Origin: a virus
DNA length: 48,539 nucleotides
Virus record (IMG/VR): IMGVR_UViG_3300026078_000038
Span: 1-48,539 of that record
Strand: one strand, 5' to 3'
Part shown: positions 1 through 48,539 of the stretch, one piece after another
Numbering within the stretch: the stretch's first letter is position 1
How the letters are laid out: each line of letters opens with the position of its first letter
Notes under the pieces: model-generated
Databases searched by the model: none
What the model saw: the letters and a program-made list of their open reading frames with translations, nothing else
What the model was told of the DNA's origin: nothing
Made by a program: the position numbers and the translations under genes

Positions 1-318
1 ACTAGTAATCCAGGCAATCTTATCCCCCGGATCTACCGTGAAATATTCTGTCTGGTTGGCAGCTAGCCGGGGCGAGTTCGCCGTAGCGCCCGGAGCACTC
101 CCGATAGATATCTTAATGGGTGCATCAGTATGTACACGGATCATCCTTGTGTACTGGCCGAACGCTGGAGAGGTGGTAGGAGAGGACATTAGAGCCTGCT
201 CAACCACAGTCTTGGTAGTATATCGAGGAGCTTGGGCAGCAAGCTTAAAGCTCATTCCGTCCGTGCCGGACTCGACGTACCCGAGTCCTTGGAACTCAGT
301 GACAGATACGTTAGCCAT
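1..318 (-). CDS. small virion-arm protein A, copy 1 (3' end cut by window edge)
   Basis: The ATG at 318 opens a frame that runs off the window after 106 codons. The intact second copy (47784-48107) has 107 codons, so only the last codon or two are missing here. I count about 16 nucleotide differences from copy 2, but only one amino acid change before the last codons (Ala for Val at residue 42), so both copies look selected as proteins. The predicted product is small, beta-rich and soluble, with no signal peptide. Its place at the head of the leftward late arm suggests a virion or head-decoration role, which is inference. Function is not recognised. Confidence 0.8.
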   Translation of the reverse strand, partial: MANVSVTEFQGLGYVESGTDGMSFKLAAQAPRYTTKTVVEQALMSSPTTSPAFGQYTRMIRVHTDAPIKISIGSAPGATANSPRLAANQTEYFTVDPGDKIAWITS

Positions 319-382
319 ATACGAGCCACCACTTTAGATTGCACGCAGGGCAGTGGTGCCTGTGGACGTATTTGTGTCCCAC

Positions 383-535
383 TTAGTACTTACCTTGGAA
401 GCGTTTGGTAATCGGATGCCTAGTAGCATCGGGGTGGATACGAGTCGGGTTCTGGGCGAACTCGAACTTAGGTGTGTCCTTTCCCGCTTGGACGCCCTCG
501 GCCTCGTTTTGCGGAGCTGGGGGAGGCAAGACCAT
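383..535 (-). CDS. 50-residue protein C, copy 1, nested out of frame in gene B
   Basis: ATG at 535 to TAA at 383 encodes 50 residues in a different frame from the 3' end of gene B, and extends 85 nt beyond it. The same frame exists in the second copy (48189-48341) with the same length. Every substitution I find between the copies in this frame is synonymous (Pro, Ala, Thr, His, Lys and Gln codons plus TAA to TGA), while several change gene B. That is strong internal evidence for translation of this frame. No good Shine-Dalgarno sequence precedes the ATG, so it may be translationally coupled to B or reached by a frameshift. The product is basic at its C-terminus. Function unknown. Confidence 0.75.
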   Translation of the reverse strand: MVLPPPAPQNEAEGVQAGKDTPKFEFAQNPTRIHPDATRHPITKRFQGKY

Positions 536-785
536 CGGAGGATTGCTTGACTGATCTGGCATCAGATAAGATCTCAGACAGGACCTTGCTTAACTGAGCG
601 ACTTGAGAACTGACCTCGATCAATTCCTGAATCATCCGCAGCTGGACCACTGTGTCCCATGAATGGCCTTGGGCCGTTTCCTTTTCGACTTGCTTCTGTA
701 TGGTTTGCAAACTGGGGTCCATGGTCCTCAAATCCCCGGTTACGGGGGGTCTGCTGGGGGGCTTGGGTAACTGTGTCTGTGTCAA
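468..785 (-). CDS. small coiled-coil protein B, copy 1, with basic RGRGRP tail
   Basis: A 105-residue frame: a Pro-rich N-terminus, a central helical coiled-coil-like segment (residues about 24-75) and a basic tail with KRGRGRPSGKGH, an AT-hook-like motif. The partial second copy (48274-48539) keeps the frame despite a 7-codon indel, so the frame is real. The helical middle is almost identical between copies; the tail differs where it overlaps gene C. The start could also be an internal ATG at codon 22 (MDPSLQ). It could be a scaffold-like or DNA-binding accessory protein, but I do not recognise a family. Confidence 0.75.
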   Translation of the reverse strand: MTQTQLPKPPSRPPVTGDLRTMDPSLQTIQKQVEKETAQGHSWDTVVQLRMIQELIEVSSQVAQLSKVLSEILSDARSVKQSSDGLASPSSAKRGRGRPSGKGHT

Positions 786-833
786 ATTTCATAAACTTCG
801 TTTATCCGGTTTCTTTTAGAAACCTGTAAATAC

Positions 834-1079
834 CTAGAGAGTCTGGGATCCGTCTTGGCCTGTACGCCCCGTAGGAGCCACAGGAGCGGCTTTGATGTCA
901 TCCCCTATGGGTATGCACAGGCCTACTGCCTTGGTGCCCTCAGGGAGCTTCTTATTCGTTTCTGTGACGTACTCCTTCACGAACTCAGTACACTGCTCCT
1001 TGAGGAGAGGACGAGTGGAGATAGCGTCGTCGGCCAGGTATCCGTGGGTTACGAGAAGGAGAACGGGAAGAAAGAGCAT
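834..1079 (-). CDS. small exported protein with signal peptide
   Basis: This 81-residue frame starts at an ATG preceded by AAGGA at good spacing. The first 16 or so residues are hydrophobic (MLFLPVLLLVTHGYLA) and end in a plausible signal peptidase I site before DDAIS. The mature part is about 65 residues with two Cys, which may form a disulfide in the periplasm. No lipobox is present. It is among the first genes after the leftward promoter. A periplasmic role such as spanin or superinfection exclusion is possible but not shown. Confidence 0.65.
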   Translation of the reverse strand: MLFLPVLLLVTHGYLADDAISTRPLLKEQCTEFVKEYVTETNKKLPEGTKAVGLCIPIGDDIKAAPVAPTGRTGQDGSQTL

Positions 1080-1152
1080 TAGGAGTCCTTAGGTGTCGGT
1101 ATGTGAGAGGGCTTCTATTTGAATTCGGAAACCCTGGAAGCGAATACCCATT

Positions 1153-1347
1153 TTAGACTCGAGGTTCAGGGCAAACTAATGAGTTTAGGTGATAATTGAT
1201 GTCTTGGATCTCTCGATCCTCTCGGACGTACTGAATAGCTTTAGTCTGGAGATACTCACCAGTAGATAAGTACTTGACTAGCTTACCGTACTCACGGAGC
1301 TGCTGACGATCGGAGAAGGACATATCGGAGGGGATCTTATAGGGCAT
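1153..1347 (-). CDS. hypothetical small protein, first gene of the leftward arm
   Basis: A 64-residue frame, ATG preceded by AGAGATCC. The product is hydrophilic and charged, mostly helical, without membrane segment or Cys pairs. It is the gene nearest the leftward promoter at 1645-1674. No family recognised. Confidence 0.55.
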   Translation of the reverse strand: MPYKIPSDMSFSDRQQLREYGKLVKYLSTGEYLQTKAIQYVREDREIQDINYHLNSLVCPEPRV

Positions 1348-1644
1348 AGGATCTCTAAGAGTTTCAGATAAATCTTGCCCTTACCGCTTCATGTATTCCT
1401 AAGAGTACAGGAGGGAGTCTAGAGTCAGGAGTAAGCTACTACCGGGGACCCCAAGTCAACCGGTTAACTTTCCGGTAAGTACCTGTACGTCATGCCGAAG
1501 ACTGCTTGGCTACTGAAGCGTTATGCTAGCTATGGGCCACGCTGATAACCGACCACAGACTATTCTCAAATTATCCCGTCTGTCATGGGAAGACAATTAT
1601 AAGGTAGTCACCCTTTAAGAACATTATTATTTCTTATGTACGGT

Positions 1645-1674
1645 ATTATATCAGAGTACGTTAAAGAAAGTCAA
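1645..1674 (-). promoter_or_regulatory. leftward sigma-70-like promoter
   Basis: Read on the minus strand: -35 TTGACT (1674-1669), an 18-nt spacer and -10 TATAAT (1650-1645). Transcription would start near 1638 and run left into the genes at 1347, 1079 and 785. Five of six -35 bases and all six -10 bases match the sigma-70 consensus. Confidence 0.6.
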
Positions 1675-1740
1675 GTCCTATCTGTTCACTCCCTGTAGAT
1701 AGGAATCTATCCCGGCTTCGCTGGGTCTGTGCTAGGGCAC

Positions 1741-1796
1741 ATCCCCTTACTCTAGACGTCCCTGTCTATCGGCTCTAGGAGCCTCCGTAAGGGGAT
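1741..1796. repeat. branched inverted repeat (three-way-junction-like)
   Basis: A perfect 10-bp outer stem, ATCCCCTTAC (1741-1750) with GTAAGGGGAT (1787-1796), encloses two further hairpins: AGAC/GTCT (1754-1757 and 1764-1767) and GGCTC/GAGCC (171-75 and 79-83 of the same 1700 block, triloop TAG). The layout resembles a small cloverleaf but has no tRNA T-loop or CCA-like end. It could be a DNA cruciform at an origin or a structured RNA. Confidence 0.55.
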
Positions 1797-2019
1797 TATA
1801 GGGGATAGGAGGCGACCCCCGCTACCTACCTATAGGGTCCTCTCTCCCCCTCCCTAATAGGCTTATACGCTCTCCTAGCTACCCCATTTTTCCTCCCCCA
1901 ATCAGCGAATTCGGTACGTCCGAATTAGGCTCTCCTTAAAGAGGGCCCCGGGTGGCGTCCGAGCGGACGAAGGTTGACATGGCAAGCGCTGTCTAGGCTG
2001 GTACTGTCTAGGCAGGAGC

Positions 2020-2135
2020 TATGATATATGATGTATCACGTGTGATGTGGGGCGCAGTGATATATCTCATACCATACACCCCATGTGATACGCACTGTTC
2101 ATGATATGATGCACACTGATAGCACATGCACCATT
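2020..2135. repeat. cluster of TGATA/TATCA repeats
   Basis: The stretch contains ATCAC-gt-GTGAT (2035-2046), a long-range match between GTATCAC...GGGG (2033-2052) and CCCCATGTGATAC (2079-2091), and several copies of TGATAT or ATGATAT. Such dense short repeats beside divergent promoters fit operator sites or origin iterons. No DnaA box is obvious. Confidence 0.45.
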
Positions 2136-2196
2136 AATGGCTAATACCCTTAACCATTAACACAAGTAATCTTGACTCTTCTTATGATTAACAGGG

Positions 2197-2226
2197 TTGA
2201 ACTATTTGAGCGTGCTGTTGTCTAAT
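2197..2226 (+). promoter_or_regulatory. candidate rightward promoter
   Basis: TTGAAC (2197-2202), 18-nt spacer, TCTAAT (2221-2226). It would serve the early gene at 2390. The same TGTCTAAT string recurs at 4446 and 4668. The match to sigma-70 is moderate, so this is a candidate only. Confidence 0.4.
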
Positions 2227-2389
2227 CTACGTAAGAGGTGAGATTGATCGGACGCGATAGGCGCGTCTAGGCTAGCAGCGGCTATACGTGTGCAATCCCT
2301 CGCTTAACGCTTGGGCTGCTGTTTAACAATCCGGGGCTAATCGTGTAGCGTACCATATAGCGCCCACATTCTTATATGTGAGGTGTATT

Positions 2390-2614
2390 ATGTTACCATC
2401 AATGCGAATACGGGAAACTGCGATAATCGTTGTTATAGCCTTTCTTGTGGCTCTGATCTTGTTCCTGATGGTCTTATTCTTTAATGAGGCCACTAAGGGG
2501 GATGAGCCGGATGTCAAGCCAACCACGTACGGGCGATCTTATATCCCTAATTGTGTGCCAGCTGAAGGAGATAATGCCGTAGTCAATGGCAAGCTCAGTT
2601 CTAGGGAGGAATAG
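2390..2614 (+). CDS. small membrane protein, first early gene
   Basis: A 74-residue frame starting at the ATG at 2390, chosen because GAGGTG lies five bases upstream; a GTG at 2378 is also in frame. Residues about 10-31 form one strong membrane segment (AIIVVIAFLVALILFLMVLFF) after a short basic N-terminus, giving a probable N-in topology with a roughly 43-residue polar tail. First gene of the rightward arm and probably expressed at once after infection. Function unknown. Confidence 0.7.
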   Translation: MLPSMRIRETAIIVVIAFLVALILFLMVLFFNEATKGDEPDVKPTTYGRSYIPNCVPAEGDNAVVNGKLSSREE

Positions 2615-2616
2615 CC

Positions 2617-2739
2617 ATGGCCAGTAGAGCTTATGTTTTCTTTCGCTGGGCGTGTTTGACGTACCCGCTTTGTTCCAAGGTCATAACGCCCGCGGTAAAC
2701 AAGGTCATACTGGCGCACTGGGAGTCTTGTCATGCTTGA
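2617..2739 (+). CDS. 40-residue early microprotein
   Basis: ATG at 2617 with an excellent ribosome site (GGGAGG, 7 nt upstream) and only two bases after the previous stop, so it sits in the same operon. The product is short, with aromatic residues and three Cys, and ends at TGA 2737-2739 inside the next gene. Too short for family assignment. Confidence 0.55.
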   Translation: MASRAYVFFRWACLTYPLCSKVITPAVNKVILAHWESCHA

Positions 2740-2974
2740 ATTCCTAGAGTGGCTAGCTAAGCTTGGTCGTCCTCCTAAGCCTGAGTTTACGGTTAAGGTC
2801 GTGCGGGAATACCAAGTCCAAATGCGGTCGCGCAATACGGCGGGGGGTTGGACTAGCTGGGATTGGTGCGGATCGCCTATGACGGGCGCGGAAGCGGATG
2901 AATGGCTCAAGCTTAAGAAGGATCTTCCTAGTGCTTGGGTAGAATTCAGAATGATGATGATACCTAGGGTTTAG
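2732..2974 (+). CDS. hypothetical early protein
   Basis: 80 residues, ATG at 2732 overlapping the previous gene by 8 nt, with GGGAG upstream. A Trp-rich, soluble product with a central basic strand and an acidic helix. No membrane segment. Probably translationally coupled to the upstream microprotein. Not recognised. Confidence 0.65.
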   Translation: MLEFLEWLAKLGRPPKPEFTVKVVREYQVQMRSRNTAGGWTSWDWCGSPMTGAEADEWLKLKKDLPSAWVEFRMMMIPRV

Positions 2975-3044
2975 TTTTAACGAGGGCGCTATCTAGTGCG
3001 CTACATGAGTAAGCCTCAAATATCACATATTTTAGGAGATTACC

Positions 3045-4289
3045 ATGTCGATTATTCAACGTGCAGTTGGAGCGATGCTTCCTAATGGGCGAGTGGCTGG
3101 AACGAGTGCTGAGATTGATGCTCAGAACTCCAGAGCCACGGTCATGGACCTGGTGACAAAGGAAAAGATTGACGAGAAGGCGGCAGATGCCACGGTCGGA
3201 CTGATTCTGAAGTCCGCTAAGGAGGCTGCAGGCTGGACCAGAGACCTTTTCAATCTCATCCGGTCTTGTGGTGACATAGAGCTTGCTAAGGGCTCGTTGC
3301 TCACAGGCGAAGCTCGGGCCATCAAGAAGTTCCGTGAACTGGTCACGGCATCGGATCCTGACTACAAGGGCAAAATCAAGTCTCTGGGAGACATTGCCAA
3401 GTACCAGGGAATGACGCAACTGTCATACTCCGTTACCAAGTCCAAGCTAATTGGACTGATTGACGGGGCCGAAGAGATGGCCGACGTAGTTCAGAAGCTC
3501 TGGATCTTCGAGAACGAGCACGAAGGGGCTCCGATGAAGGTTCTGGCCAAGGGCTACTTGGACGCTTTCTCGGAACGGTACGCCGATCCCAAGAAGGGCT
3601 CAACGCAGTTCATGCGGGACGTCCGGGAAGCGCAAGAAGCACAGGTAAAGTACACTGTCAAGATGGAGCAGAAGGACAAGGAGAAGGCCAAGCAAGCTGC
3701 GGCCGAGACTGGGCAGAACGGCGAGCAGACACAGCAAGGGATTGCAAACGGCACCAACGTCGATCAGCGGGGTTTGCAGGTCAAGAGTACGCAGGAAGCC
3801 TTAAACAAGGTCATTCGGCTGACTCACGACGCAGACAACAACGACGATGTCAAGGTGGAAGATCTTAATGGAATACTCACCGAATGTGCGCAAAAGCTGC
3901 AAGAATTGCTCAATGCGGCGGCCGACGCGAACCGTGAACGAGTGTCCAAGCTTGGAAGCGCTCCGATTCGGCCAGAGGTTCCCGCTGCCGCTGCAGGTGG
4001 AAGCTTGCCCGGTGCGGTTGCAGGGACTGAGGGTACTGGTGCTGACGATGAGATTGAAGGATCTCAGTCTGCTATCCAGCCTGCTTGGATTCCCACAGAG
4101 GCGTGGACTATCATGACTGAGCAGGAGCGGATGACTGCGCTTGATGCAGGACAAAAGGCCTGGGAAGAGGAAGAAGCGCTGATCGAGCAGGCCAACGAAG
4201 TGCAGGACGCACAGAGCAATGAGCCTAAAGGGGCCGTCTATGCTGACGGCATCAGAATGGAGCCCACAGGAGATGTCAAGGTCGGTTAA
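3045..4289 (+). CDS. large early protein of unknown function
   Basis: 414 residues with a strong ribosome site (TAGGAGAT) before the ATG. The N-terminal two thirds are helical and charged. Around residues 205-235 there is a Lys/Glu then Gln-rich linker, and the C-terminal third has an Ala/Gly-rich stretch (about 310-330) followed by an acidic helix. No catalytic motif, membrane segment or Cys cluster is visible. It is followed directly by a strong terminator at 4318, so it closes the first early transcription unit. Its size and position suggest an abundant early product, such as a host-takeover or DNA-binding protein, but this is a guess. Confidence 0.75.
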   Translation: MSIIQRAVGAMLPNGRVAGTSAEIDAQNSRATVMDLVTKEKIDEKAADATVGLILKSAKEAAGWTRDLFNLIRSCGDIELAKGSLLTGEARAIKKFRELVTASDPDYKGKIKSLGDIAKYQGMTQLSYSVTKSKLIGLIDGAEEMADVVQKLWIFENEHEGAPMKVLAKGYLDAFSERYADPKKGSTQFMRDVREAQEAQVKYTVKMEQKDKEKAKQAAAETGQNGEQTQQGIANGTNVDQRGLQVKSTQEALNKVIRLTHDADNNDDVKVEDLNGILTECAQKLQELLNAAADANRERVSKLGSAPIRPEVPAAAAGGSLPGAVAGTEGTGADDEIEGSQSAIQPAWIPTEAWTIMTEQERMTALDAGQKAWEEEEALIEQANEVQDAQSNEPKGAVYADGIRMEPTGDVKVG

Positions 4290-4317
4290 TCTAGTTAACG
4301 GTTAACCTAATTAATCT

Positions 4318-4364
4318 AACCCCCGGATCTAGGCGGCAACGCTTAGGTCTGGGGGTTTTATTTT
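4318..4364 (+). terminator. rho-independent terminator
   Basis: AACCCCC (4318-4324) pairs with GGGGGTT (4351-4357), extended inward by GATC/GGTC-like pairs with one mismatch, and is followed by TTTATTTT. It lies 29 nt after the stop of the 414-residue early gene. Confidence 0.8.
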
Positions 4365-4444
4365 GCCTGAATGCTTTAGGGTTCAACCTTTGCCTGGGCC
4401 GGGAACCTGAGCGTTAGCGAGGGCGGAACTTTAGTTATGCATAA

Positions 4445-4464
4445 TTGTCTAATATATATGGGGA
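4445..4464 (+). promoter_or_regulatory. repeated TGTCTAATATAT motif, copy 1
   Basis: TTGTCTAATATATATGGGGA occurs here and, with two changes and one inserted base, at 4667-4687. The two copies flank the small gene at 4523. The AT core could act as a -10 element. Promoter function is not proven. Confidence 0.4.
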
Positions 4465-4522
4465 AAGTAATTGATTAACTTAGAAATTACCCGCAAGGTT
4501 TTCCGGGGCATGGGTGAGTAAT

Positions 4523-4642
4523 ATGCGCTATAAGGATATTAAAAAGGCTAATAGAGTTGCTAAACGAAGGGCCTTGCTGGCTCGCTTAAGGGCTAAGTAC
4601 GGAATACTGCAAGGTTGCATGTGCCACTGGATTCACAAATGA
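4523..4642 (+). CDS. 39-residue basic microprotein
   Basis: ATG at 4523 preceded by GGGTGAG. The product is very basic in residues 4-28 (many Lys and Arg) and ends CMCHWIHK, with a Cys-x-Cys-His group that might bind a metal. It sits alone between two copies of the TGTCTAATATAT motif. It could bind nucleic acid. Too short to assign. Confidence 0.5.
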   Translation: MRYKDIKKANRVAKRRALLARLRAKYGILQGCMCHWIHK

Positions 4643-4666
4643 GCGGGGAACTTAATTCCCGCCAGA

Positions 4667-4687
4667 CTGTCTAATATATGTAGGGGA
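4667..4687 (+). promoter_or_regulatory. repeated TGTCTAATATAT motif, copy 2
   Basis: Second copy of the motif at 4445, preceded by a GC hairpin (GCGGGGAA with TTCCCGC, 4643-4662, one bulged G). No recognised gene follows before 4932. Confidence 0.4.
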
Positions 4688-4931
4688 TGAAAGCTGTAGA
4701 AAGCACGGCGTAAAAGACAAAGCCGGGTAGGCTGAGGCAAGTAATCCCCTGCGCGGGGATGGCAGCTTAAATAGGCTGCTAATTTAGACACACACTAAAC
4801 TAAGCCGTGAGCGGAGGTTAGTAATCATGACGTGACTAATTTAACACAATCTCCCTAGATAGATGTTTGCATGAGTAGATAGGCGGGCTGGCCATTCCCT
4901 TGGTCGGCCCGCTTTCACATGGGAGAACGAC
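4688..4931 (+). other. gene-free stretch with several hairpins
   Basis: No supported gene is seen. Three compact stems follow one another: ATCCCC/GGGGAT (about 4745-4761), GCAGC/GCTGC (about 4764-4781) and GCGGGC..GGCC with GGTCGGCCCGC (4883-4912, followed by TTT). A GGAGG ribosome site at about 4815 precedes only ATG-ACG-TGA. The pattern would fit a small structured RNA or leader ending in a weak terminator. I cannot match it to a known class. Confidence 0.35.
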
Positions 4932-5171
4932 ATGGGTTTGGTAGTAAGCGCTATCGCTTGTTACTGGGTAATACGATTAACCGTGCTTTATGTTGCAGCA
5001 AGACAACAATCTAAAGTCGCTGAACGAGCAGCAAAAAGAGCTGCTCAGAAAATCGCTTATGAACGTAATGGATATACGGTCATCACTGACGCCCTTAGTG
5101 GGGAAATCACCCATTATTTCAAGAGTGGACCATGCGCTGCACGAGGCGACAGTCCTACTGTCACTAGCTAG
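4932..5171 (+). CDS. small membrane protein with basic helix
   Basis: 79 residues, ATG with GGGAG eight bases upstream. Residues 2-22 form a membrane segment, followed by a basic Ala/Lys-rich helix (about 24-42) and a polar C-terminal domain containing NGYTVITDALSGEITHYF. It overlaps a second open frame at 4990-5193. The better ribosome site favours this frame. Function unknown. Confidence 0.6.
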   Translation: MGLVVSAIACYWVIRLTVLYVAARQQSKVAERAAKRAAQKIAYERNGYTVITDALSGEITHYFKSGPCAARGDSPTVTS

Positions 5172-5193
5172 TTATGGGTCGGATCACTATTAA
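4990..5193 (+). CDS. possible overlapping 67-residue protein
   Basis: A second frame inside the previous gene and extending 22 nt past it. The product is an amphipathic helical sequence (LKSLNEQQKELLRKSL and LHEATVLLSLAS), which looks protein-like. No good ribosome site is seen. Both frames may be used, or only one; sequence alone does not decide. Confidence 0.35.
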   Translation: MLQQDNNLKSLNEQQKELLRKSLMNVMDIRSSLTPLVGKSPIISRVDHALHEATVLLSLASYGSDHY

Positions 5194-5228
5194 TAATCTT
5201 AATGGTTAACACAATTAATGGGATTATC

Positions 5229-5546
5229 ATGAACGCACAGCTATTAAGGGCGTGTCGCTTACTCGCCACAGTGCATAGTGTTGAGATTTTCCGTCTTAAG
5301 CAAGGCGACGACCATGTCTACTTGCATACGAATTTGCCTAATCCCAAAGCGCCGTACACGGGAGGACTTGCTCTCCATTTAACGGTTGATCGGGGTACGG
5401 GCACAGATTGGGTCCACAACAACTTTCCAGGCGTTGAGACCCATCTATACGACCATACTATTGGTCGTATTTTAGCGCATAATCCCGCGCCCTCTTCATC
5501 TTCTGTGGAAGAGGATAGTCAACCTGCAGTTGTGGCTGCGGCTTGA
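5229..5546 (+). CDS. hypothetical early protein
   Basis: 105 residues from the ATG at 5229, chosen for GGGATT upstream; an in-frame ATG at 5202 lacks a ribosome site. The core is a mixed alpha/beta soluble domain with several His residues, followed by a Ser-rich and acidic, then Ala-rich tail (from about residue 88). No family recognised. Confidence 0.65.
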   Translation: MNAQLLRACRLLATVHSVEIFRLKQGDDHVYLHTNLPNPKAPYTGGLALHLTVDRGTGTDWVHNNFPGVETHLYDHTIGRILAHNPAPSSSSVEEDSQPAVVAAA

Positions 5547-5603
5547 GGGTCGTTTCTCAACCGGTCTAAGCTCTCACACGCGACGATAATCGCAATTAGT
5601 GGG

Positions 5604-5708
5604 ATGAAGGGGTTCAATTCCCCGATGAAGCGGAGGGTCGCTGGTATACCGCCCGGAATAGTATACCGCCAGTTTAAGGGTCCTACCACAGCACCGGAAC
5701 GCAAGTAG
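5604..5708 (+). CDS. possible 34-residue basic peptide upstream of the ribozyme
   Basis: A short frame from ATG 5604 to TAG 5706-5708 giving a basic, Pro/Gly-containing peptide. The only ribosome site is GTGGG directly against the ATG, which is poor. It lies in the 440-nt gap before the hammerhead. Weak call. Confidence 0.25.
   Translation: MKGFNSPMKRRVAGIPPGIVYRQFKGPTTAPERK
5644..5670. repeat. direct repeat GTATACCGCC x2
   Basis: GTATACCGCC at 5644-5653 and 5661-5670, 17 bp apart start to start. GTATAC itself is a palindrome. It could be a protein-binding site. It also lies inside the weak 34-residue frame. Confidence 0.45.
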
Positions 5709-5717
5709 CTGTGCATT

Positions 5718-5804
5718 CCTTGTACCATTTTATACGACTGATGAGACCGTAAGGTCGAAACGGCGGTTGTGAGCCGCTGTCTCGTAGCCTCTCAAGGTAC
5801 AGGG
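5718..5804 (+). ncRNA. hammerhead ribozyme, type I
   Basis: All parts of the catalytic core are present in order. Stem I 5' strand TACGA (5733-5737), core CTGATGA (5738-5744), stem II GACC-GTAA-GGTC (5745-5756, GNRA loop), core GAAA (5757-5760), stem III CGGCGG/CCGCTG (5761-5766 and 5774-5779, one G-U pair), then T5780 and C5781 as the cleavage-site residues, and stem I 3' strand TCGTA (5782-5786), fully complementary. Stem I continues beyond an internal loop with CCTTGTACC (5718-5726) pairing GGTACAGGG (5796-5804), the arrangement used by natural hammerheads for loop-loop contact. Stems II and III are closed, so it is type I. Cleavage is predicted between 5781 and 5782. It is on the sense strand of the early operon and may process that mRNA. 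Confidence 0.92.
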
Positions 5805-5840
5805 CGGTGGAGAGGGTGAGCGTTCCATTTGTTACCCCCA

Positions 5841-5864
5841 ACACGGGCACTCGCCCGCCCGTGT
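5841..5864. repeat. perfect hairpin ACACGGGC/GCCCGTGT
   Basis: 8-bp perfect inverted repeat with an 8-nt loop, 36 nt after the ribozyme. No T-run follows, so it is not a standard terminator on either strand. It may protect the 5' end of the ribozyme's downstream cleavage product, which is a guess. Confidence 0.5.
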
Positions 5865-5984
5865 AACCTGCGTTTGGACGTTCGCAGTTTAATATAAAAC
5901 GTCCAGGGATCTAGCTAAACCACAAAAAGTGGTGGCAGTACATACATCTGAGTGAAGTTTGGTCGCTTCTCTCTTGGGTGGTCC

Positions 5985-6149
5985 ATGATTAAGATTATCG
6001 TTAATATTCAACGACGTATCCCTGCTAATATGCTATGGGATCGTTTTTCCTTAGATAAAAAGCAAGCCGAAGTGCTTGCTCAGCTCAAGACTAAGAATAA
6101 AAAGAGCACTACGGACTTGGCATTCGTTCAAGATCCGCATTCCGCATAG
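5985..6149 (+). CDS. hypothetical 54-residue early protein
   Basis: Start chosen at ATG 5985, three bases after GGGTGG; an upstream in-frame GTG at 5952 would add 11 residues. The product is helical and basic (QLKTKNKKSTTDLAF near the end). It is the first gene after the ribozyme and is followed by a strong terminator, so it lies on the 3' cleavage product. Function unknown. Confidence 0.55.
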   Translation: MIKIIVNIQRRIPANMLWDRFSLDKKQAEVLAQLKTKNKKSTTDLAFVQDPHSA

Positions 6150-6184
6150 TTTTCTGTCCGCCCAGGGGCCATTGAGCCCCACTC

Positions 6185-6220
6185 GCCCGTATTGAGATTT
6201 AGTTCTCAACGGGCTTTTTT
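6185..6220 (+). terminator. rho-independent terminator
   Basis: GCCCGT-at-TGAGA pairs with TCTCA-ACGGGC, followed by six T residues. It lies 36 nt after the stop of the 54-residue gene. Confidence 0.85.
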
Positions 6221-6280
6221 GTCCGCAACAGCCTCGCTAGAGGCTACGCTTTCCTACGTCCACGATATTTAGGAGTCCTA

Positions 6281-6523
6281 ATGAAGACATTAATGGTGTT
6301 AGCCGTTATTTTAATTAGCGGCTGTACAGATGCCACACAGGCTAGTTGGGGTGCCCTTGGCAGTCCTGGTCACATCACTTGCTACAGCGCAGATACGGTG
6401 ATTCTTGACACCGAGAGCACCGGTAAAATCGCGACTGTGGACAATTCTGATGGATGGGAATTCAAAGACTCTAAGGATGGGAAATTCGTTCGAGTAACTG
6501 GCCCTTGTGTAATTAGGAATTAA
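6281..6523 (+). CDS. small lipoprotein
   Basis: 80 residues. ATG preceded by TAGGAG. The N-terminus MKTLMVLAVILISGC is a textbook lipoprotein signal with lipobox LISGC (Cys15). The mature domain of about 65 residues is beta-rich and has two further Cys. It should be anchored in the membrane facing the periplasm. Early phage lipoproteins often act in superinfection exclusion; that role is inferred, not shown. Confidence 0.75.
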   Translation: MKTLMVLAVILISGCTDATQASWGALGSPGHITCYSADTVILDTESTGKIATVDNSDGWEFKDSKDGKFVRVTGPCVIRN

Positions 6524-6525
6524 TC

Positions 6526-6780
6526 ATGGCTCATAAAGTGGTTGTACATCATTTTCATGATGGTAATGACATCGAACACAACGTAAGGGGTACTGCGCAA
6601 TATGCAACTTCAGCCCATGTCGTTAATACGGAAACGGGTGAGCATCTCACTGATACCTATTGGAGTTATTGCTCTCCTAGAGATAATCCTAGTCGTAGGC
6701 TGGGCCGCCTAATTGCCACGTCGCGATTAGCGAAAGAAAACCCAGAATACTTTTTGCAGATGCAGTGCATGGTTGTCTGA
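6526..6780 (+). CDS. hypothetical protein
   Basis: 84 residues, AGGA seven bases before the ATG and two bases after the lipoprotein stop, so co-transcribed. The N-terminus is His-rich (HKVVVHHFHDGNDIEH). Soluble, no signal peptide. Not recognised. Confidence 0.65.
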   Translation: MAHKVVVHHFHDGNDIEHNVRGTAQYATSAHVVNTETGEHLTDTYWSYCSPRDNPSRRLGRLIATSRLAKENPEYFLQMQCMVV

Positions 6781-6899
6781 GGCGCTTGAGATATTCAGAG
6801 ATCCACTGGAAAGCACGTTGAGGTGTGGTAAGCGGTTGTGAGATGACAGCCGTAAGGAAGCACTTGTAGCGTGGTATTGTTGATGGTGGGGAGATAATC

Positions 6900-7103
6900 G
6901 TGAACCGAGGATTAGGCATCGCCTCCCTTGGGACTATAAAAGAGCGCCTAAAGAAGCGTGCCGGCCCGCTAGATAGACCGGCTTTTAGGAGTGGACTATG
7001 CCTAAGTTCGCCAACGGGGAGTTTGCTTTATTACAAGGGATTAAGAATTGCAAAAAAGGAGATGCCTGGATACATGCGTATGATGGAACTGTCGTACAAG
7101 TAG
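6900..7103 (+). CDS. possible small basic protein
   Basis: GTG at 6900 with a strong ribosome site (GGGGAG, 7 nt). The first 30 residues contain a basic helix (IKERLKKRAG), but the frame then crosses the terminator at 6960-6986 and overlaps the better-supported gene at 6998 by 106 nt. It may be a leader rather than a gene. The preceding 6781-6899 holds nothing I recognise. Confidence 0.25.
   Translation: MNRGLGIASLGTIKERLKKRAGPLDRPAFRSGLCLSSPTGSLLYYKGLRIAKKEMPGYMRMMELSYK
6960..6986 (+). terminator. terminator-like hairpin upstream of the ligase cluster
   Basis: GCCGG (6960-6964) pairs with CCGGC (6978-6982), followed by TTTT. It lies immediately before the ribosome site TAGGAG of the gene at 6998, so it could attenuate transcription into the amidoligase cluster. 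Confidence 0.5.
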
Positions 7104-7291
7104 TAAACTTCATAGCGCACACTGAGGGATCCAACCATCTTGATTGGTACATAATTTCTCTCGAAGACGATAGACAAGCATACGCACGAGAGACAGTTTT
7201 ACATAAACTCCCGGATGAATATTCGCCGGGAGATATGCGGGTCATAGAAGAGTTGATGAACAAAAAACGGAACGAGGTTACGTGTGAGTAA
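6998..7291 (+). CDS. hypothetical protein leading the ligase cluster
   Basis: 97 residues, ATG with TAGGAG upstream. The fold looks like a small beta barrel: KGDAWIHAYDGTVVQVVNF then DWYIISLEDD, resembling small chromo- or SH3-like phage proteins. It overlaps the next gene by 8 nt, so it is probably translated with it. No family assigned. Confidence 0.7.
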   Translation: MPKFANGEFALLQGIKNCKKGDAWIHAYDGTVVQVVNFIAHTEGSNHLDWYIISLEDDRQAYARETVLHKLPDEYSPGDMRVIEELMNKKRNEVTCE

Positions 7292-8222
7292 GTACACTGT
7301 TACAATCGGAGCTGATCCAGAGTTCTTTGTACGCGAAAAGAAGACGGGTCTAGTGGTCCCTGCGTGCCGGAAATTCGGCGGAGAGAAACGGGCTCCTATG
7401 TTTCTATCACCAGACGGTGGTTATCTCGAAGACGGCTGTGCAGTCGAATTCAACGTAACTCCATCGAAATCATTGAAGGATTGCCGTAAGAAGCTTCAAG
7501 ATCTGATGCTGATATTCCTCAATCAGCACAAGGATTATATTATTTCGGAGGACTCCCATGCTACGTTCAGAATGGACGATCTTGTCAAGCTTCCTGAAGC
7601 GATGTGTATCGGCTGTTCTCCTGATCTATTTGCTTATGGCTTACGGAACGCTCCTTCTATTGAACGATTTGGGGCTAGCCGGTTTGCGGGTGGGCACGTG
7701 CATCTCGGCATTGACCCGTGGCCCGAGGGCTTGGATAAAGCGAACGCCATCAAAATGATGGATGCGTTATTGATATTTCCGATGTGCGGATTTGTGGACG
7801 TAGCTAGATACCCGTTCTACGGCCATCCAGGACTGTATCGAGAGACTCCGTATGGCGTTGAGCATCGTAGTCCCGATAATTGGTGGTGCAATGACGCCAA
7901 GTTCAACACAGTCAAGAAGGATTATCAGGGTTATTTCCACGACGTTATCGAGGAATTTGACAAAGCAATCGTCTCAATGAGCTATATTCTCAATTTCGAT
8001 GGGCACGGCGCCAGGTTAAACGACGATCTGGAGAGGGCGTATAAAAACTGGAAAATGTCTGATCTGGGTGACTTGGGCAGTACTGAGCGAGCCATCACTT
8101 TGAACACGTACCGTCGCTGCGGCAACGATCTTAGATATATGTTCAAGCACTGGGTAGGTGATCGTGCTGCGCCGCGAGGGCAGGGTCCCAGAAGCAAAGG
8201 CAAAGCCGTAATCGGAGGATAA
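7284..8222 (+). CDS. phage COOH-NH2 ligase (amidoligase, phiEco32 type)
   Basis: 312 residues from a GTG start with GAGG upstream. Motifs match the glutamine-synthetase-fold amidoligases of the phiEco32-like COOH-NH2 ligase family: GADPEFFV (residues 9-16), EDG then VEFN (49-57), GGHVHLG (136-142) and later EHRSPDNWW. The acidic and His residues would bind metal and ATP. Such enzymes activate a carboxylate with ATP and join it to an amine, making isopeptide-like bonds. It opens a cluster with a second amidoligase, a class II amidotransferase and an ATP-grasp ligase, which points to stepwise synthesis of a modified peptide or metabolite. Family assignment is from motif recognition; the substrate is unknown. 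Confidence 0.85.
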   Translation: MSKYTVTIGADPEFFVREKKTGLVVPACRKFGGEKRAPMFLSPDGGYLEDGCAVEFNVTPSKSLKDCRKKLQDLMLIFLNQHKDYIISEDSHATFRMDDLVKLPEAMCIGCSPDLFAYGLRNAPSIERFGASRFAGGHVHLGIDPWPEGLDKANAIKMMDALLIFPMCGFVDVARYPFYGHPGLYRETPYGVEHRSPDNWWCNDAKFNTVKKDYQGYFHDVIEEFDKAIVSMSYILNFDGHGARLNDDLERAYKNWKMSDLGDLGSTERAITLNTYRRCGNDLRYMFKHWVGDRAAPRGQGPRSKGKAVIGG

Positions 8223-8223
8223 A

Positions 8224-9060
8224 ATGCTTACCGTAAACGGCTCGATCTACAAGGACGTGGATCACAAAGACTTCTACCATTATTTCCAAGAGACAGCAAT
8301 GATGTGGAAGTTAACCAGCACTAAGACAAGGCTGTTCATCGTTGGAGAACACGAGAACTCAGATTACATCACTGGTACTTATCTGACCAGAGAGGCCCAG
8401 TTTAAGGTCAAGAAGATTTCCTGGCAGGATTGGTGGAAAGTATTGGATCCCATCGTCCTTGAGCCCCTGTTATTCAACGTCCCCGGGGGATGTGGCCTGT
8501 GGAAGCATCCGCTGGCTAAGAACCTGCGTAAATCGTTCCCCTGGAAGACCGGAGGTATACAGTTCTTTGGGCCTATAAAGCCAGAAGATAAGACCATGCA
8601 GAAGATTGGATCTATAGCCTTCGGAGAACTGTACGGCCGTCCTAAGACCTATCCTACGCTTCTGGAGGGCCTCGATTCAGGGACCTCGATAGCGTGCGCC
8701 AAGCGATTCATTATTGATCGTAGTAAGGGCAAATTACTACTCTTGGGGCGTCCCCTAGGGGAAGTGGCCGGAGCCACAATACGGCTCTTTAATAGCTGCT
8801 CTGTATTTAAAGAGCTACTCGTCAAGAAACACGGGATTCCAGAAAACTATATCCACATTGCGCCTCCGATTCCTAAGCCCAAAGATCCAGAACCTGTGGA
8901 CATGGTATTTAATAAAAATTGGATTGAAGGATATCATCCAGAGGGTATTGCTGTAGGATATTCAGTGATACAAATAGGTACCGATAAGATGAGAACTTAC
9001 ACAGGGGTACCCGGTAAACTCCTGCTAGGGTGGATTCTTTACAATAGTTGGGGTGTATAA
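8224..9060 (+). CDS. unknown protein between the two amidoligases
   Basis: 278 residues with an excellent ribosome site (CGGAGG) 2 nt after the previous stop, and a 1-nt stop/start overlap with the next ligase (TAATG). It is globular with no signal peptide. A Gly/Lys-rich strand region (VPGGCGLWKHPLAKN, residues 86-100), a patch of His/Pro (HIAPPIPKPKDPEP) and a C-terminal beta stretch are visible. I do not recognise the family. Tight coupling on both sides argues that it takes part in the ligation pathway, for example as carrier, substrate or third enzyme. Confidence 0.8.
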   Translation: MLTVNGSIYKDVDHKDFYHYFQETAMMWKLTSTKTRLFIVGEHENSDYITGTYLTREAQFKVKKISWQDWWKVLDPIVLEPLLFNVPGGCGLWKHPLAKNLRKSFPWKTGGIQFFGPIKPEDKTMQKIGSIAFGELYGRPKTYPTLLEGLDSGTSIACAKRFIIDRSKGKLLLLGRPLGEVAGATIRLFNSCSVFKELLVKKHGIPENYIHIAPPIPKPKDPEPVDMVFNKNWIEGYHPEGIAVGYSVIQIGTDKMRTYTGVPGKLLLGWILYNSWGV

Positions 9061-9971
9061 TGAAAGTCCGACAGCTCTTTGGAAACGCAGAGTTCCTTGA
9101 GCAAGAACAACCAGTCCCAGAGTTCTGTCTCCCCAAGACTCGTATAGGACTAGAATACGAATGGGAGACGTGTGGGCAATGGCCTTTCCCCAAGAATATG
9201 AAGGGAGAGGCACCGCCCGAGTGCTCCGCGTACCCCGCACATATACAATCCGTAGCTAGATATTTCGACTGGCACGTTGACGGGAGTTTACGTAAAAATG
9301 GTATCGAATTCACGTTCAGACAAGGATATTCGGGCTCGAAGATCCTCGGTGCCGTTGATGCGATGGACGACTGCTCCCGTGCTCTTGGATTCACGGGGAC
9401 GTATCGTACCTCCTTGCACTGCCACATCGATATGCAGGATACTAACTTCCCTCAGGATGTGGAACAACTAGGAGCGATCTACTGCCTGGTGGAACCGTTC
9501 TTGTACCAGTTCGTAGGTAACAACAGGAACATCTCGAACTACTGTATCCCGTGGTACAAGCATCCACAACATTTCGAGAACTTCCGGGATACTCTCAAGA
9601 CGTACCACAAGGACGGTAAGCCATCTGTGCTGCCCTATCTGCAGAATCACCAAGGAGACAAATACGCAGGATTGAATTGTTTCGCTATTGGCAATTTTGG
9701 TACGGTTGAGTTCAGGCAAGCTCCGGTTACTCTGCAACGGGACAAGATTATTACCTGGATCAATCTCATCATGCGTCTCAAGGAGTGGGTACGTAATCAT
9801 CCAATGACCCCTCAAAAGGTCTTGGAAACGTGTAATGGAACCAGGCCTCATGTCTTGCTACAGGAGGTCTTTCAATCTCACTACCCAGATGCTGTACGCT
9901 TGTCTCGTAATGTAGAGGCAGATGTGTGGAGTGGTCTGGAAACTCTGTATCAGTACGTAGCAGCGGGCTAA
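9060..9971 (+). CDS. second amidoligase (Amidoligase_2-like)
   Basis: 303 residues from ATG 9060, which overlaps the previous stop by one base; GGGGTG lies upstream. It shows the signature set of the second glutamine-synthetase-like amidoligase family: IGLEYEWE (29-36), HVDGSLR (72-78), GIEF (81-84), SLHCHID (118-124) and GTVEFRQAP near residue 220. The paired Glu and His residues fit metal/ATP binding. Distinct from the ligase at 7284, so the phage carries two different ligases of this fold. Probable role: ATP-dependent amide bond formation in the same pathway. Confidence 0.85.
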   Translation: MKVRQLFGNAEFLEQEQPVPEFCLPKTRIGLEYEWETCGQWPFPKNMKGEAPPECSAYPAHIQSVARYFDWHVDGSLRKNGIEFTFRQGYSGSKILGAVDAMDDCSRALGFTGTYRTSLHCHIDMQDTNFPQDVEQLGAIYCLVEPFLYQFVGNNRNISNYCIPWYKHPQHFENFRDTLKTYHKDGKPSVLPYLQNHQGDKYAGLNCFAIGNFGTVEFRQAPVTLQRDKIITWINLIMRLKEWVRNHPMTPQKVLETCNGTRPHVLLQEVFQSHYPDAVRLSRNVEADVWSGLETLYQYVAAG

Positions 9972-9997
9972 CGGCCCTTAGCATAAGGAATAATAAA

Positions 9998-11626
9998 ATG
10001 TGTGGTTTGGTAGGAGCGTTTAAAGCAAATAGCGCTCACTGGCAGAAGATTCAGCACTATATGTGGCAAGGGCTATACATGTCCGCATTGCGAGGCATGG
10101 GAGGCACCGGCATTGGTATGGTCTTCGAGGACTTCGATACCGAGTATGCCAAGACGCATACATCGGCCATTAATTTCCTAAACTCTTCCGAATGGGATTG
10201 GGTTGATAGGAATATCTTCAACACTCGGGCATTGCTGGGGCACACTCGCTCCGCGACGCTGGGCAAGGTTTCCGGATACAACTCCCATCCATTCCGTTTG
10301 AAAGATGAAAACAACGAGATCTTGCTCATTCACAACGGGCATGTTAGGAACTTTCGGTCGCTCACTCCTAACAATTTCACTCACGACGTTGACTCTGCTC
10401 ACGTGGCTCATTCTATCCTCAAGAGGGGAGCTATCCCTACTCTCGAATTGCTGGAGGGAGCTTACACTCTTATCTGGTATGACAAGAAAGCCAAAACCAT
10501 GAACATTGCTCGCAACGAGGAGCGAGATTTATGGTGCATTGAAGATAAGGGCAACACTAAGTTCTACTTCGCCTCTGAAATCGATATGCTGGCTTCCATC
10601 CTGAGCCGTAACGACATTCCACATGATCGGCAAGGATTTTACCAATTCCCGACGATGAAGTTGCATACGTATGACCTGACCAAGGCCGTACTCAAGCCAT
10701 CCATCACGGAATACGAAGAAAAAAAATCTTGGCCCGCCAGTTGCGGCGCAAGCTTTCAAAGAAGCAGCGGCGGGCACTCCACTAGTCTTGACATCTACGT
10801 TAAAAACGCTCCCAACGTGGGAGATGCGATATGGTGTAAGAACGCAGATCCTGCAGATTCAGCCCTCGTTCTTTACAAAGATATCGGGGATGGAGAGGGC
10901 CAGGTGGCTTCACAAGATGCGTATGGCTATATATACGGATCACGAGCTATGGAACTGGGCGCAATCGTCCGGGTTAACGGAATCAGTTACCTAGAGTGGA
11001 AGTTCAAGTGGCAGTTTATTCGTGATTGCCTCCCGATCAAGCTTACGAAGGTGGAGCGTAACGTTAAGCACAAGACCACGGAAACGATGTATACGTATTA
11101 CGAAGGCATGCTCCTTAAGGAAGAGGCGGAGAAAGAGTTTCAGAGATACGACGCTCGCATCAAGCACCTCGAACGAGAAGAGGCGGCCAAGAAACAACGC
11201 AAAGAATATGAGGAAGCGCTGGCTTCCGGGAGGGCGGTTCCCGTACCAGCCTCCCCCAAGGAGGACAAGACTGACTCCGAACGCAGCGGAGGAGCTGTGG
11301 GAGCTGGGGTGGGACCCGTACACGGGACTCCCGATCAGGGACGAGAACTGGGAGCTGTAGAGAAAGAGAAGCACGTCTTTCCTCAGATCATGGTCCCAGG
11401 CCCCGAGGGACGAGAGATCACGGTCCAGCAATGGAAAGACATTGCTTGTCAGGGATGCGTGTTCTGTAAGGGTAAGTTCGAGATCGAGCTGGATCGAGGC
11501 AGAGTCCAGTTCTTCCAGTTACCGTGTAACCACGAGGATCGTAACGTCAACGATAGAGAGTATCAGATGATCTGCCCTGAGTGCATTGACGATCCCAAGA
11601 AAATGGAGCAGATAGCCGCCGCGTAA
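9998..11626 (+). CDS. class II glutamine amidotransferase with zinc-finger-like C-terminus
   Basis: 542 residues from ATG 9998 (AAGGA upstream); this start puts Cys2 at the N-terminus after Met removal, as the family requires. Class II glutaminase landmarks: MCGLVGAF (1-8), RGMGGTG (32-38), GHTRSATLG (81-89), HNGHVRN (112-118), DSAH (132-135). The enzyme should release ammonia from glutamine. After about residue 250 the sequence is not a synthetase I recognise: a charged coiled coil (about 380-415), a Pro/Gly linker, then CQGCVFCK and ICPEC, which look like metal-binding Cys pairs. In the cluster it could supply ammonia to a ligase. The long C-terminal extension is unusual for the glutaminase domain. 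Confidence 0.88.
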   Translation: MCGLVGAFKANSAHWQKIQHYMWQGLYMSALRGMGGTGIGMVFEDFDTEYAKTHTSAINFLNSSEWDWVDRNIFNTRALLGHTRSATLGKVSGYNSHPFRLKDENNEILLIHNGHVRNFRSLTPNNFTHDVDSAHVAHSILKRGAIPTLELLEGAYTLIWYDKKAKTMNIARNEERDLWCIEDKGNTKFYFASEIDMLASILSRNDIPHDRQGFYQFPTMKLHTYDLTKAVLKPSITEYEEKKSWPASCGASFQRSSGGHSTSLDIYVKNAPNVGDAIWCKNADPADSALVLYKDIGDGEGQVASQDAYGYIYGSRAMELGAIVRVNGISYLEWKFKWQFIRDCLPIKLTKVERNVKHKTTETMYTYYEGMLLKEEAEKEFQRYDARIKHLEREEAAKKQRKEYEEALASGRAVPVPASPKEDKTDSERSGGAVGAGVGPVHGTPDQGRELGAVEKEKHVFPQIMVPGPEGREITVQQWKDIACQGCVFCKGKFEIELDRGRVQFFQLPCNHEDRNVNDREYQMICPECIDDPKKMEQIAAA

Positions 11627-11657
11627 GCGGCGTACATTTCCTTTGGAAATAGGCAGC

Positions 11658-11810
11658 ATGAACACCAAGATATTACCCTGCACTTGTAAAAACGAGTGGC
11701 AGGACAAGAAGTACGGAAACGGGAATAGGGTCTTTAATCAGGTATCCACACCTCCTACCATGCCCAAGGCGTGGAGGTGTACGGTGTGTACCGCAAAGAA
11801 GGTATCATGA
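11658..11810 (+). CDS. 50-residue zinc-ribbon-like microprotein
   Basis: ATG 11658 to TGA 11810. CTCKNEW near the start and RCTVCTAKK near the end give four Cys in C-x-C and C-x2-C pairs, a likely single zinc ribbon. AGG precedes the start. It overlaps the next microprotein by 4 nt (ATGA), so it belongs to the cluster operon. It may be an adaptor or a ligation target; both are guesses. Confidence 0.6.
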   Translation: MNTKILPCTCKNEWQDKKYGNGNRVFNQVSTPPTMPKAWRCTVCTAKKVS

Positions 11811-11881
11811 GTCCACAAGTAGCAATTATTCTAGTCTGGGGGTTGATTTTAGGCATCTTCATTTGGAAGGTCATGGATTAA
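11807..11881 (+). CDS. 24-residue membrane microprotein
   Basis: ATG 11807 overlaps the previous stop by 4 nt (ATGA). Nearly the whole peptide is one membrane span (VAIILVWGLILGIFIW) ending KVMD. The next gene starts 1 nt after its stop. Its exact fit between two genes suggests it is translated. A function in anchoring or as a substrate of the ligases cannot be judged from sequence. Confidence 0.5.
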   Translation: MSPQVAIILVWGLILGIFIWKVMD

Positions 11882-11882
11882 T

Positions 11883-12674
11883 ATGAGAACAGTACTACTC
11901 ACCCCGTGGTACGGAGGTACACCACGGCGGTTGGCTAATAACCTCAACCTGCTTCGACGGACTCCCGATGAGTGGGAGACGGACAAGCAGAAGAACAAGG
12001 TCGGCTTGATAGTTAACTGGGGGTGCTCTCGAGTAATGGGAGCTGGTCCGCAGGTCCTCAACCCAGCTTCCTCAGTAGCCAAGGCCAGTAATAAGCTGAG
12101 CTGCTTGAAGGTGCTTCATGACAAGATCATTCCGACACTCGAGTACACGCTGGATCGCAAGCAGGCAGAAGAGTGGCTCAAGAAGACCTCGGTCATTGGG
12201 CACTTCAATTTACACGCCCACTCGGGTCAAGGATTGGAGCTTTTTAAGAAGGGCAATGCCATCACCCGCGATGATATCAAGCTTTATACGAAATACTTCC
12301 CGAAGAAAGTCGAGGCTAGAGTACACTGCATTCTTAATGAGAATGGTAAGTATTCCTGCCTTTATCTGGAGAAGGGACGTGTATCGGAAGGACGCTGGTC
12401 TGAATTTGATCTCACGGAGACTCCATCGACCTATATACGCACTTGGGATAACGGGTGGATATTCAAGCGTAACGTCAATACCGACCTTGCTGCTTGCGAG
12501 CTTGCGTCTAAGGCTATGGCAGCGTTGGGTCTCTCTTATGGCGCGGTAGATATTATGCACCGTGATGGCGTGTACGTGATTGGTGAGGTTAACACCGCTC
12601 CGGGACTGGAAGGTCAATGTCTGGCTTTCTATGTAACCCATCTCGGAGCCCTGATTGATAGGAATAAGAAGTAA
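11883..12674 (+). CDS. ATP-grasp ligase
   Basis: 263 residues, GGAAGG upstream. It begins like phage ATP-grasp proteins (LIVNWGCS, residues about 42-49), has the glycine-loop region HAHSGQGLELFKK (about 111-123), the central strand VEARVHCI, and ends with the metal/ATP signature GEVNTAPGLEG (234-244), typical of D-Ala-D-Ala ligase/RimK-like ATP-grasp enzymes. It would form an acyl-phosphate and couple it to an amine. With the two amidoligases this is the third ATP-dependent peptide-bond-forming enzyme in 5.4 kb. The exact substrate is unknown. Confidence 0.88.
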   Translation: MRTVLLTPWYGGTPRRLANNLNLLRRTPDEWETDKQKNKVGLIVNWGCSRVMGAGPQVLNPASSVAKASNKLSCLKVLHDKIIPTLEYTLDRKQAEEWLKKTSVIGHFNLHAHSGQGLELFKKGNAITRDDIKLYTKYFPKKVEARVHCILNENGKYSCLYLEKGRVSEGRWSEFDLTETPSTYIRTWDNGWIFKRNVNTDLAACELASKAMAALGLSYGAVDIMHRDGVYVIGEVNTAPGLEGQCLAFYVTHLGALIDRNKK

Positions 12675-12678
12675 GACG

Positions 12679-13278
12679 ATGAACACGATTAAGATCGGCA
12701 ACTACAAGGTAGGTCTCAAAGCCGTTTACGGTGAGTACAACTGCGGCAACAAGACCGTGGGGCGCCTAGAATTGGTGGTAACAGAAGGAGCATCTAGGAC
12801 GAATCTTGGATGGACGGTCGTCAAAGACCAGCTCGAAGAGGTTAAGATCCGAGATGCCATCATTGAGAACTACCTGAAGGATCTGGACGAATCCTCGACT
12901 TTCACCACTCTGATGGCCGGCTCTCCGATGTTTCCCAACGACAGCGGGACCTATCGGCCGGGTACTCTGATTTACATGGACTCCGTGTCCTATAACTACT
13001 CCTACAAGTGGTATAACCACTGGAAAGCTCTCATTGCTCTCTTCGAGACGGAGCCCAAGTTTGGGGTAGTGGTGCTCAAGTCCCCCATTCTACCCAACCG
13101 TTTCTATGGTACGGATCGTCCGTCCAGAATCTGGACTCTCGTACTGCCGTGCATAGCCAAAGACATTTGCTTCGACAAGAAATCCACCACTCCCGAGATG
13201 AGAGCGAGTCTTGCCGAGTACGCAGAATACGTACCGGAGCATTGGAAGAAAGAACTCAAGTCATTGGGGGTGAACTAA
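12679..13278 (+). CDS. unknown cluster protein, paralogue 1
   Basis: 199 residues from ATG 12679, 4 nt after the ATP-grasp stop. It shares a layout with the next gene: an early Y-NCG motif (EYNCGNKTVG), a segment of the type M/D-x-V then W..H-x-ALIALFE..PKFGVVV, and a strand R.W.L.LP. The match is weak but collinear, so the pair probably arose by duplication. No known domain recognised. Position suggests a partner or substrate of the ligases. Confidence 0.75.
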   Translation: MNTIKIGNYKVGLKAVYGEYNCGNKTVGRLELVVTEGASRTNLGWTVVKDQLEEVKIRDAIIENYLKDLDESSTFTTLMAGSPMFPNDSGTYRPGTLIYMDSVSYNYSYKWYNHWKALIALFETEPKFGVVVLKSPILPNRFYGTDRPSRIWTLVLPCIAKDICFDKKSTTPEMRASLAEYAEYVPEHWKKELKSLGVN

Positions 13279-13279
13279 C

Positions 13280-13924
13280 ATGCCAGTAGCTGCAGCCAAG
13301 AAGCCTCCTGAGCCAGTCAAGGAAGAGGCCTCCGGACTGAAGGCCCTCGTCCGTATCGATTGTTTCGGGATGTACAATTGTGGTATGGGTATCTTCAGTA
13401 ATATGAGGCTCCGCTCTCCGGAGGGGTATTACGTAAATCCTGCGTATCTCAAGGCGCACAAGGATGAAATTATCAAGGAATTCCTTGAATACATGAATAA
13501 TCCTACGGCAGCGGCAGTACTTCCTGCCGAGAAGGTGCCGGGAGTTATCGCGCACTACACGGGAGCTGTGTGCTACCCCCGACTAGCGTTCTGGGTGTTC
13601 CACGATAACGTCAAAGGAGATCTGGTTGACAAAGACAATCCGTTCACGGATCTGTCCGCCTTGATGGCGTACATCTATCACAACCAAGACAAGTACGGAG
13701 TGACTGTTACACGTTCCCACATGGCGGATAACGTGTACCACCATAATAACTGTAGCCACCCGGGGCGAGTCTATGTGTTGACTCCTCCGGCTGTGCAGGT
13801 TCTAGCCCCGGGCGTCAAGCTGAAGGATCCTGATAGATACAAGAGAGGAATTAAGTCCTGCTTTCAGGAAGCAACTGGTATGTATCCAGATGATCAACAG
13901 GTCCTTAGTGACCTGTGTAAATAG
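13280..13924 (+). CDS. unknown cluster protein, paralogue 2
   Basis: 214 residues, GGGGGTG upstream and 1 nt after the previous stop. After a Lys/Pro/Glu linker (1-18) it shows MYNCGMG, then WVFHDNV, ALMAYIYHNQDKYGVTV and RVYVLTPP, collinear with the gene before. It carries more His and Cys (HHNNCSHPGR) than its paralogue, which may mark a metal site. It is the last gene of the ligase cluster before the 14-kb promoter region. Confidence 0.75.
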   Translation: MPVAAAKKPPEPVKEEASGLKALVRIDCFGMYNCGMGIFSNMRLRSPEGYYVNPAYLKAHKDEIIKEFLEYMNNPTAAAVLPAEKVPGVIAHYTGAVCYPRLAFWVFHDNVKGDLVDKDNPFTDLSALMAYIYHNQDKYGVTVTRSHMADNVYHHNNCSHPGRVYVLTPPAVQVLAPGVKLKDPDRYKRGIKSCFQEATGMYPDDQQVLSDLCK

Positions 13925-14060
13925 ACTTATCCTTAAACAGCTTATAATATATCTGTTAGGACAGAGCGGCGGCTCTCTTGGGGTCGCCGCGACTGCCTCT
14001 GAAGAAGAGTCTGAATAAGACGCTTCTGAAGAGGTATATTATACAACTAACATCAATTTC
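13925..14060 (+). other. intergenic region before the replication operon
   Basis: Contains an isolated TATAAT (13943-13948), a GC hairpin GCGGCG/CGCCGC (13966-13971 and 13985-13990) without a T-run, and two copies of a TCTGAAGA-type repeat. No gene seen. Confidence 0.4.
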
Positions 14061-14090
14061 TGTCAAGCTATATTTGATAGTTGCTTGACA
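14061..14090. promoter_or_regulatory. palindromic operator candidate
   Basis: Perfect 8-bp inverted repeat TGTCAAGC (14061-14068) and GCTTGACA (14083-14090) with a 14-nt spacer. The right arm contains the whole -35 box of the promoter below, so a dimeric protein bound here would block RNA polymerase. Confidence 0.6.
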
Positions 14091-14112
14091 AAGGTAGAAT
14101 AAGGTGTATAAT
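14085..14112 (+). promoter_or_regulatory. consensus sigma-70 promoter for the replication operon
   Basis: TTGACA (14085-14090), 16-nt spacer, TATAAT (14107-14112): both hexamers are perfect. Expected start of transcription near 14119. It drives the primase, helicase and polymerase genes using host RNA polymerase. Confidence 0.85.
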
Positions 14113-14145
14113 TTCTCGGTTCACAAAAGCACGCACTGCTGTGCT

Positions 14146-14565
14146 GTGTATGAGCTAGCTGGATTGGCCGGTAACAATATTGACGTGGGGTTTATCGATG
14201 CGATTAAGAATAAAGCTAAGAGCGCAGGGCAGCCGGCTGTTCTACCACTTCTCATACAGTTTACCGACGCTGAAGAATACGGTAGAGGGCGTCGGCTTCG
14301 TGACCTACTCGTTAGAGAGGGGTACCGATGCGATGAGTACAAATTGGGGACTAATCCCAAGTCCGGAGGGAATCATGTGGTCCTCTTTCACTGGTACCCG
14401 CACAAAAACAAGAAAATATCCATGGTAAGGGAATATCGATATGAAGATAAGGAAGAGGGACATGCTGAGCCTCGAGCAACTCAAGGAAAAGGAGTTGTCG
14501 CTGCAAGCCGACGAACTGGGGTCGGATTTCTCCGATCTAAGCGCCGAGCAGGAACTGGACTTTAA
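14146..14565 (+). CDS. hypothetical protein at head of replication operon
   Basis: The frame gives a convincing globular sequence (GFIDAIKNKAKSAGQP, YGRGRRLRDLLVREGYRCDEY, NHVVLFHW). The start is uncertain: the longest frame begins at a GTG inside the -10 box (14104), so I place it at GTG 14146; TTG 14164 and GTG 14185 are alternatives and none has a good ribosome site. The last 125 nt overlap the next gene, where the sequence turns basic and less natural. Function unknown. Confidence 0.5.
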   Translation: MYELAGLAGNNIDVGFIDAIKNKAKSAGQPAVLPLLIQFTDAEEYGRGRRLRDLLVREGYRCDEYKLGTNPKSGGNHVVLFHWYPHKNKKISMVREYRYEDKEEGHAEPRATQGKGVVAASRRTGVGFLRSKRRAGTGL

Positions 14566-14659
14566 TCTAGAATACGAGCGGGAATACACTCCCGAAGTAT
14601 GGGAAGTGGAGAACGAAAGTGATTCTGCTGGAACACAAGACGACGAAGAACCCGTATGA
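14441..14659 (+). CDS. acidic small protein
   Basis: 72 residues, AAGGGA upstream of the ATG. After a basic start (MKIRKRD) it is strongly acidic, with more than 20 Asp/Glu and no aromatic core beyond Tyr/Trp in EYEREYTPEVWEVE. It could mimic nucleic acid or bind a basic partner; phage DNA-mimic proteins have this make-up, but this is inference. It overlaps the primase start by 41 nt. Confidence 0.6.
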   Translation: MKIRKRDMLSLEQLKEKELSLQADELGSDFSDLSAEQELDFNLEYEREYTPEVWEVENESDSAGTQDDEEPV

Positions 14660-15461
14660 TGAAGTATCACTCCTGGGGGCTGACATCCCCGTTGGATCTA
14701 CTCGTAGATTTGTATGCCCCAAGTGTGCGGGAGGACAGTCCAAAGAGGTCTGCTTCGCAATCTCCCAATCCGTTCCGGGTCGTCTTCATTTTATTTGTTT
14801 TAGGGCTAAGTGTTCTTGGAGGGGCACCATCTCCGCCGGACAAGTTGTTGGCAACCGCATCGAACTACCTTTCGATAAGAAACTACGGCACTTTACAAGG
14901 CCTGTGGAGGAATTGAATGCAATCCAAACCCAGTGGTACAGAGACAAGTTCGGGCTGTCCCCAGACGACGGAGTCGCATGGTGTGATAGCCTTGGAATGT
15001 ACGCTTATAAAGTCTTCGGTCCAGAAGGTCAACTTCGAGGGTGGCAGCTGCGAGATTTTCGTCCTGGATGTCAGGTCAAAGCCTCTAATTACCTCCACAG
15101 AGACGAGCCTTTCATCAGCTGGTACTATCCTGACAAACCGATTATCGGAGGAGTTATCGTCGTCGAGGACATACCTAGTGCTCGCAAAGTTGCGTCGTGC
15201 GGAATTGCAGCTTGTGCTCTCCTCGGAACGAATCTTGACTTCGAGCGAGCTTACGAAATTGCTGAACAATGCGAGAATTTCGTTATCCTCGCTCTTGATC
15301 GGGGTACCTTACCCAAATGCATAGAGTACCGTCAGAGGTACGAGACGTTGTGGGGATCGGTGGAGATCTGGCAGCTTGACGAAGATCTTAAGTACGTAAC
15401 GAGAAAAAGAATAAACGAAGCTTTGTATGATGGAAAATCGGATTTTATCTGCGTGCCTTAA
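14619..15461 (+). CDS. DNA primase (zinc-binding and TOPRIM domains)
   Basis: 280 residues from GTG 14619 with GGAG seven bases upstream. An N-terminal zinc domain (FVCPKCAGG ... FICFRAKCSW, residues about 31-67) resembles the T7 gp4 zinc domain. The TOPRIM core follows: VVVEDIPSARK (ED at about residues 186-187) and FVILALDRG (D at about 228). It makes RNA primers for lagging-strand synthesis. In T7 this module is fused to the helicase; here it is a separate gene overlapping the helicase by 35 nt. Confidence 0.85.
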   Translation: MILLEHKTTKNPYDEVSLLGADIPVGSTRRFVCPKCAGGQSKEVCFAISQSVPGRLHFICFRAKCSWRGTISAGQVVGNRIELPFDKKLRHFTRPVEELNAIQTQWYRDKFGLSPDDGVAWCDSLGMYAYKVFGPEGQLRGWQLRDFRPGCQVKASNYLHRDEPFISWYYPDKPIIGGVIVVEDIPSARKVASCGIAACALLGTNLDFERAYEIAEQCENFVILALDRGTLPKCIEYRQRYETLWGSVEIWQLDEDLKYVTRKRINEALYDGKSDFICVP

Positions 15462-16644
15462 ATCTAGGAGCAACTATGAAACAGTCGTACGCGCACTTGG
15501 TGAAGATGGCTTTACCACTTCATTTTCGCCAGTTGCCAAAGCCACAGCAGAGCTACTGGAGGATTTTTACGCTACTGACGAACTTGCGGAATATTGCAGC
15601 CGAGACGTGCTCTTGGACCGTGCGCAGAAAAAAGCGCATAATCCTCACCTTGTTAAAGCGATCTCGGATTTCTGTGGAGGACTTGATGGGTCCGTCAGTG
15701 TACCCAATCTTGTTAAAGATATTAGGGACCATCGAAGACATCGAGTCGGTGATGCAATCGCTGGTTTACTGGCGAATCGCTCAGAAACCCGGGAGCTTGA
15801 TCAACTCATTGAAAAGTACCTCTCACTAAAGGCGGAATCAGATGAAACCGGAGATCAAGAAAACGTTTTTAGTGGAATGGGACTCGACGAGCTGTTTGAC
15901 GATCACTTCGGAGGGGAAAGCACCATCCCGTTCTCTCTTCCGAGGCTTAATGAACTCACTCGCGGAGGCGCTCGTGCGGGGCACCACATCCTCGTTTTCG
16001 CGAGACCTGAGCTGGGGAAGTCGCTCTTTTGTATCGATCAAGTCGATTCTTGGACTACGAACGGGTACCGTACTCTGTACATTGAAAATGAAGAACCACT
16101 CGTTGACACTACGATACGACTTGTGTGTCGCAAGTGTCGTAGAACTAGAGAAGAAGTCGAACGAAATCGTGGAAAAGCTGAACAAGTTCTGCGGGGCAGC
16201 GGCTACGAAAAGTACGTGGGGGCCTCCCTCAGCCCAGGTAATTACCAAGTTATTGGAAAGCTTGTAGACGAGCACAAGCCTAAGATAGTAGTTCTTAATC
16301 AGTTACGCAATATTGATGTAGGAGATGATAACCGTGTCACCGCCCTCGAAAAAGCTGCAATCGGAGCTAGAAATCTGGCTAAGTCCAAAGGTGTTGTCGT
16401 TGTCTCCGTCACTCAGGCAGGGGATTCTGCAGAAGGTAAGCAATTTCTTGAACTCAGCGATATCGACTTTAGCAAGACAGGAATCCCCGGCGCCATTGAT
16501 CTTGCGATTGGAATTGGAGCCTCTCAAGACGACAAAAAATTCGGATTCCGAACCATTAATCTCCCTAAAAATAAGCTCGGAGGAGAGCACGGCTCCTTCC
16601 AAGTCCGAATCTTTCCGCAAACCGGGGTCATTGAGCAAGTGTAA
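15427..16644 (+). CDS. replicative DNA helicase (DnaB/T7 gp4-like)
   Basis: 405 residues. RecA-type helicase core: Walker A ARPELGKS (192-199, as in DnaB ARPSMGKT), ENEE after it (about 221-224), Walker B strand KIVVLNQLRNI with Asn at position 291 where Asp is usual, and the VVSVTQAGDS sensor strand (about 323-332). It unwinds DNA ahead of the polymerase as a hexamer. The N-terminal 150 residues resemble a DnaB-type N-terminal domain by position only. The Asp-to-Asn change deserves checking. Confidence 0.85.
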   Translation: MMENRILSACLKSRSNYETVVRALGEDGFTTSFSPVAKATAELLEDFYATDELAEYCSRDVLLDRAQKKAHNPHLVKAISDFCGGLDGSVSVPNLVKDIRDHRRHRVGDAIAGLLANRSETRELDQLIEKYLSLKAESDETGDQENVFSGMGLDELFDDHFGGESTIPFSLPRLNELTRGGARAGHHILVFARPELGKSLFCIDQVDSWTTNGYRTLYIENEEPLVDTTIRLVCRKCRRTREEVERNRGKAEQVLRGSGYEKYVGASLSPGNYQVIGKLVDEHKPKIVVLNQLRNIDVGDDNRVTALEKAAIGARNLAKSKGVVVVSVTQAGDSAEGKQFLELSDIDFSKTGIPGAIDLAIGIGASQDDKKFGFRTINLPKNKLGGEHGSFQVRIFPQTGVIEQV

Positions 16645-16798
16645 GTGCGGGCATAATAAAGAGCTGCACCAAGGATGGGAGGATAGTTGCTGCTACGAAC
16701 CTGGGTGTAGTTGTACAGATTTCAAGGAAGATAATGGACAAGACAAAGTTCGACACGGGTGGAACTGGACGAGCGAACCAGGGTACCAGAAAACCTAA
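16631..16798 (+). CDS. 55-residue Cys-rich protein
   Basis: TTG start at 16631 with CGGGG upstream, overlapping the helicase end by 14 nt and the polymerase start by 65 nt. The core C-K-C-G-H ... H ... SCCYEPGCSCTDF is a compact Cys/His zinc motif often seen in small phage and bacterial proteins. The rest is basic and Trp-rich. Its nested position in the replication operon suggests a replication accessory role, not demonstrated. Confidence 0.6.
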   Translation: MSKCKCGHNKELHQGWEDSCCYEPGCSCTDFKEDNGQDKVRHGWNWTSEPGYQKT

Positions 16799-18644
16799 GC
16801 CTCTAGACCTAGATCCTAGCGTATACCGGAGTAATAACTATGTCGTCCTTGACTTTGAGACTACAAACCTTGACCGCGGAAGCCCAATTAACAAAAGTAA
16901 TAGGATTGTTCTTTCAGCATGGCTTAAAGGTAACGCGAGTGTACAGAAATCCACATTTAAAGAAAACGCCATATCAAGTACATGGGGAGATGAATTTCAC
17001 CAGCAAGAGCTATGCGAAGCTATTGAAGAAGCAGACTTCATCATTGCTTATCATGCCAAATTTGAGTGCGGCTGGTTGCAAAGATGTGGAGTACAGCTCC
17101 GAGATCTCATAGTCTATGACCCGATGCTCGGGGAGTTCGTACTATTCGGCAACCGTAAACCTAAAGAAGGATTAAGCCTAGATGCAACCCTTACAAGATA
17201 TGGTATCCAAGGTAAGATGCGCTATGTGTCAAGCCTTATTGAATCTGGAGTTTGCCCCAGTAGTATCCCGCAACGAGAACTGCAAGAGTACTGTGTATGC
17301 GATGTGCTCAGAACGAGAGACCTCTTTGTTCGACAAAGACAAAAGATTTTTGACGACGGTAAACAGGCTGTTTTGTATGGACGATGCTTACAAACACCGA
17401 TGCTCGCCGATCTCGAAACCCGAGGCGTCGACCTCGACTCCGAAAGAGTACAGAGTAGTCGTAGACTTGTCCTTAACGAGTACAACAGAGCTGCCGCAGA
17501 TCTTCAAACCTTTTGCGGAGCAGTTAATTGGGACTCTCCAAAGCAAAAGTGCGAGCTTTTGTATGACAGACTGGGGTTTGCGGAAGCAAGGGACTACCGA
17601 GGTAATACTGTACAAACGAATGCTGGGCAGCGAAGCTCCTCGGTGGGCACGATTGACCTCCTGCAAGCTGTAACGGACGAACAGAAAAGATTTAAGAAGC
17701 TCTGGGATGTCCTGGCACCCTTACAGAAGCAAGTCCAAATACTGGAGAAGATGCAAGGTATCTGTGATGAAGATAACGGACATTTTTTCGCGACTTTTAA
17801 CCAAGCGATTGCAGCCAACCACCGACTTACCAGTACAGGATGTAAATGGGGGCTACAACTTCAAAACCAGCCGAGATCGTTCAAAGAGCTATTTCGTAGT
17901 AGGCGTAAAGGTTGCGGGATTGCTGAGGGAGATTGCCCGCAGCTCGAATTTAGAACTGGAATTGACCTCACAGGGGACCGAGTCGGACTTGCAGATGTTC
18001 TCGCTAGGGCTGACGTCCACTCGCTTACATCCGCCGTTACGGGTTTTCCTAGAACAGAAGCCAAAAAGCATACGTTTAAGCCCGTTTACGGGGGAAAATC
18101 GGGTCCTCCACGGCTCCGTAAGTATTACCGCGCTTTCAATGAACGATATAGAGGTATGTATAATGGTCAAATGGGGTGGGTGTACTCAGTATTGGAGAAC
18201 AAACAGCTTACCATCGCTTCGGGCCTCACTTTCTACTGGCCGGACATCGAGATAACTAATAGTGGGTACATTACGTACACTCCGCAGATATTCAATTACC
18301 CCATCAGCTCTTTTGCTACGGCCGATATTTCTCAGCTGTCTCTTCTTCTTGTTTGGCACGGTATTGCTGGCTGGGATTCTTATATCTGCAATAGTGTACA
18401 CGATGCAGGAGTGGCTGACGTGCCTGAGGAGGAAGCTTGTAAGTTTGAGGAATTAATGGTATACTGTTATACAGATAAAATTTATGACGTTCTTCACAAG
18501 CTGTACGATTATAGTTTTTCTTGTCCTCTTGGGCTTGGCTTTAAGTATGGAAGCCACTGGGGGCAAGGAGAAGAACGAAAGTACGAGCCAGACAAGCGAT
18601 TTCAGTTCACAAGCGAGGTACCAACCAAAATACAATTACGATGA
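16734..18644 (+). CDS. family A DNA polymerase with 3'-5' exonuclease
   Basis: 636 residues, AAGGAAG upstream. The N-terminal DnaQ-like exonuclease has VVLDFETT (D40, E42) and YHAKFE near 104-109. The polymerase domain carries motif A DCPQLEFR (D400), motif B R440-x3-K444-x3-F448-x3-Y452-G and motif C VHDAGVADV (H556-D557). Both catalytic Asp residues are present. Motif C has Ala where most family A enzymes have Glu after HD. Length and operon position match the replicative polymerase of T7-like and related podoviruses. Confidence 0.9.
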   Translation: MDKTKFDTGGTGRANQGTRKPKPLDLDPSVYRSNNYVVLDFETTNLDRGSPINKSNRIVLSAWLKGNASVQKSTFKENAISSTWGDEFHQQELCEAIEEADFIIAYHAKFECGWLQRCGVQLRDLIVYDPMLGEFVLFGNRKPKEGLSLDATLTRYGIQGKMRYVSSLIESGVCPSSIPQRELQEYCVCDVLRTRDLFVRQRQKIFDDGKQAVLYGRCLQTPMLADLETRGVDLDSERVQSSRRLVLNEYNRAAADLQTFCGAVNWDSPKQKCELLYDRLGFAEARDYRGNTVQTNAGQRSSSVGTIDLLQAVTDEQKRFKKLWDVLAPLQKQVQILEKMQGICDEDNGHFFATFNQAIAANHRLTSTGCKWGLQLQNQPRSFKELFRSRRKGCGIAEGDCPQLEFRTGIDLTGDRVGLADVLARADVHSLTSAVTGFPRTEAKKHTFKPVYGGKSGPPRLRKYYRAFNERYRGMYNGQMGWVYSVLENKQLTIASGLTFYWPDIEITNSGYITYTPQIFNYPISSFATADISQLSLLLVWHGIAGWDSYICNSVHDAGVADVPEEEACKFEELMVYCYTDKIYDVLHKLYDYSFSCPLGLGFKYGSHWGQGEERKYEPDKRFQFTSEVPTKIQLR

Positions 18645-18688
18645 TTTGGATTGGCTAGATAGTTTAGACAATAGGAAGTATAAGAATA

Positions 18689-19273
18689 ATGAGTCAAGGA
18701 AAAGGCTACGTAACCCTGGTATCGGAAAAGCCATTTGGCAAGAAGGTACTGTATTCCTTTCGTATAAGCACCGAGGAAAAGTGGTTCAGGACGGGGGACT
18801 ACAAACCGAATATTTCTAAGAACGACTATATCTCGTTCTTCTATGTAGAAAAGAACGGTGCCTATAATGTGGATGTCGGTAGTATTGAGCATATTGCTCG
18901 GGAGGAATCAAGCTCTGCTAGCGGACAGCCGGCTGGAACAGGAGTGGTTTCATCTCCACCTCTCGGACGCGACGACTATTGGAAGAATAAGGAAGTACGA
19001 GATATTGCGAAAGAGGCTGACTATCAGGCTAATACGTTACGTATTCAATATCAGTCTGCTCGTAACGCTGCTATTAGCGTTGTTGACGTTCTGGTACGAG
19101 AGAAGATTCTCAAGCTCTCCGACGCTGCTAAAGCTGATAACGTGGGCGTGGTCCTCGGCAAGATTGACGACCTTACTAACCAGTACTTTGCTGCCAGCAG
19201 CGCTGTGGGCACTGATCCTAAGTCCGCTGTGGATGATGGTCTGGGATCTGATAAGGACGTTGCGTGGGAATAA
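18689..19273 (+). CDS. probable single-stranded DNA-binding protein
   Basis: 194 residues, AGGAAG upstream. Residues 1-75 look like an OB-fold: KGYVTLVSEKPFGKKVLYSF, then EEKWFRTGDYKP and DYISFFYVEKNG. A flexible Ser/Gly/Pro linker follows, then a helical domain (about 100-175) and an acidic C-terminal end (VDDGLGSDKDVAWE), as in phage SSBs. Assignment is by fold resemblance and position between polymerase and exonuclease, so moderate. Confidence 0.6.
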   Translation: MSQGKGYVTLVSEKPFGKKVLYSFRISTEEKWFRTGDYKPNISKNDYISFFYVEKNGAYNVDVGSIEHIAREESSSASGQPAGTGVVSSPPLGRDDYWKNKEVRDIAKEADYQANTLRIQYQSARNAAISVVDVLVREKILKLSDAAKADNVGVVLGKIDDLTNQYFAASSAVGTDPKSAVDDGLGSDKDVAWE

Positions 19274-19560
19274 GCGAAGGAAAGCAATTGACTACTACGA
19301 CGAAAACCCCTAAACTAGGGGAGAAGATTGACGAGAATGAAAACTACATCTTGTATGTGTGTGAGGAATTGCCTGGCGTTGACTCAGGACGTTGCTACGG
19401 AGTCGTCCATAAGAAGTATAGTGTTGTCGAGATGTCAACTTCGGTCCTTGCTAATGCGCGGAAGTTCCTTACGATGCTGGATCGGTGGGAACGAGAGCCC
19501 CCAGACGAAGAAGTGACACGAGATTTACCGGACTTTGGACCGGGAGGAGGTTACAACTAA
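19264..19560 (+). CDS. hypothetical protein
   Basis: 98 residues from GTG 19264 with AAGGAC six bases upstream, overlapping the SSB-like gene by 10 nt. A small alpha/beta protein (ENYILYVCEELPG, GRCYGVVHKKYSVVEMS) with an acidic tail ending GPGGGYN. Co-translated with the replication genes. Not recognised. Confidence 0.65.
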   Translation: MGISEGKQLTTTTKTPKLGEKIDENENYILYVCEELPGVDSGRCYGVVHKKYSVVEMSTSVLANARKFLTMLDRWEREPPDEEVTRDLPDFGPGGGYN

Positions 19561-19563
19561 CCT

Positions 19564-20457
19564 GTGGACAATGTAGCTTTAATTGATGGTGATTCTTTCC
19601 TCTACCGCGCCGGGTTCGCGGTAGAGAGGACCAAGTACTTGGTCACTTGGAAAGAACATGGGGACCATGTCGTTTGCGCAGAGTTCGACTCGGCAGTAGA
19701 GGCAAAGAAAGTAGATGGGGGTACTATTTGGACTCGTAAGGAGCTAGGTACTCTGGCGGACGCAGTGGCTGTTCTTGAGGCTTTGCTTAAGGATGCGATA
19801 GATGCGACAGGGTTCAAAGATTACTTTGTTTATCTGTCTCCTAGTACTGGGAATTTCCGGGACAGCCTCGGCACCCTACGTAAGTACAAAGGGAATCGCG
19901 ACGGCGCTTCACGACCTGTCTACTACCCTGATCTTCGCGAGTATCTTCTCACTAAACACAATGCTATTGTTGCACGGGGAGAGGAAGCTGACGATCAAAT
20001 AAGCTGGGTAGCCAGGAAATGGTACAAGGAGGGTAGAAACTACTGCATTGTAGGTATAGACAAGGATCTTAAACAGATCCCCGGAAGACACTATGACTGG
20101 GTCAACAAAGAGCACTTCACGCTCACAGAAGACGAAGCGCGTCTCCTCTATTGGGCTCAAGTGCTCTCCGGGGACTCTGGAGATAACGTTGCCGGATGCT
20201 GGAAGCTTGGCCCCACTAAGGCGGAAAGGTTTCTTCTGGAGTGTGATGAATTTTCTGATGCCGCCATGTGGCCGAAGATACTACGTAAGTATAAAGAAAG
20301 CCAAAAACACGCAGACTGCCCGTATAAGGATATCGACCATTCCTTGGTAGCCCTAGAGACTGCCCGATTGATTCGATTACGACAGGAGGTCAATGAACCG
20401 TTATGGACGCCCCCGACAGAAGGGGAAGAAGGGAAAGCTTCTGGTACACGCCAGTAA
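19564..20457 (+). CDS. 5'-3' exonuclease / flap nuclease
   Basis: 297 residues from GTG 19564; GGAGGAGG lies upstream at a rather long spacing. The PIN-fold flap nuclease motifs are clear: ALIDGDSFLYRAGF (D8, D10), RGEEADDQI (three acidic residues), VGIDKDLKQIPG and SGDSGDNVAG with the metal-binding Asp pair and the helix-hairpin-helix start. Like T7 gp6 it would remove primers and degrade DNA during replication and recombination. Confidence 0.9.
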   Translation: MDNVALIDGDSFLYRAGFAVERTKYLVTWKEHGDHVVCAEFDSAVEAKKVDGGTIWTRKELGTLADAVAVLEALLKDAIDATGFKDYFVYLSPSTGNFRDSLGTLRKYKGNRDGASRPVYYPDLREYLLTKHNAIVARGEEADDQISWVARKWYKEGRNYCIVGIDKDLKQIPGRHYDWVNKEHFTLTEDEARLLYWAQVLSGDSGDNVAGCWKLGPTKAERFLLECDEFSDAAMWPKILRKYKESQKHADCPYKDIDHSLVALETARLIRLRQEVNEPLWTPPTEGEEGKASGTRQ

Positions 20458-20854
20458 GCTTGAAGACACAATAATTCAGAATCTAGAGGAGAGGGGAGTT
20501 GAGTTCAAATACGAACCGGTCACCTTTGACTACTTACGAGTGGTCAGAGGGGCGACCTGCTCCGAATGCAACGGTTCACATTGCAGGATTAGGCGGAGGT
20601 ACACTCCTGACCTTGCAATTGGAACATTCTTCGTTGAAATTAAAGGCAAGCTTGATTCCGCGACTAGAAGCAGAATGGAAGCTTTTCATGAAGGACGTCC
20701 GGAGATTGACCTCCGATACATCTTCCAACGAGACAACTGGTTAACGAGTAAGCATAAGAATAAGTACTCGGACTGGGCTAAGAAGCTCGGAGTTAAGTAC
20801 CACATAGGACAGGAGGTCCCGGAAGAATGGTTGATCCAGACAAAGAGCAAGTAG
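20393..20854 (+). CDS. endonuclease I-like Holliday junction resolvase
   Basis: 153 residues, near the T7 endonuclease I length (149). Ribosome site AGGAGG directly upstream, overlapping the exonuclease by 65 nt. Catalytic pattern E24 ... D73 ... E82-x-K84 in LEDTII, YTPDLAIG and FVEIKGKL, the same order as in T7 gp3. CSECNGSHC (56-64) may bind a metal and is an extra feature. Role: resolves branched DNA before packaging. Confidence 0.82.
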   Translation: MNRYGRPRQKGKKGKLLVHASKLEDTIIQNLEERGVEFKYEPVTFDYLRVVRGATCSECNGSHCRIRRRYTPDLAIGTFFVEIKGKLDSATRSRMEAFHEGRPEIDLRYIFQRDNWLTSKHKNKYSDWAKKLGVKYHIGQEVPEEWLIQTKSK

Positions 20855-21045
20855 GCGGCGATCATTACAAGAAGCTGAAGATTCAGCCTACAGAATATTG
20901 CATCGCTAACGACGTACCTTTCCCGGAGGGATGCGTAATTAAATACGTTACTCGGCACAGAACAAAAGGAGGTGCGGAGGATATCAAGAAGGCAATTCAT
21001 TTTTGCCGACTGATTCTGAAGCATCAGTACAATGAACAAAGCTGA
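20827..21045 (+). CDS. DUF3310 family protein
   Basis: 72 residues, GGAGGT upstream of the ATG. It covers the DUF3310 signature almost end to end: VGGDHYKKLKIQPTEYC, VIKYVTRHRTKGGAEDIKKAIHF. This domain forms part of T7 gp1.7-type nucleotide kinases but is also found alone in many phages, as here. Probable role in nucleotide metabolism. Confidence 0.85.
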   Translation: MVDPDKEQVGGDHYKKLKIQPTEYCIANDVPFPEGCVIKYVTRHRTKGGAEDIKKAIHFCRLILKHQYNEQS

Positions 21046-21187
21046 GAAGAACCTAGTGCTAGAGGCGCTTCTAGCAGCTAGAGCAGAATTAGAAGAACTA
21101 GTACGGTGCGAGGATTGGTTCGTATCAGATTCCCTGGATCTGATAGAATCGGCCCTGGAGATCGTAGAACATGAACAAGAACAATAA
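21032..21187 (+). CDS. 51-residue acidic helical protein
   Basis: ATG 21032 overlaps the DUF3310 end by 14 nt; TAA at 21185. A single amphipathic acidic helix bundle (LVLEALLAARAELEEL, SLDLIESALEIVEHEQEQ). It fills an otherwise empty 157-nt gap between two real genes. Function unknown. Confidence 0.5.
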   Translation: MNKAEKNLVLEALLAARAELEELVRCEDWFVSDSLDLIESALEIVEHEQEQ

Positions 21188-21202
21188 GGATAAGAGACAA
21201 GG

Positions 21203-21952
21203 ATGGTCAAATCAAAAGTCTGGTGCTGGGATCTTGAGTGCTCGTCACTCAACGCTAACGGTGGCTTTATTATCTGTGCTTCCGTGGTGGACGTGTCCAA
21301 GCCCAATAAAGTCCTCAAATCATTCAGAGTAGACGATTATGACGGTTGGACTAAAGATCCCTGGAACGACAAAGATCTGGTATCCGATCTTCGAGATTTT
21401 CTTGGGGAAGCTGATACTTGGGTTACTTACTACGGAAAACGGTTCGATCTCCCATTTCTCAATACACGCATCGCCTACTGGAAATCTCGAGGAGCTAAAA
21501 TCGGTCATATCGAGACTGTACCCCATATTGACCTATACGACACGGCCAAACGGCGACTTAGACTTCACTCCAACCGGCTCCAAGTCGTATCGGACTTGTT
21601 GGGACACGGAGATAAGACACCTCTTGATCTTCCTGTGTGGATCAAAGCTGCTGGCGGACATAAGCCAAGCATAGACTACATTGACAAGCACTGTCACAAA
21701 GATGCGATTATTCTGGCAAAGAATTATCTCGCGCTTCGACCGCTGGTTGTGGCTCACCCTCACCTGGGAATGCTCGCCGGAGGAAAGGCAGTGGATAGTT
21801 GCCCGGTATGCGGAAGTAGAGACCTCCAGAAACGAGGGACTTACACAACCCCCGCTAGTGTACGACAGCGCTTGTGGTGTAAGAAGTGTGGCAAATGGTC
21901 AAATAGCGCGTATAAAGCTCCCAAGATCCTTGGCGCTGCCAAAGGCGCTTAA
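21203..21952 (+). CDS. RNase H-fold 3'-5' exonuclease with zinc ribbon
   Basis: 249 residues. Exonuclease motifs: WDLECSS (D10, E12), VTYYGKRFDLPFLNTR (about 75-90), HIDLYDTAKRRL (about 108-119) and KHCHKDAII (about 163-171), matching YprB/RNase_H_2 type nucleases. A separate C-terminal zinc ribbon has CPVCGSRDLQKRG and WCKKCGKW (about 202-231). A second exonuclease besides the polymerase proofreading domain; possibly for host DNA breakdown or recombination. Confidence 0.82.
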   Translation: MVKSKVWCWDLECSSLNANGGFIICASVVDVSKPNKVLKSFRVDDYDGWTKDPWNDKDLVSDLRDFLGEADTWVTYYGKRFDLPFLNTRIAYWKSRGAKIGHIETVPHIDLYDTAKRRLRLHSNRLQVVSDLLGHGDKTPLDLPVWIKAAGGHKPSIDYIDKHCHKDAIILAKNYLALRPLVVAHPHLGMLAGGKAVDSCPVCGSRDLQKRGTYTTPASVRQRLWCKKCGKWSNSAYKAPKILGAAKGA

Positions 21953-21953
21953 T

Positions 21954-22172
21954 GTGATCAGTGGGAGGACGGGCCAATTAATCACACTACACCCGAGAAT
22001 AGTAGATAAGTGGGCTCGTCGGTACATCCACATATACCACAAGGACGGAGCTGTGTACGCCAAGAGGTGGGCGACACAGTTCCTGCCCGAGGAAGCTAGA
22101 GCTGCGATGTCCGCACGAGTACGAGAGATAGCCGAGAAAAATAAAAAGGGCCCCGAAGAGGGGCCCGAGTAA
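21954..22172 (+). CDS. hypothetical small basic protein containing the late terminator
   Basis: 72 residues from GTG 21954, overlapping nothing but starting 1 nt after the exonuclease stop. Basic and aromatic middle (VDKWARRYIHIYHKDGAVYAKRW), then helix. Its last codons (KNKKGPEEGPE) encode the hairpin that terminates the opposite strand, so coding and termination are combined. A longer upstream extension exists in frame but would lie inside the exonuclease gene. Confidence 0.6.
   Translation: MISGRTGQLITLHPRIVDKWARRYIHIYHKDGAVYAKRWATQFLPEEARAAMSARVREIAEKNKKGPEEGPE
22136..22166 (-). terminator. late (leftward) operon terminator
   Basis: On the minus strand a perfect 7-bp GGGCCCC/GGGGCCC stem with loop TCTTC is followed by TTTTTATTTTT. 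It lies 164 nt beyond the holin stop and marks the end of the leftward arm. On the + strand no T-run follows, so rightward transcription is not stopped. Confidence 0.88.
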
Positions 22173-22184
22173 GGAATAACAAGG

Positions 22185-22691
22185 ATGCCTATTAATAATT
22201 GGAATAATATACTATGGAACGTGCCTCAAGCAGATCCGCCGCTTCCAGATCCGGTGCCGCACGATCAACAATTCTATAATGATGTTAACGCCATAGCTAA
22301 CGAGTATATGAAAACTTACGGGCAGAAATCTAAGACAACCCGTTCAATTTCTCAATCGTCCGATGAGTACCGAGCCCTAGCAAACCAAATAACAGAGTTA
22401 GAAGGGTCGATACATCAAGAACTGGGGGAGCTGGAACGTGTGCTAGAGACGATAGCCACGCAAGCAGAGGTTGTGCGAGATATTGGTAGCACAGTCCAAA
22501 GCCACATATCCATCCTGCGAACGGTCGCCATCCGGCTCGAAACGTGGAGGTCGAAGATGCTTCCGCCAGATTCACTTGGTTCTGTGACAACGCAAGCTGC
22601 AGGTCTTGCTGTTCCTGAGCCAGCTCACCCGCCTGCTGGAGTTGCAGCACAGCAAGTTGCGCCTGGGCTTTGGCAGCAGGGTCAGGTATAA
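22185..22691 (+). CDS. coiled-coil protein, 3' half antisense to holin
   Basis: 168 residues, AAGGA upstream. The N-terminus is Trp/Asn/Pro-rich, then a coiled coil (about 60-125: ANQITELEGSIHQELGELERVLETIATQAE). From 22330 on it is antisense to the holin gene; the final 40 residues (Ala/Pro/Gln-rich) look like a by-product of the opposite strand. The 145-nt part outside the holin is natural-looking. Either the gene truly overlaps the holin, or it is a chance frame. Confidence 0.5.
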   Translation: MPINNWNNILWNVPQADPPLPDPVPHDQQFYNDVNAIANEYMKTYGQKSKTTRSISQSSDEYRALANQITELEGSIHQELGELERVLETIATQAEVVRDIGSTVQSHISILRTVAIRLETWRSKMLPPDSLGSVTTQAAGLAVPEPAHPPAGVAAQQVAPGLWQQGQV

Positions 22692-22788
22692 CCTTATTGA
22701 TGATTGAGAGGACGGGAGACAGCCAGGAGCCGGTCGCGGCTCCTGCCGCCGTTCCTAGAGCTGAACCTATATCTTGGAGTACGCCCAT
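22330..22788 (-). CDS. holin (3-TM, gene-transfer-agent type)
   Basis: 152 residues. The C-terminal half matches the 3-TM holin family: FRAGWRPFAGWICGFGLCYQYLAQPLLAW (about 84-112, including the hallmark WRP-x2-GW), a second hydrophobic stretch LDVSTLLTLLFGLLGLG and the family ending THRTIEKL. The N-terminus has a small Gly/Ala-rich hydrophobic segment and a Gln-rich helix. It forms inner membrane holes to release the endolysin. Last gene of the leftward arm. No clear ribosome site; its ATG shares two bases with the oppositely directed ATG at 22787. Confidence 0.85.
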   Translation of the reverse strand: MGVLQDIGSALGTAAGAATGSWLSPVLSIINKVIPDPAAKAQAQLAVLQLQQAGELAQEQQDLQLALSQNQVNLAEASSTSTFRAGWRPFAGWICGFGLCYQYLAQPLLAWLSSLAHVPAPPVLDVSTLLTLLFGLLGLGTHRTIEKLNGLS

Positions 22789-22993
22789 GAGAGTATCTGA
22801 TCTTATTAAGTTGTTAGAGGATTGGCAGACTAAGCATGGGCCTGACGCCCAGATGTCCGTTGTCGGCAGTAATTACAATAGGGATAAGGCGGGAGCCGAT
22901 CCTGAGTGGACTTACTACGGGCAGGAAATTTATATTAATGACAGCCCTATATCGACTGTACTTGATAGTCGTGGGCCGGAGGTAGTTTGGTGA
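22787..22993 (+). CDS. hypothetical small protein
   Basis: 68 residues from ATG 22787, with TTGGAG eight bases upstream. Begins MRVSDLIKLLEDWQTKHGPDAQMSV, a pattern common in small phage proteins that pair a helix with a beta strand. Its stop overlaps the next start by 4 nt. Function unknown. Confidence 0.7.
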   Translation: MRVSDLIKLLEDWQTKHGPDAQMSVVGSNYNRDKAGADPEWTYYGQEIYINDSPISTVLDSRGPEVVW

Positions 22994-23301
22994 GTGGAAT
23001 TACAGTACTAGATCGCCGAGATCTGGATCGTTTGTTGAAGGGTATTGTCCACGCCTCAAAGCGCGATGACGTTAAAGTGGAGGTGAAGTATTACGTTCAG
23101 TTTACTTTTGCTGGAGATCAATCCGAAATGGGGGTTCAGACTATTGTTGATCCTTACAGCGGCTTTAATAGATCGAGTGCTCGGAGTCTAGTCAAGCAAG
23201 CGATTGAACGCCTGGATGCAGAAGAGAGGAAAGGTGACTCGGGATCAATTGTTCAAGCTACTCAAGCAGCAGGCACAATTCCAGCAGAGGGCGCCTCATG
23301 A
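22990..23301 (+). CDS. hypothetical protein
   Basis: 103 residues. GTG 22990 overlaps the previous TGA (GTGA), and its own TGA overlaps the next ATG. Beta-rich middle (VKVEVKYYVQFTFAG), then a helix and an Ala/Gln tail. No gene on the opposite strand in this part. Not recognised. Confidence 0.65.
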   Translation: MSGITVLDRRDLDRLLKGIVHASKRDDVKVEVKYYVQFTFAGDQSEMGVQTIVDPYSGFNRSSARSLVKQAIERLDAEERKGDSGSIVQATQAAGTIPAEGAS

Positions 23302-23747
23302 AGTACGAACTTTGGTACAAGATGGACGTCAATGTAAGCAGAATACACAGAGCTCCGGGAGATACTATATTCCCAGAGCAATGCGCCTTTAATCGAGAAA
23401 TTCTTAGCGAACCCCCTGATAACCAATCGAAAAATGGTTACCATCTGGTCTACTCTGAAAGCGACCACCCCAAGCAGTCGGAACAGGAGGGGAGGATTCA
23501 AGACCTAATTTCTCCCAGAACTCTCCCAGAGCTAAATACTGCTCTGTGGTGTCTAGGTAACGTCCCTCTCGGAAAAGTTGCAGGTCGATTGCTAGTCGAG
23601 AACAATGTAGACTGGGACCGATGCCAGTCCCTCGTTCAGCGTTTATCTTCGCTTGCTCAGGCGTCCTGTAAGCTTCACCTAGAGTTATCGAATATCCTAA
23701 ACGGTGTGCCTCATCAAGCAGACGAGGCAATAGGCGGGAAAAAGTGA
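23298..23747 (+). CDS. hypothetical protein, antisense to endolysin
   Basis: 149 residues. ATG 23298 overlaps the previous TGA (ATGA) and its TGA overlaps the next GTG (GTGA), a chain that argues for translation. Residues 36-149 lie antisense to the endolysin gene. The C-terminal half is Leu/Ser-rich and helical. No domain recognised. Confidence 0.5.
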   Translation: MKYELWYKMDVNVSRIHRAPGDTIFPEQCAFNREILSEPPDNQSKNGYHLVYSESDHPKQSEQEGRIQDLISPRTLPELNTALWCLGNVPLGKVAGRLLVENNVDWDRCQSLVQRLSSLAQASCKLHLELSNILNGVPHQADEAIGGKK

Positions 23748-23772
23748 ACTGGAGATTAAGGAGTTCGCTCAT
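23404..23772 (-). CDS. endolysin, M15 family D-Ala-D-Ala-type peptidase
   Basis: 122 residues. Zinc peptidase motifs of the VanY/M15 family: GEAYRTPEQA (32-41), SLHCSRLAIDLQLF (54-67, the SxHx(6)D zinc site), and WGGRF ... DGNHFS (His near 115). It should cut peptide cross-links in peptidoglycan. Short and without signal peptide, so it needs the holin downstream. Placed between the large ejection protein gene and the holin. It is wholly antisense to + strand frames (23298-23747 and the first bases of 23744). Confidence 0.88.
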   Translation of the reverse strand: MSELLNLQFTFSRLLPRLLDEAHRLGYSITLGEAYRTPEQAKINAERGTGIGPSLHCSRLAIDLQLFREGRYLDTTEQYLALGEFWEKLGLESSPPVPTAWGGRFQSRPDGNHFSIGYQGVR

Positions 23773-23935
23773 ATGGGTACTGGTGCTTGGGGCGTTTATG
23801 GGAGGATGTGGCCATCACATTCCGTCAAGGCCAAATTGGGAATCGTACGACCAAGAAAATCTAAAAAGAAACGATCACGGGTGTCCAACCGCAATCTACA
23901 GCGCCCCTAACGGAGAGTTGCAGCAATGTCTGTAG
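23744..23935 (+). CDS. small lipoprotein, possible outer-membrane spanin
   Basis: 63 residues from GTG 23744, overlapping the previous TGA by 4 nt. A basic start, hydrophobic core and lipobox (LIWVLVLGAFMGGC, Cys22) indicate a lipoprotein; the mature 42 residues include HHIPSRPNW and two further Cys. Rz1-type o-spanins are small lipoproteins of this size near lysis genes, but this one lies on the other strand and I see no inner-membrane spanin, so that role is tentative. Confidence 0.6.
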   Translation: MNWRLRSSLIWVLVLGAFMGGCGHHIPSRPNWESYDQENLKRNDHGCPTAIYSAPNGELQQCL

Positions 23936-24195
23936 AAGTTATCGTAGAACCTAAAACTCTGTATCACACTCATATATTTGAAGGAGAAGAGGTGGTACGA
24001 GGGGATCAGGACGGGCAGGCTTGGGTGGCTACCTTCGCCTCTCAAGCCGCCGCTAAGAACTTCATTACTTGGTCTGTAACTCACTCGAAGTCTTGGAAGG
24101 GCCTCCGCCCTGTGACTGCCCGGAAAGACTCTGAACAAGAGCGGCTCCGTTCAACTGAGCCCACACGCCCCCCGCCAGGGGTGTGGCTGCGTTAG
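23926..24195 (+). CDS. hypothetical protein, last rightward gene
   Basis: 89 residues, overlapping the previous gene by 10 nt. The N-terminal part is beta-rich with YHTHIFEGEEVVRG and a WVATFASQAAAKNFITW helix. The last 130 nt lie antisense to the 3' end of the ejection protein gene and read as basic, low-complexity sequence. It ends the + arm; no rightward terminator is visible after it. Confidence 0.55.
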   Translation: MSVEVIVEPKTLYHTHIFEGEEVVRGDQDGQAWVATFASQAAAKNFITWSVTHSKSWKGLRPVTARKDSEQERLRSTEPTRPPPGVWLR

Positions 24196-26995
24196 CGGCC
24201 GCAGACCTAATAAAGCTATCGAGCCCCTCTGGACTCTTCAGTGCGTTATAGACTACACGTCCTGCCGCTCTCTTTCTCCAGTTGAGCAACGCACTATACC
24301 ACCGACCTTCCTCCGACATCGGGGGTGCAAACTTGGCCCGGATAACCTGCTGCAGTACGGACTGTGGCCGGTCCGGGTCTAGTTTTATCCCCGTCCCGCC
24401 TTGTACCATCTGAGCCGTCTTCTGGTACGTCCTGAGATTAGCGACGTACTGCGGCCCCATCACCTTAGTTAATCTATTCCCGTACTGATCTAGATACTTC
24501 GAGATCAAGGAATCTACTGGCATTCCAGAAGCATCTGAGGTACGGATAGCGAACTGGCGAGCCGTATCGGCCTGCCATTCCTTAAACAGCTCAGGCTGCA
24601 TCTTCTTGACGACCGTGAGCATCTTATCCAGCACCTGGGGAGATACTGCGTTACGGAACACGGCATTAGACAGCCCTTGGCTGGTCTTAGGAATACCACC
24701 GTATTCTGGACTAGCGTTCCACGCTGCTTGAAAGGCTTTAAGCTTAGAGGTCGAGGCTGCTAGAGCCGAGGTCATATCATCAATACCCTGGAACTTAGCT
24801 CTCTCAGCGTCCGTGAAGAAGTACTTCATCGGACCTTCCATTTGGGTCTGAAACTTCTGCCAAGAGCGCTTATCCGGGATACCGTTAGGCGGAAGGTAGT
24901 GGTCCTTATACACGGACCAAATCATGTTACGGACTCTCTCCTGCTCCTCTGGAGCGCCTTTGAGGATACCCGCAAACTGAGCCACACCTGATTGATCCTG
25001 GCCTTTGCCCGCTCTCATTAAGAGTCCTGCGGTAGCCGAGTTGTACACGGGGTCCTCGAAACCTCCGGTGCGCTTCATAACGGTATTGATGATACCGCGC
25101 CGGAAGTTATCTTGATACTGAGCGTTCTTCTGCTTAGCGTTCTCCCACAGATCTAATATCCGCCCATCCCCTCTATCGGTCAGATTCATACGGATTTCGT
25201 GTTCTAGAATTTCCGCCACATCTGCAGAGGCCTGTTCGTCCGCCGGAATCTGGCCTTTAGAGGCCGCCATAGCCGCCCTAGTACCAGACCTAAGATCTTG
25301 TACGTTATCGATCAGCTCGAAGACCGAGAACGCTTTAGCGGGAGCGGGCTTAGATTCATTAGGTACTCCGAACTCTTTTAGCAGGTCCGCATCTTCTCCA
25401 CCAGCTGCGACCTTATCTTCTCCCTGCGTCCACTTGAGCCCTTTAGAGGGGTTCTTGGGATCTTTGTAGAACGCATCCGGGATGGCAGACCAGTACTTGT
25501 CCCCCGAGTTGAGGACACCCGACTTATTCAAGTCGTAGCCCTTCTGCCACATAGACTCGATCTTACCTCGTCCTAATACTGAGATCGTTACGTTGTTCTC
25601 AGGTGTGTTCACCCCGAACCACTTATCTGAGTTACGAGCGTAGGCAGCCACTTCCGGGTAGCCTAACGCTACCTTGAGATCTCCATACGCCTTGTCCTTC
25701 TCCGCCTTCCCCGCCTCCTCCAGCTTATTCAACATCTGAGTAAGCTCAGCGTTACGTTCAGTCTCGGACATAGTCGGCAGCCCCGCAATCTGGCTTTTAG
25801 CGTCTGCTTTCAGTACCGCGTCATTAAGCTGTTGCTGAGACAGTGCCGCGGCTTTCTTAGCCTCTAGCTCCTGCTGAATATTATACCCGGCGCTACCGTA
25901 CTCGTAGCTCTTGCTCGGCTTGAACGCATCGGTGAAGTTCTGGTAGTTGTACGATAACGTATCCAGATTAGAGTTAATCCTCTTCTCTTCCTCTGCTGTG
26001 AGCTGCTCAGAGGCCTTATAGGCCTTCTCTGAGATGATGCGGGCCATAGGATCACTAGGCACCAGCTCAGATATGGAGGGCTTTACGCCCACCTGAGAGC
26101 CTATTAGAGAGTAGTAGTCCTTGAGACCAGCCTGAGCCTCCTTGCTCATGGCTTGGAGATCCAGGGCCTTACCGTAGCTCAGATCCAAGAATCCACGCCC
26201 CAAGAATCGTCCAGCAGCCGGGATACCGCCCACCACCTCTCCAATAGCGGTAGTACCCACAGCTTTCACGGCGTTCTTACTAATATCAGTAAGCTGTTCT
26301 TGAGGAGCTTTAACACCCGCTCCTCCGTACAGGTAGTTCGAAATTACTGTCTTACCAGAATCCGCTACTGCCTGTCCTACGCCAGCTCCAAGTGCTCCGG
26401 CGCCAGCTGCTAGAAGAGGGTTACCAGTAGCAGCCGCGGTAGGTAAACCAGCCACAAGAGCGCCTCCAGTCTGCCCTGCCACGTCCATAGAGCCGCCAAC
26501 CGTGGGGGCCATAGACTGTAAGGTCTCGCCCCTCGGCTTAAGCAGAGTCCGTCTACCCGTCTCGGGGTTCGTATACTCCAGTTCCCCGTACTTATTACGA
26601 GCTAATCCGACGTCCTGCCCGTAGTGCTGGTTAACTACTTCTCGGGTCTGGGTATCCGAAGGATCAACGAGAAGGGAAAGCTTATTGCGCAAGCCCAGAG
26701 GAGCACCAGACATAATATCTGTGCCACTCTTAGCCATCTCTTGTTCTTCGGGTTTCCAGGGCTCATTAGTCACCTGCGCCAGAGGACCCAGACCTGGGAC
26801 AGCAGCTAGGCCCCTCTTCCAAGCCGGGGGCATCTGAGTATTAGTTTGAGGAAGGCTGTACGGAGTTCTGACCGTGGCAGCCAGAGATTTGCCGACAATA
26901 CCAGAGTGGTCTGGAGCTTCTCCGTCCAGAAACGCATCCGCCTTAGAGACAGGGGCGTCTTTACCATCTAGGAAATCGTCAGCACTAATACCCAT
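24065..26995 (-). CDS. large internal virion / DNA ejection protein
   Basis: 976 residues, the largest product in the window. Mostly helical, with a Gly/Ala-rich hydrophobic stretch (about 175-225: ALVAGLPTAAATGNPLLAAGAGALGAGVGQ, described by composition) that could insert in a membrane, and long charged helical regions around 330-440. It follows three Gly/Ala-rich or helical proteins in the place held by T7 gp14-gp16-type ejection proteins, which form the conduit for DNA entry. I see no transglycosylase motif. Its 3' end overlaps the + arm gene at 23926 by 131 nt. Confidence 0.65.
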   Translation of the reverse strand: MGISADDFLDGKDAPVSKADAFLDGEAPDHSGIVGKSLAATVRTPYSLPQTNTQMPPAWKRGLAAVPGLGPLAQVTNEPWKPEEQEMAKSGTDIMSGAPLGLRNKLSLLVDPSDTQTREVVNQHYGQDVGLARNKYGELEYTNPETGRRTLLKPRGETLQSMAPTVGGSMDVAGQTGGALVAGLPTAAATGNPLLAAGAGALGAGVGQAVADSGKTVISNYLYGGAGVKAPQEQLTDISKNAVKAVGTTAIGEVVGGIPAAGRFLGRGFLDLSYGKALDLQAMSKEAQAGLKDYYSLIGSQVGVKPSISELVPSDPMARIISEKAYKASEQLTAEEEKRINSNLDTLSYNYQNFTDAFKPSKSYEYGSAGYNIQQELEAKKAAALSQQQLNDAVLKADAKSQIAGLPTMSETERNAELTQMLNKLEEAGKAEKDKAYGDLKVALGYPEVAAYARNSDKWFGVNTPENNVTISVLGRGKIESMWQKGYDLNKSGVLNSGDKYWSAIPDAFYKDPKNPSKGLKWTQGEDKVAAGGEDADLLKEFGVPNESKPAPAKAFSVFELIDNVQDLRSGTRAAMAASKGQIPADEQASADVAEILEHEIRMNLTDRGDGRILDLWENAKQKNAQYQDNFRRGIINTVMKRTGGFEDPVYNSATAGLLMRAGKGQDQSGVAQFAGILKGAPEEQERVRNMIWSVYKDHYLPPNGIPDKRSWQKFQTQMEGPMKYFFTDAERAKFQGIDDMTSALAASTSKLKAFQAAWNASPEYGGIPKTSQGLSNAVFRNAVSPQVLDKMLTVVKKMQPELFKEWQADTARQFAIRTSDASGMPVDSLISKYLDQYGNRLTKVMGPQYVANLRTYQKTAQMVQGGTGIKLDPDRPQSVLQQVIRAKFAPPMSEEGRWYSALLNWRKRAAGRVVYNALKSPEGLDSFIRSAAANAATPLAGGVWAQLNGAALVQSLSGQSQGGGPSKTSSELQTK

Positions 26996-28406
26996 GATTA
27001 CTCAGTAGCTTCTTAGCTTCATCTCGGGTCAATTTACCGGCCTTGTACGCGGCTCGGATATCTTCTGGACTCTTGTATTGGGATAGTTTGCGAGTGTTCT
27101 CGTACTCATCCACAGCCGACGCTTTATACCCTGGAGAGTACACGTTAGCCTGGGTAGTGAAGTTATCCTTGAGCTGTTGCCGAGCCCCCTCTAGGGCTCC
27201 CAAGACAGCCGCTGGATCATCGGAGTGCTCGGCCAGGATCTCTAGATTGGCCTCCACCCTCTGCTTGGTCATCTTCTCGTCAGTATTGTTATTGCTCTGA
27301 GCAGCCGCCATGGCGTATGCCGTAGCCACCATCTGAGCGTGGTACTTGGTGGCATCAATAGCCTTACCACGTACCTTACCAACCACAGTATCCAAGCCCT
27401 TCCAGTTGTACTGCTTCGGATCTAGAAGATCTTCTTGACCGAAGTTACCCGCGAGGTTACGCGCTGTCTGAACGATGTTATTGCCTTTCTCGTACCAGTC
27501 CCCCGCAGTTCCTACTGCGGAACCTTGAGAGCCTTTAATCGTGTCGCTAATATTGTCGATAGAGCGGAGAGCGTTGACAGTAGCAATTTGACGATCTGCA
27601 AGTTCTTTCCTATTCTTGTCGTTAGCGGCTGTAGTACCCGTACTACCGAGGAGACCGCCTTCGGCCATTTGTTCTGGCGTACCAGACACTTGGTATTGCA
27701 TCGGCTGAGACGATTTGCCCACCAGCTTCATGCTGCCATCGGGCTGCACTTTGTACGTATTGTACATCCCCCCGACTTTTACTTCGTGTAGAGACCCAGT
27801 CGTGAGTTGTGGCGTGTCGCCGGCCTTGCGCCACTGGCCGGAGTCTACAGCTTGCTGCCATTCTGGCGTGCCTTTACGGAATACCCTAACCTGTCCTTGA
27901 TCGTTGGTCAGGTTCTCCGTCTCGAACTGGGCAGACTTCTGGGCCGCCTTGCCGATATTCGGGTCGTACTTGAGCTTTTCGATAGCGTAAGTACGGGCCT
28001 TCTCGATCATCTTCTCTGCGGTAGGGTCCTTTGATAGGTTCGGGTCCTGTTCAATATCTCCCGCAGCTTTATACAGCGCCTCTCCGGCATCTAAGCCCTG
28101 GGCTCCGTACTGTACGGCCTTAGCGTGGATAGCCTGGCCTGCAACGCTCTGAGGCCCCTGCTGGGCTTGTGGAGCGGCTTGAGGCTGATTACCAGTAATA
28201 GCCTGCGCTATCGCCTGCCCGAATTGTTGTGGCAACGCTAGCCGAGGGTTTTGCATAGCAAACATCTGCTTGAGATATTGCTGTTGCGCAGCGAGAGCTG
28301 CTGTCGGATCGACCATGTAATTAGGGTCGAACGAGGACGGAGGCAGCCCCTGGTTGTACCTCTGCTCTTGCATCAAGAAGCTGGGCGTAATGTACGGTGC
28401 CGGCAC
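26985..28406 (-). CDS. internal virion protein
   Basis: 473 residues from GTG 28406, chosen for the strong GGAGGG seven bases upstream; a TTG at 28433 is the longer option. N-terminus Pro/Gln-rich, then a helical domain with many Gln, Lys and Ala. No enzyme motif. Overlaps the next ejection protein by 11 nt, so translation is coupled. Role as inner core or ejection protein is inferred from position and composition. Confidence 0.6.
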   Translation of the reverse strand: MPAPYITPSFLMQEQRYNQGLPPSSFDPNYMVDPTAALAAQQQYLKQMFAMQNPRLALPQQFGQAIAQAITGNQPQAAPQAQQGPQSVAGQAIHAKAVQYGAQGLDAGEALYKAAGDIEQDPNLSKDPTAEKMIEKARTYAIEKLKYDPNIGKAAQKSAQFETENLTNDQGQVRVFRKGTPEWQQAVDSGQWRKAGDTPQLTTGSLHEVKVGGMYNTYKVQPDGSMKLVGKSSQPMQYQVSGTPEQMAEGGLLGSTGTTAANDKNRKELADRQIATVNALRSIDNISDTIKGSQGSAVGTAGDWYEKGNNIVQTARNLAGNFGQEDLLDPKQYNWKGLDTVVGKVRGKAIDATKYHAQMVATAYAMAAAQSNNNTDEKMTKQRVEANLEILAEHSDDPAAVLGALEGARQQLKDNFTTQANVYSPGYKASAVDEYENTRKLSQYKSPEDIRAAYKAGKLTRDEAKKLLSNHGY

Positions 28407-28419
28407 TTCAGTGCCCTCC

Positions 28420-28436
28420 GTTTTGTGAAACAAAAC
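28420..28436 (-). repeat. hairpin GTTTTGT-gaa-ACAAAAC before an ejection gene
   Basis: A perfect 7-bp stem with a 3-nt loop lies just upstream of the ribosome site of the gene starting at 28406. A near-copy (ATTTTGT-N3-ACAAAAT) sits at the start codon of the gene at 47754. It has no T-run, so it is more likely an mRNA stability or translation element than a terminator. Confidence 0.5.
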
Positions 28437-28442
28437 TAGGCA

Positions 28443-29177
28443 TTAGATGAGACTCTGCATAAATTGATTGTATTCAGTCATCTTACCGGCCTTAAGAAGA
28501 TCCGATGCCTTCTGGGCATTTTCCGGGTAGGAGAGAGCGACGGTAACATCGTGTCCTTGGTAGTAGTCTCTAGCTCCCTGAGAGGCTTGCCCTGCTCCAA
28601 GACCTACGCTTGCAAACCCTCCTTGAGCGTTATTAGAGGACGGGGCTCTTTCCACTACCCCAGATCCAGGAGTGTTACGAATGATGCCCAGTTCATTGCC
28701 GTGCTTGTCAGCACTATTCATGCCGAACAGGTCCCCGAATATGAGATCTCCGACACCAGAGACTACCGACGGGATAGCAAGGACTGCTCCAATTCCTGTA
28801 GCGGCTGTTCCGAGCGCTGCGACCGTGGAGGCGGAAGCTCCGGCTGCACTAGCCGCACCACTTGAAGCGGCAAGACCAGCTCCGCTGGCAAGTCCAGAGA
28901 CAGTGCCGACGGGGGTACCGGAGGTGAGTCCGTTATAGATGTTAAGAGCTGAGCCAGCTTGACCGAGCAGCCCGGAGAATCCTCCGGAATTGCCGGTAAC
29001 TTTGTTGTACAGACTTGCGGCTCCACCCGCAGCTTGAAGTCCACCTTTAACCCCTCCTTGTTGAATACCACTGGCTATATTTCCAGCACTAGAAAGCAGA
29101 CCTCCTACTTTGGCTAGACCGGACCCCGCACTCGACGAGGCCGGGGCGGCTCCCCCGCCAGCCTTACTCAGTCCCAC
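28443..29177 (-). CDS. Gly/Ala-rich virion protein
   Basis: 244 residues from GTG 29177, overlapping the previous gene's stop by 10 nt. The first two thirds are Gly/Ala/Ser-rich with hydrophobic helices (AASTVAALGTAATGIGAVLA region, about 117-135), suggesting membrane insertion during DNA ejection; the last third is a mixed globular domain. Similar composition to the gene at 29168-30217, so the two may work together. Confidence 0.6.
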   Translation of the reverse strand: MGLSKAGGGAAPASSSAGSGLAKVGGLLSSAGNIASGIQQGGVKGGLQAAGGAASLYNKVTGNSGGFSGLLGQAGSALNIYNGLTSGTPVGTVSGLASGAGLAASSGAASAAGASASTVAALGTAATGIGAVLAIPSVVSGVGDLIFGDLFGMNSADKHGNELGIIRNTPGSGVVERAPSSNNAQGGFASVGLGAGQASQGARDYYQGHDVTVALSYPENAQKASDLLKAGKMTEYNQFMQSLI

Positions 29178-30217
29178 CAGTTACTCGAAGCGCCCTCGTC
29201 TGTAAGATTAATAGGATCAACTCCTACGTCAGTCATGCCTCCACTACCGGCTCCAGAAGAATTAGAACCCAGCTGATTCAAGAGATCGTTAAGACCTCCG
29301 TCCACGTTCAGCCCTGAGTCAATGCCTCCTCCTGAACCCCCACCACCAGAGCCTCCTCCAAAGAGGCCCCCAATTCCTTTACCTAGCATACTTCCCAGGC
29401 TCCCCAAGCCCCCCAGAAGTCCTCCACCTCCGCCAGAGCCTCCTAAGAGACTTTGCAGTAATCCCCCCTGAGACCCCCCGCCGAAGAGTAGGCCCGACAA
29501 AAGACCAGCGGTCGCGTTATCTTGCATCGACCCGGTCTCAATGCCCGGTACCGCTGCCGCAACGTTAGCTCCAGAGCGCTGCGCCCCGAGATTACCTCCG
29601 AGCTGCATCTGTTGGAGTAGAGATTGGTTCTGCTGGTTATAGCCTCCCAGAGAGCTATTAAGCAGTCCTAGACCTTGTCCAGCTACACCTTGCGCTGCTC
29701 CAAACTGAGAGTTAGCTCGTCCGAGCTGATCTTGGAACGCCTGGTTATACAGGTTACTGAGAGTAGCTCCTGTACCCATCTGCTGCCCAGCCGTCTGGTA
29801 AGACCCGGCCGTTGAGGCGAGAGTGCCTTTGGAGAACTCATTATCCAGGTTACTCTGGCTGGCCTGCTGCAAGAACGGCATGATGCCGCCAACAGATCGG
29901 TTAAACTGGTCGGTAACTCCTTGGTTGAAGTTATTACCGCCGAAGATCGAGTTGTACTGGCCTCCTAGGAAATTAGGATCTACCCCGCCGTTGTTGAGTA
30001 TGTTCCCGGTAAGCGCGTTGTTAATATTCTGCCCAGTAGGGGAGAACGAATTGGTAGCCGAGGTGCCGTTCCACGATGTAGTACCCATCGGGTTGTTAAC
30101 GGTAAACGGAGAGTATTGGCCATAGTTCCAGGCGTTATCGCTGGCGGCTCCGGCGTTACCCCCGCCTCCGACAATGGTCCCTAGACCGTTACCAAGACCT
30201 GCTAAGAATGAAGGCAT
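29168..30217 (-). CDS. Gly/Asn/Gln-rich virion protein
   Basis: 349 residues. Central part rich in Asn, Gln and Ser (FNQGVTDQFNRSVGG), C-terminal third almost pure Gly/Leu/Ser repeats (residues about 245-300), then an acidic end. ATG 30217 overlaps the previous stop by one base (TAATG). Low-complexity glycine tracts are typical of phage ejection proteins that pack inside the capsid. Function inferred from position. Confidence 0.6.
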   Translation of the reverse strand: MPSFLAGLGNGLGTIVGGGGNAGAASDNAWNYGQYSPFTVNNPMGTTSWNGTSATNSFSPTGQNINNALTGNILNNGGVDPNFLGGQYNSIFGGNNFNQGVTDQFNRSVGGIMPFLQQASQSNLDNEFSKGTLASTAGSYQTAGQQMGTGATLSNLYNQAFQDQLGRANSQFGAAQGVAGQGLGLLNSSLGGYNQQNQSLLQQMQLGGNLGAQRSGANVAAAVPGIETGSMQDNATAGLLSGLLFGGGSQGGLLQSLLGGSGGGGGLLGGLGSLGSMLGKGIGGLFGGGSGGGGSGGGIDSGLNVDGGLNDLLNQLGSNSSGAGSGGMTDVGVDPINLTDEGASSNWWD

Positions 30218-30372
30218 TACTTACCTCGGAGTCCTTTCCACAGGGACACAAGTCCCGCTAGGATGCCCACTAGTGTGGCTATAACAGACAACTCTTGCTG
30301 GTGTTGAACCAGTATTGCGAATAATCCAGAAATGAGAGATGCCTTTGCGTAAGTATGATACGTAAGGTTCAT
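30217..30372 (-). CDS. 51-residue membrane protein
   Basis: ATG 30372 to TAA 30217, joined by 1-nt TAATG overlaps on both sides, so clearly part of the operon. Residues about 12-46 give one or two membrane segments (ASLISGLFAILV and LSVIATLVGILAGLVSLW) with a short polar link, ending in a basic KGLRGK. The pattern fits a small holin-like or ejection-related membrane protein. The recognised holin is elsewhere (22330). Confidence 0.7.
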   Translation of the reverse strand: MNLTYHTYAKASLISGLFAILVQHQQELSVIATLVGILAGLVSLWKGLRGK

Positions 30373-31097
30373 TATACAACCATCCAGGAGAGTACTATTG
30401 AATTAGAAAATCCTTTAGTACCCGAAGCAGTCCACGCAGTGCTAGACCCTCCGTTCAAGAATGAAAGTGTATTGGTGCCTGTCGTAATGATAGCAGCTAC
30501 GTCTGTTCCTTGTCCGCCGTTATTTGTGAACGTAGGACCAGAAAGAGCTATTACCTGAGTGGTAGTGGGAGGAATTATTGCGCTAGGAACGTTTGAAAGA
30601 GTGAAGGAAGTGGAGGTGCTTGTTCCCGACACAGCTCCGATCTGTAGTACTGCAAATTGCCCTATCTTGTACCAATTACACGTAGAAGTGAGAGTCGAAC
30701 CGTAACCGGTGAACTGTCCGACAAAAGATCCTGAATTTGGGGTTATAGATGTGGCGGGAGACCCAGCAGTGATCGTTCCGTCTCCCCCTATCTTAAGAAG
30801 GTTATTGCCTGTGGCACTGGAGATGGCCAGTGCCGTATCGGACGAGTTAGTGCCGGCCGTTATATTAAGGCCGTAGGATTGTCCGGTGGTTGTATTAGAC
30901 GTTATCGTCTGGGCGTACGAATTGGCGTTACTCCCTACGCTCAAGCCCTTAACAGGAGTATCTAGCTTAGTAGCGATAGCTGTGGCGATAGCCCCCAGTT
31001 CCGCATCTATCTGCACCCCCTTGATATACTTATTAGTATCGTTTAAGGCCAGGGAGTCTTTGGGACCATAAAGGATGATTTGGGAGTAATTACTCAT
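30372..31097 (-). CDS. tail fibre-like protein
   Basis: 241 residues. Short N-terminal helix, then a repetitive Ser/Thr/Asn/Gly-rich beta region (TITSNTTTGQSYGLNITAG, SSDTALAISSATGNNLL) and a compact C-terminal beta domain from about residue 130. This is the usual build of small trimeric tail fibre or head fibre proteins. Follows the nozzle-like protein gene with a 1-nt overlap. Receptor role is inferred. Confidence 0.55.
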   Translation of the reverse strand: MSNYSQIILYGPKDSLALNDTNKYIKGVQIDAELGAIATAIATKLDTPVKGLSVGSNANSYAQTITSNTTTGQSYGLNITAGTNSSDTALAISSATGNNLLKIGGDGTITAGSPATSITPNSGSFVGQFTGYGSTLTSTCNWYKIGQFAVLQIGAVSGTSTSTSFTLSNVPSAIIPPTTTQVIALSGPTFTNNGGQGTDVAAIITTGTNTLSFLNGGSSTAWTASGTKGFSNSIVLSWMVV

Positions 31098-32623
31098 TAG
31101 GCAATCCTGCCTACCTTCGCGAATAGTTGCATTTGGTTGAGAGAAAAGCTGGCCAAAGACGCCGTAAAATCAAGGCCGACCTTCACGAACTGGCCCCCGG
31201 AGTTAGTGGGCACTCGGATATCGAACAAGGCGTTACCTCCGCCCCACTGGTCTGCTCCCCACTGCGCTGAACCCCACTGAGCAACGGATGACAGGGCTTG
31301 GATGGTAACTTGGGAGGTCGTAAAATTATCGGAGAAGTCGTAGGCCCACTTGAAAGTAAGCTGACCACCACCTGAGCTAGAAAATACGGCCAGTACTCTC
31401 TTTAGCATCTTAACGCGGTTAGCTACGTCAGGTCCTAGATCTAGCCATCCAGATTCAAACGTGGAGATGAAATTAGATCCGTTATCTTGCATCCCCTGGT
31501 ACTGGAATATCTGGCCTCCAGATGCTCCATAAAGAGTAACGTTATCCTTTAGTGTAACGAGGGCTTTGGGTATAAAATTATTCCACGTCGTAACGCGCCA
31601 CGTGCCGTCTTCTAAAGGAAGACGGGTATCGAAAGCGAATACCACTCCAGATACAGGAGCTGAGACTAGGTATAGTCCATTGAACGCGTTATAAGTGGAT
31701 CTCAGACCTGAGGAAGTCTCCGACCCAGCGGTAGAATTAAAGTAATCTCGTACGTTCAGAGATATGTTACGAACAGCATTAGATCTCTCAATGATAACTC
31801 TTTTGAGAGACTGAACGCCGGCTCCTGACATGAATACCAGGTCATCTCCGTTAACATTCTGAACGCTATCTCTAGCTGTGCACCCGATCCCCGGTACAAT
31901 ATCGGAGACCCTGATATTGATAGGGTCCAGTCCTAAAGGAGATCCACTGCCGTCTTGGAAGATAACTATGTTTCTTGATCCGAAGACGACCAGCAGATTG
32001 TTGAAGGATGCAAGTGCAACGACAGAATCGTTTCCGGTTCCCCATACGCTAGTAAGGTTAATAGAACCGGCTCCTGTGATATTCCAATTGGTAGCGTCAA
32101 GGAGGTTACAATACTTGATTGTCTGGCCTGTAGAATCAGTTCCCCATAGACGACCAAAGGCGCTGAGTAGCTCGTTACCGTTCGGAACAGTTCCACTAGC
32201 GGCGGTGACAGTAGTAAAGTTTCCGCTGCCAGTCCACACAATAAGTGGGTGACCTGTCTGGAGGCCATAGACATTCCCATTGAAGTTCTGGAATTTCCAG
32301 TTATCGGCTGTGGGAACAAGAGCGCCAGTAATATCCGTGAGGGTAGTGGTGCCCTTGTAAAGCTTATTGCCGGCAGTAGAGATAACGACGTTCGAACCGG
32401 AGGTAGGAACGTACTCGAATAGCTGAGTTATGGTTCCAGATACCGGAGAAGAGTTCTGGACTACCCATCCACTACGTGCTGATAGGCGATTAGTGGCATC
32501 GAATACCATATTAGAGGCCTTAGTAGCCCACGAAGGATCCAATATGGTGGACGAGGATTGTAGATTAAGACCTCGTATGCCGGAACTAGTCAGGCTAAGT
32601 GGAGCTAAAGGGGCGCTAGGCAT
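31097..32623 (-). CDS. tail nozzle / tubular protein B-like
   Basis: 508 residues, all-beta, starting near RGLNLQSSSTILDPSWATKASN, a typical opening of the nozzle proteins that plug the podovirus tail (P22 gp10 and T7 gp12 type beta-propellers). Repeated blade-like segments (LLVVFGSRNIVIFQD, GDDLVFMSGAGVQSL, NGLYLVSAP) run through the middle. Directly follows the adaptor gene, the normal order of head completion and tail genes. Assignment by architecture and position. Confidence 0.7.
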   Translation of the reverse strand: MPSAPLAPLSLTSSGIRGLNLQSSSTILDPSWATKASNMVFDATNRLSARSGWVVQNSSPVSGTITQLFEYVPTSGSNVVISTAGNKLYKGTTTLTDITGALVPTADNWKFQNFNGNVYGLQTGHPLIVWTGSGNFTTVTAASGTVPNGNELLSAFGRLWGTDSTGQTIKYCNLLDATNWNITGAGSINLTSVWGTGNDSVVALASFNNLLVVFGSRNIVIFQDGSGSPLGLDPINIRVSDIVPGIGCTARDSVQNVNGDDLVFMSGAGVQSLKRVIIERSNAVRNISLNVRDYFNSTAGSETSSGLRSTYNAFNGLYLVSAPVSGVVFAFDTRLPLEDGTWRVTTWNNFIPKALVTLKDNVTLYGASGGQIFQYQGMQDNGSNFISTFESGWLDLGPDVANRVKMLKRVLAVFSSSGGGQLTFKWAYDFSDNFTTSQVTIQALSSVAQWGSAQWGADQWGGGNALFDIRVPTNSGGQFVKVGLDFTASLASFSLNQMQLFAKVGRIA

Positions 32624-32625
32624 CG

Positions 32626-33396
32626 TTAGTATCGTGCCCCGTATGGCACTACCAGGGCCATATTAAGCTGTTGCTGCTGCTGATCTAGCGCAATAGCGGC
32701 TGCCAGAGTGTCTTCTACCTTGGCGGCCGTCAAAGTTAGCGTCTCTCCTAGTTCTTCCCCTCGTTCATACAGAGAGTATAGGTACGCCTTTTGTACTACG
32801 GGAGCTGAGGGTACTTTCATAGTATCCGAATCCGAAGACAGCTCAGATTGAGGATTACAAATATACAACTGCATTGTATACGCAATGTCTGGCAGGTCGT
32901 ACAGAAGAATTGCTTTGTTCCACATGCCCGCTTGAGCATAGAACGTAGATTGCGCTAATTGCCATTTAGCTGGAGCAGCGTGATTAACTCCGCTATTATT
33001 TAGCAATTGAATCTTTGTAACCTGGTCATATAGGACCGGCTCATATTTGAGACGTCGCTCATACTGTGGCGTTACATTAAATAGAAGTGGTTCATCTTCA
33101 ACGGCGTCGAGCCAAAGCCTGGCCCTCTCATTAGCTCCTGCTGGAGCGCTAAGCGGAGGGGAGGCATATCTAGTCAGCATCGTATTCGTCTCATACGAAA
33201 CAATGCCACTAGCACAATTAAATGTGAGATAGTCGAGGAGTTGTGACCACTGCCACGCATCCTCGACTTCTCGTTTAGCGTCATTAACAAGAGCACCTAT
33301 CAGCGTTGAGTAGGGAGTCTGAGTCACAGTGGAGACCTGAGTCTCCCTAAGACGTACAAGTACGTCGTTTACAAGCTGTAAGTAAGTTCTTGCCAT
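32626..33396 (-). CDS. head-tail adaptor (SU10-type / tubular protein A-like)
   Basis: 256 residues beginning MARTYLQLVNDVLVRLRETQVS, the characteristic N-terminal helix of podovirus adaptors, followed by AKREVEDAWQWSQL and a beta core. The C-terminus is helical and Gln-rich. It forms the ring between portal and nozzle. Sits directly downstream of the coat gene. The start codon lies in an AT-rich stretch without a clear Shine-Dalgarno. Confidence 0.75.
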   Translation of the reverse strand: MARTYLQLVNDVLVRLRETQVSTVTQTPYSTLIGALVNDAKREVEDAWQWSQLLDYLTFNCASGIVSYETNTMLTRYASPPLSAPAGANERARLWLDAVEDEPLLFNVTPQYERRLKYEPVLYDQVTKIQLLNNSGVNHAAPAKWQLAQSTFYAQAGMWNKAILLYDLPDIAYTMQLYICNPQSELSSDSDTMKVPSAPVVQKAYLYSLYERGEELGETLTLTAAKVEDTLAAAIALDQQQQQLNMALVVPYGARY

Positions 33397-33416
33397 TTTA
33401 GCTTACAAAACTACCG

Positions 33417-34400
33417 TTAGGTAGCAGGAACGATAACGCTCAGACCACGATCCAAGGAGGCCGTGTTCTCAGTGCGAACCACAGCGGCGCCGAAGGCGAC
33501 ATCCGCTACGATAGCATCCGAGAGGAACTCTACCTTGTACTGAGCCTGGACCCGCGGCTTGATCTGATTGACCAGAATCATCGCACTCTGGTGAGAGTAG
33601 ATGACCTGCCGATACGCCGTGGTGGTGTCCGTAGCGGTGAAGGACGAGCAGTTGCTCGACACGTACACGGGAGTGCCGTAGAGATTACCTACGTATCCGT
33701 TTCGAATCGAATTACCGTCGCCACCCTCTCCAATGAACGCCTGCTCAGTGAACCGCGGGATACCCAGGAGCTTCCTCTTGGCCACCGGAGGCAGACACCA
33801 GAACCGGTCGTCGCCAGGAACGTCGAGATCGTCAAGGGTCTGCATCAGCCGGCGGATGCCGTCATCAGTCAGATCCGAACCGTTACCCGTGTTCGTGTTA
33901 GCGCCCGGATTCCAGGCCGTAGAGCCATCGCCACCGATGACCGAACCACCCGAAGCCTTAGCGCCCGCAGACACCGCAGCGCCACCAGCAAGGACAGCCG
34001 CTACCTGATCATGAAGATAAGTATCTACCGCCAGTGCCAGGGAGTAGCTCATGTCATTGACAATGAACTTCCGGAGGCTAGGGAGAGATTGCTTCTCAAC
34101 GAGATCGGGCAACTGCTTACCGTGCACCCACCACTGGTTAATGGTGATAGTGAACTCGTTAGTAGTCGGAGCCGTGAAAGTGACCGCCTGACCCGGAGTG
34201 CTGAAGTACTGAGCCGCAGTACCGCGAGTGGAGGTCGGAATGTGGACCGTATCACCGTACTTGCCGGAGTGGTCCATGTTGTCAACCAAGTTCGCGAGAA
34301 CGAGGTTCTTCTTGTAGCGAACACTGAGTTCGTCCGCCCAGAGATCCGGGAGGAACGTACTAATGTTGCTAAAGGTTAATTGGCCAGTGCCAAGTGCCAT
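33417..34400 (-). CDS. major capsid protein
   Basis: 327 residues, AAGG upstream. HK97-fold coat type suggested by the N-terminal arm, YGDTVHIPTSTRG and a Gly/Ala-rich insertion (about 135-170) in the middle, then DRFWCLPPVAKRKLL, YVGNLYGTPVYVSSN and a final beta domain with FGAAVVRTE. Order scaffold-coat-adaptor is the usual one. A weak hairpin (GAGTT/AACTC, 34422-34439) overlaps the scaffold stop just upstream and may help set coat mRNA levels. Confidence 0.8.
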   Translation of the reverse strand: MALGTGQLTFSNISTFLPDLWADELSVRYKKNLVLANLVDNMDHSGKYGDTVHIPTSTRGTAAQYFSTPGQAVTFTAPTTNEFTITINQWWVHGKQLPDLVEKQSLPSLRKFIVNDMSYSLALAVDTYLHDQVAAVLAGGAAVSAGAKASGGSVIGGDGSTAWNPGANTNTGNGSDLTDDGIRRLMQTLDDLDVPGDDRFWCLPPVAKRKLLGIPRFTEQAFIGEGGDGNSIRNGYVGNLYGTPVYVSSNCSSFTATDTTTAYRQVIYSHQSAMILVNQIKPRVQAQYKVEFLSDAIVADVAFGAAVVRTENTASLDRGLSVIVPAT

Positions 34401-34428
34401 AGTCTTAAATTACCTTAAAATGAGTTGA

Positions 34429-35226
34429 TTATCTAACTCGTTTCTCAAGGTGAGCTAGCTGATATTCCCTTTGGAATTCTGGGTCTTCCCACTTCGCCTT
34501 AGCGTGCGCGTCCCCGTTGATAGCCTTAGTATGCAGCTCCATTAGCTTAATACGGCTGTAGATGGGTTTCCCTACGGGCTCCCCTCCTGCCGGCTTAGTA
34601 ACGGAGACAGCGCCTACACGGGCCTGTCTAGCGGTCTCAGACGCCTGCCTTGCGGCTTGGTGTTCTCCCCACAATTCCCACAGTTCTTGGCCTGCATTGA
34701 AATTATACTTATCGAGACTGCCCAGAAGCTTAGTGCGAACAGGAGATGCCAGTACCCACGACTGGAACGCTGGATCTTGGACATCCTGGCGGTAGGTCGG
34801 GTGAGACTGTGCGAACCTCTGCTCCTGAATCTGGAGTTCGAGTTGCGTAATTCTTTCATTACCGGACTTGACGGCGGGGTTTTCTTCTACTACCTTGTTA
34901 ACAGAGTTTACGGGATCGTTGAGAAGGGTCTCAGGAGTGAGTTCCATCTTCTTAACGGGCTCGGCTTGCGTACTATGAGCGGTTACTCGATTTATGATTT
35001 CATTCTGTGAGTCCACGAGCTTACGCAACTGCCCCAGTTCGTTACCCTGGCGAGTTAGCACCTTTTCGATATTAACGTGCATATCGACGAGGTCGTCTCG
35101 TGTCTTGTCCTTGTATTTCTCCGGGATGGTCTCGGCAATCTGCCGCATCTGCGGATCATTAGGATCTTTAACTACATCTTTATATTCTAAATCTAAGTCG
35201 TTCGTGTTCGCATTCAAATCAGTCAT
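34429..35226 (-). CDS. scaffolding protein
   Basis: 265 residues, AGGA upstream. Highly charged, helical, low in aromatics, with an acidic N-terminus, a Gln/Glu coiled coil (NERITQLELQIQEQRFAQSH, about 120-140) and a basic C-terminal helix (REYQLAHLEKRVR), the usual coat-binding end. Immediately upstream of the coat gene. These traits together define a podovirus scaffold. Confidence 0.75.
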   Translation of the reverse strand: MTDLNANTNDLDLEYKDVVKDPNDPQMRQIAETIPEKYKDKTRDDLVDMHVNIEKVLTRQGNELGQLRKLVDSQNEIINRVTAHSTQAEPVKKMELTPETLLNDPVNSVNKVVEENPAVKSGNERITQLELQIQEQRFAQSHPTYRQDVQDPAFQSWVLASPVRTKLLGSLDKYNFNAGQELWELWGEHQAARQASETARQARVGAVSVTKPAGGEPVGKPIYSRIKLMELHTKAINGDAHAKAKWEDPEFQREYQLAHLEKRVR

Positions 35227-35271
35227 TTCACAGTCCTATAAGGGTTGCTGGAGGGGTTTAAGACCGGAGGC

Positions 35272-35547
35272 TTAATATTCTTTAAGGTTGGGCTGGCCGT
35301 CCGCCCTACCGCCTTTATCCGTTCTGTTCTTTTGTTCTTGCATTCGATCCCATTTAGCTGCAGCGGTGGGGAAGTCTTTAGAGACTCCCATTTTCCGCCA
35401 AGCGATCAGGGGGGAAGCAAGATTACGTTCTGCGGTTTTACCACAGTTCTTACAAGGTACTTCCTTTTCAAAGGAGTACACTCGATCCTCGAAATGAACT
35501 CCACATGCTGTACACGTGAAGTCATAAAACATTTTAGAGAGCGCCAT
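35272..35547 (-). CDS. FmdB-type zinc-ribbon protein
   Basis: 91 residues from ATG 35547, chosen for GAGG upstream; ATG 35532 is possible. MFYDFTCTACGVHFEDR and VPCKNCGKTAER give two C-x2-C pairs as in FmdB regulatory-type zinc ribbons, common as small phage proteins near the portal. The rest is basic and disordered. Overlaps the neighbouring gene by 14 nt. Confidence 0.7.
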   Translation of the reverse strand: MALSKMFYDFTCTACGVHFEDRVYSFEKEVPCKNCGKTAERNLASPLIAWRKMGVSKDFPTAAAKWDRMQEQKNRTDKGGRADGQPNLKEY

Positions 35548-35794
35548 CACCAACCTCGGGTAGATTGCTCTCTTGCTTGTATTTCGTGATGAACTCTTCT
35601 AGGCCAATGATATACTGGTAGCCAGCCGCCAAACCTCTAGTGAAGTTCACTTGGTCTATATCGGATCGGCCCTCCATTAGGCTTTGGGCCATCTGTAGGC
35701 GCTTGCTGGAAAGGTCGCTGACCAGCTCCTTCCACCCAGACTGGGCGAACAGTACTTCGTATTGGTCGATTAACTTTGATTCTTCGGCTGTCAC
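35534..35794 (-). CDS. hypothetical small helical protein
   Basis: 86 residues, GTG overlapping the portal stop by 4 nt (GTGA). All-helical with a conserved-looking FTRGLAAGYQYIIGLEEFI segment. Such small helical proteins occur after portal genes in podoviruses. No specific function known to me. Confidence 0.6.
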   Translation of the reverse strand: MTAEESKLIDQYEVLFAQSGWKELVSDLSSKRLQMAQSLMEGRSDIDQVNFTRGLAAGYQYIIGLEEFITKYKQESNLPEVGDGAL

Positions 35795-38064
35795 TTCTTA
35801 GGTCCTTTGGGCGCAGGCTTAAGTTTGGCAAGTTGCACCTTGTTTTCGTGATCGGCTTTGGTCTTATTAGTGTCGTGACCGCGGTCCAGCTTGTTCTGGT
35901 TTCCTTCGTGCTCCATCTGCTGTTTAGCCATGGACTGCATAACGGCACGATCTTTGTCCATCTGATGCGATTGCATCTCTCGGTCTTTGTCGTGCTTCTC
36001 TTTCTCTACAGCCAATTCCTGCTGTTTGTGCTTGTCCTCTACCGCCAACTTGACCACATCGTGTGCGTGGTCCTTGTGGTGCGCAACGTGATCCAGAGCC
36101 GTAGCAATCCGGTCGTGATGAGAGTCGGTGATAGCGTGGCCGGTCTTGACACCTTCGAGGTGCAACTGAGCGGCGGCAATCTCGACTTTCTGAGGTTCGG
36201 ACTTGGCCTGAGCCATGACGTGAGCGTACTTGGCAGCGTTGACCGGGATCTCGGATTTGAGCTTCTCGCCCTCCATCTTGAGCTTCGCCACCTCGGCCAG
36301 GGCTCCTTCGAGCTGGGCCTGCTGCATTTGCTGTTGCATTTGCTGCTGTTGTGGGTTCGGCTGCATCATCTGCTCGATGGCCGCTACCGCCTCTTGGCGA
36401 GACGGGCCGCTGTAGTTCTCGATGATCGCCTTGAGGACGATATTGAAAGCCGGGGTCTGCGGAGGGATGATAGCCAGGAGGTTCGTCATCTGCGTCTGCT
36501 CGAACTCGCGAGCCAGGATCGACATAGACGACTGAACGATGAACTCTTGGTTAGTCGGATACCGCTTAGGATTGAGTATCTGGTAGGCTAGATAAGTCTT
36601 TTTAACCAGTGGATCAAGGAAGTCCACATCGACCGTTTGCATGGTGAGCTTAGCTCTCTTGAGCATAGCTGCCATTGACATAGACGCGCCAGATGCGCTG
36701 GCAGCTCCGGCCGCCGGGCTATCGCCTCCGGGATCAAAGGTCCCTGTGGCGAGTTGCACCATCCTCTCCAAATCTCCGGATTGCTGGAACCAGGCTGGAT
36801 TGATCTGTCCGAATTGGATGGGCCGAATGATCTCTTCAGGGTCTCCATTGGTTAGAAACGCCTTTCCGGGTCGGACTTGGAGATTGAGGTTCCTCGGTAG
36901 TCTAGTTGCGTCAAAACCCACAACTGGATAAGTGATAAGAGCCATAGCATCAATACGGCCTCTAAGCTCGGCATCAAGAGCCATTTGAGCATTGTAGGCT
37001 TTCTCGACCACGCCTCGCCCCCAGAACCGATTAGGGACGCGATCATGCTGATATGCAATAAAACCACGGTCACCGTTAGGGAACGGGTTAGTAGACTTCT
37101 TGAGAAGTGCGTTACCGTTCGCGATAATGACGATGGCTTCCACCATGGGCTCTGGTGGGGTGTGTTCATCTGAGCTATCCTCTACCGCGTACGGGGTAAG
37201 TGGAGTGTCGTCCGTTTCGGCAGATTCGTCGAAGAACTTGGCAGGGACCTTTCCGTGGTATTCTGTGATGTACGTAGCATCAAGGATGTTAACCTCAAGA
37301 CTCTCGCCCTTTGGCCCACGGGCAATGATGCCAGTTGCATAGCCAGACGCAGATCCGATAGGTACGTTGAAGTACTCACCCCGTCGTTGTTTTTCTTCGA
37401 TTTCGTCGATGGGTCTAATGGTTTCATGGGCTACGCCCTGAGCTTCCTCAATATTAAGAGCAGCGGTATCAATTACGAAATTGTAGGGTGGTATAGCCTG
37501 CCAATAAACACACGTAGCTTCTTCGGAAGTCTGTGTCGGGTTATTGTAGGAGTCTGCGTCTCCGACTTTGTCGTACGTTTTCTCTTCGACGATACGCTTG
37601 GCGATTCCTGTGCCGTAGATGGCTCCGTTTTGGTAGGTCTCGATGATAGCGTGCTTGACTTTGTCTCGGTCGAAGTCATAGAGCAGGTTGTTCCTGGCTT
37701 GTTCAGCCATCTGGAGAATCTGGGGCGGAGCGTCGCTACTCTCTCTTATGTCGAACCAGTCTCCTCTACCGAACGTCGCCTCAACCATCTCAGCGACCGT
37801 TGCATCCACAGCCTGTTGAGTTGCTGGTGCAATGAGTCGAGAGCGCTCAGAGTCTCTTTGCTTGAGACGGGCGTTCCACTGCCCACGCCAGATGTTCCAA
37901 TACTGATCCCAGAGATCGAAGTAGTTCGAGTCACGGGTCGTTCTCCAACGCATGACACGGGACATAACCCAAGATACGAGTTCGCCACTTTGGCCTCTAG
38001 TCTGTAGATTTTCCGATGCAACGTTCTGCGGGTCGGTCGTTACATCTGATGTACTAATAGTCAC
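35791..38064 (-). CDS. portal protein
   Basis: 757 residues from GTG 38064. The portal core spans about 1-560: MSRVMRWRTTRDSNYFDLW, NNLLYDFDRDKVKHAIIETYQNGAIYGTGIAK, PYNFVIDTAA, GDRGFIAYQHDRVPNRFWGRG and a Gly/Ala-rich linker before the C-terminal crown region. From about 570 on there is a very long Gln-, His- and Lys-rich coiled coil ending PAPKGPKK, an extended barrel like those of long podovirus portals. It forms the dodecameric DNA gate. Lies between terminase and scaffold, as usual. Confidence 0.85.
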   Translation of the reverse strand: MTISTSDVTTDPQNVASENLQTRGQSGELVSWVMSRVMRWRTTRDSNYFDLWDQYWNIWRGQWNARLKQRDSERSRLIAPATQQAVDATVAEMVEATFGRGDWFDIRESSDAPPQILQMAEQARNNLLYDFDRDKVKHAIIETYQNGAIYGTGIAKRIVEEKTYDKVGDADSYNNPTQTSEEATCVYWQAIPPYNFVIDTAALNIEEAQGVAHETIRPIDEIEEKQRRGEYFNVPIGSASGYATGIIARGPKGESLEVNILDATYITEYHGKVPAKFFDESAETDDTPLTPYAVEDSSDEHTPPEPMVEAIVIIANGNALLKKSTNPFPNGDRGFIAYQHDRVPNRFWGRGVVEKAYNAQMALDAELRGRIDAMALITYPVVGFDATRLPRNLNLQVRPGKAFLTNGDPEEIIRPIQFGQINPAWFQQSGDLERMVQLATGTFDPGGDSPAAGAASASGASMSMAAMLKRAKLTMQTVDVDFLDPLVKKTYLAYQILNPKRYPTNQEFIVQSSMSILAREFEQTQMTNLLAIIPPQTPAFNIVLKAIIENYSGPSRQEAVAAIEQMMQPNPQQQQMQQQMQQAQLEGALAEVAKLKMEGEKLKSEIPVNAAKYAHVMAQAKSEPQKVEIAAAQLHLEGVKTGHAITDSHHDRIATALDHVAHHKDHAHDVVKLAVEDKHKQQELAVEKEKHDKDREMQSHQMDKDRAVMQSMAKQQMEHEGNQNKLDRGHDTNKTKADHENKVQLAKLKPAPKGPKK

Positions 38065-38067
38065 GTA

Positions 38068-39438
38068 CTAAATACCAGCGTAGATGTTCAAGGTTTCGAC
38101 CCCGTCCCATTCATCCCATCCTCGCCCGCCATCAGACGTGATAGACGTTCCTGGTATGAGCTGTCGTCCATAGTCGGCATAATCGACATCAGCGAGCTGG
38201 TCCACATAGGCCAGAGCGTCCAATAGGTCGTCATGTGCCAGGGGGGAAGGGAAATCATTTCCTTGCTCAATGAGAGCTCGCTGCCACAGGTTTCTTGGAT
38301 CTTCGATCTCGTTGAGGTATAGTCGGTGCTTTTCCAGTCGTCCTTCAAGTCCCCACCTTATACGGTCCTCTTTGGACCCTTTATTCTTTCCGCTCGGGAT
38401 CAGATCCCACACCGGAAAATAGCGGTTTAACCTCCGCTGTTCGTCTTCCAAGTACGGGGTCATCGCTGCTCTTAAAGCGCCCTTTTCGATCCCCAGTTTC
38501 ATCGGCCTGACGTCGGAGTAAGCTTTTAAGATTCTTAGGGCTGTCTCTCTCGAGTCCCATTGACCGTGAATAATCTCTTTTACCCACCAGCCGAACGTCC
38601 CGACTTTGACAATAGCAATAGCGTGTTCATCACGTACCTTTAGGGCGCCTTTCTTCAAGGAGCCTTCGCTTGAGAATCCGGCAAGGTCCACAGTCATGTA
38701 GTAGTCCCCGTCCGCAGGCTCCGCACAGAACCTCCAGTTCTCTTCCTTTAGGATGATCCCACCACCAGAGTTGAAGCTCGCCCCGAACTCCTGGCGGGCA
38801 GCTGCAACGCTCATGTTGGACGAAGTGATTGCCTGGTGAATCTCGTCCGGGTTCAGCTTGGGATTCTTCAGGCTCTCGAACTGCCACGCAGCCCATCCTT
38901 TGTTTCGTAGCTTTCCATTGGCATCGTTCCAAAGATCATAGAAGTGGTTCTTGCCGTCAGGGGTGCCAATGAAGAGAGCTTCCCCCTCGACGTCAGCGAG
39001 AGCCGGCCGAATAATCATCGACCAAACCTCGTCTTTCATGAACGCGTATTCATCCATTACCACATAAGAAAGCCCAACTCCCCGGAGAGTATCTGGCCGA
39101 TCAGCACCCCGAATAGAAATGCGCCGACCGTTGATAAGAGTAATAGTAGCGACATTCTCGACAGTACCTCGGATTACTCCGCCTTCGGACTCCATCTTGG
39201 CCATTTCTTTCAGCTTAGGCCACATGATCTTCTTGCCCTGCTCAAACGTCGGGGCGATGTAGTAGACTTCTTTGTCCTGTACATCATACCCGGCGTAATT
39301 CGTACTCTGCAGACCGTGGATGATGAGTTCCACAGCCGCGTAGTGCGACTTACCGAATCTTCGACCCGCCGCGACTACCTTGAATCGAGACGGGTCATTG
39401 AAGATCTCTAGCTGAGATTCGTGAAGGTTAAATTCCAC
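38068..39438 (-). CDS. terminase large subunit
   Basis: 456 residues from GTG 39438. ATPase: Walker A AGRRFGKS (24-31), Walker B VVMDE (126-130), followed by a coupling motif IGTPDGKN. RNase H-type nuclease: TVDLAGF (first Asp), GIEKGA and HDDLLDALAY near the C-terminus. It pumps and cuts concatemeric DNA during packaging. The next gene (portal) starts 3 nt after its stop. Confidence 0.93.
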   Translation of the reverse strand: MEFNLHESQLEIFNDPSRFKVVAAGRRFGKSHYAAVELIIHGLQSTNYAGYDVQDKEVYYIAPTFEQGKKIMWPKLKEMAKMESEGGVIRGTVENVATITLINGRRISIRGADRPDTLRGVGLSYVVMDEYAFMKDEVWSMIIRPALADVEGEALFIGTPDGKNHFYDLWNDANGKLRNKGWAAWQFESLKNPKLNPDEIHQAITSSNMSVAAARQEFGASFNSGGGIILKEENWRFCAEPADGDYYMTVDLAGFSSEGSLKKGALKVRDEHAIAIVKVGTFGWWVKEIIHGQWDSRETALRILKAYSDVRPMKLGIEKGALRAAMTPYLEDEQRRLNRYFPVWDLIPSGKNKGSKEDRIRWGLEGRLEKHRLYLNEIEDPRNLWQRALIEQGNDFPSPLAHDDLLDALAYVDQLADVDYADYGRQLIPGTSITSDGGRGWDEWDGVETLNIYAGI

Positions 39439-39441
39439 AAA

Positions 39442-39768
39442 TTACAGGGTCAGGACTCTTTCGATATGCCCACACACGACATAGTAGGTCTGGGAAGCCG
39501 GATCAATAGCCCCGCCAGAGTTGTTCTGGAGGTAGATAACGACCGTATCCGCAGCCGTGACGTGCGCAGAGATACCAAGAGCGCCTGGATTGGCGGTAGA
39601 GCCTACGGACAGGACGTGCCATCGGCCGTCTAAGGAGACGCCAGGGACAGTCACTGTGACCGCTGCCTGGGCTCCAGAGGCGATAGAGGCTACGTCGGTT
39701 GTAGTGTTACCACTAGCAATCTCCGTATATACACCCCGGAACTGCCGGGCTTGTGCTCGCTGAGACAT
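39442..39768 (-). CDS. small beta-rich virion protein
   Basis: 108 residues. Beta sandwich-like sequence (AAVTVTVPGVSLDGRWHVLSVG, ADTVVIYLQNNSGGAIDP), ending in YYVVCGHIERVLTL. Similar in size and feel to the A proteins at the window ends and the protein at 40302, all probable head surface or head-tail accessory proteins. Four nt before terminase. Confidence 0.6.
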   Translation of the reverse strand: MSQRAQARQFRGVYTEIASGNTTTDVASIASGAQAAVTVTVPGVSLDGRWHVLSVGSTANPGALGISAHVTAADTVVIYLQNNSGGAIDPASQTYYVVCGHIERVLTL

Positions 39769-39770
39769 AA

Positions 39771-39962
39771 TTAACCCCTCTTGTGGTTATCTTTGCCGCG
39801 ATGCTCGGAACCGCCGAGATTCTGGGTAACACGATGCGGATAGGCCAGAATGACCTTTGCCTCGACGCTACCGTTAACTTGCCCAGGAGTATCATCCATA
39901 GAGCCACCAGTTTTCTGGTTCCCGGAACTCCTGTTCATGGCACCTTTGGATGCTGAACTCAT
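39771..39962 (-). CDS. small polar protein
   Basis: 63 residues, Ser/Gly/Asn/Lys-rich N-terminus and a short VEAKVILAYPHRV strand. Overlaps the previous gene's end by 4 nt and precedes the next by 2 nt, so it fits the operon. Function unknown. Confidence 0.5.
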   Translation of the reverse strand: MSSASKGAMNRSSGNQKTGGSMDDTPGQVNGSVEAKVILAYPHRVTQNLGGSEHRGKDNHKRG

Positions 39963-40309
39963 TTCGCTTTACCTTCGTTGATTACTATGTCTTCCTTACG
40001 TTCAGGAAGTTTGCCGATCATGATTTGAACTTTCGGCTGTTCCTCTCCCGTCCCATCATCGCCCTTGGTAGTCGGGAGAACTTTATCTACCAAAAGCTTA
40101 ATCATCGCGTCCTCTCCTGCTTTGGCTTTGTTAATAGCCACCATCAGGATATCCGCCATGTGAGGTCCCAACTGAAGCCGCAGCTCTCCTTCGAGAGCCT
40201 GGCGGATCAGTGTGAGCTTGTTTTTAGAGCCTACAGGACGTCCCGCAGGATTACCGCTCTGGCCTTTCTTCCAGAGGTGGTTCTTCGGTGCGTCTACTTC
40301 ATTAGCCAA
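39959..40309 (-). CDS. DUF5681-like protein, probable terminase small subunit
   Basis: 116 residues. WKKGQSGNPAGRPVGSKNK (13-31) is the hallmark of the DUF5681 family of phage DNA-binding proteins. A helical body (LTLIRQALEGELRLQL, MIKLLVDKVLP) follows and an acidic/basic tail. Its place shortly before the large terminase supports a small-subunit role in recognising DNA for packaging. The family role is inferred from context. Confidence 0.7.
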   Translation of the reverse strand: MANEVDAPKNHLWKKGQSGNPAGRPVGSKNKLTLIRQALEGELRLQLGPHMADILMVAINKAKAGEDAMIKLLVDKVLPTTKGDDGTGEEQPKVQIMIGKLPERKEDIVINEGKAK

Positions 40310-40667
40310 AGAGAGTAACTCCTACAGAATACGTCATAGCGTTAGCGTTATTAGCGTTTACGATAATGCGCCATTTAAACGGCATCAGGTCGTTGACGGA
40401 GACGTTGGCGGTTGTAGCGGCTCCTGGGAAGACTTGGTACTTGTTGAAAGAATTAGTTGTGACAGCGGCGCCTTGAAGTACTGTGTAATAAGTGCCAGAC
40501 GTAGGGTCTTTGCCTTGGATGGTGAGAGTAATACTCCCGGTGCCAGCACTCGTGACATTTAGATAGATCTCCGCCCCAACTCCGTACTCGTTAGAGTAAT
40601 CAGGAGAAGTCTGGGTCGTGGTCGAACCCGCAACGTTGAGGGCCGTAGAATGAATATTGGTTGCCAT
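40302..40667 (-). CDS. small beta-rich virion protein
   Basis: 121 residues, beta sandwich pattern (GAEIYLNVTSAGTGSITLTIQGKDP, FKWRIIVNANNA, YSVGVTLFG). No signal peptide. Overlaps neighbours by a few bases on both sides. Likely a head or tail surface protein. Confidence 0.6.
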   Translation of the reverse strand: MATNIHSTALNVAGSTTTQTSPDYSNEYGVGAEIYLNVTSAGTGSITLTIQGKDPTSGTYYTVLQGAAVTTNSFNKYQVFPGAATTANVSVNDLMPFKWRIIVNANNANAMTYSVGVTLFG

Positions 40668-42088
40668 TATCTTTTCTTTCTAAAGCCTCGTCGTATTAGG
40701 AGCATCGAAGCTGTTTGAGTGATTTGCAGATCGCCACCGGAAGAAGTGAGTTGTCCGGTATTACTAGAGTTGAAGATGCCGACTAGAGATACAGAGGTAG
40801 CCGGGGATAAAGAGCCTTGAGAGAAGGTTCCGAGGTTGCCGTTCATGGACACGGTAACTCCCGGAGAAATAATACCGGTTGTTCCGCCTAGTACCGTACC
40901 CAGCAGTTGGACAGCTAGAGACGGTGTAAGCAGGCCGGTAGAAGAGGTAGAGGACGATCCGGTCAAGCCTACACTAGTGCCTGGGGCTAATGTGCCGACT
41001 GTAGCAGTGCTAGATTGTCCTGTAAGAGGTATGCTGATGCCTATTCCGAAAGACCCTTGAGCGAACGCTGAGCGTTGTCCTACTAGAGCCACCGTTACAT
41101 CTCCAGAGGCTGTTGGTACTACAGTAGATAATACCCTAGGAGTGAACAGTCTCTGGTAATCGGGGGATATACCTGGGCCGCTGAATAGTACTGCTCCTAC
41201 TACTTGGCCCACTGGAGTCAGTATTCCGGTAGCGCCTGCGGCTGCTTGCCCCGTTAAAGACACACTCGTAGAGGGGCCTAAAGTACCCGTCGAGAACGTA
41301 GCAGATTGCCCGGTAAGAGCTACAGTAATGTTCTGGCTGACGTTAGTAGAAAGCTGCCTAGCTCTGAACATCTGCCGAGCGTCCGGTGATACACCAGGAC
41401 CTCTTACTGGAGACTTACCTACTCCCGTAGCAGCGGACGCAGATTCCTTGAAGAACGCCGCTAATGTGGCAAAGTTCTGCGTACCACTAGCGTTGCTGAA
41501 CGTAGCGGCGATAGCCGTAAGTGCCGTATATCGCTTGCTTTCTGTGCAAGTCGTATTTGAGACAGTAAAGTCCCACCCATTAGCACCTGCTGTAAATCCC
41601 GTGCCAGTAGTCGGCAACGCAAAGTTGGATGTACAGGCTCCTAATGCAGACAGTAGCCCTGGTTGATTATTAGGTGCCTGGGTTCCTGTCGTTATGTTAT
41701 CTGTGCCGTTACCTAGGGCAGTCTGCAGTGCTGTCTTATGAGCACTATCGTAGCCAGAGGTTCCTCCAATCTCACGAATCCATATCGCGAGAAACCCAAC
41801 TGAAACGTTGGGAGTTATCGTAACAGTGGGTGTACCAGCAGCGGTGTTATCGAACTTGAAATGAGCTAAACGCTGAGTATCGCCCGCTTGATCAATTGTA
41901 TCTAGAGCCGCTCCGTACGATCCATTGACACTATCTGAGCACGTGAATGATGTAGCAGTATCGACTCCAGAGCAGAATACGTGGATCGAGCTACCAACAG
42001 TAACCGGATTAGAGAACGCTAATTGGATACTAGCAGCGTTACCTGATCCAGCTGAGGTTTGCCGTTCTTGGAGGACACTTATCGTCAT
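40667..42088 (-). CDS. repeat-bearing virion protein (fibre or decoration)
   Basis: 473 residues. N-terminal domain (1-215) of beta sandwich type with HVFCSGVDTATSFTCSD and IWIREIGG, resembling the gene at 42085. The C-terminal half has eight repeats of about 20-23 residues with the core V-x-L-T-G-Q-S-x-T-x-x-x-G-x-L-x-P (for example IPLTGQSSTATVGTLAPGTS), plus two copies of a GPG(V/I)SPD..xxF..R.LST link. Repeats of this kind occur in phage surface fibres. Ends with a basic RRGFRKKR. Confidence 0.65.
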   Translation of the reverse strand: MTISVLQERQTSAGSGNAASIQLAFSNPVTVGSSIHVFCSGVDTATSFTCSDSVNGSYGAALDTIDQAGDTQRLAHFKFDNTAAGTPTVTITPNVSVGFLAIWIREIGGTSGYDSAHKTALQTALGNGTDNITTGTQAPNNQPGLLSALGACTSNFALPTTGTGFTAGANGWDFTVSNTTCTESKRYTALTAIAATFSNASGTQNFATLAAFFKESASAATGVGKSPVRGPGVSPDARQMFRARQLSTNVSQNITVALTGQSATFSTGTLGPSTSVSLTGQAAAGATGILTPVGQVVGAVLFSGPGISPDYQRLFTPRVLSTVVPTASGDVTVALVGQRSAFAQGSFGIGISIPLTGQSSTATVGTLAPGTSVGLTGSSSTSSTGLLTPSLAVQLLGTVLGGTTGIISPGVTVSMNGNLGTFSQGSLSPATSVSLVGIFNSSNTGQLTSSGGDLQITQTASMLLIRRGFRKKR

Positions 42089-42876
42089 GAGGCCTTTAGC
42101 GCCATTCCGATAGAGACGTAACTCTCAGCAGCCTTCTTGGGCGTGTAAGTCATTGCACGAGTGCCCATGTTGGTGCTGTACAGATACTCCGGCTGACAGG
42201 CCGGTCCTACGAACGAGTTCTCGATTCCGCTCCAATTGGTAGTACCGCTATTTACCGCTGTAAATCCAGTGCCTACGTCCGGGGAGCCTACCCCACCTCC
42301 ATTAGCCGTATTCTGATCCGTTCCATTGAGACAGTGTCCTATGAATATCCCGGCGCTAGATCCTCCAGCGATATTACCTGTAGTAAGGAAATCCGCCGTA
42401 GTTGCTGTAGCTGTCTGAACGCTACCGTTCCAGTCTAGAGGAGCTTGATTAGCAAGACCTGTCCACTCCATGACTAGCAAGCTCTGCCACTCTAGATAAG
42501 GGAATGTGGCCGTTATCGTCTGCGCTCCCCCTGTAGTGATACGCGGCATGAAGAACGCATAAACGGACATATTAGCTGAGGGATCTACGTCGTCAACTCT
42601 TCCTGTGGCTGCTGGGAAGGTATTGGACAGATTGTCCGTGAACGAGACCGTTCCCCCAGGGGCCACGCCTGTATTGAAGTGGCATACTAGGATAGCTATT
42701 GAGTTTCCTGCTGTAATATTGCCAGGTAAAGCAATAGTACGAGTCAGACTCTGAGAGTTATCTGGTGGAGCAGCAGTATTCTGTCCCGGCCACCTATCGT
42801 TAACTTGCTGAACTAGCGTCGGTACGGAAGGCGTAGGCGATGCCGTCCACCGATGCCGCAGCATTGCAGCATCCAT
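42085..42876 (-). CDS. beta-sandwich virion protein
   Basis: 263 residues. Pattern ITAGNSIAILVCHFN ... TVSFTDNLSNTF ... MSVYAFFMPRITTG ... SLLVMEWTGLAN is the same jelly-roll layout as the genes at 45348 and the N-terminus of 40667, so three paralogous domains exist in this operon. Probably surface-exposed and carbohydrate- or host-binding; not proven. Confidence 0.6.
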   Translation of the reverse strand: MDAAMLRHRWTASPTPSVPTLVQQVNDRWPGQNTAAPPDNSQSLTRTIALPGNITAGNSIAILVCHFNTGVAPGGTVSFTDNLSNTFPAATGRVDDVDPSANMSVYAFFMPRITTGGAQTITATFPYLEWQSLLVMEWTGLANQAPLDWNGSVQTATATTADFLTTGNIAGGSSAGIFIGHCLNGTDQNTANGGGVGSPDVGTGFTAVNSGTTNWSGIENSFVGPACQPEYLYSTNMGTRAMTYTPKKAAESYVSIGMALKAS

Positions 42877-43419
42877 TTAGTTGCACGAGATCAGTTCGTA
42901 ATCATCACACCGAATCGAATTGCTGGCGTTAGCGACTGACCACGTAGCAAAGAGATCTACAACAGACGCCACGGTAGAGTCGAAGCCCGTACCAGCACCG
43001 GGAGCGCTGGTGGGCAAGAGTTGAATTGGAGTAGTGGCTGAAAGGGCTGCGGTAGTCAGAATACCAGTGCCGTACGCAGTAGCGGTTGTGCTGCTACCAA
43101 CCGTCAATATGTAGAGATCAGCCTCAAACTTCCACGTCAGGTTAGTGGCCGATGTAGCCAAAGTACCCGAAGCACCTCCGTTAAACACCACGACCGACCC
43201 AAAACGGATGTCGAGAGTCAGGGTGCCTGGAGTAGCGGCAGCCGTAGAGATGCGCCCGGAGGCCCGGACACGGAGCTTAGAGCCAATAGTGTCTAGGAAC
43301 TGGGCGGGGAGAGTAAACTTCGACTGGCCGTTAAGAAGGCTAGTAGCCGTCGTCGTATTTGTTAGAGCAGTTCCGGCAGCCTGCTGAGTGATCAGCGTGC
43401 CGTTCCAAGTATTCTTCAT
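42877..43419 (-). CDS. beta-rich virion protein
   Basis: 180 residues with a beta layout SKLRVRASGRISTA, LTLDIRFGSVVVF, LTWKFEADLYILTVG and a final DDYELISCN. One of several similar surface proteins between terminase and the fibre genes. No domain recognised. Confidence 0.6.
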   Translation of the reverse strand: MKNTWNGTLITQQAAGTALTNTTTATSLLNGQSKFTLPAQFLDTIGSKLRVRASGRISTAAATPGTLTLDIRFGSVVVFNGGASGTLATSATNLTWKFEADLYILTVGSSTTATAYGTGILTTAALSATTPIQLLPTSAPGAGTGFDSTVASVVDLFATWSVANASNSIRCDDYELISCN

Positions 43420-43432
43420 TATTCGTTATCCG

Positions 43433-43903
43433 TTAAGCAAGCTGAATCAAGGCGTGAGTGGCGTCATTGGTAGGCATCGTCAGAGTGAAGTTGCCGGCCG
43501 TTACTGTCTGGGAGCCGAAGGTGTACACTGCAATTGCCCGGTTGGACTGGGTGGAATTGTAGAGGAGGACGGTGTCAAAAGCTGTGGCCAGAGTGACAGT
43601 AGTATAAAGAATGCTAGCACTGGGAGTCCAAATACCAGTAGTACCAGATGTAGAAGGTGCCGTAGCATTGGTGACCGTAACTCCTCCGGCAGTATAGCCA
43701 GTACCTGAGACCTCACTAGTAGCGCTATAGGCCGTCGTACCGGCTCCTAGGGAGCCTGAGGCCAGATATAGGGCGGCCTTGACAGTGTCTGTAGTGGGAC
43801 TAGTCAAGGACGTTCGGGAGACAATTGTAACTGTGCCCAACTGATGGGCGCCGAGCATTAGCTCGGACTTAAAAGAGCCGCAGAGGGCCTGAGTATTTGC
43901 CAT
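43433..43903 (-). CDS. phage structural protein starting MANTQALC
   Basis: 156 residues. The opening MANTQALCGSFKSELMLGAHQLG is a common start of a small structural protein in podovirus head regions, followed by a Thr/Ser/Gly-rich beta domain. ATG overlaps the previous stop by one base. Likely a head or head-tail component. Exact role unknown. Confidence 0.65.
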   Translation of the reverse strand: MANTQALCGSFKSELMLGAHQLGTVTIVSRTSLTSPTTDTVKAALYLASGSLGAGTTAYSATSEVSGTGYTAGGVTVTNATAPSTSGTTGIWTPSASILYTTVTLATAFDTVLLYNSTQSNRAIAVYTFGSQTVTAGNFTLTMPTNDATHALIQLA

Positions 43904-44106
43904 TAGCCTATCTGGCCGAGGATGCCCTCGATGCCTAATCCTTTCTTGAGTTGTACGTGAACGGAGCGGTGAACCACTTTACCTTGGTATAAGTATTCAG
44001 ATACGGCCGTCTTCTCGTGGTCGTTCTCGAAAAAGCGGAGCCGTGGAGTGAGCAAGTGCTCCTCCATTTCTGTAATAATGCCGTTACCAAGATCGACAGT
44101 AATCAA
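43903..44106 (-). CDS. hypothetical small virion-operon protein
   Basis: 67 residues from TTG 44106, overlapping the previous TGA by 4 nt (TTGA). A small alpha/beta protein (GNGIITEMEEHLLTPRLRFFEND, HVQLKKGLGIEGILGQIG). No known domain. Confidence 0.55.
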   Translation of the reverse strand: MITVDLGNGIITEMEEHLLTPRLRFFENDHEKTAVSEYLYQGKVVHRSVHVQLKKGLGIEGILGQIG

Positions 44107-44336
44107 AATCGCATGCCTCCAAGCTTTAGTAAGGAGAGACCGAGGAAGTGCTGCAAATCAATCCCAGAACCCGTAGGGCCTACGGGAACGGTGGGGGCTA
44201 CTTGAACTCCAAGAGCCTTAACTCGGCGTCTCCAGGGCGTAAAGACGGGATAGAACTGAGTAGGATTAGGCTGGGGTTTACGGTACAAGAGGACGTTCTT
44301 GTTGTTCGTTGCTTTAGGGAGTAATCCCCCGAACAT
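44103..44336 (-). CDS. hypothetical protein, start uncertain
   Basis: From ATG 44336: 77 residues (MFGGLLPKATNNKNVLLYRK, PTVPVGPTGSGIDL). The frame stays open to a TTG at 44513, but that part is basic and unlike a folded protein. The 44337-44538 gap otherwise holds a TCGGCT/AGCCGA hairpin and two TTACGTAA palindromes, which may be regulatory. I prefer the short form. Confidence 0.5.
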   Translation of the reverse strand: MFGGLLPKATNNKNVLLYRKPQPNPTQFYPVFTPWRRRVKALGVQVAPTVPVGPTGSGIDLQHFLGLSLLKLGGMRF

Positions 44337-44538
44337 CAACGTCTTCTTTCTACTGCCTGTCCTAGTAAGAATATGACTGCGGACACATATAAACCTTTCG
44401 GTTACGTAAGCGCCCGCAGGGATGAAGATAGTCTGCTGGAGGGATAGCAGAACCCATCGGCTCTTACGTAAAGAAAAAGCCGATAAGTCTCTTTTGTGTA
44501 CTATCTGAACCAACTAAATAGCTTCAGCAGCCACCGGA

Positions 44539-44880
44539 TTAGGCGACGGAGACGCCCGACGGAGGGTTTGGGATTGACGGGTTCGCGATTACAAATGCGA
44601 CCGGAGCACTTCCAGCACTCTCGACAGCCTGCCCTGCGGAGACACTCTCCGTGTATAGGACAACAGAGTAGTTACCGCTAGGTAGCTGAGGGAGAGGAAT
44701 ACTCCCGTTACCAGCAGCATCCAAGCCGAGACTAGCAGTACCCACAACAGTGCTGAAACCAACTTCGCCAGCACTATTGAGAACATTAAGCTTGACTCCA
44801 GTTACATCCGACACGGCAAGAGCCGTGCCATCGGTATTGGTCTGAGGAAGGGTAAATAGTACTTTGGTGGGATTACTCAA
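44539..44880 (-). CDS. Ig-like beta virion protein
   Basis: 113 residues from TTG 44880, directly after the previous stop. Single beta sandwich (GVKLNVLNSAGEVGFSTVVG, GNYSVVLYTESVSAGQAVES) with a Pro/Ser-rich tail ending PPSGVSVA, resembling a truncated FN3 or Ig-like domain. Probably on the virion surface. Confidence 0.6.
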   Translation of the reverse strand: MSNPTKVLFTLPQTNTDGTALAVSDVTGVKLNVLNSAGEVGFSTVVGTASLGLDAAGNGSIPLPQLPSGNYSVVLYTESVSAGQAVESAGSAPVAFVIANPSIPNPPSGVSVA

Positions 44881-45342
44881 TTATTTAACCTCGATATACT
44901 CAATGTGCACGCTAGCAGTAAAACCAGTAGGTACGCTAGGGAAAGCAATGGCGAATGTTTCCCCTGGCACCACCAGCAAACCCCCAGGCTTACGATTAAA
45001 CTCGTACGGTGCAAACATCTGCCAGATCTCAGGATCGGAGCCATTCTTCAGCGTTCCAGGAGTCGTAACGTTATACGCAAATGTGCTTGAAGCAGCCGGA
45101 GCCGAATTCGGTTCGGGGGTAAGCGTGCCGCTAGAGCCTCCAGAACCCGTAGTAGAGCGGCGGACAAGCTGTAGAGTCTGGACCGCTGCCGCGTTAGCGC
45201 TGGACGTAATGACAACACGTTCGATGATAATCGGGATATTAGAGACTGAAGTGAGCGTAGCGAGATCGACAGCGGATCCCGTAGTTGTTACTGTGAACGC
45301 GCTCTGAATGGCGTTATATTTTTGGCCTAGACCAAGTTCCAC
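44881..45342 (-). CDS. beta-rich virion protein
   Basis: 153 residues from GTG 45342. Strands IPIIIERVVITSSANAAA, TLQLVRRSTTG and a C-terminal GETFAIAFPSVPTGFTASVHIEYIEVK indicate a jelly-roll-like accessory protein. The last strands resemble those of the A proteins (both end with a receptor-type beta hairpin). Function unknown. Confidence 0.6.
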   Translation of the reverse strand: MELGLGQKYNAIQSAFTVTTTGSAVDLATLTSVSNIPIIIERVVITSSANAAAVQTLQLVRRSTTGSGGSSGTLTPEPNSAPAASSTFAYNVTTPGTLKNGSDPEIWQMFAPYEFNRKPGGLLVVPGETFAIAFPSVPTGFTASVHIEYIEVK

Positions 45343-45347
45343 GTTTG

Positions 45348-46094
45348 TTACCTCGGATAATACTGATCGTAGATGATGTACGTCTTACGTTTAGGTGGGG
45401 GGAACGATACTGTCCCCGTTCCGCCTCCACCCCCACCAGACGACGCAGCAGGAGCGAGGAAGATCATTGTAGATCGCATGGCCTGAGCAGTACCCTCAGT
45501 CAAAGAGCCCGTTAAGGCTGCGTTAGCAGGTACAGAGCTAGCCGTGGCTTGAATCCAGTATGCAATAGCTGCCGAATAAGAAGTACCATTACGGGCATTC
45601 TGAACGGCTATAGTCCAATTAGCGGGAGGAGTATAGACTGTACCATCAGTGGTAACGGTCTTGTTTCTACCTCCGGCCCAGAAAGCCAAGGAGCCGTCCT
45701 GCGTAGGAGTATGCGCGCCGGCAGAGTTAACGATATCGGCTGTAGTATTAGATCCGCGCTCTGCTGTGCCGGTCATGGTGGACGTGAACGCTGAATCCAC
45801 ACCCCGAAATACAGTCAGGTGCGCCCATCCTCTATTAGCCGCCCCCCAGTTAACGGAGGGGATAGTCTCAGAGGTAGTAGTAGCTATTCTGCCCCAGATA
45901 GTGACAGCAGTAACCGTAGAGTTAGGGGAAAGCTGGGTCCATCCAGCCGGGGCTGTTTGTGAACCAGAGCCGAATTGCTCCCCCGTGGAGTAGATTAGGG
46001 CGTCACCAATGGAGTAGGCGCCTCCCACAACAGGAGTAATGTTCGTATTGAGGCCATCTACTATGGCGCCTGACGATATGAACGTAATTGCCAT
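45348..46094 (-). CDS. beta-sandwich virion protein, paralogue of 42085
   Basis: 248 residues. GDALIYSTGEQF, GWTQLSPNSTVTAVTIWGRIAT, GWAHLTVFRGVD and SAAIAYWIQATA follow the same order as the domain at 42085. A Gly-rich linker and a basic, Tyr-rich end (PPPKRKTYIIYDQYYPR) follow; that end may anchor it to a partner. Confidence 0.6.
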   Translation of the reverse strand: MAITFISSGAIVDGLNTNITPVVGGAYSIGDALIYSTGEQFGSGSQTAPAGWTQLSPNSTVTAVTIWGRIATTTSETIPSVNWGAANRGWAHLTVFRGVDSAFTSTMTGTAERGSNTTADIVNSAGAHTPTQDGSLAFWAGGRNKTVTTDGTVYTPPANWTIAVQNARNGTSYSAAIAYWIQATASSVPANAALTGSLTEGTAQAMRSTMIFLAPAASSGGGGGGTGTVSFPPPKRKTYIIYDQYYPR

Positions 46095-46095
46095 G

Positions 46096-47754
46096 CTAGC
46101 TTAGGGTGTAGTTCCCGCCCGGAGGAGGTGTACCAGTAGCGCCGTTATTGTTATTGATAGCCGCTTGCTGATCGGCGTACTTCCAAGTCAGCCAGGTTTC
46201 GTCATTCCACGTCAGCAATACAGAGTTATTTGCTAGGGCAGTAGAATAATTGAGGGAGGGAGGAGTGCTGGAATTGTTGTTGTAGGCTTCTTGAGTACGG
46301 TTCATCAAAAGTACTTGATGCCTAATGTCTCCCATACCGGTAGTACTTTGATACCCTCCCGCTACCAACTTTTGAAAAGTTGTTTGACGAAGGAACGGAT
46401 CCGGGCCTCCGTAAATGAACCCGTATGGATCTGCGTTTTGCAGAGTGGTGATCATATTTGCCATTGTAGGGGCCTCAGTGGCTCCGCCTGGGGGCAAATA
46501 GTTGAACGGCACGTAGATTAAAGTATTCGGGGCGTGCTGCTTCATCAATAGCTGCTGCTCCAAATATTTCTGGTTGTAATGAGTGGAATTAAGCCACGAA
46601 GTGCCGTTGTCAGTTACGCTAATAGCTACGGACTCGTCCATAGAAGACAAGGCGTAGAATAAAGGGTGACTATTGTACCTATCTAGTATGGCGATCAGCA
46701 TATTATTATACGCTGTCCATACATCGTCAATATCCCATTTTAACTGAGTTCTATTAGCTCCAGCCTGAACTCCGGCGTTAATCCACTGATTATTGACTAC
46801 GTACTGAGGCCAAGAATTAAGATCTGTAACACTCAGGGTATTGAAGAACGTCTGCCAGATCTCTACGATGACGCCCATCTTATGAGAAGCGGTAGCTGCT
46901 TTGGCAAGCATCGTATCAATGGCGTTAAACGCTTTAGTGTAGTCGCCTCTTGTCGGACCTTCCGCGTGGCCCCACGTTAGGGATAGGTAGAAATACTTAT
47001 TGAGTGGATTGGCAGCAAGTGTATTGAAAGCAGCGTTGAACGCAGTTTGCTCAGCTCCGGAACCACCAGAAGAATTATACCAGAACTGATTATCGAACCA
47101 CCACCCGTTGCCGGGAACGAGCTTAATCTGAGTACCGGGAGGTGTAACGACCTGGAACGTAAGAGCGCTATCGGTTCCTGAGACACCTTCACCAGCAGCG
47201 TTATAGGCGGCTACGACGTAGGTATAGGTAGTGCCGGCGGTCAGTCCCGAGTCGTTAAAAGTAGTACCAGTTTGCGTAGAAACCAGCACCCCGTCACGAT
47301 AGACATGATAACCACTAAGAGGAAGGCTAGTAACAGCGTTCCAAGTAACCGTGATGGTAGTCTGGGAAGTGGCGGTAGCATTTACGCCAGTTACGGCATT
47401 AGGTACGGCTGCTAGAGTAGAGGCAGACTTAACGAGAGTATAGTCGGAGAAACGCCCATCGGTTACCTGAACCCTGCCCCGGTAGAAGTATGTAGTGCTG
47501 GAGGGGAGTCCGGTGTCGGAGAACGTGGAGGACGTTCCGGAAGCGACAGGTGAGAACGGACCGTTGCTACTAGATGACTTCTCGAAGGCATAAGAGGTTG
47601 CGCCGGGAGGCCCAGAGTAACCAATGGAGACGTTAATTTGCGAACCCGAGACGGGAGTTACCGTCAGGGTAGGCGTCGGGATGGGCAGAACCCCCCCGGA
47701 CAAGAACGGAACGGCTATATAACGCGGTGGCATCGGTTTATGGATGCCAGACAT
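46096..47754 (-). CDS. virion protein with two FN3 domains and a glycosidase-like barrel
   Basis: 552 residues. Two fibronectin type III domains (about 28-115 and 117-205: AVTGVNATATSQTTITVTWN, YHVYRDGVLVSTQTGTTFND) precede a domain of about 330 residues with an (alpha/beta)8 glycosidase pattern: YFYLSLTWGH, RGDYTKAFNAIDTMLAKA, MGVIVEIWQTFF, HPLFYALSSMDESVAISV (Asp/Glu at a strand end), YVPFNYLPPG and LLTWNDETWLTW. It would bind and cut a surface polysaccharide. The catalytic Glu is not proven. Start codon lies in a hairpin. Confidence 0.65.
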   Translation of the reverse strand: MSGIHKPMPPRYIAVPFLSGGVLPIPTPTLTVTPVSGSQINVSIGYSGPPGATSYAFEKSSSSNGPFSPVASGTSSTFSDTGLPSSTTYFYRGRVQVTDGRFSDYTLVKSASTLAAVPNAVTGVNATATSQTTITVTWNAVTSLPLSGYHVYRDGVLVSTQTGTTFNDSGLTAGTTYTYVVAAYNAAGEGVSGTDSALTFQVVTPPGTQIKLVPGNGWWFDNQFWYNSSGGSGAEQTAFNAAFNTLAANPLNKYFYLSLTWGHAEGPTRGDYTKAFNAIDTMLAKAATASHKMGVIVEIWQTFFNTLSVTDLNSWPQYVVNNQWINAGVQAGANRTQLKWDIDDVWTAYNNMLIAILDRYNSHPLFYALSSMDESVAISVTDNGTSWLNSTHYNQKYLEQQLLMKQHAPNTLIYVPFNYLPPGGATEAPTMANMITTLQNADPYGFIYGGPDPFLRQTTFQKLVAGGYQSTTGMGDIRHQVLLMNRTQEAYNNNSSTPPSLNYSTALANNSVLLTWNDETWLTWKYADQQAAINNNNGATGTPPPGGNYTLS

Positions 47755-47783
47755 TTTGTTTTACAAAATTAGGCAACGGCTTC

Positions 47784-48107
47784 TTAGGTAGTAGTAATCC
47801 AGGCAATCTTATCCCCCGGATCTACCGTGAAATATTCTGTCTGGTTGGCAGCTAGCCGGGGCGAGTTCGCCGTAGCGCCCGGAGCACTACCGATAGATAT
47901 CTTAATGGGTGCATCAGTATGTACACGGATCATCCTTGTGTACTGGCCGAACGCCGGAGAGGTGGTCGGAGAGGACATTAAAACCTGCTCAACCACGGTC
48001 TTGGTCGTGTATCGAGGAGCTTGGGCAGCAAGCTTAAAGCTCATTCCGTCCGTGCCGGACTCGACGTACCCGAGGCCCTGGAACTCAGTGACGCTCACAT
48101 TTGCCAT
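47784..48107 (-). CDS. small virion-arm protein A, copy 2
   Basis: 107 residues, complete. Beta-rich: TVVEQVLMSSPTTSP, YTRMIRVHTDAPIKISIG, EYFTVDPGDKIAWITTT. Nearly identical protein to the copy at 1-318 despite silent changes. Precedes the FN3/glycosidase gene. Likely surface or head accessory protein; name and role unknown. Confidence 0.8.
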   Translation of the reverse strand: MANVSVTEFQGLGYVESGTDGMSFKLAAQAPRYTTKTVVEQVLMSSPTTSPAFGQYTRMIRVHTDAPIKISIGSAPGATANSPRLAANQTEYFTVDPGDKIAWITTT

Positions 48108-48188
48108 AGACTAGCCTCCATTTGAAATCACAAACCCAGCAATGTGAGCGAGAAACGTACCGATGGGGTACGTGGGACACATTAGCCA

Positions 48189-48341
48189 TCAGTACTTACC
48201 CTGGAAGCGCTTGGTAATCGGGTGCCTAGTAGCATCGGGGTGGATACGAGTCGGGTTCTGGGCGAACTCGAACTTAGGCGTGTCCTTTCCCGCTTGGACG
48301 CCCTCGGCCTCGTTTTGCGGGGCTGGGGGTGGCAAGACCAT
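48189..48341 (-). CDS. 50-residue protein C, copy 2, nested in gene B
   Basis: ATG 48341 to TGA 48189. Encodes the same 50 residues as copy 1 (383-535). The silent differences and the changed stop codon (TGA for TAA) show that this frame is kept by selection. The last 85 nt lie beyond the B gene. Confidence 0.75.
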   Translation of the reverse strand: MVLPPPAPQNEAEGVQAGKDTPKFEFAQNPTRIHPDATRHPITKRFQGKY

Positions 48342-48539
48342 CGGAGATGGCTTTGGATCTGGCATTACGTTCGTCCTTTTCCTGAGCTTCCGTCAGAATC
48401 TCAGACAGGACCTTGTTTAACGCTGCGACTTGAGAACTGACCTCGATCAATTCCTGAATCATCCGCAGCTGGACCACTGTGTCCCATGAATGGCCTTGGG
48501 CCGTTTCCTTTTCGACTTGCTTCTGTATGGTTTGCAAAC
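48274..48539 (-). CDS. coiled-coil protein B, copy 2 (5' end cut by window edge)
   Basis: The last 88 or so codons of B are present; the start lies beyond the right edge. Relative to copy 1 it has seven more residues (EAQEKDERNARSK region) before the KRGRGRPSGKGH tail. Its helical core is identical to copy 1 except for a few residues. Confidence 0.75.
   Translation of the reverse strand, partial: LQTIQKQVEKETAQGHSWDTVVQLRMIQELIEVSSQVAALNKVLSEILTEAQEKDERNARSKAISDGLATPSPAKRGRGRPSGKGHA

Follow-up and report, generated by a model that had tools for sequence, protein, structure and literature searches.

Hammerhead ribozymes that flank phage genes, one of them in phage PaP3, were published in 2011 by Perreault et al. 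(PMC3088659). In the account given there, hammerheads of phages and prophages cleave in vitro, those of A. tumefaciens prophages cleave in E. coli, and a function in mRNA processing was proposed. The haloviruses HF1 and HF2 carry a hammerhead, HHphage, in an early operon, and the 5′ end of an HF2 transcript maps to within 3 nt of its cleavage site (PMC3088659). The PaP3 hammerhead is described as intergenic with a variant core, and may be either of the PaP3 ribozymes discussed below (PMC3088659). The question of what these ribozymes do in phages has stood since 2011.

Here we describe a hammerhead at positions 5718-5804 of a 48,539-nt stretch of viral DNA (IMG/VR virus record IMGVR_UViG_3300026078_000038, positions 1 to 48,539), the whole of which we refer to as the window. 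It has in common with the hammerheads of Perreault et al. the core, the three-helix fold, an intergenic sense position between phage genes and the type I topology that some of them show. It differs in being a single copy where theirs are illustrated as clustered copies, in lying 203 nt from the downstream start, and in having an extended stem I with an internal loop (PMC3088659). Like HHphage it appears to belong to the early operon of a lytic virus, but HHphage, which precedes a helicase start by 13 nt, is a core variant, whereas the core in the window is canonical (PMC3088659).

Direct reading of the sequence and a structure built by hand confirm that 5718-5804 (plus strand) is a real and complete type I hammerhead ribozyme whose cleavage is predicted. 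The conserved elements CUGANGA, GAAA and UH (H not G) occur in order with three helices around the core. CUGAUGA occupies 5738-5744 and GAAA 5757-5760, and canonical hammerhead numbering places A15.1 at 5760 and U16.1-C17 at 5780-5781; the pairs G10.1-C11.1 (G5745-C5756) and A15.1-U16.1 (A5760-U5780) are both present. Stem II (GACC/GGUC, 4 bp, 5745-5748 with 5753-5756) is closed by the GNRA loop GUAA (5749-5752), and stem III is a closed hairpin at 5761-5779 whose strands, 5761-5766 and 5774-5779, form 6-8 bp including one G-U. The open helix is stem I, in agreement with the scanner, which classed stems II and III as closed. Its inner part of 5 bp (UACGA 5733-5737 with UCGUA 5782-5786) is separated by an internal loop (5727-5732 and 5787-5795) from an outer part of 9 bp, formed by CCUUGUACC (5718-5726) and GGUACAGGG (5796-5804). 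By inspection only, UAA of loop II (5750-5752) could form 3 bp with UUA of the internal loop (5730-5732). Cleavage is predicted at 5781/5782, immediately after C17 at 5781, which would make 5782-5786 the first bases of the 3′ product. The initial annotation had been right on the coordinates, the type I topology, the GNRA loop, the extended stem I and the cleavage point, and every core position and all three stems are found where it had placed them.

With a loose descriptor that allows either topology, loops as long as 400 nt and stems as short as 3, 4 and 4 bp, this is the only hammerhead in the window, and 100 dinucleotide shuffles of the window (4.85 Mb) contain no hit. A loose core pattern alone matches six times in the window, as expected by chance. 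Shuffling the flanks 20,000 times gave a helix as long as the 9-bp outer stem I in 278 cases (about 1.4 %). At gathering thresholds Rfam has no match in the window. Below them, RAGATH-1-hammerhead (RF03152) aligns over the core and stems I-III at 5733-5786 with 24.4 bits (gathering 56.3), Hammerhead_3 (RF00008) matches the same spot partially with 23.9 bits (gathering 48.5) and Hammerhead_1 (RF00163) reaches 9.8 bits (gathering 34). These models are tuned to stem and loop sequences other than those of the window and may not fit phage hammerheads, so we collected other phage hammerheads for a model of our own. The resulting covariance model R1 consists of 16 type I hammerheads of other phages with the window left out. 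Applied to the window, R1 scores 5733-5786 at 51.7 bits (E=1.4e-15) and the next best place at 14.2 bits; R1 and a second model, R2, both mark only this one place. The members of R1 were chosen by structure, so their own pair counts are not independent evidence, while the score of the window is. The window also shows that phage hammerheads of this sort escape the Rfam gathering thresholds. A chance motif is ruled out by the shuffles together with the R1 E-value. These same two results and the intact state of all core positions make it very improbable that the element is an inactive look-alike or a relic kept by chance, a reading to which the Rfam result and the nearest relatives, devoid of the motif, would lend themselves.

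The initial annotation had regarded phage hammerheads, or at least those with a defined gene context, as rare. This view is supported neither by the 2011 publication (PMC3088659) nor by our own searches. The pattern CTGATGAGACC-N4-GGTCGAAAC alone is found in 69 IMG/VR stretches, the majority of them able to fold into a type I or III hammerhead, and the pattern CTGATGAGNCCGTAAGGNCGAAAC in 9 further stretches; among Pseudomonas phages, one region is present in 90 records and another in 72. The window hammerhead adds to an already known phage motif an intact example with a defined gene context. Counting plausible starts for the hammerheads gathered in this analysis, a start codon lies within 60 nt of 47 % of 59 distinct type I and 70 % of 50 type III hammerheads, against 24 % of random positions. 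Most phage hammerheads thus lie ahead of a start codon in sense orientation, and the 203 nt in the window is at the long end compared with the usual 20-60 nt. Six phage contigs (L063, L194, L196, L197, L199 and L202) carry 3-8 type I hammerheads each, many of the copies 20-40 nt ahead of a Shine-Dalgarno sequence and ATG, like a tandem system for cutting cistrons.

Of the folds predicted for 5716-5806, the one of lowest energy (-34.1 kcal/mol) differs from the hammerhead, which comes to -33.3 kcal/mol when its helices are imposed; both folds contain the outer helix. The predicted pairing probabilities in this 91-mer are 0.14 for stem I and 0.23 for stem II. A comparison set of 48 type I hammerheads from other phages includes 18 with stem I likewise below 0.2; low stem II is uncommon in this set, where it usually exceeds 0.9. 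The nearly isoenergetic alternative fold and the low stem I and II probabilities are the main reason why we do not take cleavage for granted. The alternative fold would also suit a regulated ribozyme, in which this fold, with the core partly paired elsewhere and stem I broken, serves as an off state and cleavage depends on a factor, on temperature or on upstream RNA; further conserved or structured RNA in the same gap (5603-5623 and 5841-5864) would be in keeping with it. We consider such regulation unlikely, given that the nearest-neighbour model leaves out the tertiary contacts that stabilise hammerheads, that many phage hammerheads fold poorly in silico, that no ligand or partner was identified and that the full gap shows no unusual stability (z = -0.6).

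The hammerhead lies in sense orientation between co-oriented genes, in a gap of 438 nt (440 nt in the initial annotation) that extends from a stop at 5546 to ATG 5985, or of 405 nt if the in-frame GTG at 5952 is taken. All features of this region are on the plus strand. Upstream are a small ORF of 79 aa (4932-5171) to which no function is assigned and a gene of 105 aa starting at ATG 5229 (5229-5546), both without Pfam or PHROG match; downstream is a small gene of 54 aa (5985-6149; 65 aa from the GTG), whose ATG is 203 nt past the cleavage site. The only terminator-like hairpins bounding the putative unit are one of 18 pairs with a U tract at 4318-4357, its upstream boundary, and one with a U6 tract at 6185-6220, its downstream boundary (fold of 6150-6228, z = -3.1). 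No convincing promoter was found within the gap.

Two other elements of the gap are structured: GATGAAGGGGTTCAATTCCCC (5603-5623), a GGGG-UUCAAUU-CCCC hairpin conserved as a 20-nt exact match in the related record G005, and, 3′ of the cleavage site, the GC-rich hairpin ACACGGGC/GCCCGUGU (5841-5864), seen in the sequence and in the fold of the gap. The T-arm-like look of the former (GGGG-TTCAATT-CCCC in DNA) prompted a tRNA reading of the gap, which was ruled out by ARAGORN and Rfam: neither finds a tRNA or tmRNA there. The 20-nt block GATGAAGGGGTTCAATTCCC (window 5603-5623; L190 7560-7541) is present at the homologous place of G005 and nowhere else in IMG/VR, and is possibly a second structured RNA. 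The length of the gap, the block conserved with G005 and the several hairpins could also mean that the hammerhead, though genuine, yields a stable noncoding RNA (for example 5547-5781 or 5782-5950) and not two mRNAs. This is improbable, since the single ribozyme could not excise a defined RNA unless some other step processed the transcript as well, and no known RNA family matches.

Between about 3 kb and 22 kb the genes of the window lie on the plus strand, and beyond that on the minus strand. A COOH.NH2 ligase (7284-8222), an amidoligase (9060-9971), a class II glutamine amidotransferase (9995-11626) and an ATP-grasp-like protein (11883-12674), all on the plus strand, are followed by primase/helicase and polymerase genes, and the order from ligase to polymerase is that of the early regions of Ab22 and of PaP3 / LUZ24-like phages. 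The 7284-12674 cluster itself is as in LUZ24- and phiEco32-like phages. The hammerhead, among small genes ahead of this cluster, occupies a place like that of the early genes of LUZ24-like phages. By gene order it thus looks like part of an early operon, which fits the earlier placement. Assigning the window phage to Bruynoghevirus would be too strong and was rejected: only the early module is common to them, the terminase is 23 % identical and the capsid protein (33417-34400, minus strand) resembles those of Pf-WMP3-like cyanophages and Streptomyces phage phiSASD1. With structural proteins that differ from the LUZ24-like ones, this is a mosaic podovirus-like phage. Relatives of this lineage, combining a Pf-WMP3-like capsid with an early module of the LUZ24/phiEco32 kind, are present in IMG/VR.

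Taken with the structure, this location makes it likely that the type I hammerhead at 5718-5804 is functional and acts in cis, cutting the polycistronic mRNA of an early transcription unit. The polymerase would read from the upstream small genes (4932-5546) through the gap into the 5985-6149 gene, and the gap RNA would fold and cleave itself at 5781/5782. In type I cleavage the ribozyme body stays on the upstream RNA and the downstream RNA receives a 5′-OH; the products of such chemistry generally differ in stability. Here the 5′ product would comprise the upstream genes and, as a structured 3′ end, nearly the whole ribozyme terminating in a 2′,3′-cyclic phosphate, and the 3′ product would start with a 5′-OH and a structured leader of about 200 nt ahead of the downstream gene. 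The likely effect would be that the two halves become independent of each other in stability and translation. We favor cis-cleavage because core and helices are complete, including the 9-bp outer stem I, and stand out in the shuffles and with R1; because the position is sense and intergenic, in a unit with terminator-like hairpins only at its ends and a gap that yielded no convincing promoter; and because the gene order is LUZ24-like and those phages have their own type I hammerhead among small early genes. The preference of phage hammerheads for sense positions before starts, and the cleavage tests reported by Perreault et al. (PMC3088659), argue in the same direction. Against it count the missing Rfam gathering score, the non-hammerhead minimum-energy fold, the relatives without the motif and the 203-nt distance to the start. 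The earlier proposal that self-cleavage, itself predicted, would split one transcript in two is supported.

A search with the capsid protein yields close relatives of the window phage; searches with the amidoligase, helicase and glutamine amidotransferase proteins gave nothing useful except one 4.2-kb fragment. Only two related records carry the upstream gene (5229-5546): G005 (47.8 kb, capsid 89 %), the nearest syntenic relative, at 61 % identity, and G004 at 33 %. The gap of G005 is shorter (about 255 nt); it keeps CCGGTnTAAGCTCT, GATGAAGGGGTTCAATTCCC and a leader AGCTAAAC...GTGGCAGTACAT aligned by eye, so that the flanking blocks are common to both and the hammerhead segment is missing. Pattern and model searches find no hammerhead in this gap or elsewhere in G005, none in G004 and no convincing one in 19 related records. 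The motif was thus either gained in the lineage of the window phage or lost in these relatives, and no alignment or covariation within the lineage can be shown. Of the comparison with related phages proposed in the initial annotation, it holds that no broken core is seen, and the comparative support expected from within the lineage is removed by G005 and G004.

The G005 gap, with its flanking blocks and no hammerhead segment, the state of G004 and a patchy spread in the lineage that is also general among phage hammerheads would fit an active but neutral passenger: the ribozyme and about 180 nt gained by recombination between phages, its cut harmless in an untranslated gap. We regard this as a serious possibility, though clearly the less probable one, because the core and stems are perfect down to the 9-bp outer stem I, with no decay visible, and because the corresponding early district also contains hammerheads in Bruynoghevirus, tf and JB8, a recurrence that suggests selection there.

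In these phages a type I hammerhead is found in the early region of PaP3 (L074, 44111-44036, minus strand), Ab22 (L072, 2252-2327) and LUZ24 (L076, 2410-2485), with R1 scores of 32-34 bits (sequences from ten genomes). The region recurs in 90 Pseudomonas phage records (loci L077-L083 included), with no ribozyme annotation among the matches listed. In L077, L078 and L083, among others, a CDS is annotated as starting inside the ribozyme, which is probably a wrong start. In Bruynoghevirus the predicted cut lies some 25-30 nt ahead of the next start and would leave that gene a leader of roughly 27 nt, in which an AAAGGA-like Shine-Dalgarno sequence is present. Homologues with different stems occur in Krylovvirus tf (L087, about 2695-2803) and JB8 (L088, 4449-4383), with A-U to G-C changes in stem I among the differences. 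All resemble the window hammerhead in being type I, early, on the same strand and flanked by small genes ahead of the amidoligase cluster. They have in common a stem I of CCCAA/UUGGG or CCCG/CGGG, whereas the window stems have no sequence in common with them; PaP3 and JB8 have a bulge in stem III. The window hammerhead is also further into the genome, and with stems so unlike, orthology is not shown: neither the gap DNA nor the upstream gene has a match in the sequenced-phage collection, and only the general early-region location is common with the LUZ24/PaP3 type I hammerhead. That the window hammerhead led to hammerheads in laboratory phages is the wider value of the finding, because well-studied culturable phages (LUZ24, PaP3, about 90 records) make the role testable.

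Some of these phages carry a type III hammerhead at the first early gene: PaP3 (L074 45468-45418, minus strand; 52.5 bits), tf (L087 1077-1131, plus strand; 34.2 bits), JB8 (L088 7915-7861, minus strand; 25.7 bits), and PaP4, phiPA01_302 and DL54 (L210 236-286, L211 336-386 and L212 336-386; 50-55 bits). Model searches find none in the window phage, LUZ24 or Ab22. The start codon overlaps the 3′ strand of stem III in JB8, tf, PaP4, DL54 and phiPA01_302 and follows it by one base in PaP3; stem III shows a compensatory change (GUCG/CGAC in PaP3, AUCG/CGAU in DL54 and PaP4), and AAGGAU, GGGGAU or GGAGGGU stands in stem/loop II at the Shine-Dalgarno position. With stem III holding or abutting the start codon and a Shine-Dalgarno-like stem/loop II, the start may be hidden until cleavage, and the sequences suggest cleavage-gated translation in these six phages. 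Transcription-start data for LUZ24 or PaP3 were not found in the papers searched. Tentatively, hammerhead self-cleavage might be a built-in expression step of the early modules of LUZ24-like phages, with the window phage as a distant carrier of such a module: in Bruynoghevirus, tf and JB8 type III cleavage would unmask translation, and a type I hammerhead further on, such as that of the window, would separate early cistrons. In tf, a tRNA-like stretch, which ARAGORN does not call as a tRNA, follows the type I hammerhead, and nested in the long stem III loop of that hammerhead (L087 2699-2803) is a strong GTACAC/GTGTAC hairpin with TTT directly after it, resembling a terminator inside the ribozyme.
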